Positions 1 through 64,000 of a stretch of 64,000 nucleotides of DNA are shown piece after piece. The stretch spans positions 248,001 to 312,000 of the forward strand of contig NZ_LT891959.1 in NCBI RefSeq assembly GCF_900186465.1, read 5' to 3'. Every line of letters starts with the position of its first letter. Position 1 is the stretch's first letter. Both the position numbers and the translations under genes were made by a program. The notes under the pieces were generated by a model. That model saw nothing but the letters and a program-made list of their open reading frames with translations, was not told where the DNA came from and did not search any database. Source of the stretch: Centipeda felix (GTDB lineage: Bacteria; Bacillota; Negativicutes; Selenomonadales; Selenomonadaceae).

Positions 1-190
1 CATACGTCTCCGCCCCGACCATGCGATGAAACGTCCCGACATCCTTTTCGCGCACGACATGAGCACAGGAACGCGGACTGTGAAAGATCACCAACGCGCC
101 GCGCGCGTACGACAGCGCCCACCAGACGGCAGGCATACTGCAGCTGCACTGGGCACGCCGCACACCGGCGCGCTTTACCTCAATCCCCAT
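1..190 (-). CDS. Nitrogenase component 1-like protein (N-terminal part, truncated by window edge)
   Basis: About 63 N-terminal residues are visible, starting at an ATG that overlaps the stop of the small upstream ORF by 11 nt. The segment begins MGIEVKRAGVRR, then CSCSMPAVWWALSYARGA, then a VIFHSPRSCAHV stretch. A cysteine-rich start followed by 'ALSY..GA..I.HSP..CAH' resembles the P-cluster-side N-terminus of NifD/NifK-type (oxidoreductase nitrogenase component 1) proteins. Many such homologues in anaerobes are not true nitrogenases but serve other reductive chemistry. The gene runs off the left edge, so neither length nor partners can be seen. Family assignment rests on this short stretch and is moderately secure; no substrate is implied. 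Confidence 0.5.
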   Translation of the reverse strand, partial: MGIEVKRAGVRRAQCSCSMPAVWWALSYARGALVIFHSPRSCAHVVREKDVGTFHRMVGAETY

Positions 191-341
191 ACTGCTCCAC
201 CCTGTCCTCCAGCTCCTCGACGACGCTGAATGGTTCGTTCCGATCAATGTCCTCCGCCAGCTTTCGATCACCCTGCGCCTGTATGGAATCAGGAGCATAG
301 GCGATAAGCATCTGCCGGAACGCAATTTGTTTCAAGCTCAT
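180..341 (-). CDS. Small protein of 53 aa upstream of a nitrogenase-like gene
   Basis: The ORF starts MSLKQIAFRQML and ends VEELEDRVEQYGD. It is preceded by AAGGAGAG, five to six bases before the ATG, which is a good ribosome binding site. Its stop lies inside the start of the nitrogenase-like gene (11-nt overlap), so the two are probably translationally coupled. The product is acidic and soluble, with no membrane segment or recognised motif. I do not recognise the family. The strong ribosome binding site and the overlap are the reasons to accept it as a gene. Confidence 0.55.
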   Translation of the reverse strand: MSLKQIAFRQMLIAYAPDSIQAQGDRKLAEDIDRNEPFSVVEELEDRVEQYGD

Positions 342-436
342 CTCTCCTTACTGTCTTTTCATATAGAATACCACAACGGCACGAAAAATTCTGTGCGTTT
401 TGCGCCATCCGCCCATGGATATAATGCTCCATCATT

Positions 437-466
437 TTGCCGAACACCGACAACTTATGGTATACT
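437..466 (+). promoter_or_regulatory. Sigma70-type promoter of the aldo/keto reductase gene
   Basis: TTGCCG (437-442) and TATACT (461-466) are separated by 18 bp, about 57 bp upstream of the chosen start. It lies in the divergent gap between the nitrogenase-like operon and the reductase gene. Confidence 0.6.
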
Positions 467-522
467 ATCGATAGAACAACACAGAGAAAGAATGCAGCAC
501 AATGGGAATGGGAGGACTCACA

Positions 523-1458
523 ATGACAAAACTGCCAAAGATCGCACTCGGCACATGGGCATGGGGCAACGACGGCACGTTCGGCACGGCATACACGGAG
601 GATCAGCTGCGCCCCGTCTTTGATTCCGCTATGCAGCATGGGCTGACCCTCTGGGACACGGCTTATGCATACGGGATCGGCACAGCGGAGAAGACACTCG
701 GCGCATTTCTCAAAGGGCATGCACGCGACTCCTTCCTCCTCTCGGATAAGCTCACACCGCAGTGCATGGATGAGTCATTCGCCAATCCTGTCGCGGATAT
801 GTGGGCCGTGCAGAAAAAGCTGCTCGGTACAGACAGCATCGACATCTACTGGGTGCACAACGCAGCCGAGGCACCACAGTGGATCGAGCGCCTTGCCGCA
901 TTCTTCGAGAAAGCGGAACATACGCCCATCATCGGCGTATCGAACCACAACATAGGACAGATCGAGGAGGCCGATACAGTCCTCCAACATCATGGACTGA
1001 AACTCGGCGCGGTACAGAACCACTTCAGCCTGATCAACCGCTTCTCCGAGGAGGCTGGCATCCTTGACTACTGCCGCAAGAAGGATATCCCCTTTTTCTC
1101 CTACATGGTGCTCGAACAGGGCGCGCTCACAGGTCACTACAGCACGTTGTATCCGATGCCGGCGGACGCGGCGCGCGCAGCAGTCTACAACCCGATCATG
1201 GACAAGATCGACACACTGAACCTCTCGCTCAAGCTGCTTGCAGACAAATACAAGGCGAACATCGCCCAGATCTCCATCGCATGGGCGATCGGCAAGGGCA
1301 CGGTCCCTATCATCGGCGTGACCAAGGAACATCACGTCACCGATGCACTGCGCGCGACAGAGATCACACTCACTGCTGAGGAGATCACCCTCCTCGAGAG
1401 CACGGCGGACAAGCTCGACTTTGACATCATCCGCGACTGGGAAAAAGAGATGGTATAG
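523..1458 (+). CDS. Aldo/keto reductase
   Basis: This is an NAD(P)H-dependent oxidoreductase of the aldo/keto reductase (TIM-barrel) superfamily, 311 aa. The catalytic tetrad is visible as D45 and Y50 in LWDTAYAYG, K76 in LLSDK, and H112 in DIYWVHN. The C-terminal cofactor region contains GTVPIIGVTK. An in-frame ATG lies upstream at 502, but the ATG at 523 is preceded by GGGAGG at proper spacing, so it is preferred. The gene is monocistronic: a promoter lies upstream and a strong terminator follows. The substrate cannot be read from the sequence; members reduce small aldehydes or ketones. Confidence 0.9.
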   Translation: MTKLPKIALGTWAWGNDGTFGTAYTEDQLRPVFDSAMQHGLTLWDTAYAYGIGTAEKTLGAFLKGHARDSFLLSDKLTPQCMDESFANPVADMWAVQKKLLGTDSIDIYWVHNAAEAPQWIERLAAFFEKAEHTPIIGVSNHNIGQIEEADTVLQHHGLKLGAVQNHFSLINRFSEEAGILDYCRKKDIPFFSYMVLEQGALTGHYSTLYPMPADAARAAVYNPIMDKIDTLNLSLKLLADKYKANIAQISIAWAIGKGTVPIIGVTKEHHVTDALRATEITLTAEEITLLESTADKLDFDIIRDWEKEMV

Positions 1459-1479
1459 ATCAGTACAAATGCAAAAAGA

Positions 1480-1520
1480 CTGCGGTACGAGGTATATCCC
1501 CGTACCGCAGCTTTTCTTTT
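1480..1520 (+). terminator. Rho-independent terminator after the aldo/keto reductase gene
   Basis: A perfect 10-bp stem (CTGCGGTACG / CGTACCGCAG) has an 11-nt loop and is followed by CTTTTCTTTT. An A-run on the 5' side means it could also act on the minus strand. Confidence 0.85.
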
Positions 1521-1866
1521 ATACAACAAAAAATCCCCGGAAATCCGAGAATTTGCACACAAAAAGAGCAGCCATTCTGCCGTTTTTCCTTTGCAGTGCA
1601 GAGTATCTCTGCGGGCAGGGAGCGGCGTTTCCGCCTGCTCCCCCGTAACTGCATGCCACAATCAGACCGCCGTACCATAGCGTATGCCACAGGTACGGCG
1701 GTTTGAAAAACATAGCGCGTAAATTGCTTACTTAGTATAGTATGAGAATTGCATTAAATCAAGAGAATGTTGAAATACCGCTGACATCCGACCGCATGCC
1801 GACTCGTACCGTCAGCGGCAGTGACCGAAAAAGCTGCAAACAGTCCTCTGCAACGACAGAAGAGCT
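1521..1866. other. Non-coding stretch with a second hairpin
   Basis: No supported gene lies here. At 1666-1702 an 11-bp perfect inverted repeat (ACCGCCGTACC / GGTACGGCGGT) with a 15-nt loop is followed by TTTG on the plus strand. It may help terminate the minus-strand aroE transcript or be a relic. Nothing else is recognisable in 1703-1866. Confidence 0.5.
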
Positions 1867-2739
1867 TCATGCACCTTCCCTCCGTGCAAGTTCCTCGCTC
1901 AAAGCGCGCTGCATGAGATCGGTGTTCGGGCGGACGCCCGTCCAGAGATAGAATGCCTCCGCGCCCTGCATGACGAGCATGGTCTCACCGTTGATCGTCG
2001 TGCAGCCATGCGCCGCCGCCGCACGGAGAAATGCAGTCTCGGCGGGGGTATAGATGAGATCGTAGACGGCGGCAGACGGGCTGATTGCCGCAGGATCCAC
2101 AGGCGGCATTGCATCCGTCTGCGGGCTCATGCCGATCGGCGTGGTCTGCACGACAATGTCTGCCGTACAAAGCACATCCCGAAAGTGCGGATCGTCAAAG
2201 CAGTACACGGCAAGTGTGCCGTCTGCCGCAAAGTCGGTGCAGAGCGCCTTGCCTTTTGCGAGATTCCGCACACCGATGCACACAGAGGATACGCCGCTGC
2301 GCAGGAGTCCCCAGAGGGCGGCACGTGCTGCACCGCCCGCGCCGATGAGGACAGTGCGTTTTCCCGCAAGCCCAATCCCACACGCGGCAAAGCCTGCCAT
2401 AAAGCCTGTTACATCCGTATTGTGCCCTGTCATTGTCCCGTCTGATGCAATCACGACGGTATTGACCGCCCGAATCCGCTGTGCATCCTCGCTCAGCACA
2501 TCGAGGAGTGGCATAATCTCTGTCTTGAACGGAATCGTAACGTTGAACCCTGCCACACCCGCGTCGCGCAGTCCGCATACCGCCGAGGCGAGTGCCTCGC
2601 GGTGCACGGGAAACGCCGTATAAACATAGTCCAATCCTGCCTCATGCAGTGCCGCATTCTGTATGATCGGCGACAAACTGTGTGCAATCGGCGCACCGAT
2701 CACACCCAGTATTTTTGTTTTCCCCGTAATCACGTGCAT
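1867..2739 (-). CDS. aroE: Shikimate dehydrogenase
   Basis: AroE carries out NADPH-dependent reduction of 3-dehydroshikimate to shikimate in the chorismate pathway. At 290 aa it is of normal length. Visible motifs are the shikimate-binding SLSP (residues 21-24), the catalytic lysine K72 in NVTIPFK, NTD with D109, and the nucleotide-binding GAGGAARAA near 133-141. A good ribosome binding site (AGAGGG) precedes the ATG, and the gene follows pncB by 17 nt. It is the last gene of the apparent trmD-pncB-aroE transcription unit on the minus strand. Confidence 0.95.
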   Translation of the reverse strand: MHVITGKTKILGVIGAPIAHSLSPIIQNAALHEAGLDYVYTAFPVHREALASAVCGLRDAGVAGFNVTIPFKTEIMPLLDVLSEDAQRIRAVNTVVIASDGTMTGHNTDVTGFMAGFAACGIGLAGKRTVLIGAGGAARAALWGLLRSGVSSVCIGVRNLAKGKALCTDFAADGTLAVYCFDDPHFRDVLCTADIVVQTTPIGMSPQTDAMPPVDPAAISPSAAVYDLIYTPAETAFLRAAAAHGCTTINGETMLVMQGAEAFYLWTGVRPNTDLMQRALSEELARREGA

Positions 2740-2756
2740 CCCTCTTATCTTTCCCG

Positions 2757-4214
2757 TCAGCTGTGCTTCCCGCGCACCTCTTCGAGCAGTCCCATCTTCA
2801 GCTCGTAGTAATTCGGCGTCGTATCGAGATAGTGCCGATGCGGATTCTCAAACCGCTGTTCCTCCGGCCAGATCTCCTCCGCCAGCTGACGGCGCACATA
2901 TGCGCGAATCTCCTCCAAGGGCGGCAGCTCCTCGACCCGCTCCCCATCCCTGACATAGAGACGGCGCAGGTTCACCGCCGAACCACCCTCGAAGAAGCGG
3001 TTTTTCCATGGCTTACGCGGATCAACATAGCGGAACGGCTGCGTGAGGTCGACCTGTTCGCCCTGCACTGCAATCATGTCCGCGACCGCCTTGCCGTGAC
3101 GGTCATAGATGCGGTAGAGATCCTTCAGTCCCGGATTCGTCAGTTTCTCGACATTCTCCGACATCTTGATGCGCGGCTGAAAGATGCCGTTCTCCTCCAC
3201 AGCGACGAGCTTATACACGGCGCCGAAGACAGGATCGGACTTTGCCGTGATGAGCCGTTCGCCGACACCGAAACTGTCCACGCGTGCGCCCTGCAGGAGG
3301 AGGGATGAGATGGTGAACTCATCGAGGCTGTTCGAGAGGATAATCTTGCAGTCCTCAAGACCCGCCTTATCGAGCATTTGTCGAATGCGCTTCGAGAGAT
3401 AGGCGAGGTCGCCCGAGTCCACACGCACGCCTGCGAGACGATGTCCCTGCGGCGCGAGAACCTCACGGGCGATACGGATGGCGTTTGGGATACCCGAGTG
3501 AAGCACATCGTAGGTGTCGACGAGGAGGACGGTGGCTTGTGGGTAGATCTCTGCATATTGTTTGAACGCCGTGTACTCATCCTTGAAGAACATGACCCAG
3601 CTGTGCGCCATAGTGCCCGAGATGGGAATATTAAACTGCTGCCCTGCCGAGACCGTCGCCGTCATGTCGATGCCGCCGATGTACGCCGCGCGTGCCCCAT
3701 AGGTTGCCGCGTCCATATTATGCGCGCGCCGCGCACCGAAGTCCGCAACTTTGCGCCCCTCGGCGGCACGCACGATGCGCGACGCCTTTGTCGCGACGAG
3801 GGACTGATGGTTGATCTGCGCGAGGATCGCCGTCTCCACAAGCTGTGCGTCGATGATCGGTGCAACAATCGTCAGGAGCGGCTCATTCGGATAGATGATC
3901 GTTCCCTCAGGCATAGCGTAGATGTCGCCGCGAAAACGGAAACCGCGCAAGAAGTCCAGGAATTCCTTGGAGAAGAGGTTCTGTTTGCGGAAATAGGCAA
4001 TGTCCGCATCGGAGAAGGAGAGATTCTCCACGAACTCGATGACGTGCTGAAGCCCCGCAAAGATGGCGTAGCCCCCCTTGTCGGGGACGGAGCGGAAAAA
4101 GAGATCGAACGCCACGCGAACATCGCGGTTCGGCTGATGAAAATATCCATAGGACATGGTCATTTCGTAGAAATCCATCATCATGGATAGATTTCGTTTA
4201 TCAAACTGTGTCAC
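2757..4214 (-). CDS. pncB: Nicotinate phosphoribosyltransferase
   Basis: The enzyme converts nicotinate and PRPP to nicotinate mononucleotide in the Preiss-Handler NAD salvage pathway. At 485 aa it matches the longer Firmicute-type enzymes. It opens with NLSMMMDFYEMTMSYGY, has DFGARRAH at 158-165 and GTMAHSWVMFF with the likely phosphorylated histidine H204, then VDTYD and RVDSGDL further on. It starts 37 nt downstream of trmD and is followed 17 nt later by aroE, so the three are probably cotranscribed. Confidence 0.95.
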   Translation of the reverse strand: MTQFDKRNLSMMMDFYEMTMSYGYFHQPNRDVRVAFDLFFRSVPDKGGYAIFAGLQHVIEFVENLSFSDADIAYFRKQNLFSKEFLDFLRGFRFRGDIYAMPEGTIIYPNEPLLTIVAPIIDAQLVETAILAQINHQSLVATKASRIVRAAEGRKVADFGARRAHNMDAATYGARAAYIGGIDMTATVSAGQQFNIPISGTMAHSWVMFFKDEYTAFKQYAEIYPQATVLLVDTYDVLHSGIPNAIRIAREVLAPQGHRLAGVRVDSGDLAYLSKRIRQMLDKAGLEDCKIILSNSLDEFTISSLLLQGARVDSFGVGERLITAKSDPVFGAVYKLVAVEENGIFQPRIKMSENVEKLTNPGLKDLYRIYDRHGKAVADMIAVQGEQVDLTQPFRYVDPRKPWKNRFFEGGSAVNLRRLYVRDGERVEELPPLEEIRAYVRRQLAEEIWPEEQRFENPHRHYLDTTPNYYELKMGLLEEVRGKHS

Positions 4215-4251
4215 AACGCATTCCCCCTATCGGGCATAGAAACAAGACAGA

Positions 4252-5046
4252 TCAAATTGAATCCATTATAGCATTTTCTGGAGATTCACGCAAAAATTCT
4301 TTATTTTCTTTTGTTTTCTTCTGCTGCTCTAAAAAATCACGATCTGCCTGTGATAGCGTGACGCGTGCGAGGAGCTCAGGGCGATGCCGCAGTGTCGTGA
4401 GAAGTGCCTGTTCGCGCCGCCAGCGGGCGATCTCTGCATGATTGCCCGAGAGAAGGACGTCGGGTACAGCCTTGCCCTCGAAGTCACGTGGGCGTGTGTA
4501 CTGCGGATAGCCGAGCAGCCCATCAAAGAAGGAGTCTGTTGCGGCGGATGCGGCATCACCGAGCACGCCCGGCAGCATCCGCGCTGTGGCGTCTACGGTC
4601 AGCATGGCGGGAATCTCCCCGCCCGTCAGGACAAAATCGCCAACGGAGATCAGACGATCTGCGAGGTCATAGATCCGCGCATCAAAGCCCTCGTAGTGCC
4701 CGCAGATGAGCACCAGCTGCTCATAGGATGCGAGTTCCTTTGTCGTCCGCTGGGTGAACACCTCGCCTGCAGGGTCAAAGATGATCGTGCAGCGGTGCTC
4801 CGCATAGGCAGCGGTCTTCCCATATAGGTCGCGCACGGCGGCGTACAGGGGCTCGGGCTTCAGCACCATGCCTGCCCCGCCGCCGCACGGTGTATCGTCC
4901 ACATGATGATGCTTATCCGTCGCGTAGTCGCGAAAATTTGTATAGTGGATGTCGATGAGCCCACGCTGTACTGCGCGGCCGATGATGCTGCTGCCGAACA
5001 CGCCCGCAAACATCGCGGGAAAGAGCGTCACAAGGTCAATTCTCAT
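4252..5046 (-). CDS. trmD: tRNA (guanine37-N1)-methyltransferase
   Basis: TrmD is a SPOUT-fold methyltransferase that makes m1G37 in tRNAs reading CNN codons, which guards against frameshifting. The trefoil-knot AdoMet site is visible as LICGHYEGFDARI followed by SVGDFVLTGGE. The N-terminus MRIDLVTLFPAMF is typical. At 264 aa it is slightly long because of a charged C-terminal tail after the usual end. It is the first gene of the minus-strand group with pncB and aroE, divergent from the DUF4931-like gene. It is detached from the usual rimM and rplS neighbours. Confidence 0.95.
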   Translation of the reverse strand: MRIDLVTLFPAMFAGVFGSSIIGRAVQRGLIDIHYTNFRDYATDKHHHVDDTPCGGGAGMVLKPEPLYAAVRDLYGKTAAYAEHRCTIIFDPAGEVFTQRTTKELASYEQLVLICGHYEGFDARIYDLADRLISVGDFVLTGGEIPAMLTVDATARMLPGVLGDAASAATDSFFDGLLGYPQYTRPRDFEGKAVPDVLLSGNHAEIARWRREQALLTTLRHRPELLARVTLSQADRDFLEQQKKTKENKEFLRESPENAIMDSI

Positions 5047-5139
5047 AGCTGCTTCATCCTACTTTCTGCATATCCTCCCCATTATAGCATGAAGACGTAG
5101 GCAAATTGTGCCGTCTCTGCAAAATATTTGATAAATATA

Positions 5140-5168
5140 TTCAGAAAACCTCCACTTTGATATATAAT
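5140..5168 (+). promoter_or_regulatory. Probable promoter of the DUF4931-like gene
   Basis: TATAAT at 5163-5168 is exact. TTCAGA at 5140-5145 with a 17-bp spacer is a weak -35. The site lies 15 bp upstream of the start at 5183. Confidence 0.5.
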
Positions 5169-5182
5169 ATAGGGGGAAGACA

Positions 5183-5980
5183 ATGGCAGTGATTCGGAGC
5201 AATACCATGGAAATCAATCTTGCACATTTCAATGTCAGCATCGGACGGCAAAAGCCCGAGAATATTCTCCACAGTGATGTCCCCTGCCCGTTCTGCGACA
5301 CGTCAAAGTTGACGGGGATCATCGAGAGAGACGGCAACATCATCCTGCTCAAAAATAAATACAACGTCATCGAGGAAGCCGACCAATTTGTCCTCATCGA
5401 GGGGGCAGACTGCCACGCCGATATTCCCGATTATTCCAAGGAACATATCCGTCGCCTCATCGATTTCGGCATGCGGCATTGGCAGCGTATGCGCATAAGC
5501 GGCACATACGATATGGTACTCTTTTTTAAGAACTACGGGCCATATTCGGGCGGTACCATCCGCCATCCGCACATGCAGCTCGTCGGTTTTCCTCATTTTC
5601 GCCCGGAGCTCGCCTTCTCCCGCGAGGAGTTTGAGGGACTGACGATTGACGAAACGGACGGCGTGACATTCACGCTATCCACGCATCCACGCGTCGGCTT
5701 TCGCGAGCTCAATATTATCCCGCGGGATGCGCGCGCGACCAATGTGATCGCCGACTACATCCAGATTGCCGTGGATTTTATCCGACGACGCAACAACAGC
5801 TATAATATCTTCTTTTATCACGACGGTGCGGATGTCTTTATCAAGATTCTGCCGCGCTTTGCCACCTCCCCCGTCTTTATCGGCTACGATATCCGTCTGC
5901 TCCCATCGAATCTCGAGGAGATGCGGGATGAGATCCGAACCATATATTTCGAAAGCGACCATACCAAATGCAGGACATGA
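5183..5980 (+). CDS. DUF4931-type protein with GalT/HIT-like motif
   Basis: The product is 265 aa. It has a CPFC zinc-type motif at residues 35-38 and an HPHMQ motif at 128-132, an arrangement seen in galactose-1-phosphate uridylyltransferase and HIT-superfamily enzymes, where His-X-His is catalytic. The overall sequence resembles the conserved Firmicute family known as DUF4931. A nucleotidyl-transferring or hydrolysing activity is plausible, but the substrate is unknown. A GGGGAAGA ribosome binding site precedes the ATG. Its stop overlaps the start of the peptidoglycan glycosyltransferase gene (ATGA), so the two are coupled, which hints at a cell-envelope sugar-nucleotide role (inference). 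Confidence 0.75.
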   Translation: MAVIRSNTMEINLAHFNVSIGRQKPENILHSDVPCPFCDTSKLTGIIERDGNIILLKNKYNVIEEADQFVLIEGADCHADIPDYSKEHIRRLIDFGMRHWQRMRISGTYDMVLFFKNYGPYSGGTIRHPHMQLVGFPHFRPELAFSREEFEGLTIDETDGVTFTLSTHPRVGFRELNIIPRDARATNVIADYIQIAVDFIRRRNNSYNIFFYHDGADVFIKILPRFATSPVFIGYDIRLLPSNLEEMRDEIRTIYFESDHTKCRT

Positions 5981-6867
5981 ACGACACGATTGAGGAAATG
6001 CCGCGCCGCAGGAAAACGCGGCGCAGAAGCAGCGCGCGAAAGAAGCCATCGCGCAGAAAAAAAACGCCCCTTTCCATCGGGCGTTTTTTCATGATACTGA
6101 TTCCTATACTGCTTCTCGTCTGCGCGGGGACGTTCTTCTTCGCTCCACATACATGGCAGGAGCTCGGTGCGCTGCTGCCCGAGGCGGAACATCAAAAGCC
6201 TGCGAATCAGCTGCATGAGATCCGCGAGCCGGATGCGGCCGATCGGATTCTGCGCGTGCTCTTTGTACGACGCGCCATCGATGCGCGTCTTGACCGTGCG
6301 GACTACGTCCCCATCGGACACATTGCCCCCGATCTGCAGCACGCCATCGTCGCCGTAGAGGATCGCCGTTTCTATGAGCATCATGGATTCGACATGACGG
6401 GGGTGGCACGCGCGACCCTCGTCAACATCCAACACGGGCGCATCGAAGAGGGGGCGAGCACGATCACACAGCAGCTGGTGAAGAACCTTTTCTTCGGCAG
6501 CGAGCAGACCTTTGCACGTAAAGCCGAGGAGCTTCTGCTTGCTCTCGACATCGAGATCGCCTGCTCAAAGGAGGAGATCCTCGAGATGTATCTGAATGTC
6601 GTCTACTACGGCGGCGGATTTTACGGCGTACAGGCGGCATCTGACGGGTACTTTGGAAAATCTCCCGCGGCACTCGATCTGCCCGAGGCATCCATGCTCG
6701 CAGGCGTTCCGAATGCACCGTCCGAGGTCTCGCCGTTCGTGAACTTCATCGCAGCGAAGAAGCGACAGGCCATCGTGCTGGACACAATGCAGGCACAGGG
6801 AATGATTGACGTGCGGACGGCGGAGGATGCGAAGATGCAGGCTCTTATCCTGCGCCCGCGCCATTAG
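5977..6867 (+). CDS. Monofunctional peptidoglycan glycosyltransferase (GT51)
   Basis: The 296-aa product polymerises lipid II into glycan strands at the outer face of the inner membrane. It has a strongly basic cytoplasmic N-terminus (about 30 residues), one membrane segment (about 34-55), then a GT51 domain. The catalytic glutamate lies in AIVAVEDRRFYEHHG (about residue 128), with the STITQQLVKN motif and the RKAEELLLALDIE segment. No penicillin-binding transpeptidase domain follows, so it is MtgA-like. The start chosen is the ATG forming an ATGA overlap with the upstream gene; another ATG lies 9 nt upstream. A terminator-like hairpin sits inside the coding sequence at 6059-6089. Confidence 0.88.
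   Translation: MNDTIEEMPRRRKTRRRSSARKKPSRRKKTPLSIGRFFMILIPILLLVCAGTFFFAPHTWQELGALLPEAEHQKPANQLHEIREPDAADRILRVLFVRRAIDARLDRADYVPIGHIAPDLQHAIVAVEDRRFYEHHGFDMTGVARATLVNIQHGRIEEGASTITQQLVKNLFFGSEQTFARKAEELLLALDIEIACSKEEILEMYLNVVYYGGGFYGVQAASDGYFGKSPAALDLPEASMLAGVPNAPSEVSPFVNFIAAKKRQAIVLDTMQAQGMIDVRTAEDAKMQALILRPRH
6059..6089 (+). other. Intragenic terminator-like hairpin in the GT51 gene
   Basis: A perfect 11-bp inverted repeat (AAAAAACGCCC / GGGCGTTTTTT, 9-nt loop) has a run of six T at its 3' end, about 80 nt into the coding sequence. It encodes the KKTPLSIGRFF junction between the basic tail and the membrane segment. In form it is an intrinsic terminator. Confidence 0.7.
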
Positions 6868-6882
6868 GAGGTATAGGGAAGT

Positions 6883-6916
6883 GGAAGTACGGATAAACTC
6901 AGCACTGCCGTCTTAG
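6883..6916 (+). repeat. Left-end relic of the dispersed 160-bp MITE-like element
   Basis: GGAAGTACGGATAAACTC (6883-6900) and the following AGCACTGCCGTCTTAG match the left end of the full elements at 9620 and 58309 with a few changes. The relic covers the stop codon of the radical SAM gene (6913-6915). Confidence 0.65.
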
Positions 6917-9522
6917 CGGTCGATGAGCGCTGCTCCCTCCGCAAAGAGTCCCGTGCGCGTCACGTATGCCTTGGCAGGATCGATGGGCAGAGCAAAGTCC
7001 CGCGCCATCACGCTGAGCACCTCGATGGGCTTTACACTGCCCGCAGGAGTGACAAGAAGATTCATCCAGAGAATGAGGCATCCATTTTCGTACTGAAACG
7101 AAATGGGTGCCTTTATGTATTCCTTCGTCTCAATGCTGCGGCGCTTCTTCGGGGTCACACGCTCCCATACGGCGTGCGCGGCACTGTTGTAGCGGCGTAC
7201 GCTCTCACGTACGGGTGCGAGCTCTCCTTCGTAGGGGATCTTGAGCCGATAGCGGGCCTCATCCACGTCCGCCATCAGGGCGCGGTGTTTCCCCTCCTGA
7301 AGGCGCAGGCGGATGATCTCCGCCCCGCGCGGGAGCTGAGCACGCAGCCGCTGCATGACCTCATGGGGCGGCAGTTCCTCGGTCATCTCAAAGTCCACAT
7401 ACTCCGCATCGCTCGCTGCGCCCAACGAGAGCGCCGAGGCAAAGGCGACCTTCATGTGTGGGTTAAAGCCCTCTGAGTATGCCATGGGAAGCCCTGCGCG
7501 CTTGCACGCGCGGACAAAGAGGTTTGCATAGTCGAGATGGGAGACGTAGCGCAGCTCCTCCCCCTTCGTGATGAGTCCGCGATAGCGTACGGTCGTGCGT
7601 TCCTGCGACGTACTCTCCTGCAGTGCAGGATCGGCAGTCACACCCGTTTCCCCATGCTTTTCCCGCCGTTCTTCCTCGCCGGCATAGTCGATCACATCGA
7701 CGCCGAGCGTCGGACAAATCCCGCAGCCCGTACAGTGCGTGCGTCGGCAGTCCTCCGTAAGAGATGCCGTAAGTGCCTTCTGCCACTCCGTTTTCAGATA
7801 GCGTTCGAGCACGCCGGGTGAGGTGTGTGTCCACGGCAGTGGTTCTCCGATCGTGCGTGTGCGGCGGCTGTAATACGTCCAGTCGACGCCGCAGTCCGCA
7901 AAGGCAGCGAAATAACGTGCATCGTCGAAGAGATCCGACCAGCCGTCAAACTTCGCCCCATTTTTCCACGCGGTAAGAAGTGCCGGCGCAAGGCGGCGGT
8001 CACCGCGTGCAAAGACTCCCTCGATCACGGAAAGGCGCGCATCATGATAGTGAAATGTGATCGCTCGATCCGCGATATTCTCCTTCAGAAGCTGCTGACG
8101 GCGCTGAAACTCCTCCATCGAGAGCTGCCCGAACCACTGAAATGGTGTGTACGGTTTCGGCACGAAACAGGAGACGGAGACGGTGACCTTGCACCCACGC
8201 CGTCCGCGAATCTCCGTATAGAGATCGACGACCTTCTTCGCGAGGCGGGCGATTCCGATGATGTCCTCATCCGTCTCCGTCGGCAGTCCCATCATAAAGT
8301 AGAGCTTCACCTGCTTCCACCCGTGGCGGAATGCCGCCCCACACGCCGTGAGCAGATCCTCCTCCGTCACCCCTTTATTGATGACATCGCGCAGACGCTG
8401 CGTCCCCGCCTCAGGCGCGAAGGTCAGTCCGGACTTGCGCACGCGCTGTACTTTCTGGGCAAGCTCCACGGAAAAGCTGTCAATGCGCAGGGACGGAAGG
8501 GAGACGCTGACCTTCTCGTCCCGATAGTCACCGATGAGATCATCCACCAGACATCCAAGCCCCGAGTAGTCCGCCGAAGAGAGCGAGGTTAGGCTCATCT
8601 CATCGTAGCCACTGGAGGAAATCATCCCATGCGCCATATTCCGCAGTCGTTTCTCCGTGCGCTCACGCGCGGGGCGATAGGCGATGCCTGCCTGACAAAA
8701 GCGACAGCCGCGTGAACACCCACGAAAGAGCTCAAGCATGGCACGGTTGTGCACGATGTCCATGTAGGGGACGATGGGATGTTCTGCCGAGACCGCATCG
8801 TTCATATCCTTCACGACGCGCTTGTAGATTACGGGGCGCGCATCGGGGTGAAGCGCATCCATGCGCACGAAATCCCCTCGTGCATCGTAGACGGGTGCAT
8901 AGAACGACGGCACATAGATGCCGTCCACACGAAGCAGCTGGGTCAAGAACCCACGCCGTCCGCTCGGTCTGCCCGCTGCATTCCACCGGATAAAGGTTTC
9001 GCAGATCTCGGGCAGTACCTCTTCCCCCTCGCCAATGACGAAGAAGTCGAAGAAGTCGGCAATCGGCTCGACGTTGTAAACGCATGGACCGCCGCCGACG
9101 ATGAACGGCATGTCCTCACCGCGCTCCTCTGCATACAGTGGAATACCCGCCAGATCGAGCATATTCAGCACATTCGAGTAGATCATCTCGTATTGGAGAG
9201 AGAAGCCGATGAAGTCAAAGGCACGAACCGCATGGCGAGATTCCAGTGAAAAGAGAGGTATCCCGCGTGCACGCATCTCCTCCTCCATATCGATCCACGG
9301 AGCGTAGACACGTTCTGCCGCAAGATCCGCACGGCGATTTAGAATCTCGTAGAGAATGGCGAGTCCGAGATTGCTCATGCCGACCTCGTAGACGTCGGGC
9401 AGAGCCAAGGCAAATTTGCAGCGAACGCTGTCCCAGTCCTTGTGGACGGCGTTCCATTCGCCCCCCGTATAGCGCGCAGGCTTCAGCACCGACTGGAGCA
9501 TGCTGTGATCGAGATGTACCAT
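6913..9522 (-). CDS. B12-binding-type radical SAM protein (TIGR03960) fused to DUF2344 domain
   Basis: The product is 869 aa. The N-terminal region (DVYEVGMSNLGLAILYEI) is typical of the B12-binding-like part of TIGR03960 radical SAM proteins. The radical SAM cluster motif is C269-x3-C273-x2-C276 in RGCSRGCRFCQAG. From about residue 650 a TIGR03936/DUF2344 domain follows (YRGLITKGEELRYVSHLDYANLF). A cysteine cluster (CRRTHCTGCGIC, about residue 595) lies before it and may bind another Fe-S cluster. Such proteins commonly lie near rodA, rng and rplU in Firmicutes, as it does here after rodA. An RNA-related modification role is suspected in the family but not established. Confidence 0.9.
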   Translation of the reverse strand: MVHLDHSMLQSVLKPARYTGGEWNAVHKDWDSVRCKFALALPDVYEVGMSNLGLAILYEILNRRADLAAERVYAPWIDMEEEMRARGIPLFSLESRHAVRAFDFIGFSLQYEMIYSNVLNMLDLAGIPLYAEERGEDMPFIVGGGPCVYNVEPIADFFDFFVIGEGEEVLPEICETFIRWNAAGRPSGRRGFLTQLLRVDGIYVPSFYAPVYDARGDFVRMDALHPDARPVIYKRVVKDMNDAVSAEHPIVPYMDIVHNRAMLELFRGCSRGCRFCQAGIAYRPARERTEKRLRNMAHGMISSSGYDEMSLTSLSSADYSGLGCLVDDLIGDYRDEKVSVSLPSLRIDSFSVELAQKVQRVRKSGLTFAPEAGTQRLRDVINKGVTEEDLLTACGAAFRHGWKQVKLYFMMGLPTETDEDIIGIARLAKKVVDLYTEIRGRRGCKVTVSVSCFVPKPYTPFQWFGQLSMEEFQRRQQLLKENIADRAITFHYHDARLSVIEGVFARGDRRLAPALLTAWKNGAKFDGWSDLFDDARYFAAFADCGVDWTYYSRRTRTIGEPLPWTHTSPGVLERYLKTEWQKALTASLTEDCRRTHCTGCGICPTLGVDVIDYAGEEERREKHGETGVTADPALQESTSQERTTVRYRGLITKGEELRYVSHLDYANLFVRACKRAGLPMAYSEGFNPHMKVAFASALSLGAASDAEYVDFEMTEELPPHEVMQRLRAQLPRGAEIIRLRLQEGKHRALMADVDEARYRLKIPYEGELAPVRESVRRYNSAAHAVWERVTPKKRRSIETKEYIKAPISFQYENGCLILWMNLLVTPAGSVKPIEVLSVMARDFALPIDPAKAYVTRTGLFAEGAALIDR

Positions 9523-9552
9523 TTCCTATCCCCCACATTGTGTCGTTCACAA

Positions 9553-9589
9553 GAAAAGGGGGCTGCGCTGCACGAAGGCAGACAGCCCC
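9553..9589 (-). terminator. Hairpin terminator between rodA and the radical SAM gene
   Basis: Read on the minus strand, GGGGCTG and CAGCCCC form a 7-bp GC-rich stem with a 17-nt loop, followed by CCTTTTCTT. It would end or attenuate the mre-min-rodA transcript before the radical SAM gene. Confidence 0.6.
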
Positions 9590-9615
9590 GAAGTGTCTAC
9601 AGAGTCAATAACTCC

Positions 9616-9784
9616 TTAAGGAAGCACTGATAAATTCGGCACTACCATCTTAACGCATCTTTTTCGCCCGCTTTTCGTTAGCAAATCCTCCACATAGCCT
9701 TTGCTATGCGTCCGGTTTGCTGCCTCAATCAGACAAAAAATCTACGTCAATCTGGCAGACCTCATTTTATCAGCGATTCCTTAA
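9616..9784 (+). mobile_element. Full MITE-like element, copy A, with TTAA duplication
   Basis: The element spans 9620-9780 (161 bp). Its left end GGAAGCACTGATAAATT and right end, as reverse complement GGAATCGCTGATAAAAT, are imperfect inverted repeats. It is flanked by TTAA on both sides (9616-9619, 9781-9784). It contains no ORF. The 4-bp YTAR-like duplication and GGAA termini match what is known of IS5-family elements. The right-hand TTAA supplies the stop codon of rodA. Confidence 0.85.
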
Positions 9785-10887
9785 AAGAGTAGCTTTTGTC
9801 GCCGCAGCTGGATGTTCAGCAGGATGGCAATCGCCATGATGTTGGTCGTCAATGAGCTGACACCGTAGCTCATGAGCGGCAGCGGTATGCCCGTGACGGG
9901 CATAATGCCCATCGTCATGCCCACGTTGACGAGGACATGGAAGGCGATCATCGATGTGATGCCGACCGCGAGCAGCCGTCCGAAGGTATCGCTCGCATTC
10001 TGCGCGATCCGTATCCCGCGCCAGAGGACGATGAGATAGAGGAGGAGCAGAACCGTGCAGCCAACGAAGCCGAGTTCCTCGCCCACAACGGAGAAGATAA
10101 AGTCCGTATGGTTCTCGGGCAGGAAGTTCAGCTGACTCTGTGTGCCGCCGAAAAGCCCCTTTCCAAAGAGCATGCCCGAGCCAATCGCAATCTTCGATTG
10201 GATGATGTGATAGCCCGCGCCGAGCGGATCGACGTTCGGATCCATGAACACCATGATGCGCATTTTCTGGTAGTCCTTGAGAAAATGCCAGAGCACGGGC
10301 ATCGCCGCAAGTCCCGCGGCAAAGATGCCAAAGAAAAGGCGCAGTCGTATCCCCGCCGCAAAGACCATGCCGAAAAAGATCGCCAGAAAGACGAGCGACG
10401 TACCGAGATCCGGCTGCTTCAGAACGAGAAGGAACGGAACGCCGACATACGCTGCCACGGGGACGAGGTCCACGATGGAGTCAATCTTATCGCGTTTTTC
10501 GATCATGGCGGCAAGCGCGATGATCATGATGAGTTTGGAGAACTCCGACGGCTGTATGCTGATCGGACCGAGCGCAATCCATCGCTGCGCACCGAGTGCC
10601 GTCTGTCCGACGAGCATGACGAGGATGAGCAGCACGAGATTGAACACGTAGAAGTGATTCCCATAGCGCTGCAAGATCTTATAGTCAAAGTTCATCAAGA
10701 ACGCTGCGAGGGCAATATCGACGATGATCGAGATACCCTGCCGCTGAACGAACCAGTAGCGTTCCTCACTCAGCGTATTGACATGGGTCGCACTGCCGAT
10801 GATGACGAGACTCATGACGACAATCGCCGCAGCCGCGAGAATCAGCGTGACATCCGTACGGCGCAGAAGCCGTTTTGAGAGGATCAT
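9781..10887 (-). CDS. rodA: Rod-shape-determining SEDS protein RodA
   Basis: RodA is a SEDS-family peptidoglycan glycosyltransferase working with PBP2 (MrdA) and MreBCD in cylindrical wall synthesis. At 368 aa it has about ten hydrophobic segments. Family motifs include LGAQRWIALGPISIQPSEFSK, KQPDLGTSLVF and the C-terminal MSYGVSSL. The start overlaps the end of minE by 4 nt, so it is translationally coupled. Its stop codon lies in the target duplication of MITE copy A, so the last residues may have changed on insertion. Confidence 0.95.
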   Translation of the reverse strand: MILSKRLLRRTDVTLILAAAAIVVMSLVIIGSATHVNTLSEERYWFVQRQGISIIVDIALAAFLMNFDYKILQRYGNHFYVFNLVLLILVMLVGQTALGAQRWIALGPISIQPSEFSKLIMIIALAAMIEKRDKIDSIVDLVPVAAYVGVPFLLVLKQPDLGTSLVFLAIFFGMVFAAGIRLRLFFGIFAAGLAAMPVLWHFLKDYQKMRIMVFMDPNVDPLGAGYHIIQSKIAIGSGMLFGKGLFGGTQSQLNFLPENHTDFIFSVVGEELGFVGCTVLLLLYLIVLWRGIRIAQNASDTFGRLLAVGITSMIAFHVLVNVGMTMGIMPVTGIPLPLMSYGVSSLTTNIMAIAILLNIQLRRQKLLF

Positions 10888-11165
10888 CTCCGATGCCTAT
10901 GCGCGCCGCCATGCTGTACGCTGACAACGGGGATGTTGACAACGAGTGCCATGGCATCATTCTCGTTCTCAAGCGCGAACTCCATCTCGCGCGTGTCGAT
11001 ATACATATACTTTGAAATGACCTGCACGATCTCTGCCCTCATGCTGTCCATGATCTCAGGCGAGACATTTGCGCGGTCATTGATGATCACCAGCTGCAGA
11101 CGACGGCGTGCCACATCGCCTGAGCTCTCTTTCTTTCCAAGAAGTTTTCTCAGTGCTTCAATCAC
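10884..11165 (-). CDS. minE: Cell division topological specificity factor MinE
   Basis: MinE stimulates the MinD ATPase and drives Min oscillation or placement so that division occurs at mid-cell. The 93-aa product begins with an amphipathic segment (MIEALRKLLGKK), has the MinD-contacting RLQLVIINDRANVSP stretch, then the dimerisation part with EIVQVISKYMYID. The start is GTG with a strong AGGAGG. It follows minD and overlaps rodA. Confidence 0.93.
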   Translation of the reverse strand: MIEALRKLLGKKESSGDVARRRLQLVIINDRANVSPEIMDSMRAEIVQVISKYMYIDTREMEFALENENDAMALVVNIPVVSVQHGGAHRHRR

Positions 11166-11177
11166 GCCAACGCCTCC

Positions 11178-11972
11178 TTACTTCTTCCCAAAGAGTTTTC
11201 CCTTGATTGTTTCCCAAAGACTCTCTTTCGCCAACTCACGGAAGGGAACATCCTCGCCGCAGAGCCGTGCAACGACATCGAGGTACGCCTGCCCCGCCGG
11301 AGAGTCCTTCATCGTAACACATGGCTCGCCACGGTTCGTGCTCGTCACGACCATCTCATCATCGGGAATCTGCCCGATGCACGTGACCGAGAGGATCTCG
11401 TCGATGTCGTCCATATCGAGCATATCGCCCTTTTCGATCATCTTCGGACGGATGCGATTGACGACGAGGCGGATATCCTCCTTGTCCGCGCGTCCGAGCT
11501 CGCCGATGATCTTGTCCGCATCACGCACCGCCGAGATCTCCGGCATGGTAACGACGATCGCCGTATCGGCGGCGGCAATCGCCGTCTTGAATCCCTGCTC
11601 GATCCCTGCGGGGCAGTCGATGATGATGACATCGTAGGAACGACGCAAATCCTCACAGAGCGCCGCGAGCTCCTCGGGATTCACGGCACTCTTGTCCTTG
11701 ACCTGCGAGGTCGGCAGCAGGTAGAGTGAATCGTATTTTTTGTGGCGGACAAGTGCCTTTTTGTACGGCACATGCCCCGATGTCACATCGACGAGATCGT
11801 ACATGATACGATTCTCGAGTCCGAGCAGGAGATCCAGATTGCGCAGCCCCGTGTCGGTATCAATGAGCACGACACTCTTGCCGCGCATGGCAAATCCGAC
11901 GCCGATGTTCGCTGTCGTCGTCGTTTTTCCGACGCCTCCCTTACCCGACGTCACCACATAGATTTCACTCAT
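11178..11972 (-). CDS. minD: Septum site-determining ATPase MinD
   Basis: MinD is a ParA/Mrp-type membrane ATPase that recruits MinC and responds to MinE. The 264-aa product has the deviant Walker A SGKGGVGKTTTT (residues 9-20, K11 and K16), DTDTGLRNLDLLLG, and IIDCPAGIE as the Walker B region. The C-terminus (LAKESLWETIKGKLFGKK) is the amphipathic membrane-targeting helix. It sits between minC and minE in the usual order. Confidence 0.96.
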   Translation of the reverse strand: MSEIYVVTSGKGGVGKTTTTANIGVGFAMRGKSVVLIDTDTGLRNLDLLLGLENRIMYDLVDVTSGHVPYKKALVRHKKYDSLYLLPTSQVKDKSAVNPEELAALCEDLRRSYDVIIIDCPAGIEQGFKTAIAAADTAIVVTMPEISAVRDADKIIGELGRADKEDIRLVVNRIRPKMIEKGDMLDMDDIDEILSVTCIGQIPDDEMVVTSTNRGEPCVTMKDSPAGQAYLDVVARLCGEDVPFRELAKESLWETIKGKLFGKK

Positions 11973-11982
11973 ACCTTAGAAC

Positions 11983-12630
11983 CTACCTCTCTATTGGTTC
12001 AATGACGATTTGACCGTCTTTTACATAGGCGCGCTCTGCCTTGCCGCTGTCTTCGGGCTCATCCGGGGAGCGCGCCACATAGTTTGCGATGCGAATCTGG
12101 GTCGGCATCAGCCGATCCGCGATGATGAATGCCGTCGAGTCCCCTGCTGCTCCGGCATGGATCACGCCGCGGCATGTGCCGCGCACATCAATGCTCCCCC
12201 CCGCCGTGATCTGCGCCCCGGGGTTGACGTTGCCAAAAACGATGACTGAGCCCTCGGTCTCAATCGCCTGACCGCCGCGCAGCGTCTTATCGACAACGAC
12301 CATCTGCTGCAGCTCTGGCTCGCCCTTCCCTTTGGCGGACGGCTGCGGGGCAGATGTCTGCGGTGATGCGACAGGCGCGGACTCTGCCGCAGGCTTTGCC
12401 AGCCGGCAGATCAGCCCGTGCGTCCGAAAGAGCTCCTGCACATTGGCGAGTTCTCCCTGCGAGAAGCGATCACGCGGAACACGAACGAGCGTGCCGCGCA
12501 GAAAGAACCCAGCCCCCGAGTCCAGTTTCTTCCCCAGTTCCTCCATGATCTCCGAAAAGGGCATGGCGGCGGGAAAGGCAAGCGACAGGCCGCCGTTCTC
12601 CCCTTTGATCTTGATCTTTTCCTCACTCAT
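11983..12630 (-). CDS. minC: Septum formation inhibitor MinC
   Basis: MinC inhibits FtsZ assembly away from mid-cell when bound to MinD. The 215-aa product has a variable N-terminal domain and a C-terminal beta-helix domain (TLRGGQAIETEGSVIVFGNVNPGAQITAGG, then the MinD-contact RGTCRGVIHAGA). An alanine/proline-rich linker near residues 85-105 joins them. The second in-frame ATG (12630) is chosen because GAGGG lies six bases upstream of it; the ATG at 12636 would have no room for a ribosome binding site. Confidence 0.92.
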   Translation of the reverse strand: MSEEKIKIKGENGGLSLAFPAAMPFSEIMEELGKKLDSGAGFFLRGTLVRVPRDRFSQGELANVQELFRTHGLICRLAKPAAESAPVASPQTSAPQPSAKGKGEPELQQMVVVDKTLRGGQAIETEGSVIVFGNVNPGAQITAGGSIDVRGTCRGVIHAGAAGDSTAFIIADRLMPTQIRIANYVARSPDEPEDSGKAERAYVKDGQIVIEPIER

Positions 12631-12639
12631 TTCCATCCC

Positions 12640-14427
12640 TCACTTGCTCCCTGCGGGCTGCTCACGATCCAGACCAAAGGCGGCTTCCATAATCCTGCGC
12701 CCGATCGGCACAGCTGACATAGAGCCAAAACCACCCTGCTCCACAATCACGGCAACCACAATATTCGGATTCGCAAACGGCCCGTACGCCACGAACCAGC
12801 CGTGGTCGCGCCCCTGCGAGTTCTCCGCTGTCCCTGTTTTACCGGCAATATCAATCGAAAATCCGGCGAACACGCCGGCTGCCGTACCGAACTTCGTCAC
12901 CTCGTGCAGTCCCTCCTGCACCTGACGAATAACCCCTGGATTGACATCCAATTCGGAGAGCAGGACGGGCTGAAAGTCACGCACCGTATTGCCGTTGACA
13001 TCGACAATACGCTGAACGAGATGCGGCTGATAGCGTCTGCCGTTCGCCGCAATCTCCCCCATGACCATCGCTGCTTGAAGCGGGGTTACAAGGTTAAACC
13101 CCTGTCCGATCGCCGCATCGAAGGTCTCAGAGAGATACCAGTCACCGTCCTCGTAGTTGTCCTTTTTATACTGACGGTTCGGCACTAGTCCCTCCGCCTC
13201 AAAGGGGAGATCAATGCCCGTGCGCTGTCCGAGACCGAACATCCGCGCATAGCGTTCGAGTGTATCGACACCGAGACGGTTGCCCATCTCATAGAAGTAG
13301 ACGTTGTCCGAGTGCGCCATCGCCTGCTGGAAGTTGATCCAGCCAAGTGCCTCGCCGCCCGCGTTCGTCTTGGGGATAATCCAGTGGCGGCCGGAGTCGA
13401 AGATCTTTTCCTGCGGCGTCACCTTGTGCTCTGCGAGCGCCGCCGTGCCCGTGACAATCTTAAAGGTCGAGCCCGGCGGGTACTCTCCCGTAATCGCCTT
13501 GTTGTCCATAGGGTGAAACGGGTTGTTGTTCAGGACATTCCAGTTCTGCGTGGAGATGCCGCCCGCAAAGAGATTTGGGTTGAACGCGGGGCGGCTGACC
13601 ATGGCGAGCACCTCGCCCGTCTGCGGGTTCATGACGACGGCGGCTGCCGCATTCGCATGGACGATGGCTAGCTGCTCATCGACGGCGCGCTCCGCTGCCT
13701 CCTGGATGTGCTTGTCGATGGTGAGAACAAGGTCATTGCCCGGCACAGGGGACTGACGTCCGAGGATCTGCACGGGGCGTCCCGATACATCGACCTCCAC
13801 CTGATCTCCGCCCTTGACGCCGCGGATCTCCTTGTCGTAGACACGCTCCAGCCCGAACTTTCCGATGATGTCACCGGATTTATACCCCTCATCCTTTCGC
13901 TTTTCAAGCTCCATCTCATTGATCTCGCTCACATAGCCAAAGACGTGTGCCGCATACTCGCCGTATATGTAGTCACGCACGGGGAGAACCTCGATGACGA
14001 CACCGGGATAGGCGTCCTTCTGCTCCTCGATAATGGTAACGATATCGGGCAGAACATCATTCTTGATGCGAATGGGGTCAAAGCCGACGTGAGCATCGAT
14101 CTTTTTTTGAATCTCGGCAACGGGAACATTGATGAGCTTTGAGACGCGCGCGATCACCTCGGGGGAAATCGGCTCGGTCAGCGGCAGGAGTGATACCGTA
14201 AAGCCGGGGCGGTTCGTGACCAGCAGCTCTCCGTTTCGGTCGAAGAATGTTCCGCGCGCCGCCTCCGCCGGAATGATGCGGATGCGGTTGCCCTCCGCCA
14301 GCCGTGCATAGAGTTCCCCATCGTAAATCTGGAGATACGCCGCACGCCCGATGAGAACGGCGATGATGAGAACGATCACACCGCCGAGGACTTGCAGACG
14401 TCCGCTGAAATCTTCATGTTCGTTCAA
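12640..14427 (-). CDS. mrdA: Penicillin-binding protein 2 (elongation transpeptidase)
   Basis: This class B PBP crosslinks peptidoglycan in the rod system with RodA. The 595-aa product has an N-terminal membrane anchor (about 12-34), a dimerisation/pedestal domain, and a transpeptidase domain with STFK (residues 320-323, active serine), SDN in AHSDNVYFYEMG, and KTG in IAGKTGTAEN. The start codon is TTG with GGAGTG five bases upstream. It lies between mreD and minC, the typical order in Firmicutes. Confidence 0.95.
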   Translation of the reverse strand: MNEHEDFSGRLQVLGGVIVLIIAVLIGRAAYLQIYDGELYARLAEGNRIRIIPAEAARGTFFDRNGELLVTNRPGFTVSLLPLTEPISPEVIARVSKLINVPVAEIQKKIDAHVGFDPIRIKNDVLPDIVTIIEEQKDAYPGVVIEVLPVRDYIYGEYAAHVFGYVSEINEMELEKRKDEGYKSGDIIGKFGLERVYDKEIRGVKGGDQVEVDVSGRPVQILGRQSPVPGNDLVLTIDKHIQEAAERAVDEQLAIVHANAAAAVVMNPQTGEVLAMVSRPAFNPNLFAGGISTQNWNVLNNNPFHPMDNKAITGEYPPGSTFKIVTGTAALAEHKVTPQEKIFDSGRHWIIPKTNAGGEALGWINFQQAMAHSDNVYFYEMGNRLGVDTLERYARMFGLGQRTGIDLPFEAEGLVPNRQYKKDNYEDGDWYLSETFDAAIGQGFNLVTPLQAAMVMGEIAANGRRYQPHLVQRIVDVNGNTVRDFQPVLLSELDVNPGVIRQVQEGLHEVTKFGTAAGVFAGFSIDIAGKTGTAENSQGRDHGWFVAYGPFANPNIVVAVIVEQGGFGSMSAVPIGRRIMEAAFGLDREQPAGSK

Positions 14428-14473
14428 AATTACACTCCGAGAAAACTGTCTGAGGGATCAATGATACACTCCC

Positions 14474-14968
14474 TTATTGTGGTTCATGTATGCGCCGGCT
14501 GATGTAAAAGGTTGCCCAGTGAATCGGATAGGCAAAGACCACCTGGAATACGAGTAGGACAAAGAGCACGCGCTCCATGTGCAGGAAGAGATTGAAGCGA
14601 TAGCCGAGCAAATAGACAATCAGTGCCGAGCACAGATACTTTGCCAGTGTTGCTGCAACCGACGCCGCGAGCGGCAAGAAGAACTGTTCCTGCAGTACGC
14701 GATCCGAAAAGCGACCAAAGAAGAGTCCGATCAGTGTCAGCAAAAATGCGTTCAGTCCAAAGAATGCGCCCGCACTGAGATCCTGCATGAGACCGAGCGA
14801 AAAGCCGATCAGAGCCCCCCATGCGCTGCCGCGCAAAAAGGAGAAGGAGACGGTTGCCAAAACGAGGAGATCAGGAACCACACCGTAGATGGAAATCAGC
14901 GGGAGAAAGGAAAACTGCAGGACAAAGAGGACGAGGAAAAACAGGACAAAAAGCCGATATTTCTTCAC
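14474..14968 (-). CDS. mreD: Rod shape-determining protein MreD
   Basis: MreD is a small integral membrane partner of MreC in the elongasome. The 164-aa product has five or six hydrophobic segments and the conserved LPLISIYGVVPDLLVL and GSAWGALIGFSLGLMQDL stretches. It starts with GTG overlapping the stop of mreC by 4 nt. Confidence 0.92.
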   Translation of the reverse strand: MKKYRLFVLFFLVLFVLQFSFLPLISIYGVVPDLLVLATVSFSFLRGSAWGALIGFSLGLMQDLSAGAFFGLNAFLLTLIGLFFGRFSDRVLQEQFFLPLAASVAATLAKYLCSALIVYLLGYRFNLFLHMERVLFVLLVFQVVFAYPIHWATFYISRRIHEPQ

Positions 14969-15906
14969 TGTGCTGCCGCCTTTGTCTGTGCTGCTGAGAT
15001 CTGTGCCGCTGCCTCAGCCCCCGGGCTGAGGGGCGTCGGCTGGATTGGCGTCGGAGGCGCTTCGCGCGACGCTGTAATGATCGCGACGTCCTCAAGCCGC
15101 TGGAAGTCCACCGCCGTTTCAATGACAGCGACCTTCAAAAGGCCGCTGTCGTCGCTGTGCTGTGCAGCGACATGCCCAACGGCAATCCCCTTGGGATAGA
15201 TGCCGCCGAACCCCGATGTGACGACTGCATCGCCATCCTCTACGTCTGCATTTCGCGGGATATCGACCATCTGCGGCATATAGGGATTATCCATCGTTCC
15301 CGTGAGGATGCCCGTCACACGCGACTCAGGCCGCTGAATGATCGTACCGACCGAGGAGCGCGCATCGAGGATGAGCTGCACCTTGGAGGAGACCGGGCCG
15401 ACCTCGGTCACGTGACCGACGAGCCCCTTGCCCGTGACCACAGGCATATTCTCCCGCACACCGTCCTTCGAGCCACGGTCGACGACAATCGTACTCGTCC
15501 ACAGCTCCGCATCTCTGCCGATCACGCGTGCAGCGAGGAGATCGAACTGATGCGCTCCCTGCTTGTAGGCCAAGAGCTCGCGCAGGCGTTCATTCTCAGC
15601 GGCGTACTCCGCCGCTGTCGTATTCTCCTGCCGCAGCTGCTCGACTTCGTTTTTGAGCATCTTGTTCTGCTCATGTACCGTCGCAATTTCCCATACGTTC
15701 GCCGTAACGGTCTGGATCTGCTGTCCAATGAAGGACGCCGCCATCTCAAAGGGCGCGAGCACCGTGCCCACCGTCCCCGTCGATGCTGTAACCTGAAATC
15801 GACCGCGTGCCGCAAAGAAAATAATGCAGAAGAGGGCAAGCAGAACAAAGAGCAGCGCCCAGATCTTGCGTCCGGACTGCCGTGCCCGTTCAAGTCGGTC
15901 AATCAT
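14965..15906 (-). CDS. mreC: Rod shape-determining protein MreC
   Basis: MreC is the periplasmic scaffold linking MreB/MreD to PBP2. The 313-aa product has a membrane anchor near residues 16-34, a coiled coil (about 65-115, [18 protein letters not shown]), and the beta-barrel domain ([20 protein letters not shown], then [15 protein letters not shown]-type sequence). An Ala/Pro/Gln-rich tail follows. The ATG overlaps the mreB stop (ATGA). Confidence 0.94.
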
Positions 15907-16937
15907 TGTTTCAATTTCTTCGAGGACATGACGACATTCTTGAGCAGCCCGATGTTCTCAAGTGTGCGCCCCGTCCCCTCACCAACACAGGAGAGCGCAT
16001 CCTCCGAGACAAGCACGGGCATCCCCGTCTCATGCGAGAGCAGCTTGTCGAGGTTCATGAGGAGTGCGCCGCCGCCCGTCATCATAATGCCGTGATCCAT
16101 GACGTCCGCCGCGAGTTCCGGCGGTGTCTTCTCAAGCGTGTTCTTCACTGCATCGATGATCTTGTAGATTGGCTCGTTGAGTGCTTCGCGGATCTCCTTG
16201 GCATGGATCGTCAGCGTCTTCGGCAGACCGCTCACGAGGTCGCGTCCGCGGATGTCCATCGTACGATCCGTATCGGGCGTCACAATCGCCGTACCGACAG
16301 AGATCTTGATCTCCTCTGCCGTACGCTCGCCGATCATGAGGTTATACATGCGCTTAATATACTGGACGATGGAGGAGTCCATCTCATCGCCGCCGATGCG
16401 GATGGAGCGGCTCGTAACGATGCCGCCGAGCGAGATCACGGCGATCTCCGTCGTACCGCCGCCGATATCGACGACCATGCTCCCCGTCGCTTCTTCGACG
16501 GGAAGTCCCGCACCGATTGCTGCTGCCATCGGCTCCTCGATGAGATACGCCTCGCGCGCGCCCGCCTGCTGTGCAGCATCAATGACGGCACGCTTCTCCA
16601 CCTCGGTGACCCCCGAGGGCACACCGACCACCACGCGCGGACGAACGAACGACTTGGAACGCATCGCCTTGCGGATGAAGTACTTCAGCATCGCCTGCGT
16701 CACGTCGAAGTCCGCAATGACACCGTCCTTCATCGGGCGAATGGCCACAATGTTGCCCGGTGTGCGGCCGATCATCTGCTTTGCTTCCTCGCCCACCGCG
16801 AGAACGTCCCCTGTATCACTTTTTATCGCAACCACGGACGGCTCACGCAGCACAATTCCACGTCCTTTGACGTGAACGAGCGTGTTTGCCGTACCGAGAT
16901 CAATCCCCATATCGTGTCCACCAAAAAGACCAAACAT
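15903..16937 (-). CDS. mreB: Actin-like rod shape protein MreB
   Basis: MreB is a bacterial actin forming membrane-bound filaments that guide lateral wall synthesis. The 344-aa product has the phosphate-1 motif [22 protein letters not shown], the phosphate-2 motif [15 protein letters not shown], and an adenosine-type motif (MTGGGALL). An upstream in-frame ATG (16982) exists, but the chosen ATG has AAGGAG before it at proper distance and gives the normal N-terminus [15 protein letters not shown]. It heads the mre-min cluster. Confidence 0.95.
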
Positions 16938-17246
16938 TGTTAATGGAGTCTCCTTCCGCAATATGTGTAGCATGATATGCATTCGCGCATTGGCAGAATT
17001 TCTAAATTAAGAAGATATACTCCCTGCCATCTGTCAATGGACGTGCAGAATCAGTATAACATAAGAAGTGATTTTTTTCCATGTGACACGAGATTTTATC
17101 AAGATTTTATTTTATAGAAACAACATCGCGTCCATTCTCTTGCTATCCATACATATTCGAGCCTTCTGCGATATGCCTTGACGGGAGCACCATTCTTCCT
17201 CTATAATGAGTGTAAGATTATACATGTAAGAAGGAGACTGAAGCAG
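16938..17246. other. Divergent intergenic region between mreB and the SpeD-like gene
   Basis: This AT-rich stretch has no supported gene. It contains the promoter of the SpeD-like gene at 17178-17207. A TATACT-like -10 for mreB may lie near 17052-17057 on the minus strand, but its -35 is unclear. Confidence 0.5.
17178..17207 (+). promoter_or_regulatory. Promoter of the SpeD-like gene
   Basis: TTGACG (17178-17183) and TATAAT (17202-17207) are separated by 18 bp, 39 bp upstream of the chosen ATG. Confidence 0.7.
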
Positions 17247-17705
17247 ATGGAGATTCAATCAAGGCTGCTGACCGTGGATTTTTATGATTGTAAAGGCGAT
17301 CGGTGCAGCACGGAAGAAGCCCTGCGCGATCAAGTCTCTGATGCACTGCGCACGGTAGGGCTGTCACCCATCGAGATCATCAGCAGCGGACAGGAGAGCG
17401 GCGTGCTCTCGCTGCTGGCACTCGTGCCGGGTGGACATGTTGCCCTCCATGTGCACCCGGCCATGCGCCACGTCTCCCTCGACGTCTACCTCTGTCGGGA
17501 AAACGTGCCACTCGACCCCATCGCCCACGTCCTGCGCAAATTTTTCCAACCGGACAAGATTAAGAGCACGCATCTGCGGCGCGGTGATTTCCGTACACCG
17601 ACGGAGATTCGCCCCAAGACGACGACGCGCGTCGCCCCCATCCGCAAGATCAAGAGCACGGGCGCAAAGGTCATTCGCATTCTCGCACGCAGAAATCGCC
17701 GCTGA
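17247..17705 (+). CDS. S-adenosylmethionine decarboxylase-like protein lacking the pyruvoyl serine
   Basis: The 152-aa product aligns over its first 110 residues with the prokaryotic SpeD family (RLLTVDFYDC at the start, HVSLDVYLC further on). SpeD makes its pyruvoyl cofactor by self-cleavage before Ser63, helped by His68, and uses Cys83. Here His68 and Cys83 are present at exactly those positions, but residues 62-63 are Gly-Gly instead of Glu-Ser, so self-cleavage should not occur. After residue 115 a very basic tail follows (RKIKSTGAKVIRILARRNRR). The start at 17247 has GAAGGAGA upstream. It is probably a non-enzymatic SpeD relative, perhaps a binding or regulatory protein; no polyamine gene lies beside it. 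Confidence 0.7.
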   Translation: MEIQSRLLTVDFYDCKGDRCSTEEALRDQVSDALRTVGLSPIEIISSGQESGVLSLLALVPGGHVALHVHPAMRHVSLDVYLCRENVPLDPIAHVLRKFFQPDKIKSTHLRRGDFRTPTEIRPKTTTRVAPIRKIKSTGAKVIRILARRNRR

Positions 17706-17717
17706 CCGGTATAATTC

Positions 17718-17766
17718 AAAGGGACTGCTGCACGAAGTTTACAGCTTCGTACAACAGTCCCTTTTG
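17718..17766 (+). terminator. Terminator after the SpeD-like gene
   Basis: The stem AAAGGGACTG / CAGTCCCTTT encloses a second inner pairing (CACGAAG / CTTCGT), followed by TTTGCTTT. Confidence 0.85.
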
Positions 17767-17846
17767 CTTTAGTACGGATCATTTCAGAAGATCAGCAATC
17801 CCGCCTCTATTTTACGCGTCGAATTATCAAGTCAAGTGCAACTTAA

Positions 17847-17870
17847 GGAAGCACTGATAAATTCGGCACA
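17847..17870 (+). repeat. Solo left end of the MITE-like element
   Basis: GGAAGCACTGATAAATTCGG is identical to the start of copy A and is preceded by TTAA (17843-17846). The rest of the element is missing. The perR terminator begins directly after it. Confidence 0.75.
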
Positions 17871-17915
17871 CAAAAAACACCCATACGATACCGTATTTCA
17901 GTTCGTATGAGTGTT
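17871..17915 (-). terminator. Terminator of the perR-type gene
   Basis: On the minus strand AACACTCATACGA pairs with TCGTATGGGTGTT (one wobble) and is followed by TTTTTG. It lies 48 nt after the stop. Confidence 0.8.
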
Positions 17916-17962
17916 GCCAATAACGCTCATGCGCGGCGCACAGTATTTCCCTATTTACAAGC

Positions 17963-18412
17963 TCATGCTCCTGCTTTCTTTTTTTGGCATTCGGGGCAGT
18001 ACCCGAAGAAATACATCTGTTGAGAGACGATGCGGTACCCCGTCACCGAGGCAACATTCTTGTCCAGTGCCGGAAGCGCTGTAATCGGGACGTCTGCCAC
18101 CCTGTCACAGGACATACAGCGGATGTGAGGATGTGGCGAAATATCCGCATCGTAACGAAATGCCTCCTCGCCCACATTCAGCTCGCGGACAATGCCGATC
18201 TCACAGAACGCGTCGAGGGACTTATAGACCGTCGCCAGGCTCATGGTCGGATAGTCGGCGCGCAGCTCCTTATAGAGCGTCTCCGCCGTCGGATGCTCTG
18301 TCGTATCGGCGAGAGCCGCATAGACGGCAAGCCGCTGTGGTGTCACTTTTTTCTTGTTCCGGCGAAGGATGTCTGTCACTTCGCTCGGCGTTAATAATGT
18401 ACGTTCGCGCAT
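17963..18412 (-). CDS. perR: Fur-family metalloregulator, PerR type
   Basis: The 149-aa product has a winged-helix DNA-binding domain (VTPQRLAVYAAL, then SLATVYKSLDAF) and a C-terminal dimerisation domain. Metal ligands typical of PerR are visible: H40, D88 in FRYD, H94 and H96 in SPHPH. The structural zinc cysteines are C99/C102 and C139/C142. The aspartate at the RYD position favours PerR (peroxide sensing through Fe-catalysed histidine oxidation) over Fur or Zur. A PerR-box-like site overlaps its own promoter region, consistent with autoregulation. The gene is monocistronic, divergent from tex. Confidence 0.85.
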   Translation of the reverse strand: MRERTLLTPSEVTDILRRNKKKVTPQRLAVYAALADTTEHPTAETLYKELRADYPTMSLATVYKSLDAFCEIGIVRELNVGEEAFRYDADISPHPHIRCMSCDRVADVPITALPALDKNVASVTGYRIVSQQMYFFGYCPECQKKKAGA

Positions 18413-18435
18413 AGTAATCCCTAATTCCTATAAAT

Positions 18436-18450
18436 CTAAAATCATTATTA
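18436..18450 (-). promoter_or_regulatory. PerR-box-like operator upstream of perR
   Basis: The sequence CTAAAATCATTATTA matches the known PerR consensus TTATAATNATTATAA at about 11 of the 14 specified positions. It lies between the -10 and the start codon of perR. Confidence 0.55.
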
Positions 18451-18460
18451 TTTATGTATT

Positions 18461-18489
18461 ATAATACTCTATCCACGGGTTTCTGTCAA
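18461..18489 (-). promoter_or_regulatory. Promoter of the perR-type gene
   Basis: On the minus strand TTGACA (18489-18484) and TATTAT (18466-18461) have a 17-bp spacer. Confidence 0.75.
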
Positions 18490-18521
18490 TAGTCCTAATA
18501 CCGATTGATCGGCTGTCTCTT

Positions 18522-18549
18522 TTGCACCAAAAAAAATTCATGTTATAAT
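18522..18549 (+). promoter_or_regulatory. Promoter of tex
   Basis: TTGCAC (18522-18527) and TATAAT (18544-18549) are separated by 16 bp. The -10 lies 34 bp before the ATG. Confidence 0.7.
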
Positions 18550-18582
18550 GATGAAAGAATCACAAGAGAAAGGTTGGATGTC

Positions 18583-20772
18583 ATGCGTATTTCCGATATT
18601 CCTGCGTCAATTGCCAAGGAGCTCTCCATTCGGCCGAAACAAGTAGAGTCCGTCATTTCCCTCCTCGACGAGGGCAATACGATCCCGTTTATTGCACGCT
18701 ATCGCAAGGAGGCGACGGGCTCACTCGAGGATGAAGTGCTGCGCCGCGTGGAGGAGCGACTGACCTATCTGCGCAGTCTCGTCAAGCGGCAGGAGGAGAT
18801 TCTCACGCGCATTGAGGAGCAGGGCAAGCTGAACGAGGAGCTGCGCACGGCAATCGAGGCGACCGAAAAGCTGCAGACCCTAGAGGATCTTTACCGCCCC
18901 TACAAGCAAAAAAAACGCACGCGTGCTTCGATGGCACGCGAGCGTGGGCTCGCACCGCTCGCCGACGCGATCCTCCTACAGCGCGAGACGAAGGGCAATG
19001 CCGAGGAATACGCCGCTGCCTTTGTCAATTCGGCAGCAGACGTCCCCTCCCCTGCCGACGCATTGGCAGGGGCACGCGACATTCTTGCCGAGCAGATCAT
19101 GGACGAAGCAGAGGTGCGCCGCACCCTGCGCGACGTATACCGGCGCACCGCCATCCTCGAGACATCCCTTGACCACACGGCGGAGGGAGCGGATACCTTT
19201 GCGATGTATGACGGCTACCGTGAGCCCGCCCGTACCCTCCCCTCTCACCGTATCCTCGCCATTAACCGCGGTGAGAAGAAGGGCTGTCTCACCGTACACA
19301 TCAGCATAGATCACGAGGAAAACATTGCATGGATCAGTCGGCGTATCCATCGGCGTCCGTCAATTTTCACCGAGGAGCTGCGCGCTGCCGTGGAGGACGG
19401 CTACAAGCGTCTCCTCGTTCCTGCACTGGAACGCGAACTGCGTGCCGACCTGACGGCACAGGCGGAGGAAAAGGCAATCCGCATCTTTGGACACAATCTG
19501 CGCCAGCTGCTCCTGCAGCCTCCACTTGCAGGGCATACGGTACTCGGGCTTGATCCCGGCTACCGCACGGGATGCAAGATGGCGGTCGTCGACGCGACGG
19601 GTAACGTCTGCGCGAGCGGCGTCATTCAGGTGACACAGAGCGACAGCGCGCGCGCGGCAGCCGCAAAGTCGGTGGAGAAGCTCGTGGCAGAACACGGCAT
19701 TACGCTCATCTCCATCGGCAACGGCACGGCATCCTATGAGACGGAGCAATTCGTTGCGGCACTGATCCGCACGAATAAGTGGAAGAACGTGCATTATCTC
19801 ATCACAAACGAAGCAGGCGCATCGGTCTACTCCGCCTCCGCACTCGCCAAGGAAGAGCTGCCGGACTACGATGTGACGATTCGCGGCGCAGTATCCATCG
19901 CGCGCCGCGTGCAGGATCCGCTGGCAGAGCTCGTTAAGATCGACCCACAGGCGATCGGTGTCGGACAGTATCAGCATGACGTGAGTCAGAAGGAACTGAA
20001 GGAAACGCTCGATGCGACCGTCGAGGACGCCGTCAACCATGTCGGTGTGGATCTCAACACCGCCTCCCCGGCACTCCTCGGTCGTATTGCGGGCATCAAT
20101 ACCGCGGTTGCCAAGAACATCGTCGCCTACCGCAACAAGCATGGCCGTTTCAAAAGCCGCAGTGCTCTGCACGATGTGGCTCGTCTGGGCGATGCTGCGT
20201 TTACCCAATGCGCAGGGTTCCTGCGCATCCATGACGGGGAAACGCCGCTCGACGGCACGGCGATCCATCCCGAGTCCTACACGCTTGCGCGCAGCATCCT
20301 CACCGAACTCGGCGCATCAGAGAGTGATCTCAGCGACCGCACAAAGCTGCCTGCACTCGCCCAAAAGACCGCCCACACCAGCCCACAGGCACTGGCGGAA
20401 AAACTACACGCGGGCATCCCGACCGTCACCGACATTCTGAAAGCGATTGCACGACCCGGGCGCGACCCGCGCGAGGACCTGCCCGCGCCGCTGATGCGGC
20501 AGAATATCGTCAAGCTCTCCGACCTCGCCGTCGGCACGATCATGCGCGGAACCGTGCGCAACATCACGGACTTCGGCGCATTCATCGACATTGGCCTGAA
20601 GCAGGCGGGACTGCTCCACATCTCGGAGATGAGCCGCCGCCGTGTTAAGCATCCGCTCGATGTGCTGTCCGTCGGAGACACGCTCGACGTCATGGTTATC
20701 AGCCTCGATGAAGAGCGCGGCCGCATCGGGCTCTCCCTGAAGCGCATGGAAAAGGAGAAAAAGAACGCATGA
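18583..20772 (+). CDS. tex: Transcription accessory protein Tex
   Basis: The product is 729 aa from this start. Tex/Spt6-like proteins bind nucleic acid and affect transcription. Domains in order are the N-terminal helical part (IRPKQVESVISLLDEGNTIPFIARYRKE), a YqgF/RNase H-like domain (VLGLDPGYRTGCKMAVVDATG), helix-hairpin-helix repeats (LNTASPALLGRIAGINTAVAKNIV), and a C-terminal S1 RNA-binding domain (IMRGTVRNITDFGAFIDIG). The start is the ATG giving MRISDIPASIAKEL, after AGAAAGG; an upstream in-frame ATG overlaps the promoter. The stop overlaps the next start (ATGA). Confidence 0.95.
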   Translation: MRISDIPASIAKELSIRPKQVESVISLLDEGNTIPFIARYRKEATGSLEDEVLRRVEERLTYLRSLVKRQEEILTRIEEQGKLNEELRTAIEATEKLQTLEDLYRPYKQKKRTRASMARERGLAPLADAILLQRETKGNAEEYAAAFVNSAADVPSPADALAGARDILAEQIMDEAEVRRTLRDVYRRTAILETSLDHTAEGADTFAMYDGYREPARTLPSHRILAINRGEKKGCLTVHISIDHEENIAWISRRIHRRPSIFTEELRAAVEDGYKRLLVPALERELRADLTAQAEEKAIRIFGHNLRQLLLQPPLAGHTVLGLDPGYRTGCKMAVVDATGNVCASGVIQVTQSDSARAAAAKSVEKLVAEHGITLISIGNGTASYETEQFVAALIRTNKWKNVHYLITNEAGASVYSASALAKEELPDYDVTIRGAVSIARRVQDPLAELVKIDPQAIGVGQYQHDVSQKELKETLDATVEDAVNHVGVDLNTASPALLGRIAGINTAVAKNIVAYRNKHGRFKSRSALHDVARLGDAAFTQCAGFLRIHDGETPLDGTAIHPESYTLARSILTELGASESDLSDRTKLPALAQKTAHTSPQALAEKLHAGIPTVTDILKAIARPGRDPREDLPAPLMRQNIVKLSDLAVGTIMRGTVRNITDFGAFIDIGLKQAGLLHISEMSRRRVKHPLDVLSVGDTLDVMVISLDEERGRIGLSLKRMEKEKKNA

Positions 20773-22532
20773 ATCTCCTGCAAAAGACCATCGCCGCTAT
20801 CACTGTGCCCGATGCTGCGCTCGCCAGCCGCGTGACCGCTGCGCTCTGCACGCGCAGCGGGATTCATTTCGGGCAGCTGGGCGATGCCCTCGCACGCTAT
20901 ATTGCACTGACAGGTGAACGTCATCCTGCCCCACCGCAGACGAGTGTCGTCATCTCCTGTGCCGATCACGGTGTTGCCGCAGAGAGCGTCAGTGCGTACC
21001 CGCCTGAGACGACGCTGAACATGATGTGCAACTATCTGATGGCACGAGGCGGCGCGGCAAACGCCGTCGCCAACTACGTCCCCGCCCGTCTCTGCGTTGC
21101 CGATCTCGGCGTCAATGCCGACACGGCGGGAATCCCCGACCTGCTTTACCGCAGCATTGCACGCGGGACGGCAAACATGACCAAGGGTGCCGCCATGACG
21201 CACGCACTGGCAATACAGGCAATCGAGACAGGGATCGGTCTCGCGGCGGACTGTGCTGCACGCGGCGACCGCTGCATTCTGCCCGGCGAGATGGGAATCT
21301 CGAACACAACATCGAGTGCCGCCATCACCGCCGCCATCCTCCGCCTCACCCCTGAGGAGGTCACAGGGCGCGGGGCAAATATCTCGGATGAGCGTCTGCA
21401 TCACAAAGTGGAGATTGTGCGGCGTGCGCTCGCCGTCAATCAGCCCGATCCGCAGGACGGCATCGACGTACTCGCCAAGGTTGGCGGCTTTGAGCTTGGC
21501 TGTATCGCGGGCATCATCCTCGGTGCCGCCGCACATCACATTCTGGTTGTTCTGGACGGCGCAAATACGACATCAGCGGCACTCATCGCGCACGCCATTG
21601 CACCGAACTGCGTGCACGCGCTGCTCGCATCCCACGCATCACTGACGGAGCACTCTCAGCCCCACACACTGCGCCATCTGGGACTCACCCCAATGCTGCG
21701 GCTCGACATCCGCCTGAGCGAGGCGGCGGGATCGTCGATTGCCCTGCGGATGCTGGAGCTGATGCTCATGGCATGGGCGGCGACGGACGCTTCACCGCGT
21801 TGCTGCGAGCCCTTTCTCCTGCCGCCGCACAGGACACTCCCTGCCTCCTCAGCAACTGGGGAAAATACATACGACATCCCCGCGCCAAACCGCACGGTGA
21901 TGGATGCGGCACAGTACCGTCTCGACAATCTCGCAAAGCCGATTCACAGTCTCGGGTTCCTTGAGCACATCGCGGTACAGCTTGCAGGAATCACGGGGAA
22001 AATTCGTCTGCCGTCAAACAGCAGGGCAGCACTCTGCCTTCTCTCTGGCGGAGAGGAACTGCCCGCCGAACGCCACGCCATCATCTCCGCCATGACAGCA
22101 GCGCGTGATATTGACGTATACCTGTTCCCTACAGCGATGGAAAACGCGGAGTGTCATGCCGCCATGCACGCCGTCGCCGCCGACCATCCGCTCCTCATCA
22201 TCGGCAGCATGGGGAGTGACGCACCAGCTGTCCGTACGGCACTTTGTGCAGCGGCAGAGGGCGGTGCACTCGTTCTCCCGGGGGATGCGGCGACCGACCA
22301 CATTGTGCGGGAGTACTGTGTGATAAGCCCAGCCCTTACCCACTATGTGCTCCATCTCCTGCCAGAGATGATCACAGCGGAGATCGATGCCCCCGCCGGC
22401 ATCGTCGGCATCCTCGGTCTTGAGATCGTCCACGCCGCCCTCCATATCATGAACGATATGAAGACCTTTACCGAGGCAAAAGTTGCGGTCGCCATCGACG
22501 GAGCAGGGGCAGGACGGCAGGTACGGGAATAA
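20769..22532 (+). CDS. CobT-type phosphoribosyltransferase with a second partial CobT module
   Basis: The product is 587 aa; ordinary CobT is about 350. Residues 1-350 form a full CobT-like domain: CADHGVAAESVSAYPPE, PGEMGISNTTSS, and RLSEAAGSS with E318 at the position of the known catalytic glutamate. From about residue 378 a second module begins with a CobT-like N-terminus (YRLDNLAKPIHSLGFLEHIAVQLAGI) and continues about 200 residues without the catalytic parts. CobT activates the lower-ligand base of cobamides. Sporomusa and Veillonella use the CobT-like pair ArsA/ArsB for phenolic ligands, so an ArsAB-like fusion is possible (inference). It is translationally coupled to tex. Confidence 0.8.
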   Translation: MNLLQKTIAAITVPDAALASRVTAALCTRSGIHFGQLGDALARYIALTGERHPAPPQTSVVISCADHGVAAESVSAYPPETTLNMMCNYLMARGGAANAVANYVPARLCVADLGVNADTAGIPDLLYRSIARGTANMTKGAAMTHALAIQAIETGIGLAADCAARGDRCILPGEMGISNTTSSAAITAAILRLTPEEVTGRGANISDERLHHKVEIVRRALAVNQPDPQDGIDVLAKVGGFELGCIAGIILGAAAHHILVVLDGANTTSAALIAHAIAPNCVHALLASHASLTEHSQPHTLRHLGLTPMLRLDIRLSEAAGSSIALRMLELMLMAWAATDASPRCCEPFLLPPHRTLPASSATGENTYDIPAPNRTVMDAAQYRLDNLAKPIHSLGFLEHIAVQLAGITGKIRLPSNSRAALCLLSGGEELPAERHAIISAMTAARDIDVYLFPTAMENAECHAAMHAVAADHPLLIIGSMGSDAPAVRTALCAAAEGGALVLPGDAATDHIVREYCVISPALTHYVLHLLPEMITAEIDAPAGIVGILGLEIVHAALHIMNDMKTFTEAKVAVAIDGAGAGRQVRE

Positions 22533-22558
22533 AAAACGGCAGTGATCTGCCGTTTTTT
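22531..22558. terminator. Bidirectional terminator between the CobT-like gene and the unknown gene
   Basis: A perfect 12-bp stem (AAAAAACGGCAG / CTGCCGTTTTTT) with a 4-nt loop lies between convergent genes. It overlaps the stop codon of the minus-strand gene. Confidence 0.9.
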
Positions 22559-23459
22559 ATTGTTCCGCCTCTAACTGACCGCGCCGAAACACCTTGCCGA
22601 TCGTACCGAACTGGAAGATCGCCGCCTCTTTGATCGTGAACCGTCCATAGGTATTCCCCAGACGATAGTTCGAGTTGAATGCCTCGCGCATCCCGCCCGC
22701 CGTATGCATCTCCTCTCCGTAAACGAGAAAGGGATTCGGCACAACGGCAAAGAGATTATTGCCGAGCGGCATGCCCCAGTAGTCCGCATCCCGCGTCGGC
22801 GTCACAGCGACAAAGCGCGGCTCAAGCTCGGGGCGGCTGTGACGCAGCTGCATATTCGTACAGCGCATCCCCTGCACCTCATAGTCTCGGATGAAATCGT
22901 CCTGTGCCTTCTTCTTCTGGAACATTGTTCCCGGCACATCATAGAGGGCATTATAGTCCCGCACAAAGTCCGCCGTCCGCTCCTCAGGAGTTCGCTCGCG
23001 CAGCTCATGCTGCGGAATCCCCGCCAGCGTTGCCTCGGCGGTTTTTTTGCGTGCGGCTTCCGTCTGCTTTGCCTGATCGTTGACCGCCGGCTCCCTGCCG
23101 CCGCCGGCGCGCGCATAGCTGCCGGCCGCACGCTGCATGGCATTCGGCGGTTTTTCCATTTTTTTCTCGGGTGGCTTTGCGGGCTGTGCACCCGTATAGG
23201 CACGCGCCAGCTCGCGCTTCATCTCCTCATCGAGGAGATCGCTTACCGATGGAACGGAGCGTGCCGCCTCTTCCTGTGCGGCGCGTTCCTTCGCATCTTC
23301 CCTCTCCTGTGCAGGGCGTGTTGACGTCCCTGTGACGTGCTGCGCCTCAAGAGCCTGCGTCAGTTCGTCGATACGGCTTTGCTGACGCAGCACCATCTTC
23401 TCGAGCAGCGTGACACGTTTCGCGAGTTCATGAATCCGTGTCAGTTCGTCGGTTCCCAT
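22557..23459 (-). CDS. Conserved-looking protein of unknown function with N-terminal coiled coil
   Basis: The 300-aa product has no signal peptide or membrane segment. Residues 1-45 have heptad-like leucines (IHELAKRVTLLEKMVLRQQSRIDEL), suggesting a coiled coil. A low-complexity charged region follows (about 45-150, rich in Ala, Glu, Lys, Pro). The C-terminal half (about 155-300) looks folded, with YWGMPLGNNLFAVVPNPFLVYGEE and YGRFTIKEAAIFQFG. I do not recognise the family. It lies just upstream of a terminator and downstream of fabK. Confidence 0.75.
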   Translation of the reverse strand: MGTDELTRIHELAKRVTLLEKMVLRQQSRIDELTQALEAQHVTGTSTRPAQEREDAKERAAQEEAARSVPSVSDLLDEEMKRELARAYTGAQPAKPPEKKMEKPPNAMQRAAGSYARAGGGREPAVNDQAKQTEAARKKTAEATLAGIPQHELRERTPEERTADFVRDYNALYDVPGTMFQKKKAQDDFIRDYEVQGMRCTNMQLRHSRPELEPRFVAVTPTRDADYWGMPLGNNLFAVVPNPFLVYGEEMHTAGGMREAFNSNYRLGNTYGRFTIKEAAIFQFGTIGKVFRRGQLEAEQ

Positions 23460-23475
23460 TCCCCCATCTTACCTC

Positions 23476-24420
23476 TCAGACTGTGATCGACTGTGCGTGG
23501 GCAAGCGTCTCACGCGCCTCACGTACAATGTCGTCGATGATGGTCTTGACCGGCTCGACCTTGCGCAGCAGCGTCAGTGTCTCACCCGCCTGCATCATGC
23601 CGTTGACGACATCGCCTTCGACCGCCGCCAGCTTATTGGTACCTGTCGCACGGTCGAGGAGCTCCTGCTTCGTCGCCTTGCCCGAGTACTCGAGCGCGAC
23701 GAAGTCCTCGGCGAACTTATTTTTGATGCCGCGCACTGCACCGCCGATGGTGATGCCTGTCACGATGGTATCCGTGTCCACCGCTGCGATCAGCTTTTCC
23801 TTCATATTCGGATGGACGACACACTCCTGCGCAACGAGGAAGCGCGTGCCCATCTGAACGCCGGCCGCGCCCATGAGGAGTGCAGCGGCGAGTCCGCGCC
23901 CATCACCAAAGCCGCCCGCCATGATCACGGGCAGCGAGACCTCGGGGATGACCTGCTCCATCAGCGGCATCGTGGAGAGAACGCCGATGTGGCCGCCCGC
24001 CTCCATGCCCTCGACCACGATGGCATCGGCGCCCTTTTCCTCGACGCGCTTTGCGAGCTTCACGCTCGGCACGACGGGAATGACCTTGACTCCTGCCGCA
24101 TGGAGTTTCTCAAAGTACGGGACAGGGTTGCCTGCCCCGAGCGTGACGAATGCAGGTTTTTCCTCGCAGATTACATCCACGATCTCTTCCTTGTTGGGCG
24201 CCATGAGCATGATGTTGACCCCGAACGGACGATCCGTCAGGCTGCGGCAGCGGCAAATCTCATCACGCGTATACTTCGTCGTGCGTCCTCCGGTTGAGAT
24301 GATGCCTGCGCCGCCCGCATTGGATACGGCAGACGCGAGGTTTGCCTCCGAAATCCACGCCATACCTCCCTGCAGAATGGGTACATCGAGTCCCAAGAGT
24401 TCCTTCAACTGATTTGCCAT
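23476..24420 (-). CDS. fabK: Enoyl-ACP reductase II (FabK-type flavoprotein)
   Basis: The 314-aa product is a TIM-barrel FMN enzyme of the nitronate monooxygenase / FabK family. FabK reduces enoyl-ACP in the last step of fatty acid elongation. The N-terminus LGLDVPILQGGMAWIS and the motifs DAIVVEGMEAGGHIG, VIMAGGFGDGRG and GVQMGTRFL are those of FabK. The ATG at 24420 is chosen because AGGAGGG lies just upstream; the longer in-frame reading runs into ispF. A 2-nitropropane dioxygenase-like role is the alternative. It follows ispF by 11 nt. Confidence 0.88.
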   Translation of the reverse strand: MANQLKELLGLDVPILQGGMAWISEANLASAVSNAGGAGIISTGGRTTKYTRDEICRCRSLTDRPFGVNIMLMAPNKEEIVDVICEEKPAFVTLGAGNPVPYFEKLHAAGVKVIPVVPSVKLAKRVEEKGADAIVVEGMEAGGHIGVLSTMPLMEQVIPEVSLPVIMAGGFGDGRGLAAALLMGAAGVQMGTRFLVAQECVVHPNMKEKLIAAVDTDTIVTGITIGGAVRGIKNKFAEDFVALEYSGKATKQELLDRATGTNKLAAVEGDVVNGMMQAGETLTLLRKVEPVKTIIDDIVREARETLAHAQSITV

Positions 24421-24431
24421 GTAAATCCCTC

Positions 24432-24908
24432 CTATATACGTTCTATGCCTGCTATGGCATGGGCGGACATCCCGTCGCCCGCTCCGGTGAACCCAAGTCG
24501 TTCCTCCGTCGTTGCCTTGACGCTGACATCGCGAAAGTCGATGCCGAGCCAATCGGCGATGTTCTCACGCATCGCCGGAATGTGCGGCTGCAGTTTCGGT
24601 GCCTGCGCCACGATGACAGCGTCCACGTTGCCGATGGAAAACCCTGCCGCGCGGACGAGCCGTGCCGTCTCGGCAAGGAGCTTCCCGCTGTCTGCGCCCG
24701 CATAGTGCGGGTCGGTATCGGGAAAATGCTGCCCGATGTCGCCGAGCGCCGCTGCTCCGAGGAGTGCGTCGGAAATGGCGTGCAGCAGCACATCCGCATC
24801 CGAGTGCCCCAGCAGCCCCTTTTCATACGGTATATCCACGCCGCCGAGGATGAGCTTGCGTCCCTCCACCAGTCGATGCACGTCGTAGCCGATACCCACT
24901 CTCGTCAT
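24432..24908 (-). CDS. ispF: 2-C-methyl-D-erythritol 2,4-cyclodiphosphate synthase
   Basis: IspF is the fifth-step enzyme of the MEP isoprenoid pathway. The 158-aa product has the metal ligands in GIGYDVHRL (D8, H10) and the [20 protein letters not shown] motif, plus [10 protein letters not shown] and the C-terminal [14 protein letters not shown]. The start overlaps the stop of ispD by 4 nt. Confidence 0.96.
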
Positions 24909-25675
24909 ACGCTGTCCTCCTTACGCCGACGGACGACACCGCCAAGTAGGCGCTTTGCCTCGTGAACGGCGGTCTTCATCAGCTCTCCCGCGCCCATGTC
25001 ATTGCGCAGGATCGCCTCCGCGACCACCATATCCTCTGGCGTTGTCACCTTGATGTTGCTGTACTCCCCCTGCACAATGCGAACGGGAACGCCGATACGC
25101 TCCACCAGGCTCGCATCATCCGTCCCGAGAAAACCATCCGCCTCCGCCCTGCGGTTCGCCTCGAGCAGGATCTCCTTGCGAAAGCCCTGCGGGGTCTGCA
25201 CCTGCCAGAGCGTCTGGCGCGGCGGCGTCGCAGCGACCGTACCGTCCGCGGCGGCAATCTTGATCGTATTCTTCTCCGGCACGGCGACGATGCCCGCGCC
25301 CTCTGCGCGCACGACGCGGATCAGCTCCTCGATCGTCTCGCGGCGGATGAGCGGCCGCGCCGCATCGTGGACGAGGACGATGTCCGCCTCCTCCGATACG
25401 ACGGCAAGCCCGTTGCGGATCGAATACTGCCGCTCCGTGCCGCCCTCGACCACGCGCCACGGAGCAAGTCCCTTAACACGACTGAGCAGCCCCTTGACCG
25501 CCGTCACCTCATCGGCACCGACCGCGATAATCAGCTCGCCGACCGCTGGAACCTTTGAAAAGGTCAGCAGCGTCCGCAACAGCATTGGCTTTCCCGCGAG
25601 GGTCAGAAAGACCTTGTTGAGACCGACCCGCATCCGATGCGCCTGCCCTGCCGCCGGAAAAACTACACTTACCAT
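24905..25675 (-). CDS. ispD: 2-C-methyl-D-erythritol 4-phosphate cytidylyltransferase
   Basis: IspD transfers CMP from CTP to MEP in the isoprenoid pathway. The 256-aa product has the nucleotide-binding start [12 protein letters not shown] with [11 protein letters not shown], then VHDAARPL and the C-terminal [14 protein letters not shown]. The start at 25675 is chosen for the GGGAGG before it. A Lys/Arg-rich tail of about 20 residues follows the usual end. ispD and ispF are coupled. Confidence 0.96.
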
Positions 25676-25697
25676 ACATTCCTCCCAATGCACTCCA

Positions 25698-26849
25698 TCA
25701 TCGTGCCATTTTGGCAAAAATCATCCGTCCCGCTGCCGTCTGGAGTGCCGAAGTCACCTCCACGGAGACGACCTCATTCATGCAGCGGAATCCACCGTCC
25801 ACAACGATCATCGTACCATCATCGAGATAGGCAAGCCCCTGTCCATGTTCCTTACCCGGTCGGACAATCTGTACGGACATCAGGTCGCCCGGAATCGCCA
25901 CGGGCTTGACCGCATTCGAGAGCGCATTGATATTGAGCACGGGGACACCGCGCAGCTGCGCCACCTTGTTGAGGTTGAAGTCGTTCGTGATGATCTTCCC
26001 GCCGACCTCCTGTGCGAGCTGGAGGAGTTTGGAATCCACCTCAGCGATATCCTCAAAGTCCACCTCCGTGATCTCCACCTTCATGCGCGACTCCTTGCGG
26101 ATCTTTTGCAGGATATCGAGCCCGCGACGTCCGCGCACGCGTTTCAGGGCATCCGGCGAGTCGGCGATATGCTGCAGCTCCTCCAGCACAAAGACGGGGA
26201 TGAGCAGCGTCCCCTCAAGAAAGCCCGTCTCACAGATATCCGCAATGCGGCCGTCGATGATGACGCTCGTATCGAGCAGCTTGTACTGCCTGTCCTCCTG
26301 CCCATCTCGCACCGCCAGCGGCATGGAGGTACGCACATCGGGGCGCATGCGGATCACCTCGCGCAAAAAGCGCGGAACGAAGTCAAAGACCTCGGCGATC
26401 TCCTGCTGTTTCTGCACCATGATATGCACACCGAGATACCCGATCACAATGCTGAACACGATGGGGATGTAGTCACCGACAATGGGAATCGTAGAAAACG
26501 CATCGCTTAGGAGGCGTGCTATGATAAGTCCGATAAAAAGCCCAATTGCCCCGGCAATCACATCGCGTGTTGGCATCTTCGCGAGCTGCCCCTCCACCCA
26601 GATGGAGAGACTGCGCAGCCGTCCGGTAAAAAATGGAGCCAATGGATAGCCGATCAGCCCGCCGAGCACCGTCCCGCACAGAATGCAGAGCAGTCCCGCA
26701 AGCGACAGGTCGAAGATCCCCAGCTCCGTATGCCAGAGCGGCGCAGAAAAATAGGCGTTCGCCGTCGGAACGGCAAGCTCAAAGACAGTCGCACCGACAA
26801 CTGCCGTAATGAGTACGATGAAAAAGCGTAAAATTCGTTCGAATAACAA
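25698..26849 (-). CDS. YacL-like membrane PIN/TRAM-domain protein
   Basis: The 383-aa product starts with several membrane segments (about the first 150 residues), then a PIN nuclease-like domain ([45 protein letters not shown]), then a TRAM domain ([26 protein letters not shown]). This is the layout of Firmicute YacL proteins next to ispD. RNA binding or cleavage is inferred from the domains. The start is TTG at 26849, with GGGAGG seven to nine bases upstream; a longer in-frame reading to 26945 has no ribosome binding site. Confidence 0.88.
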   Translation of the reverse strand: [383 protein letters not shown]

Positions 26850-26960
26850 ACATTCACCTCCCTTCTCATCCGAAAGATTGGGAAAATGCCATAAACACAA
26901 TCTCCCCAACATGCCCAGTATAATAAAAAAAAATCCCATTGTCAAAACAGAGTGAACAAA

Positions 26961-26990
26961 GGAAGCACGGAGATTTTCGGTCGCTCGGTC
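26961..26990 (+). repeat. Degenerate left-end relic of the MITE-like element
   Basis: GGAAGCACGGAGATTTTCGG resembles the left terminus of the full copies and lies directly upstream of copy B, as if an older insertion were interrupted. Confidence 0.4.
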
Positions 26991-27154
26991 TTAAGAAAGC
27001 AATGATAAACTTAGCACCGTCGTCTTAGTCCATCTTTTTCGCCCGCTTATCGTTAGTAAATCCTCCACAAGCCCCTGCTATGCGTCCGGTTTACTGCCTC
27101 AATTGGGTAAAATCTACGCCAATCTGAGAGACCGTTTTATCAGCGATTCCTTAA
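26991..27154 (+). mobile_element. Full MITE-like element, copy B, with TTAA duplication
   Basis: The element spans 26995-27150 (156 bp), with left end GAAAGCAATGATAAACTT and right end TTTTATCAGCGATTCC, flanked by TTAA at 26991-26994 and 27151-27154. Its interior (TCTTTTTCGCCCGCTT, CTATGCGTCCGGTTTA) matches copies A and C. It contains no ORF. Confidence 0.82.
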
Positions 27155-27156
27155 TA

Positions 27157-27270
27157 TATCTTTTTCTCGCACGTCAGCAAAAAGTCCTAGGCAGAGTCTC
27201 GCTCTGCATCCTGCTCGCCGCCTTGTTCCTGTAAAAATCTGCGCGTATCTGACAAGTTTTATTCATGATG
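27157..27270 (+). repeat. Strongly diverged second copy of the MITE interior
   Basis: The order of recognisable words (CTTTTTCTCGCACG, TCAGCAAAAAGTCCT, CTGCTCGCCGCCTTG, AAAAATCTGCGCGTATCTGACAA) follows that of the full element, with many changes and no clean right terminus. It is probably an older insertion next to copy B. No gene is seen in 26850-27376 apart from these repeats and the promoter. Confidence 0.45.
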
Positions 27271-27304
27271 CCCAAGATAAAATTTAAAAATATGAATTTT
27301 TCTA

Positions 27305-27332
27305 TTGACACTTACATTATTTTGTCTATAAT
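27305..27332 (+). promoter_or_regulatory. Promoter of the iron-type TonB receptor operon
   Basis: TTGACA (27305-27310) and TATAAT (27327-27332), both exact, are separated by 16 bp. Confidence 0.8.
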
Positions 27333-27345
27333 GATAATCACATTC
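27327..27345 (+). promoter_or_regulatory. Fur box overlapping the -10 element
   Basis: TATAATGATAATCACATTC matches the 19-bp Fur consensus GATAATGATAATCATTATC at 15 positions. It covers the -10, so a bound iron-loaded Fur would block transcription. Confidence 0.7.
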
Positions 27346-27376
27346 ATAAATGGCAAGAAGGAGGAAGAGATGAACA

Positions 27377-29803
27377 ATGTCATTTCATGCTAAACTACGA
27401 CACGGAAGGTATGTGATGGTGACCGCTGCCATACTCGCCTGTATGGGCAGCAGTATCACGTACGCTGCACCAGCGGAGGATGAGGGAACCCACGTATCAA
27501 CTGACGATATCCATGTGGATGCGGATTTCGATAAGGAGATGCTGAAGGAAGCCCCTGAAACGAAGACGATCATCTCCCGTGCCGATCTTGACCGCAAGGG
27601 TGCACGTACGCTCTCGGACGCACTCGCAGCGGAGCAGGATATCCAGATGGGCACGGACAATATGGGACGAAAGACCGTCAGCATCCGCGGCGCGGATGCG
27701 CGTCACGCGCTCATCCTCGTCGACGGGCGCAGACTGGCGGGAGGTCTCAGCAAGTTCTACGGTGCAACGGACGAGGTGAACCGTCTCGGACTCGACGATG
27801 TGGATCACATCGAGATCATCCGCGGCTCGGGTACGGCACGCTACGGTGGGGATGCCATCGGCGGCGTCATCAACATCGTCACGAAGATCTCCCATAAGAA
27901 GCGCATTCGCCTGACGACCGAGGGCTCGCTGATCGAGGCGGGCGGCAGCCAGTATAACCACAGCATCGGCTACTCTACGGGCGACCTCGGCGGCGGCACG
28001 TACATGGACTTCTCCTATGGCTGGAGCAAGACTGCGCCCTTCCTCTACGACAATGACGGCACATCGATGCAGTACTACGGCAAGCGCAATCCGATGAGCC
28101 TGCGCGCCGAATTTACACTCGGCAAAGATGAAACCCTCACCCTCTCGGCAGATCGCCAGACGGAGGATCTGAAAAAGGATACGACGCTCGGAAAATTTAC
28201 GGCGGGAAAAGGGATCGCCATGGTAGCGTCGGAGGATGCATGGCGCAATAATTTCAGCATCGACTGGAAGAAGCAAACGAGTCATGCGGACTACCGCGTG
28301 CGCCTCTATCAGACGGAGCATGATTCCGACGTGAACTATCATGTTTTTGGCAAAGGGGTACCTTATCGTCATTTCTATTTCGATAATTTCAATCGCAAGG
28401 ACAATGTGATCGAGGCATCGGTCGGTGTGATGGCACATGACAAGCACTATGTCACTGTCGGTGCAGACTATCATGACGAATACGGCGAGGGAACACGCAT
28501 CACGGTACCGGGACAGACGCCTCACGAAGAGACACGCATCTACACATTCCCGAACCCCTCGGATCCATCCAATCCGAATAAACGCTCCTATACCGGTAAT
28601 ATCTATGAGACATCCCTGAACTACTACAGCGCCTATATCTCGGACGATTGGCAGGTCGGCAAGAAACTGCTTGTCATCCCCTCCCTGCGCTATACGAATC
28701 ACAGCCACTTCGGCGTGAACGTCTCCCCGTCCATCGGCGCGACGTACAAGCCACGCAATAACGTCCGCATTAAGGCGAACATTGGCACGAGCTTCGCCAC
28801 GGGCGGTATTGCCGAGCTCTACCACGACTGGGAGATGTACGAGCCGTCACTGAACGCCTCACCGCCCATCCGAAACGGCTGGCTGTTCGAGGGCAATCCC
28901 GAGCTGAAGCCAGAAAAAGCCCTCAATATGGACATCTCTGTCGAAAAGGATTTCGACAAGAAGACCAGTGCAAAGCTCACCCTCTTCCGCAATGACTATA
29001 AGGACTATATGCAGATCATGTATAAAGGGGAAAAGGACAGCAAGAATCTCTACGGGCGCACATATTTTGATACGCATATACGCTATCCGGATCCATGGGG
29101 ATTCAGCAGCTATAACGATCTTGTGAATGCATTGAACGCTGCGTCAAATTGGAACGATATCGAAAACGATGTGCTTGGTGAATCAACTTATGCACAGGGC
29201 GTTCCCGCAACAGATGATGTCTATTCGTACGAAAATATTTCCAAGGCGCGCACACAGGGCATTGAGGCAGAGGTGACGCATAAAGTATCGCGTGACTTTA
29301 CGGTCAAGGCAGGCTATACTTATCTTGATGCCTATGACCGTCAGACGGGTAAACGCCTCGAAGGACGCGGACGCCACATGCTCAACCTCACGATGAGCTA
29401 CAGCGATCCGAAGAACGGCTGGCGCGCGACCCTCTGGGGTGACTACACGCGCAACTACCTCGATATCCGTGACCGCATCGCAACGGGACGCATCATCGGT
29501 GCCAATGGTGTTCAGAATCTGGAGCATGTTGATTTCACAAATCCGAACACAGGTGAGGTGTATCATCTGGTTCAGAACGAGACGGAGGCGAATAGGCTCA
29601 TGAGAGGTGACTTTGAGCACGGCTACACCCGCGAGAAAGTCACCCGTGAGAAGAACTACGGCCTGTGGAATCTGATGATCGAGAAGGACTACCACCACTT
29701 CCTCACGTTCTACGCCGGCATCACGAATCTGTTCAACCATTATGACCCGTTCCTCGGAATGGGCGGGCGCATCTACCGCCTCGGTATGCGCATGATGTTC
29801 TAA
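27377..29803 (+). CDS. TonB-dependent outer-membrane receptor, probably iron or siderophore/heme uptake
   Basis: The 808-aa product has a signal peptide (about 1-30, cleaved after SSITYAA), a plug domain (TIISRADLDRKGARTLSDAL, then VSIRGADARHALILVDGRRLAGG and IEIIRGSGTARYGGDAIGGVINIVTK), and a 22-strand-type barrel ending in RLGMRMMF with the terminal Phe. The ligand cannot be read, but the Fur box upstream and the following exbB, exbD and tonB genes indicate iron-regulated uptake. The ATG at 27377 is used; another ATG at 27370 in a different frame gives only seven codons. Typical receptor length. Confidence 0.93.
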   Translation: MSFHAKLRHGRYVMVTAAILACMGSSITYAAPAEDEGTHVSTDDIHVDADFDKEMLKEAPETKTIISRADLDRKGARTLSDALAAEQDIQMGTDNMGRKTVSIRGADARHALILVDGRRLAGGLSKFYGATDEVNRLGLDDVDHIEIIRGSGTARYGGDAIGGVINIVTKISHKKRIRLTTEGSLIEAGGSQYNHSIGYSTGDLGGGTYMDFSYGWSKTAPFLYDNDGTSMQYYGKRNPMSLRAEFTLGKDETLTLSADRQTEDLKKDTTLGKFTAGKGIAMVASEDAWRNNFSIDWKKQTSHADYRVRLYQTEHDSDVNYHVFGKGVPYRHFYFDNFNRKDNVIEASVGVMAHDKHYVTVGADYHDEYGEGTRITVPGQTPHEETRIYTFPNPSDPSNPNKRSYTGNIYETSLNYYSAYISDDWQVGKKLLVIPSLRYTNHSHFGVNVSPSIGATYKPRNNVRIKANIGTSFATGGIAELYHDWEMYEPSLNASPPIRNGWLFEGNPELKPEKALNMDISVEKDFDKKTSAKLTLFRNDYKDYMQIMYKGEKDSKNLYGRTYFDTHIRYPDPWGFSSYNDLVNALNAASNWNDIENDVLGESTYAQGVPATDDVYSYENISKARTQGIEAEVTHKVSRDFTVKAGYTYLDAYDRQTGKRLEGRGRHMLNLTMSYSDPKNGWRATLWGDYTRNYLDIRDRIATGRIIGANGVQNLEHVDFTNPNTGEVYHLVQNETEANRLMRGDFEHGYTREKVTREKNYGLWNLMIEKDYHHFLTFYAGITNLFNHYDPFLGMGGRIYRLGMRMMF

Positions 29804-29826
29804 TCTATAACAAAGGAGCTCAACTT

Positions 29827-30447
29827 ATGTCAGGTTTTGAAAGCGCAGTTCACCTCTTTCACAGCGGCGGATTCGTCATGTATCCCCTTCTGATTCTCTC
29901 GCTCATCACGCTCGCGATTGCGGTGGAGCGGTTCTACTACTACCGCATCAACCGCAAGGGTTCGCGTGTGTTCTTCCACGGAGTCTATCATGCCGCTGTG
30001 CAGAAGGACTTTGACACGGTCGGCAAACTCTGCAAGGAGTTCCCCTCCGCGATTGCCCGCATCATCGAGAGCGGTATGGAGAACGCATCCACGGAGACGT
30101 CGATGAAGGGCTCGTTCTCCGACCGTATGTCGATGGAGGCGATCAACTTCCGCCGCTATCTCGACTATCTGAGCGCGATTGTCACGATTGCGCCGCTGCT
30201 CGGTCTCTTGGGCACGGTCACGGGTATGATCCAGACGTTCAGCGTGCTCGATGCGGGCGGCGGCGCAGCTGCCATTACGGGCGGTGTCGGGGAGGCACTG
30301 GTCGCGACAGCAACCGGTCTTTGCGTGGCGATCATCGCGTTCTGCGTCTACACCTATTTCAGCCATCAGCTCGACACGATTGTGACGGATACGGAGCGTC
30401 TGTGCGCGACGATTGTCACGGCAAAGAAAGAAAGCTGGGATGCGTAA
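29827..30447 (+). CDS. exbB: ExbB/TolQ/MotA-family proton channel protein
   Basis: The 206-aa inner-membrane protein forms, with ExbD, the proton-driven motor of TonB. It has three membrane segments: near 17-36 (YPLLILSLITLAIAVERF), near 115-140 (AIVTIAPLLGLLGTVTGMIQTF), and near 155-180. GLLGTVTGMI is the family signature. An AAAGGAG ribosome binding site precedes the ATG. It lies 23 nt after the receptor gene. Confidence 0.94.
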   Translation: MSGFESAVHLFHSGGFVMYPLLILSLITLAIAVERFYYYRINRKGSRVFFHGVYHAAVQKDFDTVGKLCKEFPSAIARIIESGMENASTETSMKGSFSDRMSMEAINFRRYLDYLSAIVTIAPLLGLLGTVTGMIQTFSVLDAGGGAAAITGGVGEALVATATGLCVAIIAFCVYTYFSHQLDTIVTDTERLCATIVTAKKESWDA

Positions 30448-30854
30448 TGAATTTTAGCAATCACCGCATGAAGAAAAAGCCGGAGTTCATGATTATCCCG
30501 ATGATCGACATCATCTTCTTCCTGCTTGTTTTCTTCATGATGAACAGCCTGCAGACGGTCGCGCAGAAGGCGCTCGCCGTTCAGCTGCCGCAGGCGCAGA
30601 CCGCGACTGCTCCGGCACAGCTCCCGATCATTATGACGATCGACGAGCAGGGGCATATCACGATTGACAACAATCCTGTGAGCATCACGGAGTCCGCGGC
30701 AATCATGAAACGTCACATGGAGGAGAACCCGAATGCGGCGGTCGTCCTGCAGGCAGACAAGCGCACGGCACACGGTCAGGTCGTCGCCGTGATGGACATG
30801 CTCAAAGGAGCGGGGGTCAAACGGCTCTCGATCGCAGCAGAGCAGAAGGGATAG
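30447..30854 (+). CDS. exbD: ExbD/TolR-family biopolymer transport protein
   Basis: The 135-aa product has a single membrane segment (about 17-38) with the key aspartate in MIIPMIDIIFFLLVFFM, and a periplasmic domain (ITIDEQGHITIDNNPV, VVLQADKRTAHGQVVAVMDML). The start ATG overlaps the exbB stop as TAATG, so it is translationally coupled. A longer in-frame reading exists but would run deep into exbB. Confidence 0.94.
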   Translation: MNFSNHRMKKKPEFMIIPMIDIIFFLLVFFMMNSLQTVAQKALAVQLPQAQTATAPAQLPIIMTIDEQGHITIDNNPVSITESAAIMKRHMEENPNAAVVLQADKRTAHGQVVAVMDMLKGAGVKRLSIAAEQKG

Positions 30855-30858
30855 ATCG

Positions 30859-31665
30859 ATGGAGCAACATCTCTCATGGAGAAAAGCATATATCGTTTCT
30901 GCCGCCATTCACGTCGTCATCTTTCTCCTGCTCGCCGTCGGACTTGCTGCCGTCGTTGCAAAGCAGGAGCAGCAGGTCTATGAGATCGATCTGCAGGCAT
31001 CGGATTTCAGTCAGGGCAGCGGGCATGAGGGCGGCGGCAGTGCCGAAAGTCTTTTCCCGGAACCGCTGAAGGCGGAGGAGGTCGCAAAGCGCGTCGAGAC
31101 GGTACAGCAGATGCCGGTGCCCATAACGCCGTCCACAGCTGCCGTCCCATCCCCGGATGCAGTGACCATACCGGATGCGGCATCACCTGCTGCATCAGCG
31201 ACAGATTCCTCCGCGGCACCATCATCCTCCCCAAGCGGCTCTGTCTCAGGCACCAGCGGCGGCGGAGAAAGCGGCACAGGTTCGGGATTAGGAAACGGCA
31301 GCGGCGACAGCACGGGTGATGGAAAAGGTGCCGGTGCCGGAGCGGGGGCAAGTCAGGGATCAGGGGACAGTACGGCCCCCGGTACAGGCACCGCACCATT
31401 TGATGTGGCAGGATTCCGTGCCGCGGTCGATGCGAATAAGGAGTACCCCTATATGGCACTCAAGCGCCACCTGGAGGGAACGACGACGATCACCACAACG
31501 ATCAGCGCCTCGGGAGCAATCACAAGTGTCTCCGTCTCCTCCCCCTCCGGACACAGCGTTCTGGATGAGGCGGCTGTCGCCGCAGCGTATGCGGTCGGCA
31601 GCTATCCCAATCCCACCGGCAAAACGGTAACCGTAGATACGAACGTACGATTTAACATTCAGTAA
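30859..31665 (+). CDS. tonB: TonB energy-transducing protein with Gly/Ser-rich linker
   Basis: The 268-aa product has an N-terminal membrane anchor (about 10-34) with AAIHVVIFLLLAV, a long periplasmic linker (about 45-185), and a C-terminal TonB domain (YPYMALKRHLEGTTTITTTISASGAI, LDEAAVAAAYAVGSYPNP). The linker is rich in Gly, Ser, Thr and Ala (GGGESGTGSGLGNGSGDST) rather than the usual Pro/Lys/Glu. It is the last gene of the receptor-exbB-exbD-tonB operon and is followed by a strong terminator. Confidence 0.9.
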   Translation: MEQHLSWRKAYIVSAAIHVVIFLLLAVGLAAVVAKQEQQVYEIDLQASDFSQGSGHEGGGSAESLFPEPLKAEEVAKRVETVQQMPVPITPSTAAVPSPDAVTIPDAASPAASATDSSAAPSSSPSGSVSGTSGGGESGTGSGLGNGSGDSTGDGKGAGAGAGASQGSGDSTAPGTGTAPFDVAGFRAAVDANKEYPYMALKRHLEGTTTITTTISASGAITSVSVSSPSGHSVLDEAAVAAAYAVGSYPNPTGKTVTVDTNVRFNIQ

Positions 31666-31667
31666 AA

Positions 31668-31707
31668 AAAAGAAGCTATGATGTGTGTGCATCATAGCTT
31701 CTTTTTT
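31668..31707. terminator. Bidirectional terminator between tonB and zapA
   Basis: AAAAAGAAGCTATGATG and CATCATAGCTTCTTTTT form a 17-bp perfect stem with a 6-nt loop, T-tailed on both strands. It touches the zapA stop. Confidence 0.93.
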
Positions 31708-31963
31708 ACTTTTCCTCAAGGAGCTGTACGAGCTCATCATAGTCGCGCCGCAGCTGATCATATTCATCCATCAGCTGGAGCACGGAGAGCACTGCGATGC
31801 GCTGCACATCGAAGCTGCGCACCTTCTTCGACATCTCCTTGATGCGGCGGTCACTCTCTGCCGCCAGACGCTTGAGGCGATCTGGTTCATCGGTCTTGAG
31901 CTGGTAGCTCTGCCCAAACATCTCGACGACAACGCGCTGTGTCGTCTGTTTTTCCTCTGCCAT
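31706..31963 (-). CDS. zapA: Cell division protein ZapA
   Basis: ZapA is a small FtsZ-associated protein that bundles FtsZ filaments. The 85-aa product has RVVVEMFGQSYQLKT at the N-terminus and a C-terminal coiled coil (VQRIAVLSVLQLMDEYDQLRRDYDELVQLLEEK). The ATG at 31963 is preferred over the GTG nine bases upstream, because GGCGGTGAG lies in the right place for it. It follows pheT at 15 nt. Confidence 0.88.
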   Translation of the reverse strand: MAEEKQTTQRVVVEMFGQSYQLKTDEPDRLKRLAAESDRRIKEMSKKVRSFDVQRIAVLSVLQLMDEYDQLRRDYDELVQLLEEK

Positions 31964-31978
31964 GGCTCTCACCGCCTT

Positions 31979-34414
31979 TTATCCGCGAAGCTGTGCGTGA
32001 AGCTGCTCCTCCGCTGCCTGCAGGATTGCGGCGAATGCCGCATCCACTTCCTCATCGGTCAGGGTCTTGTCATCGGACTGGAAATGCAGGTGGAACGCCA
32101 TGCTCTTCTTTCCCTTGCCCACCTGTTTGCCCTCGTAGACATCAAAGAGGGTCGCACCACGGAAGTAACTGCCGCCCTTCTTCGCAATGACGCGCTCGAT
32201 CTCCGCCGTCGTAAGGCCAGCATCCACGAGGATTGCGAGGTCACGCGTCGATGCGGGGTACTTCGGCAGGGGCTTAATGGCAGCCTTTTTCTTGCGGTAG
32301 CGCAGCAGTGTCTCAGCATCCATCTCGAAGACGTAGACACTCTGTCCGATGCCAAAGTTCGCGGCGACCGTCGGATGAATCTCACCGAGAATGGCGATCA
32401 CGTCGCGTCCCTTTTTGAAAAATGCCGTCTTGCCGGGGTGCATCGCAAAGTGCTCGCCACGCTCCACCGTGTATTTTTGTACGCCGATGGCAGAGAGGAA
32501 GCGCTCCAGTACGCCCTTTGCATCGTAGAAATCGACCATCGCATTATCCGTATCCCATGCGATAGGATTGCGCCGCCCTGTTAGGAGTCCTGCCACCTTG
32601 CGCTTTTCCTCGACGAGTTCCGTGACAGGCAATGCCCTCGGGAAGAAAACAGGCGCAATGTCAAATAACCGAAGATCGAGGTTCCGACGGGCGACATTGC
32701 GCGCCGCATTCTCAAGAATGCTCGTCAGAAGGGTCGTGCGGACGAGCGGATACTCCTCCATGAGTGGATTCATGATGGGAATCGCACGGCGGAGGACGCT
32801 GTCCTCGGGCACGCAGAGCTTGTCGAGTGCCGCTGTGCTCGTAAAGCTGAACGAAAGCTCCTCCGTCATGCCGAGGGAGGCAAGTGTTTCACGCATGGTA
32901 TCGACAAACGCCTGCATCTCACTGACCGATCCCTGCAGGACTGCCCCCGACGGCATCTTCGATGCGATGTTGTCAAAGCCGTAGAGCCGCGCAACCTCCT
33001 CCGAAATGTCCTCCATCAGCGTCACGTCGCCGCGCCATGAGGGAACGACGACGCGATAGGTCTCAATCCCCTCCTCCTCGACGATAAAGCCGAGAGAGCG
33101 CAGTGCCGACGCCATCCACTCGCCCGGGATGTTCGCACCGATGCGCTCCGCGACGGTGCGTGCACGAAACGTGAGTACCGTCGGGACGCGCGGCGTTGGA
33201 TTGACGTCAATCGCCCCCTCTGCCACGGTGCAGGCATCCATCTCCGTGAGGAGCTGTGCGGCACGCGTCACAGCACGAATGGTCTCCGTCTCATCCACAC
33301 CGCGCTCAAACCGTCCCGATGCCTCGGAGCGGAGGCCGATGCGCCGCGCCGTGCGGCGGATGGTCGGCCCATGGAAGGAGGCCGCCTCAAGGACGACCGT
33401 CGTCGTTTTGTCCGTCACCTCGGAATCGAGCCCGCCCATGATGCCGGCAAGCCCTGCGGGCTTCTCGCTGTCGGCAATGACGAGCTCATCTCCGACGGCG
33501 ATGCGGTTGGAATCATCCAGCGTATGAAGCTGCTCCCCTGCACGAGCATGCCGCGCCGTCAGCGTATGTCCTGCGATACGGTCATAGTCGTATGCGTGGA
33601 GGGGCTGTCCCAGCTCCAGCATAACGAAGTTCGTCACATCGACAACATTGTTGATCGAGCGGATGCCCGCACCGCGCAGACGATCCACCATCCATGCGGG
33701 CGTAGGAGCGACCTTCACATCGCGCAGAACACGCGCGGAGAAACGGCGGCACAGCTCCTCATCGTCGATGTGAATGGAGACAAGATCCGCAGCGCGCACG
33801 CCCGCCGTCTCCTTCACCTTAATCGTCGGCATACGAAGCGATTTGCCCGTCAGCGCGGCGACCTCCCGCGCAATCCCGATGACACTGAAGCAGTCGGCGC
33901 GGTTTGCCGTCAGCTCGAACTCGAGGATCACATCGTCGAGGCCGAGTACCTGCGCCGCCGGCACACCGATGGGTGTATCGGGCGGCAGAATGTAAATGCC
34001 GTTCACCTGCTCGTCGGGCAGCCCCTCGGTATCAATGGCAAGCTCTCCCGCCGAGCACATCATGCCGTTCGAGGGAATCCCGCGCAGCTTGCCCTTCGAG
34101 ATCTTCTTGCCGCCGGGGAGCACTGCCCCGACCGTGGCGACCGGAACGATATGTCCCTCGCGCACATTGGATGCGCCCGTCACGATCTGCGTCAGCTCCG
34201 CACTGCCCATGTTCAGCTGACAGACGAGCAGATGATCGGAGTCCGGATGCGGTGTGATCTTCTCGATACGCCCGGTGATGACCTTTTCAAGCCCCTCGTC
34301 GGCACGCACAATACGCTCGACAGGCACGCCTGCCATCGTCAGGCGATCGGCAACCTTCTCCACCGGCTCATCTATCTCCACATAGTCCTTCAGCCATTTG
34401 ATGGAAACCTGCAT
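31979..34414 (-). CDS. pheT: Phenylalanyl-tRNA synthetase beta subunit
   Basis: The 811-aa product starts with the EMAP/tRNA-binding domain (MQVSIKWLKDYVEIDEP, then VTGASNVREGHIVPVATVGAVLPGG), then the B3/B4 editing domain, B5, the catalytic-like core (YPLVRTTLLTSILENAARN), and the C-terminal anticodon-binding FDX-ACB domain (KYPASTRDLAILVDAG). Length is normal. It follows pheS by 12 nt and uses an AAGGAGG ribosome binding site. Confidence 0.97.
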   Translation of the reverse strand: MQVSIKWLKDYVEIDEPVEKVADRLTMAGVPVERIVRADEGLEKVITGRIEKITPHPDSDHLLVCQLNMGSAELTQIVTGASNVREGHIVPVATVGAVLPGGKKISKGKLRGIPSNGMMCSAGELAIDTEGLPDEQVNGIYILPPDTPIGVPAAQVLGLDDVILEFELTANRADCFSVIGIAREVAALTGKSLRMPTIKVKETAGVRAADLVSIHIDDEELCRRFSARVLRDVKVAPTPAWMVDRLRGAGIRSINNVVDVTNFVMLELGQPLHAYDYDRIAGHTLTARHARAGEQLHTLDDSNRIAVGDELVIADSEKPAGLAGIMGGLDSEVTDKTTTVVLEAASFHGPTIRRTARRIGLRSEASGRFERGVDETETIRAVTRAAQLLTEMDACTVAEGAIDVNPTPRVPTVLTFRARTVAERIGANIPGEWMASALRSLGFIVEEEGIETYRVVVPSWRGDVTLMEDISEEVARLYGFDNIASKMPSGAVLQGSVSEMQAFVDTMRETLASLGMTEELSFSFTSTAALDKLCVPEDSVLRRAIPIMNPLMEEYPLVRTTLLTSILENAARNVARRNLDLRLFDIAPVFFPRALPVTELVEEKRKVAGLLTGRRNPIAWDTDNAMVDFYDAKGVLERFLSAIGVQKYTVERGEHFAMHPGKTAFFKKGRDVIAILGEIHPTVAANFGIGQSVYVFEMDAETLLRYRKKKAAIKPLPKYPASTRDLAILVDAGLTTAEIERVIAKKGGSYFRGATLFDVYEGKQVGKGKKSMAFHLHFQSDDKTLTDEEVDAAFAAILQAAEEQLHAQLRG

Positions 34415-34426
34415 AGTCCCGCCTCC

Positions 34427-35455
34427 TTAGAATTGATGTAAGAAACGCACGTCGTTGTCGTAGAACAGACGCAGATCATCCACGCCGTACGCGAGCATTG
34501 CGATGCGCTCCACGCCCATGCCGAATGCGAAGCCCGACACTGCATCGGGATCGTAGCCGCTCATGCGCAGGACGTTCGGATGCACCATGCCCGCGCCGAG
34601 GATTTCGAGCCAGCCCGTGCCCTTGCACACGCGGCAGCCCGCACCATGGCAGGCGGAGCAGGATATATCGACCTCGGTGGACGGCTCGGTGAACGGGAAG
34701 AAACTCGGGCGAAAACGCACCTTGGCGTCGACGTCGAAGAGCTCATGCAGGCACAGCTCAAGCGTTCCCTTGAGATCGGCAAAGGAGATGTCCTTGTCGA
34801 TGACGAGCCCCTCCACCTGTGTGAACATCGGCGAGTGCGTCGCATCGTAGGAGTCGCGGCGATAGACGCGCCCGGGCGCGATCATGCGGATCGGAGCATT
34901 CGGCTCGTTCTTCTGCATCGTACGTGCCTGCACGGGCGAGGTCTGAGAGCGCAGCAGAATATCCTCCGTGATGTAGAAGGAGTCCTGCATATCGCGCGCG
35001 GGGTGATCCTTCGGCAGGTTGAGCGCCTCAAAGTTGTAGTAGTCCGTCTCGATCTCAGGGCCTTCCTCTACCGTAAAGCCCATCTGCAGAAAGATCTTCT
35101 TAATGCGGTTCAGCGTGATTGTGAGCGGGTGCAGATGTCCGATTTTCATCGTGCGGCCGGGCAGCGTGACGTCGATCTGCTCGGCGTCGATCTTGGCCGC
35201 CAGTTCACGCTGGGCAAGTTCCTCGGACTTCTTCGCGAGGAGCGCCTCGAGCTCGGCACGCGCCTCGTTGACGATCTTGCCGATGCGCGGGCGTTCCTCC
35301 TGCGCAACTGCGCCCATGCTGCGCATGAGGGTCGTCAGCTCTCCCTTTTTCCCCAGAATCTTGACACGTATATCGTTAAGCTCACTCAGCGAGCCCGCCG
35401 TCTCTGCAATCGCAGCTCGGGCACGCGCCTTGAGTTCTCTGATCTTTTCGTCCAT
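34427..35455 (-). CDS. pheS: Phenylalanyl-tRNA synthetase alpha subunit
   Basis: The 342-aa class II synthetase subunit has an N-terminal coiled coil and the catalytic motifs: motif 1 region [19 protein letters not shown], motif 2 with [26 protein letters not shown], and motif 3 [18 protein letters not shown]. The start at 35455 is chosen because AGGAGG stands just before it; the ORF extends 12 codons further without support. No T-box was found in the 190 nt upstream. Confidence 0.97.
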
Positions 35456-35681
35456 AACGTCCTCCTGTATGTGCACGTCGTCACGACACAATACGATTCA
35501 AACAACAATTCTCAGTTTACCATATTCACGCCAAAAAATCTATGGACATGCGGATAAGATGAAGGGAATGTCTGCAAAGAGCACATTTTCAATTTGAACA
35601 AACATCGTTTTTATAGTATTCTATACGAAGTACCGGACACCGATGTCCCCCACACAAATTGTATCCCCACAGGAGGTCTCC

Positions 35682-36335
35682 ATGGATACACTCATGAAAA
35701 GTACTGCCGATCTGATCGCGCAGCCGACCAGTCTCTTTGCGCTGCTCGCCGTACTCATCCTGATTCTAGGCTATCTGCAGATGCGGCGCATTCACTTCAC
35801 GACCCACATGCTCATCAATGTTGCACTGATGCTCGCGCTCACGATCGTGCTGCATCAGCTGCGCATCTTTCACATGCCGCAGGGCGGGAGCATCACCATC
35901 GGCGGGATGATTCCCCTCCTCTTTCTCACCTATCGGTACGGAGCGGGCATCGGCTGCCTCGCGGGCTTCCTCTACGGCATGATCAACCTCATGCAGGATG
36001 CATTTATCCTGCACCCCCTGCAGGTACTCTTCGACTACCCGCTGCCCTATATGGCACTCGCGATTGCCGCTGCCGTGCCGGGGCGCATCTTTGCGGGGGC
36101 TGCACTCGCCTTTGCGGCGCGCTTCGCCTGCCATTTTATCTCTGGCGCTGTGTTCTTCGGCTCGTACGCACCGGAGGGAATGTCGCCCTATCTGTATTCC
36201 CTCGTGTTCAACGCGACCTACCTCGTCCCCGAGGCGGTGATCTGCTTCATCCTACTGCGCGTACTCCCCGTGCCGCGCCTCCTCGGCGCGATGGATCGGC
36301 AAACGCCGCTCTATGGAGCGAAGCTGACGCTGTAA
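35682..36335 (+). CDS. thiT: ThiT-like energy-coupled thiamine transporter
   Basis: The 217-aa integral membrane protein has about six hydrophobic segments. Family marks are SITIGGMIPLLFLTYRYGAGIGCLAGFLYGMINLMQD and the later ARFACHFISGAVFFGSYAPEG, which contain the conserved thiamine-site residues of the ECF substrate-binding protein ThiT (YuaJ). ECF energising subunits are not in the window, as is usual for group II systems. The ATG has ACAGGAGG before it. No TPP riboswitch is visible upstream, so the substrate is inferred from family only. Confidence 0.8.
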   Translation: MDTLMKSTADLIAQPTSLFALLAVLILILGYLQMRRIHFTTHMLINVALMLALTIVLHQLRIFHMPQGGSITIGGMIPLLFLTYRYGAGIGCLAGFLYGMINLMQDAFILHPLQVLFDYPLPYMALAIAAAVPGRIFAGAALAFAARFACHFISGAVFFGSYAPEGMSPYLYSLVFNATYLVPEAVICFILLRVLPVPRLLGAMDRQTPLYGAKLTL

Positions 36336-36374
36336 TGGCTTAGGGAATGACGGTGATCTGAAAGCAGTGAGTCC

Positions 36375-37034
36375 TTAGCTGTCCTCGTACGTGCGTACGC
36401 GCAGGGTCAGCCCGCGCTCCGCACAGATCCTGCGGCAGCGGGCGATCTCCTCTTCGTTCTCCACCTTCTCCACGACGGTGAGAACAACATGGGGAATGTA
36501 GGGCTTGCAGTGCTCGGCAAAGGTGAGCATCGCCTCATAGGAACCGATGCCGAACTTCGAGCGCGTGAGCGCAAGATAACGCTCGGCATTCGATGCATTG
36601 AGACTGATGGAGATGGTGTCGAGCAGCCCTGCAAAGCGCTGCGCAAAGACGGTGCCATGCTCCAGCTCGCCCAGTCCGTTCGTATTGACGCGCGTCGGCA
36701 CCTGCGGATGATGCGTCTTGACATGGCGCAGGACACCGAGCACCGTGTCAAGGCGCATCAGGGGCTCGCCGAAGCCGCAGCACACGACTTCGGAAATGTA
36801 TTCCCACGGCAGGCGGTCGAGCTGTTCCGTGATTTCAGCAAGTGTTGGATCATGATCAATCCAGAGCGAGGATTCCTTTGCCATCTCCTTCATGCTGCGC
36901 AGACAGAAAACGCAGTCACAGTTACAGGAATTCGTGATATTGACATAAATGGCACGCTTGCCCTCAGGCTGCTCGCGCAGACTCTCCTCCATCGGCAAAT
37001 AACGTCCGCCCGCATGGGTCGCGTAGACAATCAT
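36375..37034 (-). CDS. TatD-associated radical SAM protein
   Basis: The 219-aa protein has the radical SAM motif C-x3-C-x2-C in NITNSCNCDCVFCLRSM, followed by CGFGEPLMRLD and TRVNTNGLGELEHG, which bind AdoMet in this family. It resembles the short radical SAM proteins that occur next to tatD in many anaerobes; no tatD is visible here. The reaction is unknown. The start ATG has GGAG upstream. It converges on the ThiT-like gene. Confidence 0.85.
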   Translation of the reverse strand: MIVYATHAGGRYLPMEESLREQPEGKRAIYVNITNSCNCDCVFCLRSMKEMAKESSLWIDHDPTLAEITEQLDRLPWEYISEVVCCGFGEPLMRLDTVLGVLRHVKTHHPQVPTRVNTNGLGELEHGTVFAQRFAGLLDTISISLNASNAERYLALTRSKFGIGSYEAMLTFAEHCKPYIPHVVLTVVEKVENEEEIARCRRICAERGLTLRVRTYEDS

Positions 37035-37064
37035 AATATGCTCCTAATCATACACAGAAATGAG

Positions 37065-37091
37065 AAAAGCTGCCCTTACGGCAGCTTTTTT
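37065..37091 (-). terminator. Terminator after the pyridoxal kinase gene
   Basis: AAAAGCTGCC and GGCAGCTTTT pair around a 5-nt loop; the minus strand continues with TTTTCTCATTTC. It separates the GGDEF/EAL-queF-pdxK unit from the radical SAM gene. Confidence 0.8.
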
Positions 37092-37102
37092 GTTGCACAG
37101 CC

Positions 37103-37936
37103 TTACAGTTTGGTCAACTCACCCATAAATTCCTCAAAGGGCAGCCCGTAATTCCACGGCAGCCCCAGCTCCTCCGCATAAGCAAGACAGTGCCCGATGA
37201 AGTCGGCGGCACATTTCACCCCGTCCGCAAGTGGGACACCGCGCACGAGGGACGCCGCGACAATCGCCGCAAACACATCACCCGAACCGGAACGGTCACG
37301 CCCGATCTTCACATGGTCGTAGCAGCGGCTCTCTCCATCCTCATAGAGGTACGTGCGCACGCAGTCACCCGCGTGAAGGCCGGTAATGACAACAGCACGC
37401 GGCCCCATCGCTGCGAGCTGGTATGCCATGTGAGACAGCGCTGCATCGGTCACTGCGCCGCCCGGCGGATACGGCAGATCGAGGAGCTGACACGCCTCCG
37501 TGAGGTTCGGCGTCACGACGTCTGCGTACGGCATAAGCTGACGCATCTTCGCACAGAGTGCGGGCGTATACGAGGAGTAGAGCTTTCCATGATCTCCCAT
37601 CACGGGATCGACAATGACCAGCGTGTCCTTGCCCTTAAACGTATGCACCGCATCGAGCACGACCTCGATCTGCTCCTCCGAGCCGAGAAAGCCCGTGAGG
37701 ATCGCATCGAAATCGAGATCGTTCTCCGCCCAGTTCTCCATGTACGGGCGCATACGCGCCGTGTAATCGTCGAGATAGTGGTTCGGAAAGCCCGTATGTA
37801 CGGAAAGAATCGCCGTTGGGAGCGGACACGCCTGCACGCGCATCGCAGAGATCAGCGGGAGCTGGACTGCCACTGAGCAGCGGCCAAAACCCGTGATGTC
37901 ATTGATGAGAGCGATCCGTTTTTGCCGTGCCGTCAA
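37103..37936 (-). CDS. Pyridoxal/pyridoxamine kinase
   Basis: The 277-aa ribokinase-fold kinase phosphorylates B6 vitamers for the salvage of pyridoxal phosphate. Marks are [42 protein letters not shown], the metal/ATP region [22 protein letters not shown] and the catalytic [13 protein letters not shown] near the end. No ATG stands at the right place: the likely start is TTG at 37936, overlapping the queF stop as TTGA, so translation is coupled to queF. A longer reading to 37987 runs inside queF. Confidence 0.85.
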
Positions 37937-38424
37937 CGGTTGTCCACCCGTTCTGGTACACGGTCGTGCTGTGCGAGGCGCTCCCACGCCAGTGCCTCAT
38001 ACCTCGTCCCCGGGATGCCGTAGTTTGCATAGGGGTCGATCGAGATACCGCCGCGCGGCAGGAATTTTCCCTGTACTTCGATGTACTTCGGTGCCATCAG
38101 GCGGATCAAATCACGCATGATGACATTGACAACATCCTCGTGAAAGTCGCCGTGGTTGCGAAAGCTCACCAGATAGAGCTTCAGTGATTTGCTCTCGACC
38201 ATGCGCTCCGCCGGCATATAGGAAATATAGATCGTTCCGTAGTCCGGCTGCCCCGTGATCGGACAGAGTGTCGTAAACTCGGGGCAGTTGAAGCGTACCC
38301 AGTAGTCATGATCCGTATGCTGATTTTGAAAGGTCTCCAATGCCTCAGGCGCATAGTCATATCCGTAGTCCGTCCGCTGCGCGCCGAGTGAGGTCAGCCC
38401 CTCCTCTGCTTTTTCTCTTCCCAT
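37933..38424 (-). CDS. queF: NADPH-dependent 7-cyano-7-deazaguanine reductase
   Basis: QueF reduces preQ0 to preQ1 in queuosine synthesis. The 163-aa product is of the short, unimodular type. The catalytic cysteine lies in [19 protein letters not shown] (thioimide-forming Cys and nearby acid residue), followed by [24 protein letters not shown] with the family HEDV motif. Its ATG overlaps the stop of the upstream GGDEF-EAL gene as TAATG. Confidence 0.95.
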
Positions 38425-40115
38425 TACATCCCCAAAAACTTTTGTTCAAATACATCCTGCGGTTCAGGGCGTCCAAAGAGATAGCCCTGAATCGTATCGG
38501 TCTTGCAGATCTTGACGAGGCAGTCGTACTCGTCCTGACTCTCTACCCCCTCGATGCAGGTGGTCTTGCCGATGCTGTGGCAGAGCTCCACCGTATACTC
38601 GACGAGCTTCTGATCGAAATGATTGTCCAGAATCCGCATGACAAACGCACGGTCGATCTTGATGATATCACAGTTCAGATTCTTGAGTGAGGACAGCGAA
38701 GAATACCCCGTACCGAAATCATCCATGGCAATTTTGATGCCATGCAGCCGAAATGCATCGAACTGCGCATTGACAAATTTCAGATCGCTGACGATCTTGC
38801 TCTCCGTCAGTTCGAGGACGACGGCATCCGGCGGCATATCATGCCGATGCAGGCAGTCCTCGACAAACTTAAGGAACGAGAGATCCTTGATCTGCTCATA
38901 GCTCATGTTAACACTCATGCAGAAGTTCGGAATCTTCTTCCGCCACTCCTTGCAGACGCGCAGTGCCTGCTCAAAGATCCATCGCCCGACGGGCACAATG
39001 GTCTTAGTCTCCTCAAGGATGCGGATGAATTCCATGGGCGCGACCATGTGCCCCTTTTCGTTCTTCCAGCGGAGCAGCGTCTCCGCACCGACAATATGCT
39101 GGTCGTCGCCTGCGACCTGCGGCTGGAAGTAAAGCTCGAAATTGCGGCAGCCAGCCTTGACATCCTCAAGAATTTGCTCCTGAATCGTCAGCGACCGCAG
39201 CCAGCGGTTATAGACCTCCTTTGAGAACGCATTCAGTCGGTTCTTTCCGCCGGCTTTCGCCGTATCCAGTGCCGCCTGCGCGTATTTATGCAGAACAAGA
39301 GGATCACGCGCCGCCTGTGGATAGAACACCATGCCCGCCGACATGGTGACAAGATACTGCCGTCCGTCATATACCTGCGGGTGCGCGAACTCACGCTGAA
39401 CGCGGATGAAAAACTCCCGCAGCATCTCCTCATCTGCCTCCGGATAGATGAGTCCGAACTCATCACCATCCAGGCGATAGAGTGAAAGACGCCGCGGCAC
39501 ATTCTGCAGGATACACTCCGAAATCTCCCGCAGAATCACGTCACCGATCTCATGGTTAAACGCCTCGTTCACCGTGCGGAAATTATCGATGCCCATGACG
39601 AGGAGACCGCCGCCCTTCCCCGTCTCACGTGCTGCGCGCAGTGCCTCGCCAAGATCCTCAGTGAACTGATAGCGGTTCAGCAGTCCCGTCACCGAGTCTG
39701 CTGCATTACGGCGTGCAAGCTGGCTGATCGTCCCAACGAAGAGATTCGGATGTCCATCCTCGGACAGTCCGATCTTCCCCTTCAGGCGCAGCCATGTGAG
39801 ATCGCCCTTCGCATTCGTAATACGAAAGTCCAGCTGCCGTTCCCGCCCCTCCGTCACGTCCATCAGCGAGGAAAATATCGCATCAAAGGCGCGGCGATCC
39901 TGTACGCAGATCAAGGGATGCAGCACGTCGGCGACATGAGTCAGCGTCTCCGATGGCAGCGCATAATCACGGACAAACGTGGGTGAAGCAAGAAACACAT
40001 CGGCAGCCGGATCCATCATGAAGGCATAGTCGGAGGTCGTGTTTTTCATCAAATCAAAGATCCGCTTGTTCTGCCTGAGTATCGGGCTCAGCGGTGCTCT
40101 TTTCTTCCCTGCCAT
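38424..40115 (-). CDS. PAS-like, GGDEF and EAL-domain protein (cyclic di-GMP turnover)
   Basis: The 563-aa cytoplasmic protein has a PAS-like sensor (about 20-135), a GGDEF-type domain and an EAL domain. The GGDEF signature reads DGDEF (216-220), with no clear upstream RxxD site, so cyclase activity is doubtful. The EAL signature reads ETL (345-347) in GAETLLRW, but the metal and catalytic residues look intact: [31 protein letters not shown] and QGYLFG. It is therefore probably a phosphodiesterase. An GAGGGG ribosome binding site precedes the ATG. It is coupled to queF by a 1-nt overlap. Confidence 0.92.
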
Positions 40116-40234
40116 CTTCCGTTCCCCTCTTCTCCATCACTCTATGGCAAATAAATTAAACTTCCATTTCTATTATTATATACTTTTTCTCCGGCACATG
40201 CAACCGACGGACGCTAGGAAGAGCTCATTTTATT

Positions 40235-40263
40235 AGGAAAAAAGTTTCAATGACTTTTTTCCT
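40235..40263. other. Perfect hairpin between divergent genes
   Basis: AGGAAAAAAGT and ACTTTTTTCCT form an 11-bp perfect stem with a 7-nt loop in the gap between the divergent GGDEF-EAL and thioredoxin genes. Lying upstream of both, it is not an ordinary terminator. The rest of 40116-40398 is AT-rich with no gene. Confidence 0.6.
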
Positions 40264-40270
40264 ATACCTA

Positions 40271-40299
40271 TTGAAAAATCTCTTGTTTTTTTTTATGAT
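40271..40299 (+). promoter_or_regulatory. Probable promoter of the thioredoxin gene
   Basis: TTGAAA (40271-40276) and TATGAT (40294-40299) are separated by 17 bp. Confidence 0.5.
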
Positions 40300-40398
40300 A
40301 ATAGACAGCGTTCATAAAAATGCGGATAAACGAAAATTCGTCATCATTGATGTGGCGTTCTCCGTACATCCCATACTACGGCAAAGGAGATTCAGGCT

Positions 40399-40713
40399 GT
40401 GGCTGTCATTGAATTAACAAGAGAAACATTTTCCTCCGAAGTCCTAGCGGAAAAGCGTATGGTCGTCGTCGATTTTTGGGCGACATACTGTATGCCGTGC
40501 CGTATGCTCATTCCCGTGCTGGAGGAAGCCTCCACCGCACGCAGCGATGTCAAGTTCTGCAAGATCAATGTGGATGATGCACAGGACATTGCCGAGCGAT
40601 ACGGCGTGATGAGCATGCCGATCCTCATCTTCTTCAAGAACGGAGAACCCGTCGATGAGTCCGTCGGGCTCATCACGAAGGATGAACTGCTCGCCATGCT
40701 GGAGAAGTGCTGA
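40399..40713 (+). CDS. Thioredoxin-like protein with CMPC active site
   Basis: The 104-aa protein has the thioredoxin fold: VVVDFWATYCMPCRML with the redox pair C31/C34, KINVDDAQDIAERYGVMSMPILIFFKNGE with the cis-proline, and a normal length. The usual CGPC is CMPC here. The start is GTG after AAGGAG. The last codons and the TGA stop fall in a shortened MITE-like element, so the natural C-terminus may have been altered. A function as a general or dedicated disulfide reductase cannot be decided. Confidence 0.88.
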   Translation: MAVIELTRETFSSEVLAEKRMVVVDFWATYCMPCRMLIPVLEEASTARSDVKFCKINVDDAQDIAERYGVMSMPILIFFKNGEPVDESVGLITKDELLAMLEKC

Positions 40714-40764
40714 TCATTCAGCACCGCCGATCTGACGGACTTCATTTTATCAGCAATTCCCTAG
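40701..40764 (+). repeat. Internally deleted MITE-like element at the thioredoxin stop
   Basis: The left part (GGAGAAGTGCTGATCATTCAGCACCGCC) resembles the left terminus and the right part (GACGGACTTCATTTTATC, AGCAATTCC) the right terminus of copy C. About 100 interior bp are missing. CTAG follows (40761-40764), fitting the YTAR target rule. Confidence 0.65.
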
Positions 40765-40788
40765 AAAGAACAAATAGAATAGTCGCTC

Positions 40789-40826
40789 TGCTGCATGATG
40801 GTGTTTCACTGCGTGCAGCATTTTTT
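40789..40826 (+). terminator. Terminator downstream of the thioredoxin gene
   Basis: TGCTGCATG pairs with CGTGCAGCA (one wobble) and is followed by TTTTTT. Confidence 0.75.
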
Positions 40827-40904
40827 ATATGATATCCCCTGCGCAAGCCACCGCCATCGATATAAATTCACCAATCGAAATATCCTTTTTTCCTGTACAC
40901 GCAC

Positions 40905-40939
40905 AAAAAAAGCGCAGAAAAACTTTCCTGCGCTTTTTT
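40905..40939. terminator. Terminator of the autotransporter operon
   Basis: AAAAAAGCGCAG and CTGCGCTTTTTT form a 12-bp stem with a 10-nt loop. On the minus strand it ends the autotransporter transcript 46 nt after the stop; it can act on both strands. Confidence 0.88.
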
Positions 40940-40941
40940 AT

Positions 40942-40988
40942 CAATCTACGCTGCCCCGACAAACTTCATCTTATCAGCAATTCCCTAG
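40942..40988 (+). repeat. Right-end relic of the MITE-like element at the autotransporter stop
   Basis: AATCTACGCTGCCCCGACAA then ACTTCATCTTATCAGCAATTCC matches the right 40 bp of the full element. CTAG (40985-40988) follows, and its first three bases are the autotransporter stop codon. Confidence 0.65.
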
Positions 40989-43900
40989 AAGCTCCAGCGC
41001 ATACCGGCATCCATACGCCATGCGGTTTTGATGTCGCCGCCGAAGGTCTTCTCGAAGTTGCCGTACAGGTTCGTGCGGTCGTTGAGTTTCACCGTGCCGC
41101 CGAGCTGTACGCCGACCCACGTATCGCTGCCGTTCTGCATCGTGCTCTTCGGTGTAAAGCCGTCCGAGTAGTCCGTATGCAGGTCGCCTGCAAACTCGTG
41201 GTAGAGCGAGACTCTCGCATAGTACGTGCTGCGCTCGGTCTCCTTGCCAAAGCCAAGGCCGAGACGCCCAATGAAGCTGTCAAACGGCTTCTGGTGCACA
41301 TACATGTTCATGCCGATGTAGTCTGTGCTGCCGGTATAGCTTACACCGTTCAGATGGCTGTAAATCAGCTCAACCTGCGGCTCAATGAAGGTTCCTCCCT
41401 TCATCGCGATGCGCTTGCCGTACTCTGCCGAAAGCGAACCGCCCCATGTGCTGTAATCACCCTTCACATAGTGGCCGAAGTCGTTGTAGACGGTGTACTC
41501 GTTGTTCAGGCGGCCGACCTTTGCGATGAGATCGACATACTGTCCGGATTTGCCCGTCCATGTGCCGTAGATGCCGAGGTTGCCCTCTTTGTTCTTGCCG
41601 CTGCCGGCTGCGTAGGTGGAGGAGCCCTTCATGTAGCTTCCTGCAATACCAACGCGCCAGTCATTTCCAACCTTCTTGTCATAGCCGACCTGAATGGTGG
41701 AGTAGTTCATGCGGAAGTTGGCGTTGTCCTTGTTGCTGGTGGCCTTGCCGCGGTAGGCACGTGCCCAGATGCCGGTATCCTGCGGAGAGAGGCGGAGGTC
41801 GCCCATACGCTTCATGAGGTCGTTCGCCTCAGCCCGCCAAGCCATCGCGGATGCGGTCATCGCGGATTTGACGCCGCTCATGAGCTTTGTCTCATAGTCA
41901 CCGTATTCGATCTGCGTATTTGGATTGGGATTCGGATTGGGGTTCGGGTTCGGATTCGGGTTTGGATTGGGATTCGGATTCGGGTTTGGATTGGGATTCG
42001 GATTCGGGTTTGGATTGGGGTTCGGGTTGGGATTCGGGTTCGGTTCTGTTGCCGGCGTGTAGACGTAGCCGCCCTGGCCGCTCGCCGCATCGAATGTGAT
42101 GTTCTCGATACGCTTGCTTGCAGACGATGTCGTGAGGCCCTCAGCGATCTCAGCCTTACCCGTGAGATTCCTCTCTCCCGTCGTATAGGCCGTATAGTAG
42201 AGCTTGTTCGCGAGTGCGTTGAGCGCTGCGCTCACGAGATTCTTGTCTGCTGCCTTTGTGGATTCCGTATTGAGGCCGACATTGTCTGTCACCATCTTGA
42301 CGAGACTGCCTGCCGCCGCTTTCCCGATCGTGACCTTTCCGCCGTAGATCGTCGTCGGCGTCGCTGCGTCATGGCGATAGAGCATCGTCGTCGAACCGTT
42401 GAACTCATCGATCATGAGATCGCCCGTTTCGCCAAGTCCCTTCTCCTCAATGGAGGAAGAACCCGTCTTTACGGGGGCGCCGCTGAGGCTTTGACTCGAC
42501 GCGAGGAAACGGTTCGTTCCCGTCATGTCGATGAAGCCGCCTTCGCCCGTGAAATACTTAACTTTGCTGATTGCGGCGTTGTTGTCCTGGTCTTTCTGCT
42601 CCGGCGTGATGGCGTTGTGCCAGATCGCACCGTCGGAAAGTTTAAGCTGCAAATTGTCTCCAATATTGAAGCCTGTCCAGTTCGTGCCCGCACCGCTCAT
42701 CTCCACCTTCATGGAGCCGTTGGAGAATCCCTTCCAATAGGCACCGTTCTTCATAAAGAGGTTGACTGCACCGAGCTGGCCCGGCGTCACGCCGTAGCCG
42801 CGCGTATCGGCATAGTTGCCGATCCAGTGTGAATCCGCGGTCGCAAGACCAACGCTCACGCGGCCTTTCGTGCCCATGCCGCCGTTCGTGACGATATCGC
42901 CCTCGACAACGGCGCGGTTCGTACCGGCACCGTTCGCGAGACCGTCCGCTCCCTTCGTGACGTTGAAGTTGACGGTACCGTAGTTCTGCGTGACAAATTC
43001 GCCATAGGCGCGGATCGCTGCCCATGCACCATTGATGGCACGGATGGAACCGCCGCCGATGTCAATCTTCGAGGCGACAGCACTCACCGCTTCATTTGCG
43101 CCCTTGCCGTTTGCCGCATCATTTCCGTCTGCCAGCACATCGACAAGACCATCGATCGTGATGTTCGACTCGACACCGTTCACGCCGTTCATCGACTTGA
43201 TGACGGCAACGTTCGTCTTTGCGGTTCCGTTGGAACGCACCTTCAGCACCTTATCCTCAAGGTTGCTGCCGCCGTTCTGAATGTGGATCGCGCCGCCGCC
43301 GTTGACAAAGAGCGCCGCAGTCTGTCCGCCTGCCGTGCTCTCTGCATCAATAGAGATGGCTCCGGCATTCTTGATATTGACTTTCGAGTTCTTCCCAATG
43401 GACGAGATGCCAGTCGTGCTGACATCCGTCTTTGTATTGACGGCGAGGTTCTTTCCGCTCAGATCGATATCGAGTGTCTTTCCATTATTGGCACTGGATA
43501 TCGCCGCGCTGATATTGCTCATCCACGCGCCGGCCGAAATCAGATCCTTGCCGGTCGTAATGGTGGAGTCTTTCGTGAAGATATACCTGCCGTCGGCCTT
43601 GCGGACACCGGTATTCACATACGGAGCATCATGCACCTCATCGCCTGTGATGGCGGTGGTGAACTCCGTCTGTGTCTGAGCGTCCGGCGGCTCCACAGCG
43701 GGGGTATAGACATAGCTGCCCTGGCCGCTCGCCGTGTCGAACGTGATGTTCTCAAGGCGTTTGCTTACAGACGATGTAGTCAGACCTTCGGCAATTTCCA
43801 CCTTGCCTGAGAGGCTGCGCTGACCGCTCGTATATGCGGTGTAGTAGAGCTTCTTTGCCAGAGCGTCGAGCGCTGCGCTCACGAGATTCCTGTCGGCTGC

Positions 43901-46900
43901 CTGTGCGGATTCCGTATTGAGTCCCGCATTGTCCGTCGTCAGGGTGATGACGCTGCCGCCCGCTGCGTTTTTGATGCGGAAGTCGCCGCCCGTCATCACC
44001 GTCGGCGTCGCGGCATCGTGCTCGTAGAATACGCGCGCATAACCACTGTAGTTGTCGATCGTGATGTCATTGGCGTTCTTCTGGAAGATCACACCCGCAT
44101 GGGAGGCGTCACTGCCGCCCGTAAACGAGGCAAGATGACTGCCCAGCCACTTGTTTGTAACACCGGATTTTCGTTCATTCGTCCAGTGGGCACCATTTTG
44201 CAAGGTCAAATTGAACTGCCCCACATCGTGTGCCGTGAAGCCGCCCTTCTGGAAATCCGCCCGATTGACGTCATACGTCGCGGCGCCCATCCACGAAGAA
44301 TCTGCCGTTGTCAAAGAAACATTCAGTACACCATTCGAGTCAAAATCGACAAGTTGTCCACCGGTGTATTCGACTGTCTTCTTTCCATACTCACGCGTAA
44401 CATACATATCGCCTGTGATGTTTGTCTGTCTGCTGCCGCTGATGCCCTCTGGCGTATTGATGTTCACCGTGCCCTTTTGGACATGTACGGCACGATACTG
44501 CTTCGTTTGATCGACGTCCTCGGCAGCCGACATCGTACCGCCGCCGACATCGATCACGCTGTCTGCGCCGACGGTCTTCAGCACACTGCCCTTGATATTC
44601 TGAATATCGACATTGCTCTTGACTGTAATCTTGGACTCATCGGCCGTTGTTTGGAGTGCAGCCAGATTGCGTCCGTCATCTGCGCCCTTATTTTTCGTAT
44701 CCACGCGGTCAGCACGCACGGACTGCACGGTGAGATCACCGTCAATCGTAACATCGCTCGGAGAGCCGATGGTACCGGAGGTCTGAATAGCCGTCGCATT
44801 GTATCCCTTCGCATGAACGTCTTCGATCGTAACAGGTCCTTGAATATAGATATGGGCATTCGCATCCGTCTGGATGCCGTTCGCCGCACGTGTATCCGTA
44901 TTCGACGCCTTAATGGTCAGCGCCTTTTTCTCACCACTGTTCACAATCCGAATGCTCTTGTTGTTGCCGCCGTAGATCGCACTGGCAATCTGGTTCTTAC
45001 TGTTTGCCTCAATGCGCAGGCTGTGCCCGTTCATATCGACGACCATCGGATGCTGCTTGTCATAGGCACTGTTTTCTGTATAGAGCGCCGAGACGACGCG
45101 GTTTCCCTTGGTATTTGGCTGTGCAGCAAGTGCCTGGCGGTCATAGGTCAGCGTCTCCGATTCCTTAATCGGATCGGTCGTCACCTCGGACTGCGGCGTA
45201 TAGACATAACTGCCCTGCCCCGTCGTTCCATCGAACGTAATATCTTCGATGCGTTTGCTGGCCGCCGATGTTGTCAGGCCTTCGGCGATCTCCGCTTTAC
45301 CTGTGAGATTGCGTTCGTGCGTCGTATAGGCCGTGTACCAGAGCTTGTTGGCGAGTGCATTGAGCGTCGCGCTGACAAGGTTCTTGTCCGCCGCTTTCGT
45401 CGACTCCGTATTGAGGCCCGTGCTGTCCGTCGTCAGCGTGATGGCGCTGTCTGCCGCTGCGTTCTTGATGCGGAAGTCGCCGCCCTTCATCGTCGTCGGC
45501 GTTGCCGCCTCATGCGCGTAGAATACCCGCGTATAGCCGCTGTAGTTGTCGATCGAGATGTCCTTATCGTTCTTCTGGAAGATCACCCCCGCATTGCTGG
45601 CATTGCTGCCGCCTTTCAAAGAGGCGAGATGGCTGCCGGCAAAAGAGATCTTTTCGAGAACAGCAGAGGACTGATTCCAATCTTGATTGTTCCACACGGC
45701 ACCGTTCGTCAATAAGAGGCTCACTCCATTTGCTGCCTCACCCTCCTTATGAACAACACCGTTCAAAGCGGACTCCGCTGTAGTCAGTGACAGATCTGTA
45801 CTGCCATTGGCTCCTGAATGAATATTTCCACGCAAGATTACTTTATGCGTGCCTCCCTTGTTTACCTTAATGGTCCCATTGTTGTCGATAGACCAACCAT
45901 CCAAAGAGGCTTTGTTCAGTGTGACATCCAGACCGTCCGTCTCGATTGCAGCATCCTTACTCACGGAAAGTCCCTTTGCCGCATCACCGCTCGTGGCAGA
46001 TATATCCAAATTCCCTGTTATTTTGATTGTTGAGCCGTTCTTAGCATTCCAAACACCATATGCCTTTCCCGTGCCACTCTTGACATTGATCTTTACCGTA
46101 TCTGCAGCAATCGCAATGCCCTTTTCCCCACTGTTTTTAATCCCCGTGACAAGTCCGTTATTTCCTTCTCCCTTGACCGTCAGCACATGTCCGCCAGCAT
46201 CAATCGTCAGCGGATTTTTGGGAAATCCCGTGTTGGAAATGGCTCCGGCATAAGATGTCTTGGATATGGTCGTATCCTTCGTGAACTTATAGTTTCCCGG
46301 ACTAGGTTCAACATTGGCATCCTTGTACTCGGCAACTTCCTTCTGCGTGAGCTGCTCAGTGAACTCCGTCTTCGTCTGCTCCCCGCTCGGCGGAGGCGGA
46401 GGAGTTGGCGGGACCGATGTATAGCTGCCTTGTCCGCTCGCCATATCGAATGTGATATTCTCAATGCGCTTGCTGGCAGCAGAAGTGGTTAGTCCTTCAG
46501 CGATCTCCGCCTTGCCGGAGAGATTTCTTTCGCCCATCGTATAGGCCGTGTACCAGAGCTTGTTGGCGAGCGCATTGAGTGTATTATCCACCAGCTTCTT
46601 ATCGGCGCCCGATGCTGCCTCCGTATTCAAACCGCTGTTGTCCGTCGTCAGCGTAATGCTGCTGCCCTCAGACGCCTTGCCAATCTTCAGCGCAGCGCCG
46701 ATGATCGTCGTCGGCGCTGCAGCGTCATGCGCATAGAATACACGCGTATTGCCGCTGTAGTTGTCGACCATGATATCCTTGCTGTCTCTCTGGAAGATCA
46801 CGCCCGCATGAGCAGCATCATCGCCGCCCTTGAGGAAACGCAGCCAACTCCCTGTGAATTTCGCTGCAGTGAGTGCACTCTTCTGCGTGTTGTAGTCCCC

Positions 46901-49900
46901 ATTCGCCCAAACTGCACCGTTCTGCAGGGTCAGCACATTGCCTTTTGCTGCGCCGTTTTGCTGAAGAATGACCGGGAGACTGAATGCTTCATCCTCTTCT
47001 TCATCCTCGCCGTCGCTCGGCGCCACCTTTTGGATGACGCCGTTCAGGGCGGACTGCCCTGTCGTCAGCGAGATATTGGTGTTTCCTTCCTCACCCGTCT
47101 GGACATTGCCGTTGATGACCACCTCATGGCTGCCGTCGCTGTTGACCGTAACCGTGCCATTGCTGTTGCTGATGGCCCAAGCGCCGCCCACCGAATCCTT
47201 GTTCAGCTCTACATGCAGCCCATCCGTTTCAATCGCTGCGCCTCGACTCGTAACGAGCCCCTGCGCAGTCTGGTTGCTCTGCGCCTTGATATCGAGATCA
47301 CCCTTGATTGTGATGACAGAGCCGTCCTGATTATTGCGTATGCCAAAAGCACGACCGTCGCTGCTCTTTACATCAATCTTCAGCGTATCCGCCGTGATCT
47401 TTATGCCATCCTTGCTGTTGTTGTCCACACCGAGGATAAAGTTGCTGCCGTCGCCGATCAAGGTCAGCTTATGCTCCCTTGCATCGACATAGAGCAGCTG
47501 TTTTGGATAGGTTGCTGCTGCGATGATGCCGTCATAGGAGCTTCTGCGAATCGTCGTGTCCTTCGTGAACTTGTAATTGCCGGGCGACGGCTCGACATTG
47601 GCCGCCTTGTACTCGGCAACTTCCTTCTGTGTAAGCTGCGAGGTGAACTCCGTCTTTGTCTGTTCCGTGCTTGGCGGCGGAGGTGTAGGACCTCCACTGA
47701 CGTAGCTGCCGCGTTCCGTCGCAAAGGTAATGTTTTTATTGATGGAGGAGGCCGTCAGTCCCTCACCGATCGCGAGTTTGCCTTTGAGTTTCCCGTCGGC
47801 GAAATTCTTGTACGTCAGCTTATTGGCAAGCGCATTCAATACGGTGTCTTGATTGGCTGCTGTCACCCCGTTTGCGTCGGTAAAGAGTGTGAAAACATTC
47901 TCAGTTCCCACAGCCTTGCCGATGACAATATCACCTCCCTTAAAGGCTGTTGGTGTTGCTTCATCATGCCGATAAACAGCTGCTGTATGGCCGCTGTAAT
48001 TATCAAGCGTCATTGCATCCGAATCCTTTTGGTAGATGATGCCGCGTGTGGCCTCTGTCGTCCCGCCATAGAAATTGGTGACACGGCTTCTGCCGACATA
48101 GATCTTCTTTCCTGCGACATCAGTGAGCGCGCCCGCGCCGATGTCTTCGTTGTCCTGATAGTAGCGCGCATTGCGCCCCTCATTCAGCCATGCTGCACCG
48201 TTCTGCAGATAGAGATTCGCCGTACCGCCGTTATCCACAAGGCCGTGCAGGTAGGACTTGTCTGTCATGAGGGCGACGTCGAGTCTGCCCTTGGGCAGCA
48301 CAAATAGGTCGCCGTCGAGCTTTACATCAGCAATTCCATTTATTTTTTTGCCGTTGCCGAGTTTCGTCCCGTCATCGCCCATATTCATGGAAATCGCGCC
48401 CTGATAGGCAGCAAGCGCATAGTAGCTGTACTTCATAGCGGCAGGCACTTGGATGGAGCCGCCGCCTGCGATGCGTACGCTGCTGTCCTTCGCATTCGTC
48501 GTCACGCCGTTGCCGTAGACGGTCATATCCACATCGCCGTTTACGGTCACATTGCTCTTTTCGACCTGCGTAAGAATGCCTGCATTGTTGAAGCGCGAGA
48601 ATACATTCTCACGATTGAGCGGAATACCCCACTGATCCGTCTGTTCACCTGCGATCTTCAGATTGCCGTTGATGCGGATCCCCGATGCGGTGCCCGCTTC
48701 ATAAGATTTTTCTCCAAAACGGTCACTCTTTTGGATCGCGACGCCGTTGCCGCCAAGGCCGCCTGTCATCGAGATACTGAGCGGTCCGTTGATGGTAAGC
48801 TGCGCCGCCTTGTTTTTCATCGCATCAAGCTGAACGGCATTTGTCAGGGTATTGCCGCCGTCAAGCCCTCGCGTGAGGATATTGATGCCCTTTGCCGCAC
48901 TTACCGTGAGATCCGTTCCCCTGGCATAGATTCCCGTCGGATTTCCCACCGTGTTTTCCACCTGCAGCTGCAGGAGGTTTTTCTTTGCGCTGATATTAAG
49001 GCGCTTACCTCCGGCTGCAGAAATCGCCGCAAGCACATTCGTCGACTTGTCGCCGAGCTTATCCTGCCCGATGCTGACAACGGTATCACCGTCCCAGCTC
49101 TGCCGCGTCGTGACCGTATCGGTGTATACGGCATTGTCTTTCCAGACGGCATTCTCATTGCGTGTCGCTGCGGTCGTCGTTCCGCCCAGTTCCGGCGGCA
49201 GCGTCATGACGACGGATGCCGTCGTGCCGTAGACCCAGTCCGGCTCGATCATCGTGATCTTGTTGAAGCGGCTGAATGCCTTGTTCTCGGAGAAATCCTT
49301 CGCCTGCCATATATGTTTCGCCGCATCATCGCCGTCCGTATAGGCCTGCAGAGTATCGCCAAGCTCCAGCCAGAGACGCTTCGTATAGTATTCGGCGTTG
49401 AGCTTGCCGAACCATCCCTCTTGTTCGTGCGCAACGGCAATCTCCGTCCAATCGTCGGGATGTTCCGACATCAGATTGGACATGGTCGTCTGGTAGACAT
49501 GCGCATTGATCTGGCTGCCGCTTGGGCTGAGATTGTACGTCATGACGTAGGCAGTGCCGTTCGGCAGGATCTTCAGATCGCGCATATCCTCGCCGGTTCC
49601 CTTGACATGCTCTGGAATAGAAGCGCGGCGCTGCTCCGTGCCCAGGATGCGCCCCGTATTCTGATCGATCTTGGCGATGTTGAGCGCCGTATAGTGGGTA
49701 TTGCCCGTCCCGTTATAGTGCTGATAGCCGCCGATGCAGGAAATGAGGATATGGTCGTTGAACTTATTGAGTCTGCCCTGATCGATGTTGCGGCTGATGC
49801 GCGTATAGCTGCCGAACTTCAGGGTGCCGTCGTCCTGGATGTCGTACTGCATCAGGAAGCCGTCATCGTAGGGATCATAGCCCCCAAGCGGATTGACGGA

Positions 49901-50566
49901 CGCCGCCACATAGAGCCTGCGCCCCTCGACGAGCAGCGCCTCACCGTGCACCTGTGCTTTTGCAGGGTCACCCGTGTAGGTTTTGCCTTTCTCGCCCTTT
50001 GAATCTTCGTCGAGGTTTTTGAACGTCTCGGTGAAGTTGTAGCCGCAGTACTGCTTGATGTCATTCTTGAGGTTGACAACAGCTCTTTTGTTTTCCATCA
50101 ATCGCTTGCCGTTTTGGCGCACGACACCGATCTGCCCGAGATCATAGCCGGTCATATAAATATATTCATCGCTGCCTGCCGCCGCATGCATATTCGGTAC
50201 ATCTGCCGTCTTTCCGCTCGCCACGCTCGCCGCCGCACCAGCAGAATTTGGATCGATGAGCTTCGTCCCTTCCAGTTCCGTCGTGCTATAGGTGTATTGA
50301 CGCAGCAAGACCATACTCTTGCCTTTCTGATGGAAGCCAAAGGATGCGGGATCGCGGTTGAGGTTTTTCAGCACGCCGACCTGGGGATCGGCATCCACCT
50401 GCGTCGTCACTCGGGAACCAGTCACGGTCCCCATCTCGCTGTTTCCGTAGTCCGATGGGACGGTCGAGACGAGGTTTGCCGCACTTGCAGTCGAAGCACA
50501 GAGCAGTCCGCCCATAATGAGAACAGAAAGCCGCATACGCTGCACTTTACCAAAATGCGATTTCAT
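40985..50566 (-). CDS. Giant autotransporter with propeller-like head and repeated passenger modules
   Basis: The 3193-aa product has a signal peptide (about 1-29, ending STASA) and a distinct N-terminal region (about 30-430) rich in short beta-like repeats with YIYMTGYDLGQIGVV, LYVAASVNPLGGYDPYDDG and IDQNTGRILG, possibly a beta-propeller. A long beta-helix-like passenger follows, built of repeated modules. A (Pro-Asn)21 linker (41918-42043) leads to a C-terminal autotransporter beta-barrel of about 300 residues (DTGIWARAYRGK, GYDKKVGNDWRVGIAGSYM), ending MRWSF. The ATG follows AGGAGG. It lies 27 nt after a BtuB-like receptor, behind a cobalamin riboswitch, so a role in cobamide acquisition is inferred. 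Adhesin-type function is the alternative. Confidence 0.9.
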   Translation of the reverse strand: MKSHFGKVQRMRLSVLIMGGLLCASTASAANLVSTVPSDYGNSEMGTVTGSRVTTQVDADPQVGVLKNLNRDPASFGFHQKGKSMVLLRQYTYSTTELEGTKLIDPNSAGAAASVASGKTADVPNMHAAAGSDEYIYMTGYDLGQIGVVRQNGKRLMENKRAVVNLKNDIKQYCGYNFTETFKNLDEDSKGEKGKTYTGDPAKAQVHGEALLVEGRRLYVAASVNPLGGYDPYDDGFLMQYDIQDDGTLKFGSYTRISRNIDQGRLNKFNDHILISCIGGYQHYNGTGNTHYTALNIAKIDQNTGRILGTEQRRASIPEHVKGTGEDMRDLKILPNGTAYVMTYNLSPSGSQINAHVYQTTMSNLMSEHPDDWTEIAVAHEQEGWFGKLNAEYYTKRLWLELGDTLQAYTDGDDAAKHIWQAKDFSENKAFSRFNKITMIEPDWVYGTTASVVMTLPPELGGTTTAATRNENAVWKDNAVYTDTVTTRQSWDGDTVVSIGQDKLGDKSTNVLAAISAAGGKRLNISAKKNLLQLQVENTVGNPTGIYARGTDLTVSAAKGINILTRGLDGGNTLTNAVQLDAMKNKAAQLTINGPLSISMTGGLGGNGVAIQKSDRFGEKSYEAGTASGIRINGNLKIAGEQTDQWGIPLNRENVFSRFNNAGILTQVEKSNVTVNGDVDMTVYGNGVTTNAKDSSVRIAGGGSIQVPAAMKYSYYALAAYQGAISMNMGDDGTKLGNGKKINGIADVKLDGDLFVLPKGRLDVALMTDKSYLHGLVDNGGTANLYLQNGAAWLNEGRNARYYQDNEDIGAGALTDVAGKKIYVGRSRVTNFYGGTTEATRGIIYQKDSDAMTLDNYSGHTAAVYRHDEATPTAFKGGDIVIGKAVGTENVFTLFTDANGVTAANQDTVLNALANKLTYKNFADGKLKGKLAIGEGLTASSINKNITFATERGSYVSGGPTPPPPSTEQTKTEFTSQLTQKEVAEYKAANVEPSPGNYKFTKDTTIRRSSYDGIIAAATYPKQLLYVDAREHKLTLIGDGSNFILGVDNNSKDGIKITADTLKIDVKSSDGRAFGIRNNQDGSVITIKGDLDIKAQSNQTAQGLVTSRGAAIETDGLHVELNKDSVGGAWAISNSNGTVTVNSDGSHEVVINGNVQTGEEGNTNISLTTGQSALNGVIQKVAPSDGEDEEEDEAFSLPVILQQNGAAKGNVLTLQNGAVWANGDYNTQKSALTAAKFTGSWLRFLKGGDDAAHAGVIFQRDSKDIMVDNYSGNTRVFYAHDAAAPTTIIGAALKIGKASEGSSITLTTDNSGLNTEAASGADKKLVDNTLNALANKLWYTAYTMGERNLSGKAEIAEGLTTSAASKRIENITFDMASGQGSYTSVPPTPPPPPSGEQTKTEFTEQLTQKEVAEYKDANVEPSPGNYKFTKDTTISKTSYAGAISNTGFPKNPLTIDAGGHVLTVKGEGNNGLVTGIKNSGEKGIAIAADTVKINVKSGTGKAYGVWNAKNGSTIKITGNLDISATSGDAAKGLSVSKDAAIETDGLDVTLNKASLDGWSIDNNGTIKVNKGGTHKVILRGNIHSGANGSTDLSLTTAESALNGVVHKEGEAANGVSLLLTNGAVWNNQDWNQSSAVLEKISFAGSHLASLKGGSNASNAGVIFQKNDKDISIDNYSGYTRVFYAHEAATPTTMKGGDFRIKNAAADSAITLTTDSTGLNTESTKAADKNLVSATLNALANKLWYTAYTTHERNLTGKAEIAEGLTTSAASKRIEDITFDGTTGQGSYVYTPQSEVTTDPIKESETLTYDRQALAAQPNTKGNRVVSALYTENSAYDKQHPMVVDMNGHSLRIEANSKNQIASAIYGGNNKSIRIVNSGEKKALTIKASNTDTRAANGIQTDANAHIYIQGPVTIEDVHAKGYNATAIQTSGTIGSPSDVTIDGDLTVQSVRADRVDTKNKGADDGRNLAALQTTADESKITVKSNVDIQNIKGSVLKTVGADSVIDVGGGTMSAAEDVDQTKQYRAVHVQKGTVNINTPEGISGSRQTNITGDMYVTREYGKKTVEYTGGQLVDFDSNGVLNVSLTTADSSWMGAATYDVNRADFQKGGFTAHDVGQFNLTLQNGAHWTNERKSGVTNKWLGSHLASFTGGSDASHAGVIFQKNANDITIDNYSGYARVFYEHDAATPTVMTGGDFRIKNAAGGSVITLTTDNAGLNTESAQAADRNLVSAALDALAKKLYYTAYTSGQRSLSGKVEIAEGLTTSSVSKRLENITFDTASGQGSYVYTPAVEPPDAQTQTEFTTAITGDEVHDAPYVNTGVRKADGRYIFTKDSTITTGKDLISAGAWMSNISAAISSANNGKTLDIDLSGKNLAVNTKTDVSTTGISSIGKNSKVNIKNAGAISIDAESTAGGQTAALFVNGGGAIHIQNGGSNLEDKVLKVRSNGTAKTNVAVIKSMNGVNGVESNITIDGLVDVLADGNDAANGKGANEAVSAVASKIDIGGGSIRAINGAWAAIRAYGEFVTQNYGTVNFNVTKGADGLANGAGTNRAVVEGDIVTNGGMGTKGRVSVGLATADSHWIGNYADTRGYGVTPGQLGAVNLFMKNGAYWKGFSNGSMKVEMSGAGTNWTGFNIGDNLQLKLSDGAIWHNAITPEQKDQDNNAAISKVKYFTGEGGFIDMTGTNRFLASSQSLSGAPVKTGSSSIEEKGLGETGDLMIDEFNGSTTMLYRHDAATPTTIYGGKVTIGKAAAGSLVKMVTDNVGLNTESTKAADKNLVSAALNALANKLYYTAYTTGERNLTGKAEIAEGLTTSSASKRIENITFDAASGQGGYVYTPATEPNPNPNPNPNPNPNPNPNPNPNPNPNPNPNPNPNPNPNPNPNTQIEYGDYETKLMSGVKSAMTASAMAWRAEANDLMKRMGDLRLSPQDTGIWARAYRGKATSNKDNANFRMNYSTIQVGYDKKVGNDWRVGIAGSYMKGSSTYAAGSGKNKEGNLGIYGTWTGKSGQYVDLIAKVGRLNNEYTVYNDFGHYVKGDYSTWGGSLSAEYGKRIAMKGGTFIEPQVELIYSHLNGVSYTGSTDYIGMNMYVHQKPFDSFIGRLGLGFGKETERSTYYARVSLYHEFAGDLHTDYSDGFTPKSTMQNGSDTWVGVQLGGTVKLNDRTNLYGNFEKTFGGDIKTAWRMDAGMRWSF
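41918..42043 (-). repeat. Hexanucleotide tandem repeat encoding (Pro-Asn)21
   Basis: Twenty-one six-base units of the form CCN AAY on the coding strand (126 bp) encode alternating Pro-Asn. The units differ slightly at third positions. The array joins passenger and translocator, and is a likely site of copy-number change, always in frame because the unit is six bases. Confidence 0.92.
42057..47900 (-). repeat. Five copies of a passenger module inside the autotransporter gene
   Basis: A segment of about 85 residues recurs at roughly 42057-42320, 43705-43960, 45199-45470, 46416-46690 and, more diverged, 47696-47900. Each copy has the order LTTDN..LNTES, LVSAALNALANKLYYTAYT, then KAEIAEGLTTS..SKR, then ENITFD and GQGSYVYTP. 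Each is preceded by a VIFQKNANDITIDNYSG-type block and followed in two cases by QTKTEFTEQLTQKEVAEYKDANVEPSPGNYKFTKD-type sequence. The pattern indicates duplication of whole passenger modules. Confidence 0.85.
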
Positions 50567-50573
50567 AATGCTC

Positions 50574-50597
50574 CTCCTTTTATCGGTGATTCTTTAG
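50574..50597 (+). repeat. Possible right-end relic of the MITE-like element at the receptor stop
   Basis: TTTTATCGGTGATTCT followed by TTAG resembles the right terminus TTTTATCAGCGATTCC and its YTAR target. It lies in the 27-nt gap between the BtuB-like receptor and the autotransporter and touches the receptor's stop codon. Confidence 0.4.
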
Positions 50598-53116
50598 AAC
50601 TCATAGCGGAAGCTCATATAGTAAGTGCGTCCCTGCAGCGGATACTCGATATTTACCCAACTGGGTTCGCTTAAGTAACGCTGCACGCTGTGCACCTTTA
50701 GCTTCGACGCTGCATCGAACACGTCATTGCAGCCAATCGACAGCGTCATATCCTTGCGCGGCGACCACTTGAATCCCAAGTTGATTGTTTTCAACGCCGC
50801 TCTCGGCCTGCCGGCAAGTTCCTTTTCCACAGGATCCCTGACCTGCGGGATGGCATAGTGCGTGTAGTACTGCGAAACATAGTGCCCCTCACCGAAGAAG
50901 AGCCACTTCTCCGTCGGGCGATAGGTCAGTCGGAGATTGCCTTCCCACTTCGGTTGATAGGTTGGACGCACCTCGAACCAATCATAATGGACGCCCGGGG
51001 AGGAGTCCCTGCGCTGCGCCGCTATATTGAGGTACGTGCCTTCGAGGTCGAGATCGAATTTCTTCCAGTGGAAATTCGTCTGCAGCTCAATGCCGTGCGC
51101 CTTCCCGCGCATATCGTTGAAGTACGAGCTGTAGTTGAGTCCTGCACGGTAGAGGTAGAGCATGCGCTGTGTATCGCGCCAGAAATATGTGAGCGTCGTT
51201 CGATTATCTGCCCCAAGGAACTTGCCGTCCCAAATGGCACTGAGATCAAACTGCTTGCCATACTCGGGCTGTGGAAATTTCGCGCCGCTCCCCTTGTAAT
51301 CCATTGGAGCCGGCATGATTCCTGCGCCGTCACCTGCGATTTCGTACATATTGAGCAGGCGGAAGTAGGTGCCGCCCGTCATACGCATCGTAAAGTGGTT
51401 GTTGAATTCTTTTTTTAATGCGAGCTGCCATGTCACCTTGGAATCCACCTGACTGTCCTCCGGGTGAACCCAGCGATATGTTTTGAGTGGATTGAATCGA
51501 CCGAACTGACTGTATCCTATAATCTGTGAACGATTGTAGCGGATGGCAGGCGTCAGCTGCCATGAACGCTTCTTGTCAAGCGTAATTGTATCCTGCAGCT
51601 GCAAGTTAAAGATATTTTGATCGAACTGGTTGCGCATCTGTGCCCAGAGATTGCCGATACCCGCCTGCACGTCATCGATGACCTCATTAAGCCCATCGCC
51701 GTCAATATTCATGCGCTCGTGAGAGTAATTCATTTGGAAGTCGAGCATATTGTTCTTGCTGAGCTGATAGGTGCCATCCACCTGTACATTGTATTTCTTC
51801 GAGCGATAGCGGCTCCACTCCCGCATGGGAATCTTAATCATATAGCGCAGACCGTCGTGAATATTCTCGGCGCGGTAGTCCTTGCTCTGGGTGAGGTAGT
51901 CGACCATCCAGCCCCATTCATAGTTCTTCCCCATATAACGGCGCTGTACGAGCAGCTCCTTTGCACTGATTTTTTGATGCCGCTTGTCATATTTATAGAG
52001 ATCGTATTCATCAACGAGGTGCCCAGGTGTAATCATATCAAAATAGCTTCGGTAGTCGACCCAGAGACTGTCGGGCAGATGGCGATCGACAGTCTTGTAT
52101 GTTCCCTTGATCATCCAATCGTCATTCTGCCATTTGACAAGCAGATCCGAATTGCTGTAGTCATTGTATTGCCGCCGGCGGTGCGGATCATCCGCAGCAG
52201 TGACCAACCGCCCCCCATTGTCCTCCAGCCACTGGATGCAATCATCTACATTCTGCTGCCATGCTCCGGCGCCATGTGCGATATCAAACGCGGCTTTCCC
52301 TGCCGGTGTCATAGCGAGGTAGCCTTGGAGTTCTGTCCGTGTCGCAACGATCTGTCGTCCAATGTCGGTGTTTGTATAGAACTGCTCCGCCGCATAGCTG
52401 CGGTAGGGGAAGTCACCATCACGCGATTCGTGATTGTAGCCAAAAAGCAGGCTGCCGGCACCTAGGGGGGCTGTGATCTCAACGGAGGCTTTTTTCCCGC
52501 CGAAGGAGCTCGGTCCAATCTCGGCGGATCCATGTGCGCCCGTCGGTTTCTTCGTCACGACGTTGATGATGCCGCCGATGAAGGTGCCCGCAAAGCGAGC
52601 CGGGATGTAGCCGCGGTAGACCTCGATGCGCTCGATATTGCTGACGGGGATCGTCGAGATATCGACCGCCGCATCGCCGCCGAGGTTCGTCAGCACGCCG
52701 TCGACGAATACGCCGACCTGTGCTGCCGTCGAGCCGCGTACGGTGACCGTCGTATACTGCCCCTTGCCCTGCACCTCGCGTACATGCACGCCGGGAACCA
52801 TCTTGAGAAAGTCAGGCAGTGTCTTTTGTTCGCCCTTGAACTCCTCCGGGCGTATAATGGTCACGGTGCCGGGGGAGAGAATATCTTCCCATGTGGGACG
52901 CTTCGCCTCGACGGTGATATCAGAAGTGCTATATTTCAACGGAGGACTCGATGATGTCGGCTCCATCTGAACCATGGCAGATGCCTGTTCTTCTTCCCCG
53001 CCAGTATCCGTTGCGGTACCTCTTGCTGCGGCAATCATCGGATGATGCAGCGCACCAGACAACAGCATACCCATAACGCCCAACACAAGCCGTCTTTGTT
53101 TCCGTCGAGACAACAT
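50594..53116 (-). CDS. BtuB-like TonB-dependent receptor under cobalamin riboswitch control
   Basis: The 840-aa protein has an N-terminal signal region, a short linker, and a plug domain (ITVEAKRPTWEDILSPGTVTIIRPEEF, FLKMVPGVHVREVQGKGQYTTVTVRGSTAAQVGVFVDGVL, IERIEVYRGYIPARFAGTFIGGIINVVTKKP), then a large barrel ending YYMSFRYEF. The plug resembles general TonB receptors, not only E. coli BtuB, so the cobamide assignment comes mainly from the riboswitch upstream. GAGGA stands seven bases before the ATG. The autotransporter gene follows after 27 nt. No BtuFCD transporter is in the window. Confidence 0.88.
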   Translation of the reverse strand: MLSRRKQRRLVLGVMGMLLSGALHHPMIAAARGTATDTGGEEEQASAMVQMEPTSSSPPLKYSTSDITVEAKRPTWEDILSPGTVTIIRPEEFKGEQKTLPDFLKMVPGVHVREVQGKGQYTTVTVRGSTAAQVGVFVDGVLTNLGGDAAVDISTIPVSNIERIEVYRGYIPARFAGTFIGGIINVVTKKPTGAHGSAEIGPSSFGGKKASVEITAPLGAGSLLFGYNHESRDGDFPYRSYAAEQFYTNTDIGRQIVATRTELQGYLAMTPAGKAAFDIAHGAGAWQQNVDDCIQWLEDNGGRLVTAADDPHRRRQYNDYSNSDLLVKWQNDDWMIKGTYKTVDRHLPDSLWVDYRSYFDMITPGHLVDEYDLYKYDKRHQKISAKELLVQRRYMGKNYEWGWMVDYLTQSKDYRAENIHDGLRYMIKIPMREWSRYRSKKYNVQVDGTYQLSKNNMLDFQMNYSHERMNIDGDGLNEVIDDVQAGIGNLWAQMRNQFDQNIFNLQLQDTITLDKKRSWQLTPAIRYNRSQIIGYSQFGRFNPLKTYRWVHPEDSQVDSKVTWQLALKKEFNNHFTMRMTGGTYFRLLNMYEIAGDGAGIMPAPMDYKGSGAKFPQPEYGKQFDLSAIWDGKFLGADNRTTLTYFWRDTQRMLYLYRAGLNYSSYFNDMRGKAHGIELQTNFHWKKFDLDLEGTYLNIAAQRRDSSPGVHYDWFEVRPTYQPKWEGNLRLTYRPTEKWLFFGEGHYVSQYYTHYAIPQVRDPVEKELAGRPRAALKTINLGFKWSPRKDMTLSIGCNDVFDAASKLKVHSVQRYLSEPSWVNIEYPLQGRTYYMSFRYEF

Positions 53117-53206
53117 AGATTATCCTCATTTCTGTAGAATTACCAAAATAAATAATCCCGTCATTATATTCAATCAATAGTATAGAACATACTGGACTCT
53201 CCTTTC

Positions 53207-53237
53207 AAAAAAATACCGCCTTCTGAACGAAGGCGGT
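53207..53237 (-). terminator. Riboswitch expression-platform terminator
   Basis: On the minus strand ACCGCCTTC and GAAGGCGGT pair around a 5-nt loop and are followed by ATTTTTTT. It lies between the cobalamin aptamer and the receptor start, so B12 binding can end transcription here. Two further small hairpins (about 53253-53275 and 53281-53304) lie between it and the aptamer and may form the alternative structure. Confidence 0.85.
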
Positions 53238-53339
53238 CATATCATTTCAAAAAGGCGGCAGAAAATCCTGCCGAAGATACTCTGCTTCACAAAGAAGCAG
53301 AGATGATCCCCTTCCCATCGCTCGTAGGTACCGATTCCG

Positions 53340-53525
53340 AACAACGTCCGAATCGACGGTGATGTTAAAGCAGGCAATTCTCCTGGCTCAGATTCCTCAC
53401 CCTGTCAAACCTTCCCAGAATTTCTTCCAGTGGCATACGATGACGGGGCTCCTCTTACAGTGGCGGGACCGCTTCGGCTTATACCGAATTCCTTATTAAG
53501 TCTTTCGACACCTGTTTCCTTACAA
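53340..53525 (-). promoter_or_regulatory. Cobalamin riboswitch aptamer
   Basis: Reading the minus strand, the hallmark segments come in order: GGTGTCGAAAGACTTAATAA, GAATTCGGT, GCCGAAGCGGTCCCGCCACT, GAGCCCCGTC, TGCCACTGG, GGGAAGG, GAGGAATCTGAGCCAGGAGA and TGCCTGC, then ACATCACC closing P1. The B12-box-like part GAGCCAGGAGAATTGCCTG lies at about 53370-53389. It controls the BtuB-like receptor and, through the operon, the autotransporter. High B12 should reduce expression. Confidence 0.95.
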
Positions 53526-53544
53526 TATGAATTTTTTCACTCTT

Positions 53545-53574
53545 ATGATATTACAAATTAGTTTATTTTGTCAA
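53545..53574 (-). promoter_or_regulatory. Promoter of the riboswitch-controlled operon
   Basis: On the minus strand TTGACA (53574-53569) and TATCAT (53550-53545) are separated by 18 bp, about 25 bp upstream of the aptamer. Confidence 0.65.
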
Positions 53575-53593
53575 TAATATAAAAGAATCTTTT

Positions 53594-53618
53594 TATAGTT
53601 CTATGTGATAAAACTATA
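53594..53618 (-). terminator. Weak hairpin after the SpoU methyltransferase gene
   Basis: TATAGTT and AACTATA form a 7-bp AT-rich stem followed by AAAAAG on the minus strand; it is only a weak candidate terminator. Confidence 0.3.
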
Positions 53619-53622
53619 TCTA

Positions 53623-54453
53623 TTATATCCCTGCGTAGCTGCGCTGACGCATCGACTCATAGAGGATCGCTGTGGCGGCCGAGGCGACGTTGAGCGACTC
53701 CGCCTGCCCGCACATTGGGACGCAGAGGTGCTGACACGCGCCCAAGAGGCGCTCCGATACACCGTTTGCCTCGTTGCCGAGGACGACAATCGTGGGGCGG
53801 CACAGATCCGCTGCAAAATGCGTCACAGCATCGGCGTCGCACGCAGCCGCATAGAGATATAGGCTTTGCTCCTGTGCGAAACGCAGGAGTTCCTCATCAT
53901 CGACGCCGCTGATAAAGGGAACGTAAAACAGAGAGCCCATCGTTGCACGGACGACCTTGCTGCTGTATACATCCGCACAGCCGCGCAGGAGTATCACGCC
54001 CGCTGTGCCCGCTGCATCTGCCGTGCGCAGAATCATGCCGACGTTGCCGGGATCCTGCACACGATCAAGAGCCAGATAAAACGGTACTTTCTCCGCCGCG
54101 TGTACGAGATCGGTCAATGATCTGCGGGGGGGACGCTGCATCAGCAGCAGGATTCCCTGCGGCGCGTCCGTCTCCGCGCAGGCGGCAAAGAGCCGCGGCG
54201 GGACACAGTTAACCGGCACGCCGCGCAGATGCAGCTGCTCTGCCAGTATGGCAGCTCGCTCCGCTGCCAAGGCACGCTCCGTCAATACGGCGTGTAGGAT
54301 CTGTCCGTCTGAGCGCGCTGCCATCTCGGCAAGGCGCAGTCCCTCCACCAAGAATACATTTTCCTTGGCGGCGCGGCGCGGACTTCGTACCAGCACGGAG
54401 AGGCGGCGGATGAGTGGGTTCTCCGCACTCGTGATTGTCTCGATCTTTTTCAT
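53623..54453 (-). CDS. TrmH/SpoU-family RNA 2'-O-methyltransferase
   Basis: The 276-aa protein has an N-terminal substrate-binding domain (NPLIRRLSVLVRSPRRAAKENVFLVEG) and a SPOUT catalytic domain with the three SpoU motifs: LDRVQDPGNVGMILRTADAAG, IVVLGNEANGVSE, and VPMCGQAESLNVASAATAILYE. It methylates a ribose in rRNA or tRNA; the target is unknown. It follows the rplT terminator and faces the riboswitch promoter downstream. No fusion or truncation is visible. Confidence 0.92.
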   Translation of the reverse strand: MKKIETITSAENPLIRRLSVLVRSPRRAAKENVFLVEGLRLAEMAARSDGQILHAVLTERALAAERAAILAEQLHLRGVPVNCVPPRLFAACAETDAPQGILLLMQRPPRRSLTDLVHAAEKVPFYLALDRVQDPGNVGMILRTADAAGTAGVILLRGCADVYSSKVVRATMGSLFYVPFISGVDDEELLRFAQEQSLYLYAAACDADAVTHFAADLCRPTIVVLGNEANGVSERLLGACQHLCVPMCGQAESLNVASAATAILYESMRQRSYAGI

Positions 54454-54458
54454 CGTAT

Positions 54459-54497
54459 AAAAAGAGCCTGATGAATCCGATGACTCATCAGGCTGCT
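54459..54497 (-). terminator. Terminator of the infC-rpmI-rplT operon
   Basis: On the minus strand AGCCTGATGA and TCATCAGGCT form a perfect 10-bp stem with a 10-nt loop, followed by CTTTTTAT. Confidence 0.92.
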
Positions 54498-54503
54498 CCC
54501 ATC

Positions 54504-54857
54504 TTACTGATTTTCCTTTGCGGCGTTCACAAGCTGCGTGAATGCCGCTGCATCGGCAATGGCGAGATCGGCAAGCATCTTGCGGTTGACCTCGACCCCT
54601 GCATTCGTCAGACCCGCGATAAAGCGGCTGTACGAGATGCCGTTCGCACGCGCTGCTGCATTGATGCGTGCGATCCAGAGACGACGGAACGTGCCCTTCT
54701 TTGCACGACGGTCACGGCGCGCATAGTAAAGCGCCTTCATGACGGTCTCGTTTGCCTTCTTGAACTGCTTGCTGCGCGAGCCGCGATAGCCCTTGGCAAG
54801 CTTTAAAATCTTCTTATGACGACGGTGTGCCGTAACACCGCTCTTTACTCTTGGCAT
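54504..54857 (-). CDS. rplT: 50S ribosomal protein L20
   Basis: The 117-aa product starts [29 protein letters not shown], the typical basic N-terminal extension needed for 23S rRNA assembly, and ends in the globular part ([19 protein letters not shown]). Length is normal. L20 also acts as a translational or transcriptional repressor of its own operon in other bacteria. It is the last gene of infC-rpmI-rplT. Confidence 0.98.
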
Positions 54858-54907
54858 AGCAATTCCTCCTGTTTCCTACCCACGTAGGGTTCTCTTCATT
54901 GCCCCGT

Positions 54908-55105
54908 TTATGCGTAGGGGAGCATCTTGCGGATGCGCTTGTAGTCCGAATTGTCGGCAAGTGCTGCCTTGCGCAGGTTGCGCTTGCGCTTCGGCGTCTT
55001 CTTCTCCAGAATATGTCTCTTGTACGCCTTGTTGCGGCGGAATTCTCCGCTCCCTGTTACGGTGAAGCGCTTTGCTGCAGCGCGGCGCGTTTTAATCTTC
55101 GGCAT
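54908..55105 (-). CDS. rpmI: 50S ribosomal protein L35
   Basis: The 65-aa product reads [20 protein letters not shown] then [14 protein letters not shown], characteristic of L35. The ATG at 55105 is used because the GGAGG is eight bases upstream of it; the ATG at 55111 would be only two bases away. The coding sequence overlaps the end of infC by 14 nt. Confidence 0.97.
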
Positions 55106-55673
55106 CGCCATTTCCTCCTTTATCTTCCTGCTTCGCGGGTTTTGCCGCCTTGGCGGGCTTCTGCACCTTCGGCGAAAGAATCATCGTCATATTCTTTCCC
55201 TCGAGCTTCGCACCGCGTTCGATCGACACGAGATCGCCCAGCCGTTCGGAGACGCGGTCGAGAACCACGCGCCCGAGTTCCGGATGGGAGAGCTCACGCC
55301 CACGGAACATGATCGTCACCTTGACCTTGTTGCCCTCTTCGACGAAGCGGAGCGCATTCTTCAGCTTGACATTAAAGTCATGCTCGTCGATGTTCGGACG
55401 CAGCTTGACTTCCTTGATGCTGATGGTCTTTTGCTTCTTCTTCGCTTCTTTCTCACGTTTCTGCTGTTCATAGCGGAACTTTCCAAAGTCCATGATGCGG
55501 CAGACGGGCGGCTTCGCCTTCGGCGCCACCTCGACCAGGTCGAGATGCTGCTCCTCCGCCATGCGAAGGGCATCGCGCGTCAGCATAATGCCAAGCTGTT
55601 CCCCCTCCGCACTGGTGACACGCACCTCACGGATATGGATTTCCTCATTGATTCGCAAAGATTCCCTGCTTAT
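55092..55673 (-). CDS. infC: Translation initiation factor IF-3, probable AUA start
   Basis: IF-3 checks the start codon and splits ribosomes. The product has the N-domain ([42 protein letters not shown]) and the C-domain ([37 protein letters not shown]). No ATG is available. A strong AGGAGGTG stands eight bases before an in-frame ATA at 55673, giving [12 protein letters not shown]. This is the same frame as the AUU-started ISK-type N-terminus of other Firmicute infC genes. A TTG at 55658 is the alternative. The C-terminus carries an extra Lys/Ala-rich acidic tail of about 20 residues. Confidence 0.92.
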
Positions 55674-55693
55674 GGCAAGAACACCTCCTGGTA

Positions 55694-55827
55694 CGGATGC
55701 GCATGATTACGCCATCCGGCAATAGAAAAGGGCGGCATAAAGCCACCCTCATACATTCTCTCATGCAACCCGTCAGACATCTATGCCCGCAGGTGAGAAG
55801 CGGTGGCTTCTGCTTTCAACGTGAGAT
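55694..55827 (-). promoter_or_regulatory. infC operon leader, L20-leader-like
   Basis: Upstream of infC the minus-strand transcript contains AGCCACC about 60 nt before GGGTGGCT, which pair and enclose an internal hairpin region, followed by TTTATGCCGCCCTTTT. The position and the closing stem with T-rich downstream sequence resemble L20-type leaders of Firmicute infC operons, where L20 represses by promoting termination. I did not fold it; the match is by eye. Confidence 0.55.
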
Positions 55828-55857
55828 ATATTACCACAGATCGGAGTATCCTGTCAA
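55828..55857 (-). promoter_or_regulatory. Promoter of the infC operon, overlapping the end of thrS
   Basis: On the minus strand TTGACA (55857-55852) and TAATAT (55833-55828) have an 18-bp spacer. The -35 overlaps the thrS stop codon. Confidence 0.7.
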
Positions 55858-57773
55858 TACTCCAGTGCACGCGTCGCAATTTTTTCCTGTACGAGCGCGA
55901 TAAAGTCCGCGACAGGCAGGACTGTGCTGTCCTTCTCTCCATACTTGCGGAAGGCGACTGTTCCGCTCTCCATCTCCTGATCGCCGACCACCAGCGTGTA
56001 CGGCGTCTTCTTGACCTGGCTCTCACGGATCTTGTAGCCCGTCTTTTCGTTGCGTGCATCCACCTCGACGCGGAGGCCAAGGTCGAACATCTTCTTATAC
56101 AGTTCCTCCGCGTATGCGGCATGACGCTCCGTGATCGGCAGGATACGTACCTGCACGGGTGCCATCCATACGGGGAACGCACCTGCATAGTTCTCGATCA
56201 GGATGCCGATGAAACGCTCAATCGATCCGTAGACCACACGGTGCAGCATGACAGGGCGATGCTTTTCGCCGTCCTCGCCGACATAGGTGAGGTCAAACTT
56301 CTCGGGCAGACTCATATCGAGCTGGATCGTGCCGCACTGCCACGTACGCCCGATGGAGTCGCGCAGGTGGAAGTCGATCTTCGGACCGTAAAATGCGCCG
56401 TCTCCCTCGTTGACGACATAGTCCAGACCACGGTTGTCCAGTGCCTTCTGCAGGCCATTCGTCGCCATCTCCCACATCTCGTCCGTGCCCATCGAGTCCT
56501 CGGGGCGCGTCGAGAGCTCCGCCTTGTACGTCAGACCGAACGTGCGGTAGACCTCGTCGAAGAGGTCAATCGTGTGCTGGATCTCGCCCTCGATCTGATC
56601 GGGGGTCACAAAGAGATGCGCATCATCCTGCGTGAAGTTGCGGACGCGGAAGAGCCCGTGCAGAGCACCCGAAAGCTCATGACGATGGACAAGTCCCAGC
56701 TCGGCAAGACGCAGCGGCAGGTCGCGATAGCTGTGCAGCTGGGAACGATAGACGAGCATGCAGCCGGGGCAGTTCATCGGCTTGATTGCGTAGTCCTCTT
56801 CGTCGATCTCCGTGGTATACATATTCTCGCGATAGTGGAACCAATGCCCCGAGGTCTCCCAGAGCTTACGGCTGAGGATCACAGGCGTGCTGATCTCCTG
56901 ATAGCCGTAGCGGCGATGCACCTCGCGCCAATAGTCGAGCAGTGCGTTGCGCAGTGCCATGCCGTTTGGATGGAAGAATGGGAAGCCCGGTCCCTCCTCG
57001 TGCAGGCTGAAGAGATCCAGCTCTCTACCGAGTTTTCGGTGGTCGCGCTTTGCCGCCTCCTCCAACATGTGCAGGTAGGCATCGAGTTCTTCCTGCTTCT
57101 CAAACGCCGTGCCATAGATGCGCTGCAGCATCTTATTCTTCTCACTGCCGCGCCAGTATGCACCTGCGACACTCTGCAGCTTAAATGCCTTGACCTTGCC
57201 GGTCGAGACGACATGGGGGCCTGCGCAGAGGTCGGTGAACTCGCCCTGCGTATAGAGGGAGATTACCTCGTCCTCCGGCAGATCCTCAATCAGCTCCACC
57301 TTATAGTTCTCCCCCTTCTCACGGAAGAGTGCAATCGCCTCTGCACGGGGAATCTCACGGCGGACAAGCGGCAGGTTCTCTTTGACGATCTTCTTCATTT
57401 CCTTTTCGATATCGCGAAGATCGGCATCCGTCAGCTGGTGCTCCATGTCGAAATCGTAGTAGAAGCCGTTCTCGATCGCAGGCCCGATCGCGAGCTGCAC
57501 ATGGCTCTCCGGATACAAGCGCTTCACTGCCTGCGCCATGACGTGCGCCGCCGTATGGCGCAGAGCGTGGCGGCCGCCCTCATCATCAAAGGTCAGCACG
57601 CGCAGTGCAGCATCCTTCGTGACCGGCGTCGTCAGATCGACGACCTCGCCGTCGAGGCTCGCCGCAAGTGCCTTTTTCGCCAAGGAGTTGCTCATGCCCT
57701 TGACGACGTCCAGTATGCTCGTTCCTGCCTCTGCCTCGCGAACGGAGCCATCCGGCAGTGTCAGCTTTATCAT
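55854..57773 (-). CDS. thrS: Threonyl-tRNA synthetase
   Basis: The 639-aa class II synthetase has an N-terminal TGS domain (MIKLTLPDGSVREAEAGTSILDVV), the editing/SAD domain with HTAAHVMAQAVKRLYPE and the CAGPHV motif, the catalytic core (MNCPGCMLVYRS, HRHELSGALHGLFRVRNFTQDDAHLF), and the anticodon domain (VWMAPVQVRILPITE). The ATG at 57773 has GGGAGAGC before it; a longer reading crosses the leader terminator. Expression is probably attenuated by that terminator. Confidence 0.97.
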   Translation of the reverse strand: MIKLTLPDGSVREAEAGTSILDVVKGMSNSLAKKALAASLDGEVVDLTTPVTKDAALRVLTFDDEGGRHALRHTAAHVMAQAVKRLYPESHVQLAIGPAIENGFYYDFDMEHQLTDADLRDIEKEMKKIVKENLPLVRREIPRAEAIALFREKGENYKVELIEDLPEDEVISLYTQGEFTDLCAGPHVVSTGKVKAFKLQSVAGAYWRGSEKNKMLQRIYGTAFEKQEELDAYLHMLEEAAKRDHRKLGRELDLFSLHEEGPGFPFFHPNGMALRNALLDYWREVHRRYGYQEISTPVILSRKLWETSGHWFHYRENMYTTEIDEEDYAIKPMNCPGCMLVYRSQLHSYRDLPLRLAELGLVHRHELSGALHGLFRVRNFTQDDAHLFVTPDQIEGEIQHTIDLFDEVYRTFGLTYKAELSTRPEDSMGTDEMWEMATNGLQKALDNRGLDYVVNEGDGAFYGPKIDFHLRDSIGRTWQCGTIQLDMSLPEKFDLTYVGEDGEKHRPVMLHRVVYGSIERFIGILIENYAGAFPVWMAPVQVRILPITERHAAYAEELYKKMFDLGLRVEVDARNEKTGYKIRESQVKKTPYTLVVGDQEMESGTVAFRKYGEKDSTVLPVADFIALVQEKIATRALEY

Positions 57774-57796
57774 AAAATGCTCTCCCTTCCAAATAT

Positions 57797-57848
57797 ACAA
57801 AAGCCCTGTCCCTGTGGGATAGGAAATCCATCCTCTCGGGGACAAGGC
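57797..57848 (-). terminator. Attenuator-type terminator in the thrS leader
   Basis: On the minus strand GCCTTGTCCC pairs with GGGACAGGGC (one G-U) around a loop with a further small stem, followed by TTTTGT, 24 nt before the thrS start. Upstream in the leader, GGAGCAC and GTGCTTCC form another hairpin. The leader from the promoter is only about 125 nt and the usual T-box order is not evident. Confidence 0.75.
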
Positions 57849-57905
57849 GACAGGAAGCACCGTGATTTCGTGCTCCCATAAGTTTCCACCCTAATCGGTA
57901 AGGTC

Positions 57906-57934
57906 ATTATAAGGCGGTCAATTCTCTGTGTCAA
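57906..57934 (-). promoter_or_regulatory. Promoter of thrS
   Basis: On the minus strand exact TTGACA (57934-57929) and TATAAT (57911-57906) are separated by 17 bp. It overlaps the 3' end of the LysM gene. Confidence 0.85.
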
Positions 57935-58274
57935 GGGATTTGTGTTCTGCCATCGCCTGCAGCTGCTCTGATGGGGCAATCACGGGGATGCGAAGATGTC
58001 TCCCCGCATGGATTGTGCCGTCGGGCGGCAGATCGTTCACCTCAATGATTGCTTCCTCAAGATCCTTTGCCGTGGATTCTTTTGCCGAGTAGGTCTGTGC
58101 AATCGACCAGACGCTCTCCCCATGTGCTACGGACACTTCAACAAAGTCCGCCGAGCGCAGATAGGGATTCGTCAGATGCAGGGCAGAAACTCCCATCCAG
58201 ATGAGCGCGATCACGCCGAAGAGAAGTCCGACGCGCTTCTTATTCACTGTTCTGCGTGTTTTTCTGCGTTTCAT
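57918..58274 (-). CDS. Small membrane-anchored LysM protein (YneA-like architecture)
   Basis: The 118-aa product has a basic N-terminus (MKRRKTRRTVNKKR), one membrane segment (about 15-35), and one LysM domain (VEVSVAHGESVWSIAQTYSAKE, then VNDLPPDGTIHAGRHLRIPV) that should bind peptidoglycan outside the membrane. This layout is that of the SOS-induced division inhibitor YneA of Bacillus, but the sequence alone does not prove the role. GGAGG stands eight bases before the ATG. Its promoter lies over 200 nt upstream, with MITE copy C in between. Confidence 0.75.
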   Translation of the reverse strand: MKRRKTRRTVNKKRVGLLFGVIALIWMGVSALHLTNPYLRSADFVEVSVAHGESVWSIAQTYSAKESTAKDLEEAIIEVNDLPPDGTIHAGRHLRIPVIAPSEQLQAMAEHKSLDTEN

Positions 58275-58304
58275 ATCCGTACCTCCGAACACTCATATCG
58301 CATA

Positions 58305-58473
58305 TATAGGAAGCACTGATAAATTCAGCACCGCCGTCTTAGTACATCTTTTTCGCCCTGTCTGTGTCGACAAATCCTCCACATAGCCTCTGCTATGCGT
58401 CCGGTTTGTCTCCTTGACAGGACAAAAAATCTGCACCAATCCGACGGACTTCATTTTATCAGCGATTCCTATA
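58305..58473 (+). mobile_element. Full MITE-like element, copy C, with TATA duplication
   Basis: The element spans 58309-58469 (161 bp), with left end GGAAGCACTGATAAATTCAG and right end TTTTATCAGCGATTCC, flanked by TATA at 58305-58308 and 58470-58473. Its interior matches copy A in most positions. It is inserted between the promoter and the start of the LysM gene. Confidence 0.85.
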
Positions 58474-58497
58474 TTCTCAAAACCTCTGTTCGTATAT

Positions 58498-58526
58498 AAG
58501 ATAACACAGAAAGAGTGTTCGGTCAA
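58498..58526 (-). promoter_or_regulatory. Probable LysM gene promoter with GTTCG/CGAAC half-sites
   Basis: On the minus strand TTGACC (58526-58521) and TATCTT (58503-58498) are separated by 17 bp. GTTCG at 58517-58521 and CGAAC at 58534-58538 flank the -35 as an inverted pair, and TGCGAA / TTCGCA at 58546-58564 form another. Such half-sites recall Gram-positive LexA operators (CGAAC-N4-GTTCG), but spacing and orientation differ. Confidence 0.5.
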
Positions 58527-58578
58527 GTATTTTCGAACGCATCTTTGCGAAAAATTTGTTCGCAGAACGAGTTTTTGT

Positions 58579-58616
58579 AAAAAAAAGAGATGCTGCACAT
58601 CGTACAACATCTCTTT
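58579..58616 (-). terminator. Terminator after the activator-type gene
   Basis: On the minus strand AAAGAGATG and CATCTCTTT form a 9-bp stem with a 15-nt loop, followed by TTTTT. It lies 14 nt after the stop codon. Confidence 0.85.
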
Positions 58617-58640
58617 GATAAACTCGGTACTATTTAGGCA
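58613..58640 (+). repeat. Faint left-end relic of the MITE-like element at a stop codon
   Basis: TTGATAAACTCGGTACTATTTAG resembles the left end (CTGATAAATTCGGCACTACC) of copy A. It covers the stop codon of the large activator-type gene. The similarity is short. Confidence 0.35.
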
Positions 58641-61600
58641 AATTGACCGCCCGATCCATTTGCGCCTCAGGATGCTCCGCTTCCTGCGGGCGACGCTCCT
58701 TTGCCACGGCAAGCATCAGTTTCAGGCGATTGAGCTGGTTGACCTCACTCGAGCCCGCATCGCAGTCGATCGCCGTGATGTTCGCGCCGTGATACGCCTT
58801 ACGCAGGTCGTGCATAACGCCCTTGCCCGTAATATGGTTCGGCAGACAGCCGAACGGCTGCAGGCAGACGACGTTGGAGACGCCCTCCTCGATGAGCTTT
58901 ACCATCTCACCTGTGAGGAACCACCCCTCCCCTGCCATGTTGCCGAGGCTGACGTGGCGCGCCGCAAGCTCCGCCGTATGGTCGATGGACTGCGGCGGAC
59001 GGAAGTGACGGCTTTCCTTCAGTGCCTTGCGCATCGGTGCGCGGAAGAACTCGATCACCTTGATAAACATACGTCCATAGAGACGATCCTTGTACGAGCC
59101 AGCGAGCAGCTTGTGCTGTGCGATCGGGTCGTAGGCGGAGTACAGAAAGAAGTCGACGAAGTCGGGCATCACGACCTCTGCCCCCTCCCCCATCAGTACC
59201 TTTTCGATGTCGTTGTTCGCGACGGGGTGGTACTTGACGAGGATTTCGCCGACGATGCCGACCTTTGGTTTCCACAAGGTCTCGTCGATAGGGATATGGT
59301 CAAAGTCACGCACAATGTCCTTCACCATGCGGCGGAACTTGAAGATGCTGCCGTGCAGCAGCTCCTCCTTTGCGCGCGCCATCCATTTCTCATACGCCGC
59401 CTGCGTACTCCCCTTGACCATTTCGTACGGCATCATGCGGTTGCGCACGTTCATCAGGAGATCGCCGTAGATCGCCGCTTTGATGGCGTCGACCATCATC
59501 TCGCGGTTGAATGCAAAGGAATCCGTCTCCTCGGGAAGACCGCGCACGGCAAAGACCGCAACGTTCGGGAAACCCGCATCACGCAGCGCCTTGCGCAGGA
59601 CACCGAGGTAGTTGGTCGCACGGCAGGCACCGCAGGTCTGAAAGAGCGCAATGCTCGTGTGATCGGGATCGCATAGTCCCGCCTTCAGTGCGGCGAGGAG
59701 CTGTCCGATGACGACGATGGCAGGGTAGCACATGTCATTGTGTACGTACCGCAGACCAAGGTCAATGGCTGCTTTGTCCGGCATCGGCGGAATGACGACG
59801 TTATAGCCGTGCTTTCTCATCGTCGTACGGAACAGATCAAAGTGAATCGGCGCCATCTGTGGGGCGAGAATCGTATGCGTCTTTCGGCAGTCCTCGGTAA
59901 AACGCGGGCGCTCGATGACAGGTGCGTCATGGTAGACGGGCATCTCCCGGCGCGCGAGAGCCGCGATCAGCGAGCGCAGACGAATGCGCGCTGCACCGAG
60001 GTTTGACACCTCATCGAGCTTGATCATCGTGTAAATGCGCTCATGCGACTCGAGGATCTCGCGTACCTCTGTCGTCGTGAGTGCATCGAGACCGCAGCCG
60101 AAGGAACTCAGCTGGATCAGCGTAACATTCGGATGCTCCGCAACGAACTGTGCCGCATGATAAAGACGTGCATGATAACTCCACTGATTGACAACCTGCA
60201 GACGCCGTTTGCTGACCGGCATGTGGTATACTGCATCCTCGGAGAGAATCGGCAGCTTATAGGACTGGATCATCTCGGGGATGCCGTGATTGATCTCGGG
60301 ATCAATATGATAGGGACGACCCGCTAGCAGGATGGCGTGCTCGCCCGTCTTTTCAATACGGTCGAGGATCTTCTGCCCATAGTCACGGACATCCTGACGA
60401 TACTGCTCAATCTCGGCATAGCCGGCATCAACTGCCGCGGTAATCTCCGCCCTGCCAATGCCCTCGGCTGTTCCAAACTCCTCCACCAACCGCTCGATCA
60501 TGCGCTTGCGGTCATTGATGGGCAGGAACGGCTGCAGGAAGCGGATGTGCCTTTCGCGCAGGACATCCATGTTGATGCGGATGTTCTCCGCATAGGATGC
60601 GACAATCGGGCAGTTGTAGTTGTTCGCCGACGAGTCGGTCTTGTCCTCCATGTTGTGCGGTTCGCATGGATAGAAGATCGTATCGACGCCCTTTTCGATG
60701 AGGTCGGCAATATGCCCGTGGGCAAGCTTTGCCGGGTAGCAGAGGGAATCCGACGGAACGGTCGCCATACCCTTATAGAACAGCTGAGGAGAGGACTTTC
60801 CTGAAAGAACGACGCCGTAACCAAGCCGATCAAAGAAGGTGAACCAGAACGGATAGTCCTCATACATATTGAGCGTGCGCGGGATGCCGATGCGGCCGCG
60901 GCGCGGTTCATCCGGCGACTTATAGTGCTTGAAGAGACGGCGATACTTGAACTTATAGATATTCGGCGTCTCATCCGCTGCCTTCTCGCCGCCGATGCCG
61001 CGCTCGCAGCGGTTGCCCGTAAAGTAACGCTCTCCATTGGGGAACTGCTGCATCGTGATGAGACATTTGTTGCCGCATTTTCCGCAGCGGTAAGTGCTCG
61101 TCTTGGCGGAAAACGCGCCCAGCTCCTCCGCGCCCAGCAGAGAGGAGTGCTCCGTCCCCGCCTCCATCGCAAGGATCGCCGCGCCGTATGCGCCCATCAG
61201 CCCTGCGATGTCGGGACGGATAACGTGCTTGCCGAGCAGGTTCTCGATGGAGCGCAGGACGGCATCGTTGTAGAACGTCCCGCCCTGCACGACAATGTGG
61301 TCGCCGAGGGCATGAACATCCTTCAGCTGCATGACCTTAAAGAGAGCATTCTTTACGACAGAAAGAGCAATGCCCGCCGAAATGTCGGCGACCTCCGCCC
61401 CCTCCTTCTGCGCCTGCTTGACCTTGGAATTCATAAAGACGGTACAGCGCGTGCCGAGGTCAACGGGTGCCTTTGCGTCGATCGCCTTGGCGGCGAACTC
61501 CGCCGGCGTCATGTGCAGCCCCTCGGCAAAGTTCTGGATGAAGGATCCGCAGCCTGCCGAACACGCCTCATTGAGCGTGATATTGCCAACACTGCCGTTC

Positions 61601-62895
61601 TGGACGAAGAAGCACTTCATGTCCTGTCCGCCGATATCGAGCACAAAGCTCACCTCGGGGCAGAACTCCTGTGCAGCGCGCAGGTGGGCGAAGGTCTCCA
61701 CCTCACCGCCGTCCGCATGAAGTGCCGCCTTGACAATCGCCTCGCCGTAGCCTGTCGTCACAGCGCCTGCGATGTGACAGCCCGCGGGCATCACATCATA
61801 GAAGTCCCGCAGTGCCTCGATGACCGAGCGCAGGGGCGAGCCCTGATTGCTGCCGTAATAGGTGTGAAGCAGCTCCTTGTCTTTTCCGACGGCGACGAGC
61901 TTCGTCGTCGTCGAGCCGGCATCGATGCCGATCCAGACCGGACCGCGATAGGACGAAAGGTCACCGCGCCGTACGCGATCCCGATCATGCCGCTCCTTGA
62001 ACGCGGCATAATCCGCTGCATCCTTAAAGAGCACAAAGTCCGCCGTACGCGTTTCCGCTGCCGCAGCCGCCTCCGCACGCGCAATACACGCCTCCATCTC
62101 CCGCATATCAGTTGCCTTGGCATCATCGGAGAGCGCCGCGCCGACCGCGACGAAATAATTCCCGTAATCCACATTGACGACGTGATCCTCGTCAAGCTTC
62201 AACGTCTCAATAAAGCGTCTTTTCAGTTCCGGGAGAAAGTGAAGCGGTCCGCCGAGAAAGGCAACCTTGCCCTCAATGGGACGCCCCTGTGCGAGGTTGC
62301 CGATGGTCTGATTGACCACCGCCTGAAAGATCGAAAGCGCAATGTCCGCCTTCTCCGCACCGTCGTTCATGAGTGCCTGAACATCCGTCTTGGCAAAGAC
62401 GCCGCAGCGCGAGGCGATTGCATAGATGCGCTTTCCCTTTTCGGCAAGAGCATTCAGCCCGATTGGATCCGTTGAGAGCAGGGATGCCATGTGATCGATA
62501 AAGGAGCCCGTCCCCCCTGCACAGACACCGTTCATACGCTGTTCCGGCGCATCGCCGAAGTACGTGATCTTGGCGTCCTCACCGCCGAGCTCGACGGCTG
62601 TCGAAGTCGCAGGAATGAGCCGCCGCACTGCCGAGGCGCACGCAACAACCTCCTGCACAAAGGGCAGGCCGATGCGCTGTGCAATGCCCATGCCTGCCGA
62701 CCCCGTCAGAGCAAACGAGAACTTCGACTCACCGACGACATCGCGCAGCTGGCTCAGGTTCTCCTGCAGCGCCTTGCCGATCTCTGAGAAATGCCGCGCG
62801 TAATTCTTATAGAGAATTTCGTGCTGTTCCCCCATAACGACCAGCTTGATGGTCGTCGAGCCGACATCTACACCGACGCGAAATGGTAATTCCAC
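58630..62895 (-). CDS. Large 2-hydroxyacyl-CoA dehydratase activator-type protein (two ASKHA domains plus DUF2229-type region)
   Basis: The product is about 1421 aa. Two tandem BadF/BcrA-type ATPase domains are visible: [18 protein letters not shown] with [14 protein letters not shown] near the start, and [17 protein letters not shown] with [19 protein letters not shown] near residue 330-480. Then comes a cysteine motif ([15 protein letters not shown]), and a long dehydratase-like/DUF2229-type region ([56 protein letters not shown]). Known relatives inject electrons with ATP into 2-hydroxyacyl-CoA dehydratases, but this long form's substrate is unknown. The start is inferred as GTG at 62895 after GGGTGGTG; ATGs lie further upstream. 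Confidence 0.88.
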   Translation of the reverse strand: [1421 protein letters not shown]

Positions 62896-62928
62896 TATTA
62901 CACCACCCATCATTTTCCATAGGAAAAC

Positions 62929-62944
62929 GAGGGACATGTCCCTC
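62929..62944. promoter_or_regulatory. Perfect 16-bp palindrome upstream of the activator-type gene
   Basis: GAGGGACATGTCCCTC is fully self-complementary and lies about 35 bp before the likely start. It could be an operator or part of a leader hairpin; no regulator can be assigned. Confidence 0.55.
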
Positions 62945-62962
62945 TTTCCTTCATTCTGTATT

Positions 62963-62997
62963 AAATAGGAAAGCCCTTCTCAAGGCTTCCCTATTTT
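62963..62997 (-). terminator. Terminator after the metallo-hydrolase gene
   Basis: AAATAGGAAAGCC and GGCTTCCCTATTT pair with one mismatch around an 8-nt loop, 67 nt after the upstream gene's stop. The following T-run on the minus strand is poor (TATTTAAT). Confidence 0.6.
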
Positions 62998-63063
62998 AAC
63001 GTATTTCATAAAGAGATGCAAGCACAGACATCACAGCTCACGGCATTCTGCCGCGCTGTCCCG

Positions 63064-64000
63064 TCAGATGTTGTACGGAGCGATGAGTTTCTTGAAGTAG
63101 GTGCGCGCCTTCAGGAGGGCGCGGATGAGCGGCTCCATCAGTTTCGGCTGTCGTACGACGGCACGGATGAGCGACTTGCGCAGAAGACGATACTCGGCGT
63201 CGAAGTCGCGCAGCGCATCCTCCATCTCCGCTTCGATGGAGACGGCGGGACTGTTCGACGGGATCAGAACGGCACTCCGCCCCTGAATCGTTACAAGATC
63301 GCCGAGGAACGGCGCGTAGACTTCGAGCCCGAGTTCCTCCTGGATGCGCTCCTTCAGAGCCTCCTGTGCCTGCCCTTCGCCGTGTACCAGAAATACCTTT
63401 GCAGGACGCGGTGCGGTGACTGCACGCATCCACTCCACGGTCTGCGCTGCATCCGCATGGGCGGAGAACCCGTCGAGTACCTCGATCTTTGCCTTGACGG
63501 CGATTTCCTCGCCGAGGACGCGCACGCGCTTGATGCCGTCCACCAGCCGCCGCCCAAGACTCCCCTCCGCCTGGTAACCGACGAAGAGCACCGTCGACTC
63601 CGGCCGCCAGAGGTTATGCTTCAGGTGATGGAGCACGCGCCCCGCGTCCGCCATCCCCGAGGCGGAGAGGATGATCGCCGAGCCCTCTGCCGAGTTGAGT
63701 GCTCGCGACTCTGCCGCCGTCTCAGCGATACGTACCTGCGGAAACGCCGGAATCATGCCTTCATGCCCAAAGAACGCAATCGTCTCCTCGTCAAACTCCT
63801 CATAGTTTTTGAGAAAGACGCGCGTCGCCTGAATCGCAAGAGGACTGTCGATGATGATCGGGATGTCGTCATCGAGACGCCCCTCCTTCCACAGATTGTA
63901 GAAATAATAAAGGAGCGTCTGTGTCCGCCCAACGGCAAAGGAAGGAATGATAACATTGCCGCCGCGGTCCATCGTATCGCGGATGACCTCGAGCAGAGCC
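63064..64000 (-). CDS. Beta-CASP metallo-beta-lactamase-fold RNA-specificity protein (C-terminal part)
   Basis: About 310 C-terminal residues are visible; the gene runs off the right edge with no stop or start upstream. The beta-CASP part shows GNVIIPSFAVGRTQTLLYYF and VRIAETAAESRALN, then IILSASGMADAGRVLHHLKHNL, FVGYQAEGSLGRRL, and the C-terminal RNA-specificity motif DGFSAHADAAQTVEWM with the metal-ligand His, and FLVHGEGQAQEALKERI. Relatives are RNases or uncharacterised hydrolases (YsH1/CPSF73-type). A tail of about 65 residues follows the usual end. Confidence 0.85.
   Translation of the reverse strand, partial: ALLEVIRDTMDRGGNVIIPSFAVGRTQTLLYYFYNLWKEGRLDDDIPIIIDSPLAIQATRVFLKNYEEFDEETIAFFGHEGMIPAFPQVRIAETAAESRALNSAEGSAIILSASGMADAGRVLHHLKHNLWRPESTVLFVGYQAEGSLGRRLVDGIKRVRVLGEEIAVKAKIEVLDGFSAHADAAQTVEWMRAVTAPRPAKVFLVHGEGQAQEALKERIQEELGLEVYAPFLGDLVTIQGRSAVLIPSNSPAVSIEAEMEDALRDFDAEYRLLRKSLIRAVVRQPKLMEPLIRALLKARTYFKKLIAPYNI

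Follow-up and report, generated by a model that had tools for sequence, protein, structure and literature searches.

A cobalamin-riboswitch operon of Centipeda felix with a TonB-dependent receptor and a giant autotransporter that carries a predicted beta-propeller head

In Bacteroides the TonB-dependent B12 transporter BtuB is covered by BtuG, a surface lipoprotein which forms a propeller-shaped lid on it (PMC6143338, PMC10404256), and the central cavity of BtuG2 binds B12 (PMC10404256). BtuG was reported to be exclusive to Bacteroidetes, and its homologues are lipoproteins (PMC6143338). A TonB-dependent receptor (TBDR) with a propeller partner is also found in XusA-XusB (9gbc, 9hqe). The BtuB of E. 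coli, with 594 aa, has no propeller partner. Classical autotransporters of type Va with an EspP-type barrel (TIGR01414/PF03797) consist of a signal peptide, a long passenger and a C-terminal barrel.

The window analysed here, a stretch of 64,000 nucleotides from the oral, Selenomonas-type Negativicute Centipeda felix (NZ_LT891959.1), contains a locus which resembles the Bacteroides BtuB-BtuG system in that a TBDR stands, in a cobalamin-riboswitch operon, beside a surface-destined propeller as a plausible capture part. Unlike Bacteroides BtuG, this propeller has neither lipobox nor lipid anchor and would be held by the stalk and barrel of an autotransporter, no similarity of its sequence to solved BtuG chains was detected, and its host class is the Negativicutes. 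The locus likewise shares with XusA-XusB the combination of receptor and propeller partner, while XusA-XusB differs by its xenosiderophore ligand and its lipoprotein anchor. A sequence-only reading of the window had placed a cobalamin riboswitch, a receptor and a giant autotransporter at 40985-53530. The interval proved exact, and all elements were recovered: a match to RF00174, a receptor with the PF07715 plug, a gap of 27 nt and an autotransporter with a PF03797 barrel (Table 1).

Table 1. Features of the receptor-autotransporter operon in window coordinates.
Feature	Position	Strand	Evidence
Sigma-70-type promoter-like site TTGACA-18-TATCAT, directly upstream of the aptamer	53574-53545	-	11/12 consensus matches
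Cobalamin riboswitch aptamer, RF00174	53530-53356	-	92.9 bits, E = 8.8e-22, positions 1-189 of 189 (full length)
Expression platform between aptamer and receptor start: two terminator-like hairpins, each followed by a T run	53273-53256, 53237-53215	-	motif scan
Promoter-like site TTGAAA-18-TATACT, 3' of the riboswitch terminator	53208-53179	-	10/12 matches
TonB-dependent receptor, 840 aa, BtuB-like, putative partner of the propeller	53116-50594	-	plug PF07715 at residues 81-183
Helical insertion, receptor residues 241-309	52190..52396	-	model helices, block pLDDT about 70-93
Receptor-autotransporter gap, 27 nt, with ribosome-binding site of the autotransporter	50567..50593	-	AAAGGAGGAG ahead of ATG
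Autotransporter, 3193 aa	50566-40985	-	start 27 nt past the receptor stop codon
Signal peptide, residues about 1-29	50480..50566	-	read from sequence
Predicted beta-propeller head, residues about 30-450, candidate cobamide-binding domain	49217..50479	-	AlphaFold2 model
Stalk, residues about 480-2830, five GKAEIAEGLT-type motif repeats	42077..49129	-	motif positions
Asn-Pro repeat linker, residues 2835-2889	41900..42064	-	sequence; low-complexity matches
Autotransporter beta-barrel, residues 2933-3193	40988..41770	-	PF03797, TIGR01414, EspP barrel in PDB
Hairpin GCGCAG...CTGCGC with T run, 3' of the autotransporter	40904..40933	-	read from sequence; 10-nt loop, beyond the limits of the hairpin scan

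The aptamer upstream of the receptor is one of six RF00174 copies in the genome, and its covariance-model score of 92.9 bits compares with a gathering score of 31.5 bits. In most sister species a promoter-like sequence TTGACA...TAATAT is located at the position equivalent to the riboswitch promoter, and a final terminator, in most of them TCCGTCTG...CAGACGGATTTTT, is found at the equivalent place. The platform is thus of the terminator type, and cobamide-responsive control of the downstream genes is predicted. The hairpin behind the autotransporter is, as far as its sequence tells, the probable end of the transcript. The cobalamin aptamers of some sister species (L029 2670-2884, L031 2305-2518, L034 2572-2910) carry inserts in a hairpin loop which range from tens to more than 100 nt and are partly repeat-like. 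Other cobalamin riboswitches of the genome (L023 5081-6981, L025 6982-12027) precede an apparent DASS-type transporter and methylmalonyl-CoA mutase subunits, named here by reading their sequences. The window also harbours a molybdenum cofactor riboswitch (RF01055, 51.1 bits) at 1570-1720 on the minus strand.

The second promoter-like site, past the riboswitch terminator, is a possible B12-independent start, in a scanned region where about 10 sites with at least 9/12 matches are expected by chance. It is what speaks for an explanation in which the autotransporter is not controlled by B12, is driven by a separate promoter, be it its own or an internal one, and stands next to the receptor without consequence. 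We consider this highly improbable: the sister species lack the site at the corresponding position, the order of the genes is kept across families, and a scan of the operon strand in the 27-nt gap saw neither promoter-like nor terminator-like sites. A separate B12-independent promoter in front of the autotransporter would have spoken against the sequence-only reading; one was sought, and none was seen. Complete operons, both of the genus and of genome G046, have 12-28 nt between the two genes, and most of the complete sister operons have 12-15 nt there.

The receptor is a TBDR according to the PF07715 profile, which it matches above the cut-off, the barrel in its model, and structural matches which span residues 63-840. 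Its best NCBIfam name is TIGR01779 (TonB-B12) with E 6e-23, although the 81.2 bits remain below the cut-off of 599.7, and PRK10641 (BtuB) reaches 68.2 bits versus a cut-off of 836. Because the equivalog cut-off is missed, we did not file this protein as BtuB. A search of PDB sequences gives E. coli BtuB as top match, over the plug. In the structural comparison of the AlphaFold2 model (pLDDT 70) BtuB is again in the top row (Z 31.5, 3.0 A, 520 aligned), with the Bacteroides BtuB receptors close behind. FoxA and PqqU are tied with it, which counts against the uptake reading given below. E. coli BtuB is also shorter than the 840 aa of the receptor, which has a long helical insertion. In the model this insertion is probably an extracellular loop; among members of the family, the stretch that holds it, between flanking conserved motifs, is anywhere between 62 and 243 aa long. 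A second TBDR of 808 aa, with an apparent TonB-type protein downstream, is encoded in the window at 27377-31665 on the plus strand.

The autotransporter has the composition of type Va proteins, namely a signal peptide, a passenger and a C-terminal barrel matching PF03797 (residues 2933-3172, E 8.7e-46, 157 bits versus a cut-off of 26) and TIGR01414 (E 1.8e-53). It differs from the classical members by the predicted propeller at its tip, by putative B12-riboswitch control and by sharing an operon with a receptor. At E<0.001 it is the only protein of the genome with a PF03797 barrel. The signal peptide is of the ordinary type, and the lipobox cysteine of BtuG lipoproteins is absent from the cleavage site. 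The motifs of the GKAEIAEGLT type are located at residues 929, 1351, 1756, 2254 and 2803. In such a protein the N-terminus is expected to be farthest from the membrane, and therefore a stalk of about 2,300 residues would carry the head far out from the cell surface.

Since most of the passenger is repeat stalk, the protein could be an adhesin or biofilm protein which is switched on by B12 starvation and has no role in uptake. According to PMC7549365, autotransporters of Veillonella parvula, a related Negativicute, drive biofilm formation and autoaggregation. Nevertheless, the comparison with relatives makes this explanation very unlikely. Their propeller autotransporters have total lengths anywhere between about 1,700 and 4,700 aa, and the part that is conserved is the head; moreover, in many genomes a stand-alone head without any stalk lies beside the same type of receptor and a riboswitch. 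Most likely, then, it is in the N-terminal 450 residues or so that the autotransporter does its work.

The head was modelled by AlphaFold2 from an alignment of 14 relatives (pLDDT 76, pTM 0.83, the core mostly above 80). A structure search with VIA-align has as its best row BtuG1 (8blw_B, from the BtuB1-BtuG1 complex) with Z 21.9 at 3.5 A over 298 aligned residues, and nine more BtuG-type rows are among the top 24 (8bmy, 8ptf, 8bn0, 8bmz, 8ptd, 8bai, 8okv, 3dsm and 8bmx; Z 20.7-21.6). BtuG1 and BtuG2 structures with bound B12 are included in these best matches. Because YncE, at Z 21.8, and propellers of the lactonase-like kind, at Z 21.6, score just as high, the match is not specific for BtuG, which for the modelled head is one among several equally close folds. 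The best matches are seven-bladed propellers, and therefore a seven-bladed type of beta-propeller is predicted, with a blade count that is taken from structural matches of Z about 21-22. Propellers bind ligands at the starts of their strands. The conserved polar residues N125, H207 and R329 are found at the starts of predicted strands and may form a candidate pocket in the model.

By sequence the heads form a separate family. No matching family was found for it in Pfam and NCBIfam, searches of Pfam, NCBIfam and PDB sequences with the head itself gave nothing meaningful, and a profile of the head family had no match at E<=10 among the solved BtuG chains. As it has no lipobox and no homology to BtuG was detected by sequence, we did not file the autotransporter as a BtuG; it may work like one.

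A fold match does not give the ligand, and the one found here cannot tell one ligand from another. Siderophore receptors, too, have propeller lids, and XusB (9hqe) and XusA-XusB (9gbc) are among the matches. The propeller might therefore bind something other than a cobamide, such as heme, a xenosiderophore or a B12-binding protein of the host, which the receptor would then import, with B12 only tuning expression. This we consider unlikely. Many of the receptor's top structural rows are BtuB entries, and a cobalamin riboswitch, which other ligands would not need, accompanies the receptor-propeller pair across the class.

The evidence for this comes from a search for relatives by the head alone, blind to gene context; their genes are open reading frames, some of which are cut by contig ends. 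The head was detected in 10 of the 189 genomes in the search set of the family Selenomonadaceae and in 41 of 380 Negativicutes genomes, from 22 genera. Carriers include Selenomonas noxia, S. artemidis (Centipeda artemidis at NCBI), a Megamonas MAG and Sporomusa termitida. The head in genome G024 is 91% identical to that of the window, whose organism is close to S. artemidis. Three arrangements occur: (i) a TBDR followed by a propeller-autotransporter, as in the window; (ii) a TBDR followed by a stand-alone propeller of about 415-480 aa; and (iii) a stand-alone propeller beside a single chain of about 1,400-1,800 aa, in which an autotransporter barrel is followed by the plug and barrel of a TBDR. 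A TBDR on the same strand lies within 700 nt of 47 of the 54 propeller genes. Among the other seven, one has a TBDR truncated where the contig ends, and three follow a different autotransporter gene.

A same-strand RF00174 match at the gathering score was found at most 6 kb upstream of 40 out of 49 propeller genes tested, versus 0.6 expected; the relatives are not independent, so that the associated probability should not be read at face value. For three more genes sub-threshold matches are in the right place. Chance adjacency of propeller and riboswitch was rejected on these numbers. The position beside a TBDR and under a cobalamin riboswitch, which is the genetic context of BtuG, is also that of the window's propeller and of most of its relatives. 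Absence of the gene pair from related genomes would have argued against the sequence-only reading; the pair is instead conserved in many genera of the class.

Starting from the receptor, members of the TBDR family (E<1e-100) were found in 33 of the 380 class genomes. A propeller is present in 32 of them, and in the remaining one the contig breaks off within the receptor. Both the TBDR family and the propeller are missing from six genomes of the genus to which the window belongs. Not every receptor of the family has a propeller, as three lack a detectable adjacent one. These three (L117 10115-13530, L118 3676-7351, L119 3083-6641) adjoin a small protein, about 180 aa long, that looks secreted. 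In Sporomusa termitida, plasmid NZ_CP036260 carries riboswitches and a TBDR followed by a 'hypothetical protein' which is the propeller. Among 398 genomes drawn from the phylum, the sole match outside the class is a weak one in genome G581, with a TBDR adjacent. The propeller of this locus (L124 1361-5510) has a signal peptide and a hydrophobic-basic tail at the C-terminus, and this tail is perhaps a further way of anchoring.

The 22 heads that are borne on autotransporters make up, in a maximum-likelihood tree, one side of a single branch (support 100/99, one change), next to stand-alone propellers. Therefore a single fusion event suffices to explain them, and multiple origins of the autotransporter fusion are not supported. 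The tree distances of TBDRs and propellers are correlated with a Spearman rho of 0.92, a value reached by none of 2000 shuffles of the partners within multi-pair genomes. This co-variation, which holds also for paralogues within one genome, indicates that the pair travels as a unit, an outcome that linkage alone could also yield.

The relatives display several unusual variants. The chains with two outer-membrane barrels, about 1,400-1,800 aa long with the PF03797 barrel before the TonB plug and TBDR barrel, are encoded at L102 1554-5945, L104, L105, L106, L107, L108, L109 7587-11981, L111, L112, L113, L114 and L116, and also on the Sporomusa termitida plasmid NZ_CP036260 (40432-45762); their genes, next to that of a stand-alone propeller, are under cobalamin riboswitches. 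In most stand-alone propellers a signal peptide is not recognisable. Those of L038, L039, L078, L080-L082 and L093 lack one and have at their end a helical, charged tail (RLAREARELA...), which is possibly an unusual export signal, while those of L083, L087 and L089 possess a signal peptide and have another tail. Near several stand-alone propellers we found a peptidase of the C1 family together with a conserved protein that is about 375-390 aa long (...WFxNLF...EAKHYVF...), as in L039 4190-6281, L080, L081 and NZ_CP036260 50195-52395. In genome G034 (L029-L030) a tandem array consists of a TBDR, a propeller autotransporter of 1696 aa, a long autotransporter without detected propeller and a propeller autotransporter of 3151 aa.

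The sequence-only reading had suggested, on the strength of gene order, that the autotransporter is a partner of the receptor in the manner of BtuG. The predicted propeller fold of the head, the recurrent pairing under a riboswitch and the co-varying trees support this, with the role narrowed to the head as the candidate B12 domain, the rest being stalk. With a probability of roughly three in four we read the locus as a B12-repressed cobamide-uptake operon in which a BtuG-like capture propeller, held by an autotransporter, serves the TBDR; B12 binding, contact, hand-over and repression are what we infer in it. When cobamides are scarce, the riboswitch would let transcription run through the receptor gene into that of the autotransporter. 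The receptor would act as a BtuB-like TonB-dependent transporter, and the autotransporter barrel would export the passenger with the propeller at its N-terminal tip. There the propeller would capture cobamides outside the cell, as BtuG does in Bacteroides, and pass them to the receptor. Stalk and barrel would stand in for the lipid anchor of BtuG, and the far-reaching head might either dock on the receptor or merely concentrate B12.

For the class as a whole we favour, with somewhat less confidence, a more general proposal. The Negativicutes would own a family of cobamide-capture propellers which is not recognisably related to BtuG in sequence, is partnered with TBDRs and is borne on the surface in various ways: at the tip of an autotransporter, as a free protein with or without signal peptide, or beside barrel-fused receptors. 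We found no precedent in the open-licence papers searched for an autotransporter with a B12-linked propeller or in an operon with a B12 riboswitch and a receptor, and our results point to a receptor-propeller system for the presumed capture of B12 which was not previously described in Negativicutes.

In the mouth and the gut there is competition for cobamides as nutrients. If our reading is true, propeller-assisted B12 uptake would be more widespread and not a peculiarity of Bacteroidetes, with a second version in the diderm Firmicutes. It would also give a job to a family which is now annotated as 'hypothetical protein', and a nutrient role to some of the giant autotransporters.
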